DNA of 34,945 bases. Origin: Candidatus Equadaptatus faecalis. GTDB taxonomy: Bacteria; Synergistota; Synergistia; Synergistales; Synergistaceae. Positions 1-34,945 of this stretch are shown one piece after another. The position numbers were made by a program, and so were the translations under genes. A model generated the notes under the pieces. The model had not been told where the DNA came from and searched no databases. It worked only from the letters and a program-made list of their open reading frames with translations. The number at the start of each line of letters is the position of its first letter. Positions within the stretch are counted from its first letter, which is position 1. The stretch covers positions 1 to 34,945 of the forward strand of contig JAGHTZ010000038.1 in NCBI GenBank assembly GCA_018065065.1, written 5' to 3'.

Positions 1-14
1 GGCGCGAAAGCGCC
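1..14. terminator. Small GNRA-capped hairpin at window edge
   Basis: GGCGC-GAAA-GCGCC is a perfect 5-bp stem with a GAAA loop, followed by AAAA. It may be the end of a terminator for a gene to the left of the window. It is short and the window edge hides its context, so the role is uncertain. Confidence 0.3.
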
Positions 15-80
15 AAAATGCTATACGCTGCACGCTATATGCTATAAGCAAAAGCAAAAGGCATGTGGCAAAAAATCTTT

Positions 81-168
81 GTCATACCGTGCTTGACACG
101 GTATCCAGCGTCTTTGAAAGTACCTTAAAAACGAAAAGACTCTGGATTCCGACTTCCGTCGGAATGAC
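81..168. repeat. REP/BIME-like pair of inverted hairpins
   Basis: Two short palindromes face each other. The first is ATACCGTG-cttga-CACGGTAT (84-104), the second ATTCCGAC-ttcc-GTCGGAAT (146-165). Their flanks are also inverted copies: GTCAT (81-85) answers ATGAC (164-168), and ATCCAG (103-108) answers CTGGAT (142-147). Short GTCATnCCG...ATCCAG palindromes of this kind are known as dispersed repetitive extragenic palindromes in many bacteria, so I infer a mobile-type REP doublet. No gene lies here. Copy number elsewhere in the genome cannot be seen from this window. Confidence 0.6.
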
Positions 169-195
169 AGATAAAAAGACTCTTAAGGTGTTAAG

Positions 196-244
196 GCTTA
201 TAGCTTATGGCTTGCAGCTTTTAGCTTGTAGCTTATAGCTATGT
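196..244. repeat. Heptanucleotide repeat array, GCTTATA type
   Basis: Seven back-to-back 7-mers: GCTTATA, GCTTATG, GCTTGCA, GCTTTTA, GCTTGTA, GCTTATA, GCTATGT. The first four bases are nearly constant and the last three vary. The same motif recurs, partly in inverted orientation, at 13167-13235. It sits in gene-free DNA; open frames across it are an effect of the 7-bp (21-nt) periodicity. Confidence 0.75.
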
Positions 245-276
245 TTGTTGTACCCAAACGCAATTTTGGGGAAATT

Positions 277-308
277 AAAAACGGCTTGGGAATTTCCAAG
301 CCGTTTTT
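277..308. terminator. Strong rho-independent terminator
   Basis: A 13-bp perfect stem (277-289 with 296-308) closes a 6-nt loop GAATTT. It is followed by a T-run on the plus strand and by TTTTTAATTT on the minus strand, so it can work both ways. On the minus strand it would end transcripts coming from plsY; on the plus strand it would end those of a gene left of the window. Confidence 0.7.
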
Positions 309-343
309 TTTCAGTAACGAGCTTCGCCCGTAGAGCCGCTGGG

Positions 344-417
344 CACTGCGCTGACGCTTCGCGTCCCGCAGTGAGACGGGTGGTGTGCCGCTGGATTCTC
401 GCTGCTCCTGACGGAGC
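344..417. repeat. Compound hairpin block, possible dispersed repeat
   Basis: Nested inverted repeats: CACTGCG (344-350) pairs with CGCAGTG (367-373) around GACGC-TTC-GCGTC (353-365). A further hairpin GCTCC-TGAC-GGAGC lies at 404-417, just after CTGGATTC (391-398), which resembles the flank of the REP-like element at 142-149. Both strands have open frames here, but no start with a ribosome binding site and no recognisable product. I read it as a non-coding repeat, with low certainty. Confidence 0.35.
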
Positions 418-442
418 CCGCAGGAAGACGGTGATTTTTTGT

Positions 443-505
443 TTTTCATTTTGAATTTTGCACTCTGCATTTTGCACTTTACATTCTGCATTTTGCATTT
501 AGCTG
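443..505. repeat. Heptanucleotide repeat array, TTTGCAT type
   Basis: Eight consecutive 7-mers (443-498) follow the consensus TYTGCAY: TTTTCAT, TTTGAAT, TTTGCAC, TCTGCAT, TTTGCAC, TTTACAT, TCTGCAT, TTTGCAT, then a degenerate TTAGCTG. The array ends one base before the plsY stop codon, so it lies immediately 3' of that gene. The period matches the arrays at 196-244 and 13167-13235 but the unit sequence differs. Confidence 0.7.
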
Positions 506-506
506 A

Positions 507-1100
507 TTATTTTTCGCCGACTTTTGTTTCGGTGCCTGCCGCTATGCGTTTCAGGTTGTCTTTATGCCTGTACGTTGAAAGCGCGGCAAGAAAGAGCGAT
601 ACAAAGAAATACGGCTTCGGCATTTTGAAAGCAAGCGTAAGGAACGCGGCGGCGAAAAGTCCGCAGATTGAACCAACGGAAACGTAGCGGCTGGTTTTCA
701 TTACGACGTACCATACTGCTCCGCCGAGGAGCGACGGAAGCGGATTGAAGAAATCAAAGAAAAATATTACGCCGTATGTGGTGGCAACGCCTTTGCCGCC
801 TTTGAAGCCGAGCCATACAGGGTAATTGTGCCCGAGTACGGAAGCAGCGCCTGAAAGAGCGGCTGTGAGCGGGTCATGCGTGCAGAACGCCGCGAGCAAA
901 ACAATTATTCCGCCCTTGAGCATGTCAAACAGTGCAATAAAAACGGCGTATTTTTTTCCGAGCAGACGTCCGGCGTTTGTCGCGCCTATATTGCCCGAAC
1001 CGAATTTCCTTATGTCAACGTTTTTGATGTATTTGGCAAGAAGATACCCTGTCGGACAGCTTCCGGCAAGATAGCCCGCCAAAATCCAGAAAATAAGCAT
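507..1100 (-). CDS. plsY: Glycerol-3-phosphate acyltransferase PlsY
   Basis: PlsY is an inner-membrane enzyme that moves an acyl group from acyl-phosphate to the sn-1 position of glycerol-3-phosphate, the first acylation step of phospholipid synthesis. The 197-residue length is normal for the family. The conserved cytoplasmic motifs are visible: GSCPTGYLL at residues 13-21, FGSGNIGATNAGR at about 33-45, and GHNYPVWLGFKGGKGVATT near residue 90-108, separated by hydrophobic helices. The ATG at 1100 gives a normal N-terminus, though no good Shine-Dalgarno precedes it. It lies downstream of ompH, with a hairpin between them. A heptamer repeat array touches its 3' end. The identity is secure. Confidence 0.95.
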   Translation of the reverse strand: MLIFWILAGYLAGSCPTGYLLAKYIKNVDIRKFGSGNIGATNAGRLLGKKYAVFIALFDMLKGGIIVLLAAFCTHDPLTAALSGAASVLGHNYPVWLGFKGGKGVATTYGVIFFFDFFNPLPSLLGGAVWYVVMKTSRYVSVGSICGLFAAAFLTLAFKMPKPYFFVSLFLAALSTYRHKDNLKRIAAGTETKVGEK

Positions 1101-1114
1101 TTGATTATTTAAAA

Positions 1115-1135
1115 GCGCCGTTCATTGAACGGCGC
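1115..1135 (-). terminator. Hairpin between ompH and plsY
   Basis: GCGCCGTTCA (1115-1124) and TGAACGGCGC (1126-1135) form a 10-bp inverted repeat with a one-base centre. On the minus strand it follows the ompH stop by a few bases and is followed by TTTTAAATAATC. It is probably a terminator or processing hairpin at the end of ompH, partly insulating plsY. Confidence 0.55.
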
Positions 1136-1142
1136 CGTTTTG

Positions 1143-1559
1143 TTATCTCTTGACAGCAGAGATGACTTCTGATGTAAGGTCTGTTCCGCCGTAATAGACA
1201 AGCGATTTGTTGACGACAACCGTTATGCCTTTCTGTTTGGCGACCTTCTGAACTGCGTCGTTGACCGTTTTAAGGATAGGCTTCATAACTTTTTCTTCTT
1301 CCTGAGCCATTTCCTTCTGCATGGTCTGCACAAGTTTTGCCTTTTTCGCTTCGTCTTTTTCTTTGTCAAAAGCGGCGCGAGTGGCAGCCTCTTTGCGTTC
1401 CGCAGTCTGCGCAAGCTGTTTCTGCGCTGCAATGAATTTCGGATATTCGCGGAGGACTCTGTCCCCGTCAACGCAACCTACCCTGGCATCGGCGAATGCC
1501 GCCTGTGCAGCTGTGAGAGCCGCAAATACTGTCAACAACGCTATAATGGTCTTCTTCAT
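1143..1559 (-). CDS. OmpH/Skp-family periplasmic chaperone
   Basis: OmpH/Skp proteins are periplasmic holdases that carry unfolded outer-membrane proteins to the BAM machinery. Translation from the ATG at 1559 gives 138 residues, with an ideal GGAGG seven bases upstream; a longer in-frame extension lacks such a site. Residues 1-23 form a signal peptide (KK at the N-terminus, hydrophobic core, AFA before Asp24). The rest is a lysine/glutamate-rich coiled coil (about 45-95) followed by a small beta-rich body with VVVNKSLVYYGGTDLT, typical of the family's C-terminus. It follows ygiQ by about 50 bases. Its presence is the main evidence in this window for an outer membrane. Confidence 0.85.
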   Translation of the reverse strand: MKKTIIALLTVFAALTAAQAAFADARVGCVDGDRVLREYPKFIAAQKQLAQTAERKEAATRAAFDKEKDEAKKAKLVQTMQKEMAQEEEKVMKPILKTVNDAVQKVAKQKGITVVVNKSLVYYGGTDLTSEVISAVKR

Positions 1560-1608
1560 GTCGTTATACCTCCTGTGTGGTTTTGCAAACAAAAGAATTT
1601 TACTCGTT

Positions 1609-3492
1609 TTACCTGTTTTTGTCTATCTTTTGCCGGCGATTTCCCTGCGTATTTTTACTGATTTTTCGCTGCGTACCGGCTTTTACAAGGCATTTTTCGC
1701 CGTTTCCGATAAGGTCGGGACGTCCAGCTTTTATTAAAGCCGCGCGTACAAGTTCTTCGTTTTCGGGCAGCCAGTACTGCATAAGAGCCCTCTGCATTTT
1801 TCTTTCTTCCGTGCTTTTGGCGACGTAGATTTCCTTTCCGCTGAACGGGTCAAAGCCGCTGAAATACATGCAGGTGGAAGCCGAGCCTGGGGTGGGCGTA
1901 AAATCCTGCACCTGTTCGGGTCTGAGCCGCGTGTCGCGGATAAATTCCGCGAGCATGACCGCGTCTTCAAGCGCTGCACCCGGGTGCGCGGATATGAAAT
2001 ACGGCACAAGATACTGTTTCAGTCCGAGTTTTTTGTTCGTTTCGGCATATTTTTTCATAAAGTCAAGCGTTGTTTCTTTCGGCGGTTTTCTCATAAGCTC
2101 AAGCACCTTCGGACTTGCGTGCTCCGGCGCTATTTTGAGCTGTCCGCTGACGTGGTGTTCACACAGCTCGGACAGAAAATCATTTTCTTTGTCCTCAAGC
2201 AGATAATCGCAGCGCACACCCGAACGGATAAAAACTTTTTTTATGCCGTCAAGCGCGCGGAGCTTTCTCAAAAGCGAAATGTACGTGCTGTGATCAGCGC
2301 GAAGCGCAGGGCAGGGCTTTGGGAAAAGGCAGGATTTGCCACTGCACGCCCCGCTTTTTTCCTGTTTTGCGCAGGCAGGCTGCATAAAGTTGGCAGTCGG
2401 GCCTCCTACGTCGTGTATGTAGCCCTTGAAATCCGGCATTTTTTTGAAAGCTTCCGCTTCCTTTATTATTGACTCGTCGCTTCTTCTCTGTATTATTCTT
2501 CCCTGATGTCCCGCTATCGCGCAGAAGGCACATTCGCCAAAGCAGCCGCGGTGGCTTGTTATGCTGAATTTAACTTCGGCAAGCGCAGGGACGCCTCCCA
2601 AGGCGTCGTAATCGGGGTGCCAGCAGCGCGTGTAAGGCAGGGCATAGACCTTGTCCATTTCCGCTGTGGTCAGGGGGCGCGACGGTCTGTTCTGCACAAC
2701 GTGCCATGCGCCCTGATTTTGTATAAGCCTTTTGCCTGAGTACGGATTTTGTTCCGCGTACTGTTTTGCAAAGGCTTCGGCAAATATTCTGCCGCCTGCG
2801 CTGACTTCTTCAAACGACGGAAGTGTTACGGCGTCTTTGGCATTTGCGGGTTCGTGCGTTTTCCAGCAGGTGCCTGGGACGTTTCTGATTGACGAAACCG
2901 ATCTGCCTTCGGACAGGGCACGTGCAATCGCAACCGTTGAAAGCTCGCCCATTCCGAACGAGAGAAGGTCGGCGCGGCTGTCCGCAAGCAGTGAACGGCG
3001 CACGGAATCACTCCAGTAATCATAATGCGCGAAACGTCTCAGGCTTGCCTCAATTCCGCCTATAACAAGCGGGATATCTTTCCATATTTCCCTTATTCTG
3101 TTGCAGTAGACTATCGTTGCCCTGTCTGGACGGAGTCCCGCTTTTCCCCCCGGAGAATAGCTGTCGTTATGCCTTTTTTTGAGAGACGCCGTGTAATGAT
3201 TCAGCATTGAGTCAAGATTTCCGGCAGTTACAAAAACGCCGAAACGCGGCCGTCCGAGTCTGGCAAAAGCCTCTGTGCTTCTCCAGTCCGGCTGCGCGAT
3301 TATTCCGACGCGGAAGCCTGCCGCTTCAAGACAGCGCGAAATTATCGCGTGCCCGAAGCTCGGGTGGTCAACGTACGCGTCGCCCGATATGAGAAGAAAA
3401 TCCAATTCTTCCCAACCCCGAGCCTCCATATCGGCGCAGCTTACAGGCAGAAATTTATCTCTTGAAATTTTATCAGTATTTTTTTTCGTCAT
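1609..3492 (-). CDS. YgiQ-family radical SAM protein
   Basis: The 627-residue protein matches the YgiQ family (UPF0313), large radical S-adenosylmethionine enzymes of unknown substrate. The 4Fe-4S site is visible as Cys317-x3-Cys321-x2-Cys324 in RGCFGECAFCAIAG. Before it lies the family's N-terminal B12-binding-like region (for example GIIAQPDW and FGVFVTAGNLDSM). After it come a cysteine-rich stretch near residue 395-410 and the conserved IKVFIRSGVRCDYL-like segment (here KKVFIRSGVRCDYL). The start at 3492 has GGAG seven bases upstream. The C-terminal tail is basic (KNTQGNRRQKIDKNR). It is the first gene of a probable ygiQ-ompH unit and is divergent from the gene at 3559. The family assignment is firm; the function is not known. 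Confidence 0.9.
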   Translation of the reverse strand: MTKKNTDKISRDKFLPVSCADMEARGWEELDFLLISGDAYVDHPSFGHAIISRCLEAAGFRVGIIAQPDWRSTEAFARLGRPRFGVFVTAGNLDSMLNHYTASLKKRHNDSYSPGGKAGLRPDRATIVYCNRIREIWKDIPLVIGGIEASLRRFAHYDYWSDSVRRSLLADSRADLLSFGMGELSTVAIARALSEGRSVSSIRNVPGTCWKTHEPANAKDAVTLPSFEEVSAGGRIFAEAFAKQYAEQNPYSGKRLIQNQGAWHVVQNRPSRPLTTAEMDKVYALPYTRCWHPDYDALGGVPALAEVKFSITSHRGCFGECAFCAIAGHQGRIIQRRSDESIIKEAEAFKKMPDFKGYIHDVGGPTANFMQPACAKQEKSGACSGKSCLFPKPCPALRADHSTYISLLRKLRALDGIKKVFIRSGVRCDYLLEDKENDFLSELCEHHVSGQLKIAPEHASPKVLELMRKPPKETTLDFMKKYAETNKKLGLKQYLVPYFISAHPGAALEDAVMLAEFIRDTRLRPEQVQDFTPTPGSASTCMYFSGFDPFSGKEIYVAKSTEERKMQRALMQYWLPENEELVRAALIKAGRPDLIGNGEKCLVKAGTQRKISKNTQGNRRQKIDKNR

Positions 3493-3508
3493 ATTTTTGC
3501 TCCAATCA

Positions 3509-3538
3509 TTGGACTATTAAGGCTTTCGGGGTTATTAT
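3509..3538 (+). promoter_or_regulatory. Possible promoter for the YgjP-like gene
   Basis: TTGGAC (3509-3514), an 18-base spacer and TATTAT (3533-3538) resemble a sigma-70 promoter reading right. Transcription would start only a few bases before the GGAGG at 3547-3551. A 13-base dyad, TCCAATCATTGGA (3501-3513), overlaps the -35 box and lies in the divergent gap with ygiQ. Confidence 0.35.
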
Positions 3539-3558
3539 TGTCGCGCGGAGGCACAGAT

Positions 3559-4239
3559 ATGGGCGAGACAATAATCATCAGCGGGCAGAGCTATGCCGTA
3601 CGGCGCAGCGCAAGACGAAAGAACATAACGGTAAAAGCTGACCTGAGCGGAAATATAACCGTTGCTTTTCCGGCAGGTTACAATGTTTCTGCTGCCACCG
3701 AAAAGCTTCTTGCTCCTTTGCTTGAAGAAATTATAAAACGCACTGCCGCTTTGCCGCAAGCGAAAAACTATACGGACGGAGAATTATATCTGTTTGCGGG
3801 GAGAGAATACCCTCTCAGGCTGACGGACGGCAATGAAGGGCTTAAATTTGACGGCAGCCGTTTTCTGCTTGACAAAGGCAGACAGGCGGAAGCGCGGAAG
3901 CTTTTTGAACGCTGGTACGCGCGTGCGCTTGAAAAACGGCTCGCCTCAATACTTCCGCGCCTTTGCAAAACGCTGGACGTGTCTCCGGCAAGAATATCGG
4001 TCAAGACCGTTTCAACGGTTTGGGGAAGCTGCAGCGCAAAAAGAAACATCACTTTCTGCACGCGCCTTGCCCTGCTTCCCGACAGGCTGTTTGAATACGT
4101 TGCGGTACACGAATTGTGCCATCTGAAGGAGCTTAATCATTCCGCGGCATTTTGGCGGGAGGTTGAAAAGCTCGTGCCCGATTACAAAGAAAGACGCGCT
4201 GAACTGAACAGGGACAGCCGTCTGTACAAGTGGTGGTAA
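3559..4239 (+). CDS. YgjP/SprT-like M48-type metal-dependent hydrolase
   Basis: This 226-residue protein belongs to the YgjP/DUF45 family of predicted zinc peptidases. The zinc motif HELCH is at residues 184-188 (VAVHELCHLKELNHS), with a downstream conserved histidine in LNHSAAFW. The family hallmark WGSCSAKRNITF lies just before it. The N-terminal half is a small beta-rich domain with the usual SARRKNITVKADLSGNITV pattern. The ATG at 3559 is preferred because GGAGG lies seven bases upstream; an upstream TTG at 3538 has no such signal. It ends two bases before the ATG of the MBL-fold gene, suggesting co-transcription. No signal peptide is seen, so it should be cytoplasmic. Its substrate is unknown. 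Confidence 0.88.
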   Translation: MGETIIISGQSYAVRRSARRKNITVKADLSGNITVAFPAGYNVSAATEKLLAPLLEEIIKRTAALPQAKNYTDGELYLFAGREYPLRLTDGNEGLKFDGSRFLLDKGRQAEARKLFERWYARALEKRLASILPRLCKTLDVSPARISVKTVSTVWGSCSAKRNITFCTRLALLPDRLFEYVAVHELCHLKELNHSAAFWREVEKLVPDYKERRAELNRDSRLYKWW

Positions 4240-4241
4240 AA

Positions 4242-5102
4242 ATGGTTCAGGGAAAGAAAACTTTTGAATATCCGAAAAATTTCGTGCGCTATCTGGGCAC
4301 CGGCGGCGCACGCTTTACAATGATACATCAGTACCGCGCGACAGGCGGAATGTGGTTCCGCTACGCGGGTCTGAACGGCGTTATAGACCCCGGCCCCGGA
4401 AGCCTTGTAAAAATCTGCGAAGCATATCCGCAGCTTAATCCGGAGGACATACGCGCGCTTATTCTCACGCACAGGCATATCGACCACAGCACGGACGTGA
4501 ACGTCCTTGCCGAAGCAATGACCTCCGGCGGCTACAAAAAACAGGGCTCAATACTGGCCACGCACGACGCGGCTTTTGCGGAAGACCCCGTACTGCTCTC
4601 CTATTCCGCTTCAAAAGCCGAAAACGTGTACGAAATGCGCGACGGCGAAAAAATAAAGCTGCCGAACGGCATAACGGTCGAACCTGTCAGGCACGTACAC
4701 CACGGGGTTGACTGCTTCGGACTGATATTCGCCAAGCGCGGTTTTCCGACCTGGGGCGTTATCAGCGACACAAGACCACTGCCGGAATTTATAAAACGTT
4801 ACAAACGCTGTAAATTTATATCGCTGAACTCCACAATGCTTATCCGCCGTCCGAACGTTGACCACTATTCCCTGCCGGACGCAGCTGATTTTGTCCATGA
4901 TTGCTCTGCCGGACTTGTAACTCTGTCGCATTTGGGACGAATGATTGTTGAAGGAAAACCGCAGGAACTGGTCAGCGGTTTTGCGACAAAAAAAACGCGT
5001 GTCCTTGCGGCACGCGATGGAATGATAATCGACCTTGACACGCTTGCGGCTTACGTTCCGCCCGAAAAACGCAGAAGAAAGGTCAAATACAGCGAAATTT
5101 AG
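4242..5102 (+). CDS. MBL-fold metallo-hydrolase
   Basis: A 286-residue metallo-beta-lactamase-fold hydrolase. The metal-binding HxHxDH motif is THRHIDHS (His77, His79, Asp81, His82), followed by conserved histidine positions in VRHVHHGVDCFG and TLSHLGRM. The segment GVIDPGPGS at the start of the fold is also typical. No signal peptide is present, so it acts in the cytoplasm. The ATG at 4242 follows the previous stop codon by two bases; a GTG at 4230 would overlap that gene slightly and cannot be excluded. The 3' end overlaps the convergent methyltransferase gene by four bases. The fold is clear, but MBL proteins cover many reactions and I cannot name the substrate. Confidence 0.85.
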   Translation: MVQGKKTFEYPKNFVRYLGTGGARFTMIHQYRATGGMWFRYAGLNGVIDPGPGSLVKICEAYPQLNPEDIRALILTHRHIDHSTDVNVLAEAMTSGGYKKQGSILATHDAAFAEDPVLLSYSASKAENVYEMRDGEKIKLPNGITVEPVRHVHHGVDCFGLIFAKRGFPTWGVISDTRPLPEFIKRYKRCKFISLNSTMLIRRPNVDHYSLPDAADFVHDCSAGLVTLSHLGRMIVEGKPQELVSGFATKKTRVLAARDGMIIDLDTLAAYVPPEKRRRKVKYSEI

Positions 5103-5671
5103 CGGAAAAACAGCAGACGCGCCGTAAGCAGAACCGTAACGATTACGTGGGTGCGTATTGAATATCTCTCGCACGCCCACGCCGCCTTGAAATCAAATTT
5201 TTTGTTCTGTTCCGCCGTTTTTGGGAATGAAAGCGGTATGAGAGCACCCGTTGTTTCTTTGTAAGCGGTATATTTTTCTCCGAATTTTCCTTCAAGAAAT
5301 TTTTCTTCTGCCGGAATTATTACAACACAGTAGAGCAGGAAAAACGCCGCGCAGAATGCTGCCAGCCAGCCGAAACCCGCCATAAGAGCCCAGCCGAAGC
5401 CCATTATAAAATTGCCGGCGTAAAGAGGATTTCTGACGTAAGAATACGGACCTGAGGTGATAAGCTCCGGCGCTCCTATTACTTCGGTGCGGTACTGCGG
5501 AATATATCCGGCAGCCCAAAAACGCAGAAGCTGCCCCGCGACAACAAGCACAAAACCGGCGCAGTATCTTGCCGTTGAAAAGCTCCCGGGATAAATCAGA
5601 AAACCTATGGCAAACAGCGTCCAGAACAAGCCTCTGCACTTAAACGCCGCCGAAGAAATTTTGTCGTTCAT
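5099..5671 (-). CDS. ICMT/PEMT-like membrane methyltransferase
   Basis: The 190-residue membrane protein has the signature of the isoprenylcysteine carboxyl methyltransferase/phospholipid methyltransferase superfamily: GPYSYVRNPLYAGNFIMGFG at about residue 90-109 and an E-E pair in IIPAEEKFLEGKFGEKYTAY near the C-terminal half. These segments form the S-adenosylmethionine pocket in the family. Four or five hydrophobic helices are visible. Bacterial members methylate lipids, isoprenoid carboxylates or unknown targets, and the substrate here cannot be told. It stands alone on the minus strand, convergent with the MBL gene (four-base 3' overlap) and divergent from the TtcA-like gene. Confidence 0.85.
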   Translation of the reverse strand: MNDKISSAAFKCRGLFWTLFAIGFLIYPGSFSTARYCAGFVLVVAGQLLRFWAAGYIPQYRTEVIGAPELITSGPYSYVRNPLYAGNFIMGFGWALMAGFGWLAAFCAAFFLLYCVVIIPAEEKFLEGKFGEKYTAYKETTGALIPLSFPKTAEQNKKFDFKAAWACERYSIRTHVIVTVLLTARLLFFR

Positions 5672-5778
5672 GTCAGCCTTCCTTTCGTTTTACGCCCTCT
5701 GTCGGGCAATATATTAACATATTTGACAGATTATCTCCAATTTTTTGTCCGTTTGTGATAGGATACAACGCATGGGAG

Positions 5779-6531
5779 ATGAACAGGGCTTTGAAAAACG
5801 ACTTTGAGGAGCAGTACCCTTTATCGCAGAAAATAATCCGCCGCGCGGGAGAGGCCGTGCGCGATTATGAAATGATAAAGGAAAACGACAGGATTTTAAT
5901 AGGACTTTCCGGCGGGAAAGACAGTCTTGTCCTTTCGCTTGTCCTTGCCGTTTTGAAAAAAAGAAGCCCCGTAAATTTTGACCTTTCAGCCTGCATAATA
6001 GACCAGTCAAACGGCAGCATGAACACGGGCGCGGTTCTTGAATTTATGAAAACGCTTGATATTCCAGTGCGCGTCGAGCCTCATTCCACGTACGAAATCA
6101 TCGAGGCAAGAGAGGAACGCTCCCCGTGCAGTCTGTGCGCGAATTTCAGGCGCGGACTGCTTGCGACCGTTGCGAAAGAAGAAAACTGCAGCGTAATAGC
6201 CCTCGGACACCACAAAGACGACGCCGCCGAAACTGTTCTGCTCAATCTCTGTTACGGCGGACATTTCAAATGCTTCCGCCCGAATATGTTCATGACTCGG
6301 ACAAAACTGCGCGTCATACGACCGCTTGTTTATGTTGAAGAAAGAAACACGGCGCTTGAGGCAGAGCGGCTTGCGCTTCCCGTAACAAGCTCCTGCTGCC
6401 CGTACGGGGAAGACACGAAAAGAATTACCGCAAAAAAACTGCTCGCGGAAATAGAAAAAGAAGTTCCGACGATAAAAAGCAATCTCATTCACGCGCTCAA
6501 AAACTGTTCCGAAAGCGAAAGCTGGAAATAA
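5779..6531 (+). CDS. TtcA-like tRNA 2-thiolation PP-loop ATPase
   Basis: A PP-loop ATP pyrophosphatase of the TtcA family, which adenylates a tRNA base and replaces its oxygen with sulfur (2-thiocytidine 32 in the type enzyme). The ATP loop LSGGKDSLVLSL is near residue 42-53. Cysteines for an iron-sulfur cluster or sulfur transfer lie in SPCSLCANFRRG, with a further CC in TSSCCPYGED. ALGHHKDDAAETVLLNL is the usual downstream motif. About 250 residues makes it shorter than E. coli TtcA (311). The start is uncertain: neither ATG 5779 nor GTG 5755 has a convincing Shine-Dalgarno. A single-gene unit ending in a strong hairpin. Family confident; exact target base inferred. Confidence 0.85.
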   Translation: MNRALKNDFEEQYPLSQKIIRRAGEAVRDYEMIKENDRILIGLSGGKDSLVLSLVLAVLKKRSPVNFDLSACIIDQSNGSMNTGAVLEFMKTLDIPVRVEPHSTYEIIEAREERSPCSLCANFRRGLLATVAKEENCSVIALGHHKDDAAETVLLNLCYGGHFKCFRPNMFMTRTKLRVIRPLVYVEERNTALEAERLALPVTSSCCPYGEDTKRITAKKLLAEIEKEVPTIKSNLIHALKNCSESESWK

Positions 6532-6557
6532 AAAATCTGCCCGACGGCAGATTTTTT
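6531..6557. terminator. Bidirectional terminator between ttcA-like and surE
   Basis: An 11-bp perfect stem (6531-6541 with 6546-6556) closes the loop CGAC, with A-runs on the left and T-runs on the right. It lies between the convergent 3' ends of the TtcA-like gene and surE and can serve both. Confidence 0.85.
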
Positions 6558-6560
6558 ATA

Positions 6561-7331
6561 TTATATTCCGCAGTTTGCACTTTTAAGCTTTTCCAGTCTT
6601 TCGTAGTCCGTCATGTCCATTTTCAGCGGCGTTACGGAAACATAACCGTCGCGGAGCGCCGTAACGTCGGTACCTTCTTCAAAGCGGTCTTCAATTCGTC
6701 CGCCTATCCAGTAGTATTCTTTTCCGTTGCGCTCTATAATCTCCACCCTGTCTTCGTAGAGCCTCGTTCCGAGCCGTGTTACGCGAGTGCCTTTGATTTC
6801 GCCGTACGGCAGATTGGGAACGTTGATGTTGTACAGCTGCGGTTTTTCCTCGGTATTTTCGCGCAGAAAACCTATAAATTTTTTCATAAACTGGGCTGCT
6901 GTTTCGTAATACGCCGTTTCTTTTCTTGAAACGACGTTCAGAGACAGCGCAACGGAGGTCGCGCCGAAAACAAGTCCTTCCATTGCGGCGCAGACAGTTC
7001 CGGAATAGGTTACGTCCCCTGCGACGTTCGGTCCTCTGTTTATACCAGAAACAACCAGTTCGGGGCGGAAGCCGAGCACGTCGCAGGCAAGGCTTACGCT
7101 GTCGGTAGGCATTCCGCTGCATGCATAGGCACGGTAGTTTCCGAGTATGAATTTTTTGTCTATTTCTTCAAGCGTAACAAGCTTGTGCATCGTCATTGAA
7201 TGTCCGCTTGCGCTTCTTTCCCTTGCCGGAGCGGATACAAGAAGGTCATGCCCCGCGTCTGCAAGAGTTTTGGCAAGGAAATGTATGCCTTCGGCATAAA
7301 CGCCGTCGTCGTTTGAAAGCAGAATTTTCAT
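6561..7331 (-). CDS. surE: 5'/3'-nucleotidase SurE
   Basis: SurE is a metal-dependent phosphatase that dephosphorylates nucleoside 5'- and 3'-monophosphates. The N-terminal ILLSNDDGVYAEGI carries the two metal-binding aspartates. Further family motifs are APARERSASGHSMT (about residue 35-48), the Asn/Ser region SGINRGPNVAGDVTYSGTVCAAMEG (split here: SGINRGPN then TYSGTVCAAMEG), and INVPNLP. The 256-residue length is normal. It is the last gene of the uvrD-coaE-TPK-protease-surE operon, one base after the protease stop, and is followed by a terminator hairpin. Confidence 0.95.
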   Translation of the reverse strand: MKILLSNDDGVYAEGIHFLAKTLADAGHDLLVSAPARERSASGHSMTMHKLVTLEEIDKKFILGNYRAYACSGMPTDSVSLACDVLGFRPELVVSGINRGPNVAGDVTYSGTVCAAMEGLVFGATSVALSLNVVSRKETAYYETAAQFMKKFIGFLRENTEEKPQLYNINVPNLPYGEIKGTRVTRLGTRLYEDRVEIIERNGKEYYWIGGRIEDRFEEGTDVTALRDGYVSVTPLKMDMTDYERLEKLKSANCGI

Positions 7332-7332
7332 T

Positions 7333-7938
7333 TTACAGTCCCAGTCCTATAATGCCGATTATTAAGTCCATAAACGGCTTCATAAGGTACGGAAGCACGT
7401 TCAGCGCCACAAGAACAAGTATTACAAACATTCCGTAGCGTTCCAGCCAGTCAAAAAATCTCATTCCGCCGTAAGGCAGGAGGACGTAGAGCACTCGCGA
7501 ACCGTCAAGCGGCGGTATGGGTATAAGGTTAAACGCCGCAAGTCCTACGTTCATCCGTATCATAAGCAGCATGAAAAGGTGCAGTCCGTAGCTTGTAAAA
7601 AACTGCGGAAAGCGGACAAATAGCTGTACGCAGACAAAGGCGGTGAGGATGTTTCCGGCAGCGCCCGCAAGCGAAACTATTGCCAGGTCGCGTTTCGGGT
7701 GTTTGAAATACGCCGGATTGATGGGCACCGGCTTTGCCCAGCCGAAATGAAACAGCAGAAGGCAGAGACCGCCGACAAGGTCAATGTGCGCCAGCGGGTT
7801 TAAGCTGAGCCGTCCGTCGCATTTTGCCGTAGGGTCGCCGAGCATGTACGCCGCGTAACCGTGGCAGAATTCGTGAAACGAAAGCGACCAAAGCAAAACA
7901 GGTATTCCAAGCAGAATTTGCGCAAATTTCGGACTCAT
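7333..7938 (-). CDS. Site-2 protease family (M50) membrane metalloprotease
   Basis: A 201-residue integral membrane zinc protease of the short YwhC-like M50 group. The zinc motif HEFCH is at residues 22-26 within the first helix (SLSFHEFCHGYAAYMLGDPTA). The second motif NLIPIPPLDGSRVL provides the aspartate ligand. LSLNPLAHIDLVGG and AGAAGNILTAF are also typical. Site-2 proteases cut membrane-spanning substrates, often to release transcription factors; short members such as this have no known target. There is no gap to the upstream thiamine pyrophosphokinase gene, and GGAGG inside that gene's end serves as its ribosome binding site. Confidence 0.9.
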   Translation of the reverse strand: MSPKFAQILLGIPVLLWSLSFHEFCHGYAAYMLGDPTAKCDGRLSLNPLAHIDLVGGLCLLLFHFGWAKPVPINPAYFKHPKRDLAIVSLAGAAGNILTAFVCVQLFVRFPQFFTSYGLHLFMLLMIRMNVGLAAFNLIPIPPLDGSRVLYVLLPYGGMRFFDWLERYGMFVILVLVALNVLPYLMKPFMDLIIGIIGLGL

Positions 7939-8649
7939 TTATTTATCCTCCTCTTTCCAGTTCCAGTACACCGCAAGCAGTCCGTTTTTCAGCGACACCG
8001 ACACGCACAGGTCTTCGTCGAGCCTGTTGCTTATGCTGTACGGCTCAAAATAATCAAGCTGCGCCCCGTCAAGCTCCCAGCGTGTGCCGTGCAGGCATAC
8101 GCCCTGGCATTTGCGGCTGAGCGGAAGCAGTGAAAACGCCTGCGGTTTTTCTTCAAAATTCAGTACGGCTTTTGAAATGCCGCTGAGGAAAATCATTCCT
8201 TCTTTTTCGTCGGCAAGCCCTACTGCCCTGTATTCGGCAGGCTTCGCAAAGGAAATGACGCTGCTCCACAGATGGTCAAAACGCCCTCCGAAACAGCCGG
8301 TAAGAAATATTCCTCCGCCCCTGCGCTCTTTTGCGAAAACGCCGAGCGCAAGCTGAAAATCCGTTAAATCTTTGTCCGCCGGATATCTGTCCGTGCGGGT
8401 AACGCCGCTTCGCTCAAACTCGCTCCACGTTTCTTCGTCCGCGCTGTCACAGTCCCCTATAAGTCTTTCGGGAACAATATCCGCGGCGCGGCAGATGTCC
8501 GCTCCTCTGTCAACAGCCCAGACGGCGGTCTGAAAGTCAAGCGATTTCAGCCATTCAGCGTCAGGCTGTCTTCCGCCGAGCACAAAAAGCGCCGTGTCGT
8601 CAGGATACTGCGTTTCTATCGTAAGTTTGGGAAGTTTCAGCACAAACAT
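7939..8649 (-). CDS. Thiamine pyrophosphokinase (thiamine diphosphokinase)
   Basis: Transfers pyrophosphate from ATP to thiamine, giving the cofactor thiamine diphosphate. Catalytic signatures are present in the usual order: AVDRGADICRAADIVPE, LIGDCDSADEE (the GDxDS metal and ATP site), DKDLTDFQLAL and GCFGGRFDHLWSSV. The C-terminal half holds the smaller thiamine-binding beta domain, ending in SNRLDEDLCVSVSLKNGLLAVY. 236 residues is slightly longer than typical bacterial enzymes. The start codon overlaps the coaE stop (TAATG), a sign of translational coupling. Confidence 0.92.
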   Translation of the reverse strand: MFVLKLPKLTIETQYPDDTALFVLGGRQPDAEWLKSLDFQTAVWAVDRGADICRAADIVPERLIGDCDSADEETWSEFERSGVTRTDRYPADKDLTDFQLALGVFAKERRGGGIFLTGCFGGRFDHLWSSVISFAKPAEYRAVGLADEKEGMIFLSGISKAVLNFEEKPQAFSLLPLSRKCQGVCLHGTRWELDGAQLDYFEPYSISNRLDEDLCVSVSLKNGLLAVYWNWKEEDK

Positions 8650-9266
8650 TATTTCTCTGCCTTCCCGCAGTTCTGCGCGGCCGCAAGCCTGATAAATTTT
8701 CTTCCGGCTCTTTCAGCCTTCACCCGCCATTCTTCTTCCGTTCCGCTGTTGCGGAGAAGCAGGTCGGCGCGTTCCATTTTTTCTTTTCGCGACATAAGCT
8801 TTGCCTGTCTGCGTTTCAGTTCGTCCCTTGTCCAGCTGCGCGCAGTATTCCGCTCCGTGCGTTTTTTAAGCGTCGCCGCCGCATAGACGACCATATCAAA
8901 CATTTTTTCAGAGCCGTGCTCGTACAAAAGAGGTATCTCAACCACAGCCCAGCCGTTTTCGGGAATTTTTCTAAGTCTCTTTTCTATCTCTTTCATTGTA
9001 GGAGCATACAGCAGTTTGCCTGCGAACTCATATTCCGCGTTGTCTGAAAAAATTTTGTCCGCTATCCTTGCATAAACTTCCTTAACGTCAGAGTCAAAGA
9101 AATTTTTGCCCCAGCGTTTTTCGGCCTTTTTCTGTACGGCAGGGAGCAGCCACATGTCACGGGCTATCGTGTCCGAGTCTATTATCTCGGCGCCCATTTC
9201 GCGCCACGTTTTGCAAAGCGTGCTTTTACCAGCTCCAACGTCGCCTGTGAGTCCGATTGTAAGCAT
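8649..9266 (-). CDS. coaE: Dephospho-CoA kinase CoaE
   Basis: CoaE phosphorylates the 3'-hydroxyl of dephospho-CoA, the last step of coenzyme A synthesis. The Walker A loop GLTGDVGAGKST lies at residues 5-16; ADIIDSD-like substrate motif appears as AEIIDSDTIARDMW, followed later by VVEIPLLYEHGSEKMFD and RNTARSWTRDELKRRQAKLMS, all family landmarks. The 205-residue length is normal. The ATG at 9266 has AAGGAG eight bases upstream, which supports this start although it lies 41 bases inside the end of the helicase gene. Its stop overlaps the next start by one base. Confidence 0.95.
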   Translation of the reverse strand: MLTIGLTGDVGAGKSTLCKTWREMGAEIIDSDTIARDMWLLPAVQKKAEKRWGKNFFDSDVKEVYARIADKIFSDNAEYEFAGKLLYAPTMKEIEKRLRKIPENGWAVVEIPLLYEHGSEKMFDMVVYAAATLKKRTERNTARSWTRDELKRRQAKLMSRKEKMERADLLLRNSGTEEEWRVKAERAGRKFIRLAAAQNCGKAEK

Positions 9267-11184
9267 CTTCCCAGCTCCTTATGCTGTTGTCTTCCGTTTC
9301 CTTGCAGTCAGGCGGAATTTCGCCTATAAAGCGCGAGGTCGTATTGCTCTGTATTCCGCCGAACAAAAGCCTTGACGCCGCACCGCTCATAAACAGTTTT
9401 TCCCTTGCACGCGTCATGCCTACGTAGCACAGTCTGCGTTCCTCCGCTATGTCGCTTTCTCCGCTTACCGAGCGAGAGCTCGGGAACAGTCCTTCCTCCA
9501 TGCCTATAATGAATACTACGGGAAATTCAAGTCCTTTTGCCGCGTGCAGGGTAAGCAGATTTATGCTGTCTTCAATTTCCGCCGGAGTATCCGCGTCGGT
9601 ATAGAGCGAAATCTCGGCAAGAAGCTTGTCAAGCGTACCGTCCTCGGGAACAAGAGAGAGAATTTCAAGCACGTTTTCTTCCCTCTCCGCCCAGTCGTCA
9701 GGCTTGTTTTCTTTAAGATAATCTTCGTAGCCCTGCGTGTACAGTATATCGTTTATAACAGCCTGCATATTGTCCTGCGAGGCAAGTATCGAGAGCATAT
9801 TCCGTGCGAGTTCCCTCGCGCCGTCCTTTGCCTTGCCTTTCAGTTCGGCGCCGCATTCTTCAAGCAGACTCCATATATCTTCGGGAGACTCTTTTCTGTG
9901 TTCGTAAAGCCATGCGGACAAATTTTCAACGGATTTTTTGCCAAGCCCTCTGACTGGAACATTTGCAATACGCGCGAGCGAAACGGAGTCCGACGGATTC
10001 ACGGCGAGTCTCATCATTGAAAGCACGTCCTTGACTTCCGCCCTTTCATAGAACGCAAGACCGCGTATAACCCTGTACGGCAGAGAGCTTTCAAGCAGCT
10101 GCTGTTCAATTCCGCGGCTGAGCGCGTTCACCCTGTACAAAATCGCCATTTCCCCGTAACGGTAACCTTCGTCAAGCAGTCTGTTAATATTTTTGCATAC
10201 CCACTGCGACTCGTCCAAATCGTTTTTTGCCCTGTAAACCTGTATGCTCGCGCCTTCAGACGCCGCCGTCCACAAGTCCTTAGGATGTCTGTCGCTGTTG
10301 TTTCTGATAACGCCGTTCGCGCCCTTGAGTATCTGCCCCGTTGAGCGGTAATTCTGGTCAAGCACCACGACCTTTGCCCCCGCGAAATGCCGTTCAAAAT
10401 TCATGATAACAGACATATCCGCGCCGCGCCATCCGTAAATAGACTGGTCGGGGTCTCCGACGACCATAATTTTTCTGCTTTCGTCAACAAGCAGACGAAG
10501 CAAAAGATACTGCGGCGTGTTCACATCCTGATATTCGTCAACAAGTACCCATTCTATGCGGCTGCGTTCCGCCTCGCGCACCTCGGCGTTTGTTGCGAGA
10601 ATATGCAGCGGAAGCACCATAAGGTCGTCAAAATCAAGCGCGTTCTGCTCAAGCAGCGTTTTCTGGTATCTGTCGTAAAGCTCCTGCCAGCGGGAGTGTA
10701 TGCGAACGTCGCGCGTAACGGGATTTGACGCTGTTTTTGCATTTGAAATCATTTCAACAGCTTCCACCGGCGAAAGCTGTTTCTGGTCAATATTCAGTTC
10801 TTCCAGCAGTTTTTTGATAATTGATTTTGTATCGCTTCGGTCAAAAATTACGAAAGAATTTCTGTAACCGAGCTTTTGCAGCGCTTCGCCGTAACGGCGC
10901 AGAAAACGCAGTCCGTAGGAATGGAAGGTGCAGACGTCCATGCCCGACAGTCCGCTGCCGATAAGAGCCTCCACCCTGTCGCGCATTTCTTTCGCAGCCT
11001 TGTTCGTAAAGGTAAGCGCGACTATTTTCCATGGCAACACGCGTTTTTCGCTGATAAGATACGCGATTTTTGTCGTCAACACTTTTGTTTTGCCGCTTCC
11101 GGCGCCTGCAAGGACAAGCTCCGGCCCGTCGCAGTATTCTACCGCTTCGCGCTGTCTCGGATTAAGATTTTCAAGTATATTCAT
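9226..11184 (-). CDS. UvrD/PcrA-type superfamily 1 DNA helicase
   Basis: A 3'-5' ATP-dependent DNA helicase. All superfamily 1A motifs are visible in order: AGAGSGKTKVL (Walker A, residues 26-36), ALTFTNKAAKEM (Ia), LVDEYQDVNTPQ (II), VVGDPDQSIYGWRGAD (III), LDQNYRST (IV), LLTLHAAKGLEFPVVF (V) and RRLCYVGMTRAREKL (VI). With the ATG at 11184 the protein is 652 residues, shorter than PcrA or UvrD (about 720-740): it lacks most of the C-terminal tail that carries the Tudor-like, RNA polymerase-binding domain. That start has GGAG a short distance upstream; the longer frame has none. The gene runs into coaE by 41 bases. Roles in nucleotide excision repair and replication-conflict clearing are inferred from the family. 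Confidence 0.92.
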   Translation of the reverse strand: MNILENLNPRQREAVEYCDGPELVLAGAGSGKTKVLTTKIAYLISEKRVLPWKIVALTFTNKAAKEMRDRVEALIGSGLSGMDVCTFHSYGLRFLRRYGEALQKLGYRNSFVIFDRSDTKSIIKKLLEELNIDQKQLSPVEAVEMISNAKTASNPVTRDVRIHSRWQELYDRYQKTLLEQNALDFDDLMVLPLHILATNAEVREAERSRIEWVLVDEYQDVNTPQYLLLRLLVDESRKIMVVGDPDQSIYGWRGADMSVIMNFERHFAGAKVVVLDQNYRSTGQILKGANGVIRNNSDRHPKDLWTAASEGASIQVYRAKNDLDESQWVCKNINRLLDEGYRYGEMAILYRVNALSRGIEQQLLESSLPYRVIRGLAFYERAEVKDVLSMMRLAVNPSDSVSLARIANVPVRGLGKKSVENLSAWLYEHRKESPEDIWSLLEECGAELKGKAKDGARELARNMLSILASQDNMQAVINDILYTQGYEDYLKENKPDDWAEREENVLEILSLVPEDGTLDKLLAEISLYTDADTPAEIEDSINLLTLHAAKGLEFPVVFIIGMEEGLFPSSRSVSGESDIAEERRLCYVGMTRAREKLFMSGAASRLLFGGIQSNTTSRFIGEIPPDCKETEDNSIRSWEDAYNRTHRRRWSW

Positions 11185-11221
11185 TCTGCCCTGCTCCAAA
11201 CCTGCACCACCAAACAATAAA

Positions 11222-11242
11222 GGGAAGCCTTAACGGCTTCCC
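11222..11242 (-). terminator. Terminator after hpf
   Basis: GGGAAGCC (11222-11229) and GGCTTCCC (11235-11242) form an 8-bp stem with a 5-nt loop. On the minus strand it is followed by TTTATTGTTTG. It lies between the hpf stop and the helicase start, so it should end most hpf transcripts. Confidence 0.75.
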
Positions 11243-11259
11243 CTATTATAAGCGTTTGT

Positions 11260-11790
11260 TTATCTTGGCTCAAGTAATCCGTAGCCGCCTTCTTTTCTTT
11301 TGTACACAACGTTGATTTCACCGGTCTCGGAATTTTTGAAGATGAAAAATTCGTGACCGAGAAGATCCATCTGCATCGTAGCTTCTTCGGGCGTCATAAC
11401 GCCGGCGTCAAAGCTCTTTTTCCTGATAATTTCCCTGCCTTCGGGCTCTTCCGGAAGAACTATTGAATCAAGGTCAAATTCAATGTCCTGAAGCTTGATT
11501 CTGCCCTTTTTGTTAAGCATTTCCTTGTGCTTCTTCACCTGACGCTCAATATTTTTAAGCGCACGGTCAAAAGCCTTGCGAAGATCTGCGTCCGATTCCT
11601 CGGCACGGATAATGCAGCCGTTCACGTTCTCGGTTATTTCGACAGAACAGCGTCCGCGTTTGAAGTTAAGCGAAACCTGCGTTGAGATAATCCTGTCAAA
11701 AAACTTCTCCACCTTGGCAAGCTTTGTTTCCATATAATCTTTCAGCCTGTCATCCGGTTCTACGTTGCGGATTAAAAATTTTGTCTCCAT
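11260..11790 (-). CDS. hpf: Ribosome hibernation promoting factor, long form
   Basis: HPF binds the 30S decoding centre and inactivates ribosomes in starvation; the long form also dimerises them into 100S particles. The 176-residue length marks the long type. Residues 1-95 form the beta-alpha-beta S30AE domain (KFLIRNVEPDDRLKDYMETKLAKVEKFF), and residues about 120-176 form the dimerisation domain (KKSFDAGVMTPEEATMQMDL...HEFFIFKNSETGEINVVYKR, quoted in parts). GGAGG lies seven bases before the ATG. It is divergent from the aminotransferase gene and has its own terminator, so it looks monocistronic. Confidence 0.95.
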   Translation of the reverse strand: METKFLIRNVEPDDRLKDYMETKLAKVEKFFDRIISTQVSLNFKRGRCSVEITENVNGCIIRAEESDADLRKAFDRALKNIERQVKKHKEMLNKKGRIKLQDIEFDLDSIVLPEEPEGREIIRKKSFDAGVMTPEEATMQMDLLGHEFFIFKNSETGEINVVYKRKEGGYGLLEPR

Positions 11791-11837
11791 TTCGCTGCCT
11801 CCATCCGTAATTGAACTTGGTCATCGACCGTGTGTAT

Positions 11838-11843
11838 ATTATA
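11838..11843 (-). promoter_or_regulatory. hpf promoter -10 box
   Basis: The minus strand reads TATAAT here, about 50 bases before the hpf start. The -35 region (T-rich, around 11861-11866) is a poor match, which could mean activator or alternative sigma control; that is inference. Confidence 0.45.
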
Positions 11844-11934
11844 AACCATCAGACGAAAAAACAGACAGTAAAAATACGTAATTTTCGTCCGCCTGTAAAA
11901 TTCTGCAAAACACCGGCACGGAAGTTATTTTGTA

Positions 11935-11962
11935 TTGTATTTTTTTCCCGCAGTTGTATAAT
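11935..11962 (+). promoter_or_regulatory. Promoter of the aminotransferase gene
   Basis: TTGTAT (11935-11940), a 16-base spacer and TATAAT (11957-11962) form a good sigma-70-type promoter, 38 bases before the ATG at 12001. Confidence 0.6.
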
Positions 11963-12000
11963 TTTCTTTGCAAAAAACAATTTTGACAGGGGGAGCAGCA

Positions 12001-13161
12001 ATGAAGCTTTCGGACAGAATTTTGCAGATTAAGCCTTCCGCGACACTAAGTATTTCGGGCAAGGCAAAGCAGATGAAGGCAGAGGGCAGGCCGGTTATTT
12101 CTTTCAGCGTCGGCGAGCCTGATTTTGCAACGCCGCAGGCGGGCGCCAAGGCGGGAATAGACGCCGTTAACCGCGGCGAGTCGCATTATACGCTTACGTC
12201 AGGCATTATTGAACTCCGCAGGGAGATTTGCAATTATTACAAAAACCGTTTTGACCTTGATTACACCCCGGACGAAGTGACGGTAGCTTCCGGCGCCAAA
12301 CCGCTTCTTTACGAGGCGTTTCAGGTGCTTGTCAACCCGGGCGATGAAGTCGTTCTTTTTGCGCCGGCATGGGTAAGCTACGTTGAACAGCTGCATCTTG
12401 CAGGCGGCAAAGAGGTTCTCATTGATACGATGAATACGAATTTTGTTCCTGACGCGCAGGCTCTTGAAGCTGTGATTACGGACAAAACCGTGGGTATTGT
12501 TTTCAATTCGCCGAATAATCCGACAGGCGCAATGTTTGGGGAAGAAACTCTGAAGCTTATCGCCGAGACCGCAAAAAAACATGACCTTTGGATACTTTCG
12601 GACGAGATTTACGAACGCCTTTCCTACGGCAAACAGCATATCAACCTTCTGCAGGCTGCGCCTGACGTACGAGACCGCACAATTTTGATTAACGGCGCGA
12701 GCAAGGCCTACGCCATGACAGGCTGGCGCGTCGGCTGGGCGCTCGGACCGAAGGAAATTATTTCCAAGATTAACTCTTTGCAGGGACATCTGACCTCCAA
12801 CGCTTGCGCAGTCGCACAGTGGGCTGCTCTCGGCGCACTGCAGGGCGCGGAGGAGGACGTTGAAAAGATGCGTCTTGCCTTTGCGGAACGCCGCGAAACA
12901 ATAATGAAGCTTATCAGCGATATGCCGTATCTGAAAATCACGGAACCTGACGGCGCGTTTTACGCTTTTGTTAATATCAAGGACTGCCCCGTTCCTGACG
13001 ACATGGAGTTCTGCGCACGGCTTCTTGAGGAAAAATACGTAGCAACAGTCCCCGGCACCGCGTTCTTTGCCCCGGGCTACATCAGAATTTCCTACGCTTC
13101 CTCAATGGAAAATATTGTTGAAGGCATGAAACGTCTCAAAGAATTTTTGGAGAGCCTGTGA
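12001..13161 (+). CDS. Class I pyridoxal-phosphate aminotransferase (aspartate type)
   Basis: A 386-residue fold type I aminotransferase, closest in layout to the Bacillus/Thermus aspartate aminotransferase subgroup. Visible signatures: SFSVGEPDFATP at the N-terminus; SPNNPTGAMF carrying the cofactor and substrate asparagine; WILSDEIYERLSYG with the Asp and Tyr that hold the pyridine ring; INGASKAYAMTGWRVGWALG with the Schiff-base lysine; and a C-terminal GYIRISYASS with the carboxylate-binding arginine. The ATG at 12001 is chosen because GGGGGAG stands just upstream; an earlier in-frame start at 11968 overlaps the promoter. Monocistronic, with a heptamer repeat array immediately 3'. Aspartate is the likely substrate, but aromatic or prephenate specificity cannot be excluded. 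Confidence 0.9.
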   Translation: MKLSDRILQIKPSATLSISGKAKQMKAEGRPVISFSVGEPDFATPQAGAKAGIDAVNRGESHYTLTSGIIELRREICNYYKNRFDLDYTPDEVTVASGAKPLLYEAFQVLVNPGDEVVLFAPAWVSYVEQLHLAGGKEVLIDTMNTNFVPDAQALEAVITDKTVGIVFNSPNNPTGAMFGEETLKLIAETAKKHDLWILSDEIYERLSYGKQHINLLQAAPDVRDRTILINGASKAYAMTGWRVGWALGPKEIISKINSLQGHLTSNACAVAQWAALGALQGAEEDVEKMRLAFAERRETIMKLISDMPYLKITEPDGAFYAFVNIKDCPVPDDMEFCARLLEEKYVATVPGTAFFAPGYIRISYASSMENIVEGMKRLKEFLESL

Positions 13162-13166
13162 GTTTT

Positions 13167-13235
13167 AAGCTGGAAGCTGTAAGCTTTAAGCATTAAGATT
13201 TAAGATTTTGGCTTATAGCTTATAGCTTGCAGCTG
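13167..13235. repeat. Inverted heptanucleotide repeat arrays between convergent genes
   Basis: Left half: AAGCTGG, AAGCTGT, AAGCTTT, AAGCATT, AAGATTT, AAGATTT (13167-13208). Right half after TG: GCTTATA, GCTTATA, GCTTGCA, GCTG (13211-13235). The right units are reverse complements of the left ones, so the locus can fold into a long hairpin. It fills the gap between the convergent 3' ends of the aminotransferase gene and cca, and could act as a two-way terminator. The cca stop codon (13200-13202) and last eleven codons lie inside it. The right half has the same units as the array at 196-244. Confidence 0.75.
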
Positions 13236-14447
13236 TTTTACCGCTTCAATCTGTTTCTGTCTTATCCAGTCGGCAAGTTTTGTTCCCTTTAAGCCTTTCG
13301 GCGCGTCTTCGGCCTTTACCTTTTCCATTGCCTTAATATATTTGTCGGCATTTGCAAGACATTCTGCGTTTTCGCCGTGGTTGTCCGCTTTAACTATTAT
13401 CGAAAAACCTTCAATTCCGAGAGGATTTTTTTGCAGTCTGACAAGCAGATCCGCAATTTTTGCAGGCTGTTTCAGTCTTGCAGGGCGCATGTGCTCAGCT
13501 GCCGCAAATTCCGCCGCCATACGCCACTTTTTGGGGAGTTCAAAGCTTTTCGCAATTTCCTGTATTGTTTCAACACCTCTCTGCTCGTGTCCGAAATGGT
13601 GCGGCAGCATTTCCTCAGGCGTTCTGCCCTTGCCTATGTCGTGCATAAGCGCGGCAAAACGAACTTCCACGCGCTTCGTTTCTTTTGCGGTTTCGTCAAG
13701 CACCAGCATAGTGTGCTGAAAGGCGTCGCCCTCGGGGTGATATTCGGCAGGCTGGCTTTTGCCTGACAATGCCGCAATTTCGGAAAAAACGGCGTTCAAC
13801 AGTCCCGTCTGTTTCAGCGTAAGGAAAAATATTGATGGACGCGGAGCCGAAAGAGCTTTTTCAAGCTCCGACAAAATTCTGGGTTTGGGTTCGTTTGCAA
13901 GTTCTCCGGCACAGGCCGCCATCATTTCAAGCGTTTTGTGCGAAACGGCAAAATCAAACTGCGCCGCAAAACGCGCCGCGCGGAGAGCTCTCACAGGATC
14001 CTCGCTGAAATGCTCCGATGTCGCGCGGAGAATTTTATTTTTTAAATCCCTCCTGCCTCCGAACGGATCCATAAGCTTTCGTCCCAGCACGGAATACGCC
14101 ATGCTGTTTATCGTCAAATCGCGGCGGTATAAATCTTCCTCAACGGTAATGTCAGGGTTGTAGTCCACGCTGAAGCCGGTATAGCCCTGCCCCGTTTTTC
14201 TTTCGGTACGGGCAAAAGCTATTTCACAGCGTTTTGCGCCTACGTAAGCAAGATATACCGGAAAGCTTTTGCCAACCTTTACCGCGCGGGGAAAAAGCCG
14301 GATAAAATCTTCTTCGGAGATGCCGCAGAGCAGATAATCTTTGTCGTTCGGTTTTTTGCCGAGCAGTCTGTCTCTCACGCAGCCTCCGACAAGAAACAAT
14401 TCTCCTCCGGCTTCGTGTATTTTTTTCGCAAATTTAATTTCGTTCAT
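13200..14447 (-). CDS. cca: CCA tRNA nucleotidyltransferase with HD domain
   Basis: Class II nucleotidyltransferase that builds or repairs the 3' CCA end of tRNA. The N-terminal catalytic domain shows LVGGCVRDRLLGKKPNDKDY with the metal-binding Asp-x-Asp (KDY position) and the RRDLTINSMAY motif near residue 109-119, followed by the neck helix ALRAARFAAQFDF. A C-terminal HD phosphohydrolase domain follows (HTMLVLDETAK, ALMHDIGKG). 415 residues is a usual length for CCA/HD enzymes. All three tRNA genes in this window already encode CCA, so repair is the likely role. The last residues, QLQAISYKPKS, are encoded by the heptamer repeat array. No clear Shine-Dalgarno; a terminator hairpin stands between frr and this gene. 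A poly(A) polymerase role is the main alternative. Confidence 0.88.
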   Translation of the reverse strand: MNEIKFAKKIHEAGGELFLVGGCVRDRLLGKKPNDKDYLLCGISEEDFIRLFPRAVKVGKSFPVYLAYVGAKRCEIAFARTERKTGQGYTGFSVDYNPDITVEEDLYRRDLTINSMAYSVLGRKLMDPFGGRRDLKNKILRATSEHFSEDPVRALRAARFAAQFDFAVSHKTLEMMAACAGELANEPKPRILSELEKALSAPRPSIFFLTLKQTGLLNAVFSEIAALSGKSQPAEYHPEGDAFQHTMLVLDETAKETKRVEVRFAALMHDIGKGRTPEEMLPHHFGHEQRGVETIQEIAKSFELPKKWRMAAEFAAAEHMRPARLKQPAKIADLLVRLQKNPLGIEGFSIIVKADNHGENAECLANADKYIKAMEKVKAEDAPKGLKGTKLADWIRQKQIEAVKQLQAISYKPKS

Positions 14448-14457
14448 AACTTAAAGT

Positions 14458-14481
14458 AAAAGCGGCCTTGCGGCCGCTTTT
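14458..14481. terminator. Terminator hairpin between frr and cca
   Basis: A 10-bp perfect stem AAAAGCGGCC/GGCCGCTTTT (14458-14467 with 14472-14481) closes the loop TTGC. It starts directly after the frr stop on the minus strand. The T-run inside and after the stem is modest, so some read-through into cca is likely. Confidence 0.7.
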
Positions 14482-14482
14482 G

Positions 14483-15040
14483 TTATTTTTCAAGAATTTC
14501 TTTTTCTTTTTCAGCAGCGATTTCGTCAATTTTCTTAATGAAAGCATCTGTTTCGTCCTGAGCCGTTTTCTGGAATTTCTTAAGCTCGTCTTCCGTAATC
14601 TCGCTGTCTTTTTCCATTTTTTTCAGCTTTTCAATAGCGTCGCGGCGTGCGTTGCGTACGCCTATGCGGGCGTCTTCAGCCGTTTTGTTGACAATTTTGT
14701 TGAGCTCAACGCGGCGTTCATGCGTCAGCTCCGGCATGTTGAGCCGGATTGACTCTCCGTCGTTCTGCGGATTGATGCCGAGAGACGAAGCCTGAATTGC
14801 TTTTTCAATAGCTTTGAGAGCCGTTTTGTCCCAGGGAACGATTACAAGCTGTCTGGCTTCCGGAACGTTGATGCTGCCCATATTTTTAATAGGCGTGGGG
14901 GTGCCGAAATAGTCAACCTTGATGTCGGAAACAAGTCCGGGATGAGCTCTGCCGGTACGTATTCCCTGCAGTGAAGCTCTGAGGAATCCGAGTGCTTTTT
15001 CGCTGTTTTCTTTAAGCTGGTCAATTACTGCCTTGGGCAT
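14483..15040 (-). CDS. frr: Ribosome recycling factor
   Basis: RRF splits post-termination ribosomes together with EF-G. The 185-residue protein shows the family pattern: LRASLQGIRTGRAHPGLV near residue 22-39, DYFGTPTPIKNMGSINVPEAR, VPWDKTALKAIEKAI, LGINPQNDGESIRLNMPELTHERR (given in parts) and a long C-terminal three-helix bundle of charged residues. The ATG at 15040 is preferred to the GTG at 15049 because AAAGGAG lies eight bases before the ATG and would touch the GTG. It lies 44 bases after pyrH, the conserved pyrH-frr order. Confidence 0.96.
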   Translation of the reverse strand: MPKAVIDQLKENSEKALGFLRASLQGIRTGRAHPGLVSDIKVDYFGTPTPIKNMGSINVPEARQLVIVPWDKTALKAIEKAIQASSLGINPQNDGESIRLNMPELTHERRVELNKIVNKTAEDARIGVRNARRDAIEKLKKMEKDSEITEDELKKFQKTAQDETDAFIKKIDEIAAEKEKEILEK

Positions 15041-15084
15041 GGTATCCACTCCTTTGAATTATCTGGACAATATTATACAGTGTC

Positions 15085-15798
15085 TCAGGCGTTTTGTGCT
15101 ACTACAGAACCTATATTTTCTCCGTCAAGCAAAAGTTTTTTCAAATTGCCTTTTTTCTGCATATCAAAGACAACGATGGGAATGTTGTTGTCCTGGCAGA
15201 GCGCAAATGCCGCTGCGTCCATAACCTGAAGTCTCATGCTGAGCGCGTCCGCATAAGTAAGCTTCGGAAGTTTTTTGGCATCGGCGTATTTTGCCGGATC
15301 TTTGTCGTAAATTCCGTCAACCTTTGTCGCCTTAATTACGCAGTCAGCCTTAATTTCCGAGGCGCGGAGAGCCGCGGTCGTATCGGTTGAAAAATAGGGA
15401 GAACCCGTTCCCGCCGCGAAAATCACAATGCGCCCTTTTTCAAGGTGGCGTACTGCGCGAAGTCTTATCACGGGCTCCGCAACCTGTCTCATTTCTATAG
15501 CCGACTGAACACGCGTCGGAGCACCGAATTTCTGCAGGTTATCCTGCAATGCCAGCGCATTTATAACAGTTCCGAGCATACCCATATAATCTGCCTGGGC
15601 GCGTTCAATATTAACCGTCTGTGCCCCGCGGATAATGTTTCCGCCTCCGACAACAATCGCTATTTCTATCCCTGCTTTGGAAACCTCTGCAATCTGTTCG
15701 CAAATTGCGCTGACCGAATCGTAATCAAGTCCGAAGCTTCCGCCGCCGAGGACTTCCCCTGAAAGCTTCAGCAAAACTCTTTTGTATTTGACAGTCAT
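15085..15798 (-). CDS. pyrH: Uridylate (UMP) kinase PyrH
   Basis: Bacterial-type UMP kinase, an amino acid kinase-fold hexamer that converts UMP to UDP with ATP. Family motifs: [14 protein letters not shown] at the N-terminus, [11 protein letters not shown] (phosphate-binding glycine loop), [17 protein letters not shown], and [21 protein letters not shown]. The 237-residue length is standard. GGGGGTGG precedes the ATG by a few bases. A -10-like box lies at 15817-15822. The tsf terminator separates it from rpsB-tsf, so pyrH-frr is probably transcribed both by weak read-through and from its own promoter. Confidence 0.97.
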
Positions 15799-15816
15799 AT
15801 TTCCACCCCCGCTGTT

Positions 15817-15822
15817 ATTATA
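15817..15822 (-). promoter_or_regulatory. Probable pyrH promoter -10 box
   Basis: The minus strand reads TATAAT here, 19 bases before the pyrH start and just downstream of the tsf terminator. No clear -35 hexamer is present at the usual distance, so the promoter is tentative. Confidence 0.4.
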
Positions 15823-15848
15823 CAGGAAACTTTACAAAAGTTATAAAA

Positions 15849-15873
15849 AAAGCGAGGGAAAATCCCCCGCTTT
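15849..15873 (-). terminator. Terminator after tsf
   Basis: AAAGCG-a-GGG (15849-15858) pairs with CCC-c-CGCTTT (15864-15873), one internal mismatch, loop AAAAT. The minus strand continues with TTTTTTATAA. It is a clean rho-independent terminator for rpsB-tsf. Confidence 0.85.
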
Positions 15874-15883
15874 AAAAAATTTC

Positions 15884-16480
15884 TTAGGCTCCGATCGTGA
15901 AACGTGCGAAACGTTTTACCTTGATGTTTTCGCCGAGCTTTGCAATCGTTTCGATAATCATATCGTTGATTTTAACGCTTGAATCGCGGATTGATTTCTG
16001 ATTGAGCAGGCAGTTTTCTTCGTAGTATTTTGCGATGCGGCCGTCTGCAATCTTGTCGAGCATGGCTTCAGGTTTCTTTTCTTCGCGCGCCTGGGCTTTA
16101 ATGACTTCTCTTTCATGGTCAATGATTTCGGCAGGGACTTCTTCTGATGAAATATATGCCGGATTTGCCGCAGCTATCTGCATTGCAAGTTCATGTCCGA
16201 GAGTCTGGAACTGCTCCGTATTGGCAACGAAGTCTGTTTCGCAGTCAAGTTCAAGAAGAACGCCGAGCTTCGCGTTGCTGTGAATATAGGTGAAGACTCT
16301 TCCTTCTTTTGCGTCTCTTTCAGCCTTTTTGGCTGCTTTGGCAATGCCTTTTTCGCGGAGGAAGTCGATGGCTTTCTGCATGTCGCCTTCACATTCGAGA
16401 AGGGCTTTTTTGCAGTCCATCATACCGACCTGTGTTCTTTCGCGAAGTTCCATAACCATTTTTGCTGTAATGTCTGCCAT
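15884..16480 (-). CDS. tsf: Elongation factor Ts, short form
   Basis: EF-Ts exchanges GDP for GTP on EF-Tu. Residues 1-60 form the N-terminal UBA-like domain (VMELRERTQVGMMDCKKALLE) and the central signature LLELDCETDFVANTEQF with the catalytic TDFV is near residue 75-90. At 198 residues it is the short, Thermus-like version; E. coli EF-Ts has 283. It keeps the helical C-terminal part and lacks the second half of the core seen in the long form. It follows rpsB by 12 bases, the conserved rpsB-tsf order, and is followed by a terminator. Confidence 0.96.
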   Translation of the reverse strand: MADITAKMVMELRERTQVGMMDCKKALLECEGDMQKAIDFLREKGIAKAAKKAERDAKEGRVFTYIHSNAKLGVLLELDCETDFVANTEQFQTLGHELAMQIAAANPAYISSEEVPAEIIDHEREVIKAQAREEKKPEAMLDKIADGRIAKYYEENCLLNQKSIRDSSVKINDMIIETIAKLGENIKVKRFARFTIGA

Positions 16481-16492
16481 AATTCGTCTCTC

Positions 16493-17263
16493 CTATTCCT
16501 GATCTTCCGTTATGTCAAGATGCTCAGGCGCGGGGACTTCTGCCTCTGCCTCTGCCGTTTCCTCTTTCGGTGCCGCGTCTTCGCCCTGACGTCCTTCTAT
16601 AAAGGCATCAGCCATAAGTCCGGCGATAAGTTCGATAGCGCGGATTGCGTCATCGTTGCCCGGAATCGGATAGTCGATGGGATCAGGATTGCAGTTTGTG
16701 TCGATAACGGCAACGACGGGGATGCCGAGTTTTTTGGCTTCGTCGACTGCGATCGTTTCGCGGTGCGGGTCAATGACAAAAATTGCATCAGGAATTGCTT
16801 TCATATCCTTGACGCCGATGAGATATTTCTCAAGTTTGTCGCGGACTTTACGCATCTGAACGATTTCTTTTTTCGGATATTTGTTGATTGAGCCGTCTTC
16901 TTCCATTTTCTGGAGCTCAATCATTCTGAGAACGCGGCGGCGTACCGTTGCAAAGTTTGTAAGAAGACCGCCGAGCCAGCGCTGATTGATATAGAACTGT
17001 CCTGCTTTGAGAGCTGAATCGCGGACAGGATCCTGAGCCTGGCGTTTCGTACCGACGAAAAGGATATTGCCGTCGTTTTTGGCAACTTCGCGGACGAAGT
17101 CATAAGCTTTCTCGAGACCTCTTACCGTTTTCTGCAGGTCAATGATGTAAATTCCGTTGCGCTCCGTGAAGATGAACGGTTTCATCTTCGGATTCCAGCG
17201 TCTTGTCTGGTGTCCGAAATGGACTCCGCATTCAAGCAGCTGTTTCATACTTACTACACCCAT
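16493..17263 (-). CDS. rpsB: Small ribosomal subunit protein S2
   Basis: S2 joins the 30S subunit late and is needed for S1 binding in many bacteria. The sequence shows the S2 signatures [53 protein letters not shown] and [24 protein letters not shown]-type C-terminal motif (seen here in [20 protein letters not shown]). 256 residues, with an acidic C-terminal extension rich in Glu and Ala. GGAGGG lies at a good distance before the ATG at 17263. First gene of rpsB-tsf, with a strong promoter and a structured leader upstream. Confidence 0.97.
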
Positions 17264-17289
17264 GTGTATCCCTCCTGTTTTTTACCTCC

Positions 17290-17345
17290 GGCAGCGTCAT
17301 TCTTAAGCAGACCCTCGCGGGCAACCCTGCGGCAAGTCAGCTGCC
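17290..17345 (-). promoter_or_regulatory. Structured rpsB leader, possible S2 autoregulatory site
   Basis: In the leader RNA (minus strand) GGCAGC (17340-17345) can pair with GCTGCC (17290-17295), enclosing GCAG/CTGC (17327-17330 with 17307-17310) and a CCC-GCGA-GGG hairpin (17312-17321). Ribosomal protein leaders with such folds are known to bind the encoded protein; that this one binds S2 is inference. Two SD-like GGAGG runs follow it. Confidence 0.45.
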
Positions 17346-17365
17346 GTGTGTAATACAACTGGTGG

Positions 17366-17394
17366 ATTATACCACCATTATTTCGCTTTAGCAA
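17366..17394 (-). promoter_or_regulatory. rpsB-tsf promoter with operator-like dyad
   Basis: On the minus strand TTGCTA (17389-17394), a 17-base spacer and TATAAT (17366-17371) form a near-consensus promoter. The -10 box is exactly the centre of a perfect dyad, TGGTGG-attata-CCACCA (17360-17377 on the plus strand). Confidence 0.75.
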
Positions 17395-17409
17395 ACATTT
17401 TTTTTGCAT

Positions 17410-17898
17410 TCAGCAGTTTTTTCTCAGTTTTAAAGGAAGATCGTAGATTTTCGGCGAGACTGCGGCATGAGCGCTGAATGAGTCTATAAGTCTGTCTTCC
17501 CTGATTATATAGCCTTTGTACAGCCGTTTTTCAACAAAATGCTCAGAATATATTTTCCAGTCCATATGCAGTACTCCGAAACTTCGCTCTTCATACGTCA
17601 GCGTACCCTTTTCGGCAACAAATCTGGCAGTCGCGGAAGTTATGCACGGCTCCAGACGGTAAAACTCAAGATTTTCGTCAAGCACTACGGGAGCCGGAAA
17701 TTTTGTCAGTTTGGTAATCTCCGAACTGCCGTTGACCGCGTCAACCAGAATTATTCTTCTGAAAAATTTTGCAGGGCTGAGTTTCCTGTTTTCTGACATC
17801 AGCGCCTCAAAAGCATAAACAGGCGAAGCGATTACTATATCGCCCGGATTTGTTTTGATATTGAAAGGCAGGAAGAAATTTCCGAAATCAATTTCCAT
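17410..17898 (-). CDS. Hypothetical protein, 162 residues
   Basis: I do not recognise this protein. It begins [20 protein letters not shown], has no signal peptide or membrane helix, and alternates short hydrophobic and charged segments as in a soluble beta-rich protein; five cysteine-poor segments and a basic C-terminus (LPLKLRKNC) are visible, with no obvious catalytic motif. It is very likely a real gene: GGAGG sits six bases before the ATG, and its frame fills the space between the SRP RNA and the rpsB promoter. It lies directly downstream of tRNA-Arg and the SRP RNA on the same strand with no clear terminator between, so co-transcription is possible. A lineage-specific protein is my best guess. 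Confidence 0.7.
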
Positions 17899-17925
17899 AA
17901 ACGACCTCCGGCAAAATCTCTTTAC

Positions 17926-18030
17926 AGGGGCCCCAGTGAACTTATGGCACCCGGAGAAATCCGTTTACTGCTGCTTCCTTCCGGACCTGACAGGGTTCGC
18001 GGGACTCCGCCGCACAAGGCTGAAGCCCCT
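17926..18030 (-). ncRNA. ffs: Signal recognition particle RNA (4.5S type)
   Basis: The RNA component of the signal recognition particle, which binds Ffh and targets nascent membrane proteins to FtsY. The diagnostic domain IV core is present on the minus strand as GTCCGGAAGGAAGCAGC. The ends pair: AGGGGC at the 5' end (18025-18030) with GCCCCT at the 3' end (17926-17931). About 105 nt, so it is the short bacterial type without the Alu domain. It lies between tRNA-Arg and the hypothetical gene. Confidence 0.92.
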
Positions 18031-18059
18031 GCAAAGAAATTTTGTCTGTGGTAATATAT

Positions 18060-18136
18060 TGGCGTGCCCGGAGGGATTTGAACCCTCTACCTTCGGCTCC
18101 GGAGGCCGACACTCTGTCCAAATGAGCTACGGGCAC
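18060..18136 (-). tRNA. tRNA-Arg (anticodon CCG)
   Basis: Complete cloverleaf: acceptor GTGCCCG/CGGGCAC, anticodon arm TCGGC-CTCCGGA-GCCGA with anticodon CCG (reads CGG), and a T arm with GGTTCAAATCC. Discriminator G, and CCA is encoded (18060-18062). Upstream on the minus strand is an extended -10 box (TGCTATACT), about 8 bases before the 5' end. Confidence 0.95.
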
Positions 18137-18145
18137 AGCCCGTAA

Positions 18146-18151
18146 AGTATA
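18146..18151 (-). promoter_or_regulatory. Extended -10 promoter for tRNA-Arg
   Basis: The minus strand reads TGCTATACT with TATACT as the -10 element; the -35 match (TGAAAA) is weak. It overlaps the leader of the divergent tadA gene, so the two genes share this short gap. Confidence 0.45.
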
Positions 18152-18172
18152 GCACAGATTGGAGCTGTTTTC

Positions 18173-18640
18173 ATGAGCAGTATTGAATATATGCGGGAAG
18201 CTTTAAAAGAAGCCCGAAAAGCTCTCGAATTTGATGAAATACCAGTCGGGGCGCTCGTTGTAAAGGACGATGAGATAATAGGACGCGGCTTTAACCGCAG
18301 GGACACGGACAACTCGCCCTTTGCCCACGCCGAGCTGCTTGCAATTCAGAAGGCAGCGGAAAAGCTCGGAAGCTGGAGACTTGACGGCTGCACGCTGTAC
18401 GTCACGCTTGAACCGTGTCCCATGTGCGCCGGAGCAATTGTGCAATGCAGGCTGAAAGCCGTAGTTTACGGAGCAGATGACCCAAAAGCAGGCGCCGCGG
18501 GCAGCCTTTACAACATTCCGGCAGATCCGCGCTTTGCGCACAGCTGCAAGGTTACCGGCAGCATTTTGGAAAACGAATGCAAGGCTCTCCTTAGGGATTT
18601 TTTCAAAAAACGCAGGGATAAGCAAAAGAAACAGGACTAA
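18173..18640 (+). CDS. tadA: tRNA-specific adenosine deaminase TadA
   Basis: TadA deaminates adenosine 34 of tRNA-Arg(ACG) to inosine, allowing one tRNA to read CGU, CGC and CGA. The zinc and proton-transfer residues of the cytidine deaminase fold are visible: HAE in SPFAHAELLAIQKA (about residue 53-55) and PCPMCAGAIVQCRL with the two zinc cysteines. 155 residues is normal. The ATG at 18173 has GGAG eight bases upstream. It fits its neighbour, a tRNA-Arg of the CCG type, which reads the one CGN codon that inosine cannot. The gene ends in a strong palindromic terminator. Confidence 0.94.
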   Translation: MSSIEYMREALKEARKALEFDEIPVGALVVKDDEIIGRGFNRRDTDNSPFAHAELLAIQKAAEKLGSWRLDGCTLYVTLEPCPMCAGAIVQCRLKAVVYGADDPKAGAAGSLYNIPADPRFAHSCKVTGSILENECKALLRDFFKKRRDKQKKQD

Positions 18641-18652
18641 TAAAAACATCAA

Positions 18653-18678
18653 AAAAGACAGCGCCGGCGCTGTCTTTT
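18653..18678. terminator. Bidirectional terminator of tadA and tRNA-Ser(GGA)
   Basis: A 26-base perfect palindrome, AAAAGACAGCGCC then GGCGCTGTCTTTT, with T-runs on both strands. It separates the convergent 3' ends of tadA and tRNA-Ser(GGA). Confidence 0.88.
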
Positions 18679-18690
18679 ATTTTTAATTTA

Positions 18691-18782
18691 TGGCGGAGAG
18701 GAAGGGATTTGAACCCTTGTAGCAGTTTGACCCGCTAACTCACTTTCCAGGCGAGCGCCTTCGACCACTCAGCCACCTCTCC
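18691..18782 (-). tRNA. tRNA-Ser (anticodon GGA)
   Basis: Acceptor GGAGAGG/CCTCTCC, anticodon loop CTGGAAA with anticodon GGA (reads UCC and UCU), the long variable arm of serine tRNAs, and GGTTCAAATCC in the T arm. Discriminator G and an encoded CCA (18691-18693). Total 92 nt. Confidence 0.95.
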
Positions 18783-18808
18783 GCAGGTCGATAATTGAAA
18801 GCCTGAAG

Positions 18809-18837
18809 ATTATAGACCAAAGGCAGATTTATGTCAA
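18809..18837 (-). promoter_or_regulatory. Consensus promoter of tRNA-Ser(GGA)
   Basis: The minus strand reads TTGACA (18832-18837), a 17-base spacer and TATAAT (18809-18814): a perfect sigma-70 consensus, about 27 bases before the tRNA 5' end. Confidence 0.85.
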
Positions 18838-18903
18838 AGGCGGCGCCGTTTCTCTAAACGTACGTGCGCTGCAGATATTTTTTTATTTTTTATGAATTAC
18901 TGT

Positions 18904-18932
18904 TTGACTGTTTCTGACCGTTGCTTTATAAT
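18904..18932 (+). promoter_or_regulatory. Promoter of tRNA-Ser(CGA)
   Basis: TTGACT (18904-18909), a 17-base spacer and TATAAT (18927-18932), about 37 bases before the tRNA 5' end. Confidence 0.85.
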
Positions 18933-18968
18933 ACCCTCTCGGCAGGCTTATCTGTCTGCCGTTCAGCC

Positions 18969-19061
18969 GGAGGGGTGGCCGAGTGGTCGAAGGCGGGCGA
19001 CTCGAAATCGTCTTAGCGGTGATGAATCGTTACGTGGGTTCAAATCCCACCCTCTCCGCCA
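18969..19061 (+). tRNA. tRNA-Ser (anticodon CGA)
   Basis: Acceptor GGAGGGG/CCTCTCC (one G-T pair), anticodon arm GGCGA-CTCGAAA-TCGTC with anticodon CGA (reads UCG), a long variable arm, and GGTTCAAATCC. Discriminator G and encoded CCA (19059-19061). It is transcribed away from tRNA-Ser(GGA). Confidence 0.95.
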
Positions 19062-19071
19062 TATAAAAAAC

Positions 19072-19091
19072 AACCGTCCTGCAGGACGGTT
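19072..19091. terminator. Bidirectional terminator of tRNA-Ser(CGA) and mutS2
   Basis: AACCGTCCTG/CAGGACGGTT is a 20-base perfect palindrome. It is followed by TTATTTT on the plus strand and TTTTTTATAT on the minus strand, and touches the mutS2 stop codon. Confidence 0.88.
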
Positions 19092-21449
19092 TTATTTTGC
19101 AAATTTAACTACCGTAACTCCGTATCCGCCTTCGTGCGGACCTCCGAGATTGTGTTCCGCAACGTAAGGAATCTGTTTGCATAAATTCTGAACGGCACGG
19201 CGGAGTATTCCTTCCCCCCTGCCGTGTATTATCGTCACCGTATCGTAACCTGCCCTGTACGCGCGGTCAAGATACTGCTCAACAACAGGAAGCGCTTCGT
19301 CTACCGTCATATGCCGCACCATAATCGAACTCGGCACGTTTACGGGACGTTCCACCTTAATTTTAACTTCCGAAGACTGCATTTTCTCGCTGCGTTTTTT
19401 CACAAATTCCAGCTTTGAAAGCGGAACCTCAAGCTGTGCGGAACCTGCCTGAAGCAGAGCCTTTTTGCCGCGAAGCTCCAGTACTGCCGCTTCGCTGTTC
19501 GTTCCTATCAGCCGAACAGTGTCGCCCTCTTCAAGTTTGCGGTTTTCCGCCGTTACGGATTTTTTTGCCGTTTTTTTCTCTTCTCTTTTTTCAGCGGAAA
19601 CAGTGATTTTTGAGAAATGACTGCGTTTTTTCTCAAGCTCTCGCCTTGCCGCGGACTCGCTCTCCGCCGCTTCAAGATTTTTTATCAGCGAACGCGCGGA
19701 ATCTTCCGCGTTGCGTATTATGTTCTGCGCTTTTTTGTCAGCGCTTGCAAGCAGTTCTTCGCGTTTCTCGTCCAGCTGCCTGACTTTGTTTTCATAATCC
19801 AGCTTAAGGGCTTCGGCTTTCTTTCTGTTCGTTTCAAGCAGACTGTTTTCCCTGTCAAGCTGCGAACGTTTTCTGTGCAGTTCGGAAACGATGGCTTCCA
19901 TAGACACTTCCCTGCTGCTTATCGCGGTTTCGGCACGGCTGATTATGTCCTGCGGCATGCCGAGTTTGGAGGCAATAAGCAGGGCGTTGCTCTGACCGGG
20001 TATTCCCATAATTATTCTGTACGTCGGAGACAGCGTTTCAACGTCAAATTCAACGCTTGCCGTTTCTATTCCGGGCGTTGACGTGGCGTAATGTTTTATC
20101 GGATTGTGATGTGTGGTCGCCAGTACCAAAGCACCGTTTTTCAGAAGCCAGTCAAGAATAGCTATACCCAGCGCCGCTCCCTCGTCGGGATCTGTACCTG
20201 CTCCCAACTCGTCAAGCAGAACCAGCGATTTGTTTCCGGCTGAAGATATAATTCCTGTAATGTTTTTGACATGGGCGCTGAAGGTTGAAAGAGACTGCTC
20301 TATACTCTGTTCGTCGCCAATGTCTGCGCTCAGACGGTCAAAGCTGCCTATAACCGTGCCCTCCGCGGCAGGCAGCGGGCAGCCGTACCACGCAAGCAGA
20401 ACGGACACTCCGGCAGTTTTGAGTGCAACTGTTTTGCCGCCGGTATTCGGTCCGGTAATTACCAGCGTTTTAAATTTGTCCCCGCATTCAATATCCACAG
20501 GCACGGCGCGTCTGCCAAGCAGCGGGTGCCTCGTCTGTACGAACCTGAACATTGTTTTTTCAGACAGTTTGGGCATGTGCCAGCTGTCTGCACGCATTAT
20601 TTCAGAAAGCGCGTAAAGGAAATCCACCCTGCCCATCACTTCTTCGGCAGTCTGAATACTTTTGCGTCTTGCAAGCAGTTTCTCCGTAAGCCCGCGAAGT
20701 ATTTTCAGCTCTTCGTGCTGCTCAACGCCGCGTCTGTCGCTGAAATTGTTGTTCAGCCTGACAAGCGAGTGCGGTTCCATATAGACACTGTTTCCGGAGC
20801 CTGAGCGGTCAACTGCTATGCCGGGAAATTTATTGATCGCGTCCTGCCTGACAAGAAAAGCATGCCTTGAATTGCGCAGCACAAGCATACGCTCCTGAAG
20901 CATGGATACGAGCGAGGCATCGTTAAGATACGCTCTGCTTTTCGCCTTAATCTGCTCGCGAAGCAGACGCATTTCCTCCCGCACCGATTTAAGTTTCGGA
21001 GAGGCGGAGTCATACAATTTGCCGTCTTCGTCAAGCACGGACAGCATTTCAGTTTCTTCGGAGAAATCGCGCAGATATTTTGCAAGAAGCTCAAAAGAAG
21101 GATATTCCGTGCTGCTGTTTAAAAGTGTCTGGCGGAGTTCGAGAGCCGTTTTCAGCAGAAGCCTGATTTTTACAAGCTCCGCTCCGGTAAGCAGCCCTGT
21201 TTCAAGCGCTGAGGCAAGCAGCCCGTCAACCGGCGCAAGACCGGAATTCCACGGCAGTTCCCCGCTGCTGTCGCGAAAATTTTCAATTTCGGCAAACAGC
21301 CTGTGACGCTTTTGCAGTTCATCAAGGTCAGACGCAGGCTGAAGCTTTAAGGCATAGGAAACGCCAAGCTCGCTTCTTGATTTTGAAGCAAGCAGCGACA
21401 ATATTTTCTCTATTTCAAGATGTTTCAGGACGTTGCGGTCGGCAAACAT
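19092..21449 (-). CDS. mutS2: MutS2 family protein (ATPase with Smr nuclease domain)
   Basis: MutS2 proteins bind branched DNA or, in Bacillus, collided ribosomes; they do not take part in mismatch repair. The 785-residue protein has the expected order: N-terminal helical core and clamp, the ATPase domain with GPNTGGKTVALKT (Walker A, near residue 335), STFSAHVKNI, LVLLDELGAGTDPDEGAALG (Walker B) and LATTHHNPIKHYA; a long coiled coil rich in Lys and Glu (about 510-620); and a C-terminal Smr domain with the IIHGRGEGILRRAV signature. The MutS mismatch-recognition domain is absent, as expected. Last gene of the pheST-zapA-cvpA-mutS2 run, nine bases after cvpA. The ATG has no strong Shine-Dalgarno, so coupling is likely. 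Confidence 0.95.
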   Translation of the reverse strand: MFADRNVLKHLEIEKILSLLASKSRSELGVSYALKLQPASDLDELQKRHRLFAEIENFRDSSGELPWNSGLAPVDGLLASALETGLLTGAELVKIRLLLKTALELRQTLLNSSTEYPSFELLAKYLRDFSEETEMLSVLDEDGKLYDSASPKLKSVREEMRLLREQIKAKSRAYLNDASLVSMLQERMLVLRNSRHAFLVRQDAINKFPGIAVDRSGSGNSVYMEPHSLVRLNNNFSDRRGVEQHEELKILRGLTEKLLARRKSIQTAEEVMGRVDFLYALSEIMRADSWHMPKLSEKTMFRFVQTRHPLLGRRAVPVDIECGDKFKTLVITGPNTGGKTVALKTAGVSVLLAWYGCPLPAAEGTVIGSFDRLSADIGDEQSIEQSLSTFSAHVKNITGIISSAGNKSLVLLDELGAGTDPDEGAALGIAILDWLLKNGALVLATTHHNPIKHYATSTPGIETASVEFDVETLSPTYRIIMGIPGQSNALLIASKLGMPQDIISRAETAISSREVSMEAIVSELHRKRSQLDRENSLLETNRKKAEALKLDYENKVRQLDEKREELLASADKKAQNIIRNAEDSARSLIKNLEAAESESAARRELEKKRSHFSKITVSAEKREEKKTAKKSVTAENRKLEEGDTVRLIGTNSEAAVLELRGKKALLQAGSAQLEVPLSKLEFVKKRSEKMQSSEVKIKVERPVNVPSSIMVRHMTVDEALPVVEQYLDRAYRAGYDTVTIIHGRGEGILRRAVQNLCKQIPYVAEHNLGGPHEGGYGVTVVKFAK

Positions 21450-21458
21450 TGCAGGCGT

Positions 21459-22028
21459 TTAGCGCGGACCTTTGCCGCCGGTACGGTACGGGCGGAGAAT
21501 CTGCTCAAGCGTTCCGTCAGGCAGCTGCTCGGCATGGGCGCAAAGTTCGTTGCTGACAAGAAACTTCCGCACGCTGCTCCAGTGTCTTCCCGCATAGCGC
21601 AGTAAATCACTGTTCGTCATCCATGTAGGACTGCATACAGGCGTGAGCAGAAAACCGGCTATTATAAAGCAGTACAACACTGCAACCGATTTGAAAATGC
21701 CGGAGCATACACCGAGAAGCGTATCCAGGAAGCCGAGTTTGACGGCGGAAAGTATACTCTTCATCAGACGGCGCAAAACGGCAGCCAGAAGCACGACCGC
21801 AAGCCATATACAGACCGCGGCAAGCAGCTGCGCGACACAGCCGTTAATTCCGGCGGAACTGCTGAAAACAGAGGCAAGCGAAGCCGAATATTTGAAAGAC
21901 AGGAAAAAAGCGAGAACAAAACCGGCAAGAGATATACATTCACCGGCGAACCCGCGCATACAGCCGCGTACTGTAAACCACACGGCAAGCAGCGCAAAGA
22001 AAATATCAATAGGGTGAAAGCCGAACAA
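21459..22028 (-). CDS. CvpA family membrane protein
   Basis: CvpA-family proteins are small inner-membrane proteins tied to colicin V production in E. coli and to envelope homeostasis elsewhere; the molecular role is not settled. The 189 residues contain four hydrophobic segments: about residue 5-22, 28-48 (LAGFVLAFFLSF), 65-90 (AAVCIWLAVVLLAAVL) and 105-125. The N-terminal half, with DIFFALLAVWFTVRGCMRGF and GFLDTLLGVCSGIFKS, fits the family; the 60-residue polar tail does not resemble a known domain. The start is TTG at 22028, right after the zapA stop; no better codon is near. Its position between zapA and mutS2 supports the call. Confidence 0.8.
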   Translation of the reverse strand: MFGFHPIDIFFALLAVWFTVRGCMRGFAGECISLAGFVLAFFLSFKYSASLASVFSSSAGINGCVAQLLAAVCIWLAVVLLAAVLRRLMKSILSAVKLGFLDTLLGVCSGIFKSVAVLYCFIIAGFLLTPVCSPTWMTNSDLLRYAGRHWSSVRKFLVSNELCAHAEQLPDGTLEQILRPYRTGGKGPR

Positions 22029-22029
22029 A

Positions 22030-22305
22030 TCAGCCCTGCTTTCTCTCTGAAGGGATTTTTGAAGAGGCGTCGCTGATTTTTATTTCAAGCTTGTCAAGCC
22101 TGTTCATAACTGTAATCAGCGAAAGGAAAAGGCGCTCGTCCTGCGTCATGTTCGCAGGAAAAGAGTCTACAAGTGTTTGTATTTTCTGCACTATACGGGC
22201 AAGACGCTCTTTGTCCATAGGGGTGGCAAGCGTGTACTGGTGTACCCCTATAAAGAACGAGTAATGCCCCGGCGCCGTTTCCCTGATTTCTCCAAATTTA
22301 CCCAT
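22030..22305 (-). CDS. ZapA-like cell division protein
   Basis: ZapA binds FtsZ and bundles its filaments at midcell. The 91-residue protein shows the ZapA layout: an N-terminal beta region (FFIGVHQYTLATPMDKE, matching the I-x-G-x-x-Y-x-L pattern), then ERLARIVQKIQTLVDSF and LFLSLITVMNRLDKLEIKI, a long helix that forms the coiled-coil tetramer. The gene order pheT-zapA-cvpA-mutS2 is the same as in Bacillus, which strengthens the call. It begins three bases after the coiled-coil gene upstream. Confidence 0.8.
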   Translation of the reverse strand: MGKFGEIRETAPGHYSFFIGVHQYTLATPMDKERLARIVQKIQTLVDSFPANMTQDERLFLSLITVMNRLDKLEIKISDASSKIPSERKQG

Positions 22306-22308
22306 ATT

Positions 22309-22692
22309 TTAGTCGTCCATAAGCCTCAGCTGTTTCGGAAAACCGTCTTCTTCGGGAAGTTTGTCCTCAGCTTTGGGGGCTTCCTCAGCTTCAATTTTGG
22401 AAGCTTTCTCAGCTTCCATGGCGGCTTTTCTCTGCTGCATGGCGCGTACTCTGGCAAGAAGCCCTCCCGCTCTCTTTTCATAAGTTTCTGCCGCTTCAAT
22501 GCTTGCGTTGACCTTAACTGAATTACTCTGGATTTCCTGCTGAAGCTGCGCAATTTCCTGATTTCTGTCGTCAAGCGTATTCTTGAGACCGTTAATGTCG
22601 CTTTTCAGCTGAGTGTTTTCTGCAAGGAGCGTATCGATGAAATTTCCCATTTCATCGATTGCTTTTTCAAGAGCGTCAAAATTTTCCATCAT
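22309..22692 (-). CDS. Coiled-coil protein, ZapB-like
   Basis: A 127-residue acidic protein that is almost wholly coiled coil over residues 1-90 (heptads in FDALEKAIDEMGNFIDTLLA and INGLKNTLDDRNQEIAQLQQ), followed by an Ala/Glu-rich linker and a short C-terminal FPKQLRLMDD. It resembles ZapB, the coiled-coil partner of ZapA, in its N-terminal layout, but ZapB of E. coli is shorter (81 residues) and coiled coils are easily confused. The ATG at 22692 is preferred because GGGGTG lies at proper distance; a GTG at 22701 overlaps that site. It sits between pheT and zapA, so a role with ZapA is inferred from context. Confidence 0.6.
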   Translation of the reverse strand: MMENFDALEKAIDEMGNFIDTLLAENTQLKSDINGLKNTLDDRNQEIAQLQQEIQSNSVKVNASIEAAETYEKRAGGLLARVRAMQQRKAAMEAEKASKIEAEEAPKAEDKLPEEDGFPKQLRLMDD

Positions 22693-22706
22693 GTTATTCA
22701 CCCCGT

Positions 22707-25136
22707 TTAAGCATCCCGGACTTCGCCGGAAAGTTTTTTGACAAGTTTGTTAACAATTTGTTTCGTCGCGGTTTCTATCTGCTCTGAAGTCAAAGTACCT
22801 TTATCCGAGCCTATCCAGGTACGGAACGTTACGGATTTTTTGCCTTCACCGACCTGCTTGCCGCGGTATTCTTCAACAAACTGCGTACCGCGCACAAGCT
22901 CAACCTTTTCCACGAAGCCGCGGATCTGCTCCCATGTTACGGCTTCGTCAAAAATAACGGAAAGGTCAAAATCTGCAAGCGGATATTCCGGCAGATGAGT
23001 AAACTCGTTCTGGCGCGATGCAAGAGGCTGCAGTTTTTCAACATTCAGTTCAAAAATTACGGCAAGAGCGCGTTTGATTCCGGCAGCCTTCGCCGCTTTC
23101 TGCGACACAAGTCCGATGCAGCCGATTACGTCTTTGTCTGCCATGACGTTCAGCCAGAGCTTATCCTCCGCCCACACAGGCTTTTCTGCCTGCGCAAACG
23201 AAAACTGCTCCACCTGAACGTAACGGTGCATGTATTCCATAATTCCCTTTGCTTCGCGGAACATAAGGCGCGGATCACTGCCAACAAACGCTCCGGCGAC
23301 GTGTCTTTCCATCGTCGGAAGCTTTTCTGCTTCTGAATTTACGCTGTGATAATCCCTGTTGAAGAATACAGGCGTAAGCTCAAACAGCTTAAACTCGTCA
23401 AAGTAGCGCAGGTTGTTCGCAACAGCCATAAGAATCCCGGGGACAAGCGTCGAACGCAGATTTGCCTGTTCAGGAGACGGCGGCGTTGACAGTCTGAGCA
23501 TGCTGTCCTTGTCAACTCCGGCAGCGTTCACGTACATATCTTCAATCCAGGGATAGGTAAATATTTCCTGCATCCCGCAGCGGAAGGCCAGATACTCGCG
23601 CAGGACTCTTTCCGTGTCAAATTTTCTCTGATTTACGGCCTTGTCAAGCGTAATCACCGGCGGCACGAAATCAAAGTTTTCATAGCCTATAAGACGCGCG
23701 ATTTCTTCAAGAATATCGTCAGGAAGCGAAATATCGCCTGTTGAACGCCAGGTAGGCGCTGTTACCTCGTAGCAGCCTTCTTTTTCTTCCGTCACGAAAC
23801 CGAGTCTTGATAGCGTTTCCGCTACCTGACCTTTTTTCAGTTCGCTGCCGAGCCTTCTGTTAAGCCAGCCGGCGTCAACGCTGACCTTTGCCGGTGCGAG
23901 AGGCGCCGGATAATTGTCAGCGCAGCCTGAAAGCACGCAGTCAGGGAAATATTTTTTAAACATACGGACAGCGACTGAAACCGCACTGTCAACACGCTGC
24001 GGGTCAATACCCTTTTCGTAGCGCGAAGAAGCTTCGGTTCTTATGCCGAAACGCTGTGTCGTTTTTCTGACGGAAAGCGCGTTGAAATTTGCGATTTCCA
24101 TAATTATTTCAGTAGTTTCGGGCAGGATTGAATCAAGTTTTCCGCCCATAATGCCCGCAAGGGCGACAGGCGCTTTGTCATCGGCAATAACGAGGTCCTG
24201 ATTTGTCAGGTCAAGCACCGTGTCGTCAAGAAGCTGCAATTTTTCGCCCTCTTTTGCGCAGCGCACTGTTATTGCGCCGCTTATATGACTGCGGTCAAAT
24301 CCGTGCGTAGGCTGACCTGTGGCAAGCATAACGTAATTCGTGATGTCAACGATGAGATTTATCGGACGCATACCGACACGCCATATAAGGCTCTTCAGTT
24401 CAAACGGCGATTCAACGCTCTTTACGTTCTTGATTACAAGTCCGGTATAGCGCGGGCAGAGCGCCGCGTTTTCAATTTTGGCCTCAAGCCCGTCAGAAAA
24501 CGAAGGAAGTTCGACTTCCTCAAGCGGCTTCAGTTCACGGCCGTAAATTGCGGCAAGTTCCCTTGCCATTCCGTAATGTCCCCAAAGGTCGGGGCGGTTT
24601 GTCATGGATTTGTTGTCAATGTCAATAATAACGTCGTTCAGGCCGAGAGCTTCCGCCACAGGCGTTCCCGGCTTCGCTCCGAACGCGGTGAGGTCAATGA
24701 TTTCAGCATGCTGCGTCGCGGGGAAAAGGTCTCCCAAACCTACCTCGTCAGACGCGCAGATCATGCCGTAACTCATTACACCCCTGAGCTTCGCAGGCTT
24801 GATTTCAACAGGCTCGCCTTCGCCGTGCCACACTACCCAGGCGCCCGGCTTCGCAACGCATACGAGCATGCCCGGCTCAAGATTTATGCCGCCGCAGACT
24901 ATTTCATTCGGCTCCGCGTCGCCGAGGTCAACACTGCAGATACGCAGTTTATCGGCGTTCGGGTGCGGAGAGACAGAAAGAATTTTGCCTATGCAGAGCC
25001 CTCTCAGCGAAGCGCCGATATCAAACGCTTCCTCAACCTCAACCGTACACATCGTAAGGTCGTAGGCAAGCTTCTCCATCGTGAGATCTTCGGGAAGATC
25101 AACGTATTTTTTTATCCAGTTAAGTGAAAGTTTCAT
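22707..25136 (-). CDS. pheT: Phenylalanine-tRNA ligase beta subunit
   Basis: The beta subunit of the heterotetrameric phenylalanyl-tRNA synthetase. It binds tRNA and carries the editing site that hydrolyses Tyr-tRNA(Phe). Domains seen in order: N-terminal EMAP/OB tRNA-binding domain (KILSVSPHPNADKLRICSVD, about residue 50-70); B3/B4 editing domain (about 215-390, with ITNYVMLATGQPTHGFD); B5 domain (about 400-480); the inactive synthetase-like core; and the C-terminal anticodon-binding fold (LPEYPLADFDLSVIFDEAVT). 809 residues is the normal full length. GGGGGA precedes the ATG by seven bases. It follows pheS by 12 bases. Confidence 0.97.
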   Translation of the reverse strand: MKLSLNWIKKYVDLPEDLTMEKLAYDLTMCTVEVEEAFDIGASLRGLCIGKILSVSPHPNADKLRICSVDLGDAEPNEIVCGGINLEPGMLVCVAKPGAWVVWHGEGEPVEIKPAKLRGVMSYGMICASDEVGLGDLFPATQHAEIIDLTAFGAKPGTPVAEALGLNDVIIDIDNKSMTNRPDLWGHYGMARELAAIYGRELKPLEEVELPSFSDGLEAKIENAALCPRYTGLVIKNVKSVESPFELKSLIWRVGMRPINLIVDITNYVMLATGQPTHGFDRSHISGAITVRCAKEGEKLQLLDDTVLDLTNQDLVIADDKAPVALAGIMGGKLDSILPETTEIIMEIANFNALSVRKTTQRFGIRTEASSRYEKGIDPQRVDSAVSVAVRMFKKYFPDCVLSGCADNYPAPLAPAKVSVDAGWLNRRLGSELKKGQVAETLSRLGFVTEEKEGCYEVTAPTWRSTGDISLPDDILEEIARLIGYENFDFVPPVITLDKAVNQRKFDTERVLREYLAFRCGMQEIFTYPWIEDMYVNAAGVDKDSMLRLSTPPSPEQANLRSTLVPGILMAVANNLRYFDEFKLFELTPVFFNRDYHSVNSEAEKLPTMERHVAGAFVGSDPRLMFREAKGIMEYMHRYVQVEQFSFAQAEKPVWAEDKLWLNVMADKDVIGCIGLVSQKAAKAAGIKRALAVIFELNVEKLQPLASRQNEFTHLPEYPLADFDLSVIFDEAVTWEQIRGFVEKVELVRGTQFVEEYRGKQVGEGKKSVTFRTWIGSDKGTLTSEQIETATKQIVNKLVKKLSGEVRDA

Positions 25137-25148
25137 AGCAAGATCCCC

Positions 25149-26225
25149 CTATTTGAACTGATTAAGGAAACGAAGGTCAGCGCTGTGGAAAAGCCTTACG
25201 TCGTCAACGCCGTAGCGCATCATTACAAGTCTGTCGAGACCGATATTGATATAAAAACCCGACCAGACGGCGGGGTCAAGCCCTGCTGCCTTCAAAACGT
25301 TCGGGTGCGGCGTGCCTCCGGGCATAACCTCTATCCAGCCTACGTTCTTACAGACCTTGCAGCCTTTTCCGCCGCACACAAGGCAGCGCATGTCAATTTC
25401 AAAGCCCGGTTCAACGAACGGGAAAAATCCTGCTCTCATACGCACTTCAACGTCGCGGCCGAACACCTTGTTCAGAATTGTTTTAACAAGCAGCTCGCCG
25501 GAAGCGAAAGAGAAATCTTTCTCCACAATCAGCGCTTCGTACTGGAAGAACGCCCTTTCGTGGCGTGCGTCCGTAGTTTCGTTGCGGTACACGCGTCCGG
25601 GATAGACAAAACGCGCAGGCGCGCCGTGCTCCTGAAGATAACGGACGCTGCCGCCTGTAAGATGCGGCCTCATACAGAGGCGTTCCGCGCCTTTTCCGCA
25701 GTCATGCCCCTCCAGCCAGTAGGTATCCATACTCTCCCTTGCGGGGTGCTCCGGCGGGAAATTAAGATTGTCAAAGGCGTAAAGCTCGCTTGTGATTTCA
25801 GGCTCCGAATAAATCTCAAAACCGAGCGAGCGGAAAGCGTCGTTCAAGTCATAGCACATCTGCGTAATCGGATGCAGTGCTCCGGTCTGCGGCATAATTC
25901 CCGGCAGGGTAAGATCCACCTCGCCGTCAACCGCGGAAACTTCCTCAAGCAGTTGAGCCCCCCTGTTGTCTATGGCGTCCGAAAGTATCTGCTTAACCTC
26001 GTTTGACGCCTGTCCGAGCGTTTTGCGCAGCTCCGGCGTAACCTTGCCGAGATTTTTCATAATCTCGGTAAGCTCACCCTTGCGCCCCAAAAGACGCGAA
26101 TGAACAAGCTGCAGTTCGTCCGACAGTTTTGTACCCTTAATTTTTTCAAGACCTTCCTGCTTAATGCGCTCCAGTCTTGTAATCAGTTCTTCAGCAAGCG
26201 CTCTTGCTTCGCTGTTCTCGTCCAT
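25149..26225 (-). CDS. pheS: Phenylalanine-tRNA ligase alpha subunit
   Basis: The catalytic subunit of phenylalanyl-tRNA synthetase. An N-terminal coiled coil (about residue 1-85) binds tRNA. Class II motifs follow: motif 2 in YRNETTDARHERAFFQYE and motif 3 in FYINIGLDRLVMMRYGVDD. A four-cysteine insert (CLVCGGKGCKVCKNVGW), common in this family, lies between them. The Phe pocket segment EPGFEIDMRC is present. 358 residues is standard. GGGAGG precedes the ATG by seven bases. First gene of the pheS-pheT-zapB-like-zapA-cvpA-mutS2 operon, with a promoter immediately upstream. Confidence 0.97.
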   Translation of the reverse strand: MDENSEARALAEELITRLERIKQEGLEKIKGTKLSDELQLVHSRLLGRKGELTEIMKNLGKVTPELRKTLGQASNEVKQILSDAIDNRGAQLLEEVSAVDGEVDLTLPGIMPQTGALHPITQMCYDLNDAFRSLGFEIYSEPEITSELYAFDNLNFPPEHPARESMDTYWLEGHDCGKGAERLCMRPHLTGGSVRYLQEHGAPARFVYPGRVYRNETTDARHERAFFQYEALIVEKDFSFASGELLVKTILNKVFGRDVEVRMRAGFFPFVEPGFEIDMRCLVCGGKGCKVCKNVGWIEVMPGGTPHPNVLKAAGLDPAVWSGFYINIGLDRLVMMRYGVDDVRLFHSADLRFLNQFK

Positions 26226-26254
26226 GGTTTATCCTCCCAAACCTGCCTGAGCAG

Positions 26255-26282
26255 ATAATATACACAATGACTGCATTGTCTA
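26255..26282 (-). promoter_or_regulatory. pheS operon promoter with dyad in spacer
   Basis: On the minus strand TAGACA (26277-26282), a 16-base spacer and TATTAT (26255-26260). The spacer contains the perfect dyad ACAATG-actg-CATTGT (26264-26279 on the plus strand), which could be a repressor site; no T-box or Phe-rich leader peptide is seen between this promoter and pheS. Confidence 0.55.
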
Positions 26283-26441
26283 TTTTACAGCATATCTTCA
26301 GTTTTGAGAAATAATTTGAACAATTTTTACAAAATTTCCCAAAACTTTTGAAAACTTTTTGGAAATTTTTTATTTCTTTTTCATTTCTGCCCCTGTTACA
26401 AATTTCTTATTCCATGAACATTACAGTACAGAGAGTGACGG

Positions 26442-26472
26442 GGAACAGAATTGTTTTTTTTAATTCTGTTCC
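26442..26472. repeat. Perfect 11-bp inverted repeat with T-rich loop
   Basis: GGAACAGAATT (26442-26452) and AATTCTGTTCC (26462-26472) enclose G and eight Ts. The T-run lies in the loop and not after the stem, so it is not a standard terminator. Function unknown. Confidence 0.6.
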
Positions 26473-26820
26473 GGCTCGGTGGTTTTGAAACGTTGGGAGG
26501 GCTTAGCAGAGTCTGCAGTTCCTTTCGTTTCCTGCTAAAGCTTCCGGGTTTTGCCACTTTTACGCATTACGTAATGCGGTTTCCGGTTCTGATAAGCCCG
26601 CTGCTTCATAGGCTATGTCAAGGAAAACTTCGGTAACTGCTGCCGGCGGCAGCGGGTTTCCGGCGCAGATACGCGGTCCTCTTTCAGTATTCCGGATTCT
26701 GTAATACGCCTGCGCAGGCGGACGAATAACAGTTTTTGTGTGTTATCCGTTAATGTTGTTGTACCAAAATTCTGCTGTCGGCTGTCATTTGACGGCTGTC
26801 GGCAAAAGTATTCAAAAAAC

Positions 26821-26851
26821 AAAGCGGGGGACTGTTTCAGTCCCCCGCTTT
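26821..26851. terminator. Strong bidirectional terminator
   Basis: A 14-bp stem, AAAGCGGGGGACTG/CAGTCCCCCGCTTT, closes a TTT loop. Plus-strand continuation TTGTT and minus-strand GTTTTTTGAA follow. On the minus strand it is a second stop after rplT; on the plus strand there is no known gene for it to serve. Confidence 0.8.
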
Positions 26852-26954
26852 TTGTTATTCTCGTACGCTCCGGCGCAGGAAAACTTACGGAACATTTGCA
26901 AAATGGCAAAATTTCCGGCTTTTCTTGCTGCGCTATACCGTTTCTCCACAAAAA

Positions 26955-26979
26955 AACGGTATTCCTTAAGAATACCGTT
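26955..26979 (-). terminator. Terminator after rplT
   Basis: AACGGTATTC (26955-26964) and GAATACCGTT (26970-26979) form a 10-bp stem with loop CTTAA; the minus strand continues with TTTTTTGTGG. It ends infC-rpmI-rplT. Confidence 0.85.
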
Positions 26980-26994
26980 ACGCCGGGCTTATTT

Positions 26995-27345
26995 TTAGAG
27001 AGCCGCTTTTGCTTTTTCGACAAGCTGCGCAAAAGCCTGGCTGTCGTTGATTGCAAGTTCTGCAAGCATTTTGCGGTTGATGGTGATGTTTGCTTTTTTA
27101 AGTCCGTTGATAAGTGAACTGTAGGACATTCCGTTCGCACGGGCTGCTGCGTTGACACGCATAATCCAAAGCTTGCGGAAATCGCGTTTTTTCTGTTTGC
27201 GTCCTGCGAAGGACGTTGTAAGTGCATGCAGGTAGGCTTCACGGGCGCGGCGGTACACATTTTTCTTGCGTCCCCAGAAACCTTTGGTGATTGAATAAAG
27301 TTTTTTATGTTTATTGCGGCTTGCGCTTGATCCTCTTACTCTCAT
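26995..27345 (-). CDS. rplT: Large ribosomal subunit protein L20
   Basis: L20 binds 23S rRNA early in 50S assembly and, in several bacteria, represses its own operon. The 116-residue basic protein shows RNKHKKLYSITKGFWGRKKN, AREAYLHALTTSFAGRKQKK and FRKLWIMRVNAAARANGMSY, all L20 signatures. AAGGAG lies nine bases before the ATG. Last gene of infC-rpmI-rplT, followed by a terminator. Confidence 0.97.
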   Translation of the reverse strand: MRVRGSSASRNKHKKLYSITKGFWGRKKNVYRRAREAYLHALTTSFAGRKQKKRDFRKLWIMRVNAAARANGMSYSSLINGLKKANITINRKMLAELAINDSQAFAQLVEKAKAAL

Positions 27346-27389
27346 AGCTGGTCACTCCTTAATTTGTCTGTATGTTGTCCGCTCAGAAC

Positions 27390-27587
27390 TTATGCGTACG
27401 GAAGTACTTTTTTGACGTGGGCTTTTGTGGCTGTCGTCAGTACGCCGAGCTGTTTAAGCGTACGGAGTCTCTTCGCGTTTTTGCAGGAGAGTTTGTGAGC
27501 GTGTCCGCATTTCTTGTAGACAACTTTTCCCGTAGGTGTGATGTGGAAACGTTTCTTTGTTGCTGAATGTGTTTTCATTTTCGGCAT
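27390..27587 (-). CDS. rpmI: Large ribosomal subunit protein L35
   Basis: A small basic 50S protein. The 65 residues from the ATG at 27587 read MPKMKTHSATKKRFHITPTG and on to HKLSCKNAKRLRTL, the standard L35 pattern. AAGGAGG lies eight bases before this ATG; a longer frame to 27620 has no such support and would overlap the infC stop. It sits between infC and rplT in the conserved order. Confidence 0.96.
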   Translation of the reverse strand: MPKMKTHSATKKRFHITPTGKVVYKKCGHAHKLSCKNAKRLRTLKQLGVLTTATKAHVKKVLPYA

Positions 27588-27620
27588 TGCAAGTTCCTCC
27601 TTGATTATTGCACGCGGCAA

Positions 27621-28223
27621 TTAATTTTCTGTATTTTCGGTTTCTGTTTCCTGTTCCGTTTCCCTGCGTTTTTCAGGCTTCGGTTTCTTGGGCATTTCCG
27701 AGGCGGAAAGCGGCGCAAGCATGAGTCTCATGTACGAACCTTCCATGCGCGGCGGCGTTTCAACCTTGCCGCAGTCTTTGACTTCTTCAACAACTCTGTT
27801 GAGGACGTCTCTGCCTCTGTCAAGGAATGCCATTTCCCTTCCCCTGAAGAATACCGACGCTTTAACGCGGTGTCCCGACTGCAGGAAATTTTTCAGGGCT
27901 TTTACCTTGAAATCGTAGTCGTGCTGGTCGATTTTCGGACGCATTTTAATTTCTTTAACAGCCTGCGTCTTCTGTTTTTTGCGGGCGTCTTTGTCTCTCT
28001 TCTGCTGCTGGAAACGGTATTTTCCGTAATTCAGTATGCGGCACACGGGCGGTTTGCCCTGAGGCGCCACTTCAACAAGATCAAGACCTGCTTCTTCGGC
28101 AAGCGCGAGCGCTTCAGCTGTCTTAACCACCCCGCGTTTGGAATTTTCCGCGTCTATAAGCAGAACTTCAGGTACGGTGATTTCTTCGTTCACGCGCGGT
28201 TCTTCAATTTTGTTGGTTGCTAT
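27621..28223 (-). CDS. infC: Translation initiation factor IF-3, ATA start
   Basis: IF3 keeps the 30S subunit apart from 50S and checks start codon pairing. The 200-residue protein has the N-terminal domain (NEEITVPEVLLIDAENSKRG, with VEVAPQGKPPVCRILNYGKY), the lysine-rich linker (RDKDARKKQKTQAVKEIKMR) and the C-terminal ribosome-binding domain (VKASVFFRGREM). A Glu/Lys-rich tail follows residue 180. No ATG, GTG or TTG fits: GGAGG (28233-28237) lies nine bases before ATA at 28221-28223, and the protein then begins (M)ATNKIEEPRVN, as expected. Non-AUG starts in infC are known to let IF3 repress its own synthesis. The in-frame extension to ATG 28292 passes through a terminator-like hairpin and is rejected. 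Confidence 0.93.
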   Translation of the reverse strand: MATNKIEEPRVNEEITVPEVLLIDAENSKRGVVKTAEALALAEEAGLDLVEVAPQGKPPVCRILNYGKYRFQQQKRDKDARKKQKTQAVKEIKMRPKIDQHDYDFKVKALKNFLQSGHRVKASVFFRGREMAFLDRGRDVLNRVVEEVKDCGKVETPPRMEGSYMRLMLAPLSASEMPKKPKPEKRRETEQETETENTEN

Positions 28224-28245
28224 GGCATTACACCTCCATAAAAAT

Positions 28246-28273
28246 CGGCTTGGCGCAGATACGCACCAAGCCG
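28246..28273 (-). terminator. Attenuator-like hairpin abutting the infC ribosome binding site
   Basis: In minus-strand RNA CGGCTTGGTGCG (28262-28273) pairs with TGCGCCAAGCCG (28246-28257), 12 pairs with two G-U, loop TATC. It is followed by ATTTTTAT and then directly by GGAGG at 28233-28237. The form is a rho-independent terminator inside the infC leader. Ribosomal protein leaders ahead of infC-rpmI-rplT are regulated this way by L20 in Bacillus; that L20 controls this one is inference. Confidence 0.65.
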
Positions 28274-28379
28274 TTAAAAACAGTGTTTTCATGGCAAACC
28301 CGGCAACAGGATGAATCGCGGGGTGAGAGGTGCGGCCTCTGCTTAAACCATATTACTTTGTCATTTCCGAACACGGGGC

Positions 28380-28408
28380 ATTATAGCACCCGTTTCTGAA
28401 TATTGCAA
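28380..28408 (-). promoter_or_regulatory. Promoter of infC-rpmI-rplT
   Basis: The minus strand reads TTGCAA (28403-28408), a 17-base spacer and an extended -10, TGCTATAAT (TATAAT at 28380-28385). It begins directly after the thrS stop, and gives a leader of about 150 nt before infC. Confidence 0.8.
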
Positions 28409-28411
28409 GCA

Positions 28412-30328
28412 CTATTTTTTATCGCAGCCGGTTTTGTTGACAGGATCGAATTCTTCTCCAAGTTTTTCAAGCAGCTGTTCAAGGTACATTGAGCCGAGAT
28501 CGCCTTTTACCCTGTCGCGCACCGCGACTGTTCCTTCTTCTTTTTCTTTGGCGCCGATAACGATCATGTACGGCGTTTTCTGCATCTGCGCGTCGCGGAT
28601 CTTTTTGCCGAGTTTCTCGTCGCGCGTGTCTATTTCTACGCGAAGGTCAGCGGCTTTAAGTTTTGCGCATACCTCCTGGGCGTAATCAATGTAGTCTTCG
28701 GCAACGGGCAGAACCTTGAGCTGTACAGGTGCAAGCCAGTACGGGAACGCGCCCGCGTAGTTTTCAATAAGTATGCCCATAAATCTTTCAAGGCTGCCGA
28801 GTATCGTTCTGTGAAGCATGACCGGACGGTGTTCGTCTCCGTCTTTGCCGACGTAGCTCATGTCAAATTTTTCAGGCATCTGGAAGTCAAGCTGTATCGT
28901 TCCGCACTGCCATGTACGGCCGAGGCAGTCTTCAAGATGGAAGTCAATCTTCGGACCGTAGAACGCACCGTCGCCCGGGTTGAGTTTGTAAGGCGTTCCG
29001 GTTTCTTCAAGCGCTTCTTTGAGCCTCTGTTCCGCCAGTTCCCAAAGAGCGTCGTCGCCCATTGAGTTTTCGGGACGCGTTGAAAGCTCAACGAAATATT
29101 TGAAGCCGAAAACGTCTGTATAGACGTAATCGTCAAGCGCCATTATCGCTTTGATTTCGTCCTTAATCTGATCCGGCGTGCAGTAGACGTGCGCGTCGTC
29201 CTGCGTGAACGCGCGGACGCGCATCAGTCCGTGCAGCGCTCCCGAACGCTCGTGGCGGTGTACGAAACCGAGTTCGCCCATGCGTATCGGAAGGTCTCTG
29301 TAGCTGCGCAGCGAGCTCTTGTAGACAAGTATGCCTCCAGGGCAGTTCATCGGTTTGATTGCGTAAGGAGCGTCGTCTATCGTCGTGAAGTACATGTTTT
29401 CTTTGTAGTGATCCCAGTGTCCCGAACGTATCCAAAGAGACCGGTCAAGAATCATCGGCGTTTTGATTTCAACGTATCCGCGGCGTCTGTGTTCCTTGCG
29501 CCAAAATTCTATAAGCTTGGTCATAATGACCATGCCCTTCGGGTGGAAGAACGGGAAGCCCGGACCTTCCTCGTGAAGGCTGAACAGGTCAAGTTCTTTG
29601 CCGAGTTTGCGGTGGTCTCTGGCTTTCGCTTCTTCAAGGCGGCGCAGATATTCTTTCAGTTCATCTTCGGTGCCGAACGCCGTGCCGTAGATACGCGTAA
29701 GCATTTCGTTCTTTTCGTCTCCGTGCCAGTATGCACCGGCAAGGGAAAGAAGCTTGAAAAATTTGCAGCAGCCTGTGTCAGGAACGTGCGGGCCCCTGCA
29801 GAAATCGGTGAAATCGCCCTGATGATAGACCGAAAGCGTTTCGCCGTCAGGAATTGCTTCAATAAGCTCTGCTTTTAGGTCTTCGCCTTTGCCGTTGAAC
29901 AGCGCAAGCGCAGCTTCCTTGCTCAATTCTTCGCGAATCATCGGAACCTTGTCCTGCGCTATGCGGCGCATTTCGGCTTCTATTGCCGGCAGGTCTTCGT
30001 CCGAAATCGGTTTCGGGAAACGCACATCATAATAGAAACCGTCCTTGATTGACGGACCTATGCCGAATTTTGCATCGGGATAAAGTCTCATTATGGCGTT
30101 TGCCATAAGATGCGCCGTTGAGTGGCGGAGCAGATTGAGCCCTTCTTCGTTGTCGGCATACAGAATTTCAAATTCTGTATCCGCGTTGAAGCGTTTGTCA
30201 GCGTCAACTATTTCTCCGCCAACCTTCGCGCCTATTGCCTTTTTGATGTGCAGAGCGGCAATCAGTTCCCGTACCGAAACTGATTCAGCTTCGTATTTCT
30301 TGCCTTCATTCGTTGTAAAAACTGCCAT
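28412..30328 (-). CDS. thrS: Threonine-tRNA ligase
   Basis: Charges tRNA-Thr. The 638-residue protein has an N-terminal TGS domain (about 1-60, SVSVRELIAALHIKKAIGAK), the editing domain with HSTAHLMANAI and the later HxxxH pair, the class II core with motif 2 (FVHRHERSGALHGLMRVRAF) and TQDDAHVYC, and the C-terminal anticodon-binding domain (LKVLPVAEDYIDYAQEV, VEIDTRDEKLGKKIRDAQ). Zinc ligands are visible in PMNCPGG and near DDAHVYC. The second of two close ATGs (30328) has GGAGG seven bases upstream; the first, at 30334, is too close to it. A T-box leader precedes the gene. Confidence 0.97.
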   Translation of the reverse strand: MAVFTTNEGKKYEAESVSVRELIAALHIKKAIGAKVGGEIVDADKRFNADTEFEILYADNEEGLNLLRHSTAHLMANAIMRLYPDAKFGIGPSIKDGFYYDVRFPKPISDEDLPAIEAEMRRIAQDKVPMIREELSKEAALALFNGKGEDLKAELIEAIPDGETLSVYHQGDFTDFCRGPHVPDTGCCKFFKLLSLAGAYWHGDEKNEMLTRIYGTAFGTEDELKEYLRRLEEAKARDHRKLGKELDLFSLHEEGPGFPFFHPKGMVIMTKLIEFWRKEHRRRGYVEIKTPMILDRSLWIRSGHWDHYKENMYFTTIDDAPYAIKPMNCPGGILVYKSSLRSYRDLPIRMGELGFVHRHERSGALHGLMRVRAFTQDDAHVYCTPDQIKDEIKAIMALDDYVYTDVFGFKYFVELSTRPENSMGDDALWELAEQRLKEALEETGTPYKLNPGDGAFYGPKIDFHLEDCLGRTWQCGTIQLDFQMPEKFDMSYVGKDGDEHRPVMLHRTILGSLERFMGILIENYAGAFPYWLAPVQLKVLPVAEDYIDYAQEVCAKLKAADLRVEIDTRDEKLGKKIRDAQMQKTPYMIVIGAKEKEEGTVAVRDRVKGDLGSMYLEQLLEKLGEEFDPVNKTGCDKK

Positions 30329-30364
30329 ATCCATACCTCCGGTATAATGATTTACATATTACAA

Positions 30365-30597
30365 AAAATTATGCCGCCTCCTGCAAAGGAGGCGGCTTTT
30401 GTCCGCGGTTCCACTCCCGTTCAGCCGCCTGCGCGGCCCTTTTGAACGCTGTAAAGGGCGTATCCCTGACACCTTATCATCTCTGCTTCGGCGTCCGCTC
30501 AAGGGTGGTTTTCAAAACGCCCGCAACGGAAAACTTTCAGCTTACGTTCTCCTCTCTGCAGATGCGCCTGCGCTTCTACTCTTCCCTCTCATCGCAT
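30365..30597 (-). promoter_or_regulatory. T-box riboswitch of thrS
   Basis: A T-box senses uncharged tRNA-Thr and prevents termination before thrS. The T-box sequence AGTGGAACCGCGG is at 30403-30415 on the minus strand. The terminator, GCCGCCTCC/GGAGGCGGC (30373-30396) then ATAATTTTTT, follows directly. Upstream are the Stem I landmarks CAGAGAGGAGAACG and GCTGAAAG, and GAAA-ACC-ACC before CTTGAGC. The ACC at 30507-30509 (or the next ACC, 30504-30506) is the probable specifier codon, Thr, in agreement with the gene it controls. TGGA of the T-box would pair with a tRNA ending in UCCA. Specifier placement is inferred by eye, without folding. Confidence 0.88.
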
Positions 30598-30602
30598 TGA
30601 TA

Positions 30603-30630
30603 ATTCTATACTGACTGCAATTTTTGTCAA
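30603..30630 (-). promoter_or_regulatory. thrS promoter
   Basis: TTGACA (30625-30630), 16-base spacer and TAGAAT (30603-30608) on the minus strand. It starts a few bases after the stop codon of the upstream membrane protein gene. Confidence 0.75.
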
Positions 30631-30634
30631 GCGG

Positions 30635-32284
30635 TTAATGCTTTTCCAAAAAATACATTGCCCCCTGGTCAAAGAACACAGGTCTTTTTATAACGCTGTA
30701 CCTTTCATGCTCAGGCATGTACTGAAGATAGTTGTTCAGCACGGCATCCGTATTAAACGGCGAAAAATGCGTAATGCATATAACAAGCCTGTTAACAGGA
30801 TTGCACTCTCTCATGCGCTCCGGCGCAAAACGCGTCATGTCAAACCAGATAAGGCTCTTAAAACGCGACACTTCAAACAGCGAGCAGAGCAGCAAATCCC
30901 TTTCCTGCAGCCAAATGCAGTCCGCATCGCTGAATATTTGGGAAAGCTCGTAAGTTTCCCTGTCAGCCCTGTACAGATAATGACGGTTCCAGTCCGTAAA
31001 ACAGAAGCTTCCGGTTATTACAAGCAAGGCACATGCGGCAATCGCGTATTTTCTGATTCCGTCTTTCGTTAAACACCCTATTCCTTCAAACACCAGACTG
31101 AGCGTTGCGGCGAAAAGCACAGGGATTATCATGTGAATATAACGCCCGTCGTTCACCCAGTCAGAAAACGGCACGGTCTTTGCCACAAACAAGACAAAAA
31201 GCGCGCACGGGATAAAAATCAACGCATAGCGGCTGCATGCCGCGTTATTTTCAGCTTCGTTTCCGTCAGGCTTTTTGTTGCCAAACATTTTGCGCACTGC
31301 AAGATAAACCGCAAAAGCGGCAAAGACAAAGAACAGTCCGCCGAACAGCTGCTTATTGACTATACCCAGATACAGGCTGAGCCTTTGCGAATAACTGACC
31401 GCCGAGCCTGACAGATTGCTCAGCGTATCCATGCCGCGGACACGGTGGAACAGATGATCGTACATCGCGGGGAACGTCGCAAAAGCGCAGCTACCGGCAA
31501 GGAACTGCACGGCGCTGAATCTCAGCGCGTCGTAATATTTTCTGCCGCGCAGCAGCAGACAGAAAAACACGAATGAAATCAGAACGTCATACACCGCAAA
31601 ATGATAGTGTGTCAGAGTTCCGAAATACGTCACAAAAAACAGCGGAATACACGACTTAAACGTAATATCCCTGTCGTAAAGCTTGGCAATAAGATACGTC
31701 AGAAGCATCACCCAGAACATTGCCGTAACGTACATTCTGAGAAAAGCAGTTGCGTTCAGCATTGACGAAGACAGAACAAACGCCAGCGACACGGCGCTGA
31801 CGATAAAATCATCGTTCGTAAGAAGCCTTACAAGCCTGCGCAAAAGGAAAAGGATACACAGAGCGAACAGTATATTTATAATTCCTGCAAACCACATTGA
31901 AAAAACACCGGGGAAGAATGAACAGACCGTATGAAGCAGAAGATAATAAAACGGCGGATGAGTGTCCATTTGCTGATTTTTCCACGTGTTGGCATAATTG
32001 AACCTCTGATTCGGCAAAACAGCCGTCACCGCGCACAACCCGTTCTCGGACGGTACGTAAAGATACGCGCCCGGAGCTGTAAAATGCTCAATGGACGTAT
32101 TGCCGTTAGGCAGCAAATGTACTCTTATCGGAGTATTCGCAAGACAGTAGGAATACACCTCGTCCAAATGCAGAAGCAGTTTGTTTGAAATCATACACAG
32201 CATAAGGACAAAAAACAGCCCGTAAAGCAACACCGCTCCGAAATGTTTTTTAGATACAGCCTCTTTAATATTTTCAGAAATCAT
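30635..32284 (-). CDS. GT39-like multi-pass glycosyltransferase (copy A)
   Basis: A 549-residue membrane protein with about ten to twelve hydrophobic helices and the layout of the GT39/ArnT-PMT group, which move sugars from polyprenyl-phosphate carriers to lipid or protein acceptors on the outer face of the membrane. After helix 1 it has HLDEVYSY (Asp41, Glu42), the DE motif of the first outer loop in this superfamily, and later MDTHPPFYYLLLH (Asp107), the second acidic site. A long soluble C-terminal part follows residue 430. It is clearly related to the protein encoded at 32822-34492 (shared CSFFPGVFSxWFAGxINI and others). Weak Shine-Dalgarno. Donor and acceptor unknown. It could also be an O-antigen or lipid-A modifying enzyme. 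Confidence 0.75.
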   Translation of the reverse strand: MISENIKEAVSKKHFGAVLLYGLFFVLMLCMISNKLLLHLDEVYSYCLANTPIRVHLLPNGNTSIEHFTAPGAYLYVPSENGLCAVTAVLPNQRFNYANTWKNQQMDTHPPFYYLLLHTVCSFFPGVFSMWFAGIINILFALCILFLLRRLVRLLTNDDFIVSAVSLAFVLSSSMLNATAFLRMYVTAMFWVMLLTYLIAKLYDRDITFKSCIPLFFVTYFGTLTHYHFAVYDVLISFVFFCLLLRGRKYYDALRFSAVQFLAGSCAFATFPAMYDHLFHRVRGMDTLSNLSGSAVSYSQRLSLYLGIVNKQLFGGLFFVFAAFAVYLAVRKMFGNKKPDGNEAENNAACSRYALIFIPCALFVLFVAKTVPFSDWVNDGRYIHMIIPVLFAATLSLVFEGIGCLTKDGIRKYAIAACALLVITGSFCFTDWNRHYLYRADRETYELSQIFSDADCIWLQERDLLLCSLFEVSRFKSLIWFDMTRFAPERMRECNPVNRLVICITHFSPFNTDAVLNNYLQYMPEHERYSVIKRPVFFDQGAMYFLEKH

Positions 32285-32320
32285 AGTCCCATTGTCCCGT
32301 TAAAAATTTATTCTTTCTTC

Positions 32321-32797
32321 TTAATGATTATATGCTTGTTTAGATGATGTATTTGGGGCTTTGCTCAATTCAGACAATTCTTTCTTTTTGAACACTATCA
32401 TTTTCTGCCCCAAAAAATTTAGCAGCGCATATAATATATTTCCAACTATAAGCGCAACATTTTCAATGATTTTTATTGTTTCAATTCTTAAGAAATTCCG
32501 CAGGGCATAACAGATAACCAAATGAGAAACTTTATAGGCAAGCAGATAGCAAATAAGAATATTTGCAGTATAAGCAATGCTTTCCCTCAAAGTAGTTTTA
32601 TTGTGTTTCTTAAACGTAATTCGCTTGTGCAGAATATAATTTACCGGCAAAAGACCTATATAGGCTGTCGCAGAGGCTGCCCAGTAAGACAAATGGATTA
32701 TATTATACGCGACAAATACAACCACATACCCCAAAACAGTATTCAAGGCACCGACAAACATAAATCTTATAAACTCGGCATGACTTTGCTTTAGCAT
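32321..32797 (-). CDS. GtrA family membrane protein
   Basis: GtrA-type proteins are small four-helix membrane proteins thought to flip polyprenyl-phosphate-linked sugars for use by an outer-face glycosyltransferase. The 158 residues show the pattern: FIRFMFVGALNTVLGYVVVF in helix 1, the conserved YxxxPxNYxxHKRxTF segment (IGLLPVNYILHKRITFKKH), two more helices and a basic end (GQKMIVFKKKE). It lies between two GT39-like genes, which fits the flippase-plus-transferase pairing. The gene is more A+T-rich than its surroundings: two sampled 60-base lines have 20 and 18 G+C, whereas a line in dut has 32. That suggests recent gain. No strong Shine-Dalgarno. Confidence 0.85.
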   Translation of the reverse strand: MLKQSHAEFIRFMFVGALNTVLGYVVVFVAYNIIHLSYWAASATAYIGLLPVNYILHKRITFKKHNKTTLRESIAYTANILICYLLAYKVSHLVICYALRNFLRIETIKIIENVALIVGNILYALLNFLGQKMIVFKKKELSELSKAPNTSSKQAYNH

Positions 32798-32821
32798 ATT
32801 TGATTGTATCTGCCTGTACCT

Positions 32822-34492
32822 TTATATACCTATCCTGTCAAGATAGTAGAGCATCCCCTTAGTTCCCCATTCAAGAAACAGCGGTACTCTGTAGGTTACG
32901 TTAAAACCGCGCAGATGCGGCAGAATTTTTTGCATAGTCTCATCTGTGTTATAGCCAGGATTTTGAATACATACGACAAGTTTACTGCCGAAATTTACAT
33001 TGTCAAGTTTTGTGTAGTCAAAATTCAACGGAAGCCATGTTAGGCTTTTATAACCGGCAAATTCACATTCCTCGCAAAAGTTAATGCCTATTGCTGTAAA
33101 GCATATACAGTCCGCGTCCGCGTATGCGTCGCGTATTGACTGGTTCTGCATAAAACCTCTGTAAACAAAGTCCATATCCCAGTTTGTGCAGAAAAAACTG
33201 CCTGCAATCACCATAACAGAAAGCAGTATGACTGTGATTTTTGCAGCCTTAGGCTTTGCAAGAACCGTAAGTTTTGTAAAGACAAATGTAAGAACTCCGG
33301 CAAGCGAAACCGCAAAAATCGGGTGAAAATATCTGCTAAAGCCTTCCTGGAAGAAATCAACGACTTGAATATGCGCTGTTTTGGAAACAATAAGAAAATA
33401 ACATACTATGGGTATAAAAATCAAACTACATCGCTTTACTGCCAAGTTTGAAGCATTTTCACCCTGCAAATCTGCCTTTTTCTCAGGCTTGAACTTGTAT
33501 TCATAAATACAGAGCACTATCGCTAAAATGACGAACACAATCAGCATACCGCCGAAAAGTTCGTTGTTCATAATTTTTCCGCAACGAAGAAGCCTTGCTG
33601 AATAGTCTGTTGCACTTCCTGCGTTTGACAGAGACTCAACTGCACGAGAACTGTGGAACAAATGCTTTATCACACTCGGATAAATCAACAGCATTGTCAC
33701 CGCAGCAAACAACTGTGCAGAGCAAAACTTCGCTAAACTCTTATATTCGCGGTCAAGCAGCAGCTGCACGGTATAGACACAAGAAAGCAGAACAGCGTAG
33801 AAAGCACAGTAATAGTGGGTCATTGAGCCCAACAGCGTTACGGCGAATATCTGACCGCAGAATTTATTTGTAACCGTTTTTCCCGCCTGTCTTACAAAAA
33901 GATACGTATTCAGCGTAATCCAAAACATTGCTGCTGTGTACATTCTGAAGAAAGCGGCTGCATTGCAAAGCGCGGACGAACAGGCGACCACAAGCGAAAC
34001 TGCGGTGAGAATAAATTTGCTGTCAGTAAAAACACGAACAAAATTCCTGATCACAAACAATATCAGCAGCATAAAACAAATATTTATGCTTCCGGCAAAC
34101 CACTTGGAAAAAACACCCGGGAAAAATGAGCAGACAAAATGCAGCAGCAACGTATAAAGCGGCGGATGACAGTCATTTACCATATTGTGCCATGCGTTGG
34201 CAAAATCAAAACTGTGTCCAAGTTCAACTGACAAAGTTTTAACCATTGTATCGGCATTTGCTGACGGTCCTTTGAAAATATACGCAGCGTCGCCGGAAGG
34301 CGTCGGGACCGCGTCTGCATATTTGTTTGCAGTAATATGCATACAGTGCTCGTTAGGATGATAGTAACACTTCTGCGATATAGTAAAAACAAGCAGAGCA
34401 AAGAAAAGCAGATATATAAAAACCGCTCCGTAATTTTTTTTTGGTGCAGAGATATTTGTGTTTGTACTTTCAGCAGTCTTTAATTCGCTCAT
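32822..34492 (-). CDS. GT39-like multi-pass membrane protein (copy B)
   Basis: A 556-residue paralogue of the protein at 30635-32284, with the same helix layout and shared segments (DCHPPLYTLLLHFVCSFFPG; NNELFGG against NKQLFGG; DADCI in the C-terminal part). The second acidic site, Asp107, is kept. At the first outer-loop site, however, copy A has HLDEVYSY and this copy has HPNEHCMH, so the usual Asp is Asn47, with Glu48 kept. That may mean changed specificity or lost catalysis. A polar N-terminal stretch of about 18 residues precedes helix 1. It starts 24 bases after dut. I assume it acts on a polyprenyl-linked sugar; this is inference. Confidence 0.72.
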   Translation of the reverse strand: MSELKTAESTNTNISAPKKNYGAVFIYLLFFALLVFTISQKCYYHPNEHCMHITANKYADAVPTPSGDAAYIFKGPSANADTMVKTLSVELGHSFDFANAWHNMVNDCHPPLYTLLLHFVCSFFPGVFSKWFAGSINICFMLLILFVIRNFVRVFTDSKFILTAVSLVVACSSALCNAAAFFRMYTAAMFWITLNTYLFVRQAGKTVTNKFCGQIFAVTLLGSMTHYYCAFYAVLLSCVYTVQLLLDREYKSLAKFCSAQLFAAVTMLLIYPSVIKHLFHSSRAVESLSNAGSATDYSARLLRCGKIMNNELFGGMLIVFVILAIVLCIYEYKFKPEKKADLQGENASNLAVKRCSLIFIPIVCYFLIVSKTAHIQVVDFFQEGFSRYFHPIFAVSLAGVLTFVFTKLTVLAKPKAAKITVILLSVMVIAGSFFCTNWDMDFVYRGFMQNQSIRDAYADADCICFTAIGINFCEECEFAGYKSLTWLPLNFDYTKLDNVNFGSKLVVCIQNPGYNTDETMQKILPHLRGFNVTYRVPLFLEWGTKGMLYYLDRIGI

Positions 34493-34516
34493 ATCTTTCT
34501 AGTATTTTTATGGATA

Positions 34517-34945
34517 CTATTTCTTTCCCGTGCTGCCAAACCCGCCTGCAGAGCGCTCTGTTTCCTCAAGTTCGCAGACCGTTTCAAATACTGCTTTCGT
34601 TACTTCGGCAAATACCATCTGCGCTATTCTGTCACCAATTTCAATTTTAAAGTCTTCTTTGCCAAGATTGGCAAGAATAACCTTAACTTCTCCGCGGTAG
34701 TCGGAATCTATAGTTCCGGGGGAATTCAGCACAGTTATGCCGTGTTTCAACGCAAGTCCGCTTCTCGGACGCACCTGAGCTTCAAAACCGGCAGGAATTT
34801 CAAGGAACAGCCCCGTTGAAACGCAGGCACGTTCACCGGCAGGGACGTTAAGCGCTTCGGCAGCCCTTAAATCCATTCCCGCGGAACCTTCTGTTGCGTA
34901 CTGCGGAAGGACAGTGCCTTCCGCAGTTTTAACTTTTACCGTAAT
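34517..34945 (-). CDS. dut: dUTP diphosphatase (5' end beyond window)
   Basis: Hydrolyses dUTP to dUMP and pyrophosphate, keeping uracil out of DNA and feeding dTMP synthesis. The trimeric dUTPase motifs are present: AGMDLRAAE (motif 1), [11 protein letters not shown] (2), [13 protein letters not shown] (3), GDRIAQMVF (4) and the C-terminal GGFGSTG (5). The frame stays open to the window edge (residues [20 protein letters not shown] before motif 1), so the true start lies to the right of 34945 and an internal ATG at 34876 is not the start. The visible 142 residues nearly match the family length. First visible gene of the dut-GT39-GtrA-GT39 run. Confidence 0.93.

Follow-up and report, generated by a model that had tools for sequence, protein, structure and literature searches.

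The convergent junction between an aspartate aminotransferase-like gene and cca, the gene for tRNA nucleotidyltransferase, carries a short inverted array of seven-base repeats in Candidatus Equadaptatus faecalis. The array is probably a local copy of a heptamer family that expanded in this lineage, and appears to have taken the position of a terminator hairpin together with the 3′ end of cca. The window analysed is the whole 34,945-nt stretch of DNA, and the genome that holds it (G000) comprises 1.6 Mb in 100 contigs. Repetition with a period of seven at the junction is far above chance: the period-7 self-match reaches 0.81 over 42 nt, the remaining periods between 2 and 13 nowhere exceed 0.70 in the window, and shuffled sequence gave no period-7 arrays.

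A preliminary description, made from the letters alone, had placed six AAGC-type heptamers followed by three inverted GCTT-type heptamers at 13167–13235. The composition is confirmed and the position was correct to a few bases. Reading from left to right, the units of the left arm are TTTTAAG, CTGGAAG, CTGTAAG, CTTTAAG, CATTAAG and ATTTAAG, and a short spacer separates them from the right arm. As the description also stated, the stop codon and last eleven codons of cca are written within the array. These codons (13203–13235, minus strand) read CAG CTG CAA GCT ATA AGC TAT AAG CCA AAA TCT, in which three heptamers form one 21-nt unit encoding the seven residues LQAISYK. The stop falls within the loop of the predicted array hairpin.

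Table 1 Features of the aminotransferase/cca junction and of other heptamer arrays in the window.
Feature	Position	Strand	Remarks
Aminotransferase gene (aspartate aminotransferase-like)	11968..13161	+	Convergent with cca; stop adjoins array
Left arm	13163..13204	+	Six degenerate AAGC-type heptamers, NNNNAAG phase
Right arm	13212..13232	+	Three inverted-type heptamers: GCTTATA, GCTTATA, GCTTGCA
Predicted hairpin, 29 pairs, both arms	13168..13234	+	Followed by GUUUUACC on the + strand
cca tRNA nucleotidyltransferase gene	13200..14447	-	
cca stop (TAA, 13200-13202) and last eleven codons, QLQAISYKPKS, written in array	13200..13235	-	
Array, AAGC side of inverted pair, GCTATAC/GCTATAA units	20..46	+	Precedes palindrome-bearing stretch
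GCTT-side array, partner of the 20..46 array	191..241	+	
Array of a different heptamer, TTTTGCA/CAYTTTG	435..503	+	Ends 4 nt from stop of - strand gene at 507

The junction is predicted to fold on itself, as had been proposed, through a hairpin in which 20 of the pairs join one arm to the other. On the aminotransferase (plus) strand the minimum free energy is −35.6 kcal/mol (z −5.55) and the stem is followed by UUUU; the cca (minus) strand forms a weaker hairpin (−24.4 kcal/mol, z −4.90) with no U tract after it. Both strands fold better than all 200 dinucleotide shuffles. Thus, of the two-way terminator that had been suggested, the aminotransferase half is the better founded, with a stable predicted hairpin 3′ of the stop codon, as in an intrinsic terminator, whereas the cca half lacks the U tract. 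Neither strand of the junction gave a canonical terminator in a consensus scan.

Comparison of the cca C-terminus with relatives had been set beforehand as a test. Among the relatives compared, conservation of the cca sequence stops near residue 405 and what follows is variable. In the sister genome G001, a Synergistaceae metagenome-assembled genome whose cca is 90% identical to that of G000, the genes on either side keep the arrangement of G000 across the junction, the C-terminal residues differ, and there is no comparable array, two degenerate heptamers (CAGCTTACAGCTGACAG) being kept at the site. The G001 cca tail reads KQLTADSKNLRQPEAAEGLA and runs through a perfect 15-bp palindrome, which is followed by UUUUU on the aminotransferase strand. 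As worded, the proposal of an original cca stop lost to the array is not supported, because cca in G001 is also extended, through its palindrome. A third species, G009, has a similar junction, where cca stops inside the loop of a GC-rich hairpin that is followed by UUUUUU on the opposite strand. The position of the predicted hairpin at this junction is conserved across the three species while the sequences are unrelated. This speaks for a terminator function inherited on the aminotransferase strand, although the consensus scan was negative. In this comparison the terminator-hairpin position is kept and its sequence appears to have been swapped for repeats that also rewrite the C-terminus of the neighbouring protein.

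The junction array is one of many. A search for the heptamer dimer GCTTATAGCTTATAGC, allowing up to 2 mismatches, gave 164 sites in G000 and none with the reversed-pattern control; it gave 2 sites in G001, and the 59 remaining relatives had 0–3 each, roughly the number seen with their reversed controls. Period-7 trimers of AAGC/GCTT number 178 in 510 kb of G000, against 2 in the 145 kb sampled from G001 and none in the 232 kb sampled from other relatives. Contigs of G001 often end at repeats, and the absence of arrays there may be overstated. In 317 kb of G000 sequence chosen around matches we found 42 period-7 arrays; other periods from 4 to 20 gave 0–3 arrays each, save for 14, which is the harmonic, and 16, the period of a separate repeat. 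Most of the G000 stretches were picked for carrying matches, and no separate rates were taken from a sample of G000 contigs without listed matches, which is biased against arrays. At the exact AAGC/GCTT level, 306 same-strand pairs are spaced at 7 nt and 245 at the harmonic of 14 nt, with no more than 135 at any other spacing. The unit sequence varies from array to array (GCTTNNN, CAYTTTG, GCACTTC, GAACGAA, TTCGTCA) while the period stays at seven. The separate intergenic repeat, of the CAATTACNANAAGAAC type, has a 16-nt period and occurs in G000 at L034:5733-5810, L106:584-735 and L104:1112-1192; it is absent from the G001 and other-relative samples.

The arrays are mostly intergenic, with 2 of 43 inside genes and 260 of the 306 dimers between them. 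By gene calls that are hexamer-based predictions rather than published annotation, 15 arrays have the 3′ end of a gene no more than 10 nt away, 1 has a start codon as close, and 10 contain the gene end. The preliminary description had proposed a search for further arrays and their distance to stop codons; many were found, often at stop codons. Neither result that the description had named as contrary to it, shared C-terminal residues without the period in close relatives or a lack of other arrays, was obtained. A GAACGAA array of about 170 nt at L105:9207-9378 lies inside a predicted open reading frame. Where runs are adjacent, AAGC precedes GCTT in 22 cases and follows it in 4, and arm-to-arm pairing of 10–31 base pairs was predicted in all 18 AAGC/GCTT pairs that were folded, only some of which beat shuffled sequences. 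In larger mosaics the arms often bracket REP-like palindromes and shared motifs. Such mosaics are dense at L040:2700-4345, where REP-like palindromes bracketed by heptamer arrays lie between small genes of the same orientation.

With a unit of exactly 7 nt, a genome-wide distribution and a mostly intergenic location, the G000 arrays belong to the known intergenic heptamer arrays, of which the cca junction is an informative example. Our literature search found nothing relevant on repeats in Synergistaceae. According to the available part of the Xanthomonas and Nostoc account (PMC4692102), each Xanthomonas genome has about 180 arrays of degenerate GGGAATC heptamers, mostly intergenic, with 70–75 close inverted pairs that could form stem-loops; in the two genera the GGGAATC and GGGGA(C/T)T repeats lie nearer one gene end, are rare between divergent genes, and form arrays whose length varies between related species. 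The G000 arrays resemble these in being degenerate, mostly intergenic, near gene ends and arranged in inverted pairs. They differ in that the Xanthomonas/Nostoc units form one family and are G-rich and quadruplex-forming, whereas G000 has several unrelated, A+T-rich units, and GCTTATA, CAYTTTG and its other units contain no G runs. Arms that bracket REP-like palindromes, and an array that provides the stop codon of a gene where a terminator would sit, occur in G000 and are not reported in that part of the account.

In marine Beggiatoaceae, arrays of TAACTGA are likewise genome-wide and intergenic, contain stops in all three frames when read in one orientation, and in some cases extend over the ends of genes (PMC4679880). 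There, however, the arrays are mostly direct repeats just upstream of starts, with one inverted case, whereas those of G000 favour stops and inverted pairs; related heptamers as direct repeats are rare in Beggiatoaceae and common in G000. Intergenic palindromes in composite blocks also recall REP/BIME mosaics (PMC2817692), but the G000 element is a heptamer array and no REP-associated transposase was found. A Synergistaceae species joins the small number of bacteria in which heptamer arrays have multiplied in one lineage. Since many different units share a single period here, the long-standing question of why the unit is seven bases long becomes testable.

How the arrays arose is suggested by sites at which G001 offers a counterpart. 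Five other junctions are spanned by G001 contigs and measure 9–34 nt there against 150–467 nt in G000. At junction J1 a short G001 sequence holds two degenerate heptamers, and at J3 G001 holds TCGTCATTG; G000 has a long array at both, and the G001 sequence looks like a seed of the heptamer expanded in G000. At both junctions the G000 array stands next to an ordinary terminator-like hairpin that has been retained, which indicates that arrays are not general replacements for terminators. Two IMG/VR viral contigs are identical over the stretch compared except that one has three copies of GCTTATA and the other six, a change of length by whole units seen directly. Because of the G001 seeds and this whole-unit change, we infer slippage from local seeds as the best-supported origin. 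Slippage alone does not account for the constant arm order and the shared palindromes, which suggest an added copying or recombination step. In both viral contigs, at L171:7391-7487 and L172:2994-3111, the GCTTATA array is joined to one of TTACTTG units. A phage origin of the array was considered and set aside; the 2.5 kb around the heptamer in the two viral contigs matched no annotated phage.

We therefore favour the following sequence of events, in which a family of intergenic heptamer arrays would have expanded in the G000 species after its split from G001. Two-unit seeds probably grew by slippage in seven-base steps, as observed between the two viral contigs, and the prevailing order of AAGC units before GCTT units would let each region fold on itself. 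To judge from the two relatives, the inherited state of the cca junction was probably an aminotransferase terminator hairpin that overlapped the 3′ end of cca. In G000 the array holds that position, and transcripts of the aminotransferase gene are probably still terminated or protected by its hairpin, while cca reads into the array and stops at the TAA in the hairpin loop. Each heptamer shifts the frame by one base, and arrays of TAA-bearing units would present stops in all three frames over a span of about 21 nt. Such arrays could then border on, or run into, the ends of genes with little harm.

It is possible, if doubtful, that neutral slippage is all that occurred, the array being a functionless filler of spacers by stop codons, where it does little damage, and the hairpin a by-product of inverted seeds. 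The many unrelated heptamers that share only their period are as such a process would leave them, as are the whole-unit difference between the viral contigs and the intact terminator-like hairpins adjoining the arrays at J1 and J3, and heptamer excess in bacteria has been attributed to polymerase slippage (PMC4692102). Slippage alone would not, however, be expected to give the 22-to-4 bias in arm order or to keep a hairpin at one junction over three species with unrelated sequences. That bias, as a constant polarity of the arms, instead fits a dispersed mobile or recombining element, a mosaic of REP/BIME type that spreads by copying. The arrays would be its arms, with palindromes nested between them, and 13163–13235 a solo, uninterrupted form. 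The near-empty sites in G001 and the shared cores bracketed by arms in G000 stretches (TTAGAACCTT, 16 copies; CGCAGAATCCAG, 15; GACGGGGATTTT, 10) would follow from such spread. We nevertheless regard this as rather unlikely, given that the genome has no Y1_Tnp/REP-associated transposase (PF01797), that no target-site duplication was evident by eye at the compared junctions, and that at J1 and J3 the array sequence resembles a seed already there in G001.

Improbable, though worth stating, is a novel mechanism that advances seven bases at a time, copies between the two strands of a hairpin, and in this way writes the arrays and is able to remake terminators and the ends of genes; it is raised here because unrelated arrays in one genome all have period seven and are mostly inverted around palindromes. 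An assembly artefact, with repeats collapsed or chimeric in a fragmented assembly, might be feared from the 100 contigs and the proximity of several arrays to contig ends. We consider it very improbable at the junction, where the array fits within one read and both of its neighbours are complete genes, collinear with their G001 counterparts, and differences among the units speak against assembler stuttering.

Several specific causes of the expansion were also considered and rejected. RAYT-driven spread of REP sequences is contradicted by a search of the genome for PF01797 (Y1_Tnp), which gave no match with controls working, and loss of mismatch repair by a mutS1 that is present at full length. 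The hairpin nuclease SbcD (TIGR00619) gave no match in G000, whereas controls and several other relatives were positive; it also gave none in the two nearest relatives, G001 and G002, and its loss is therefore rejected as the sole cause. Matches to the reverse transcriptase domain RVT_1 occur in G000 at G000:C88:1241-1852 and G000:C34:19578-19982.
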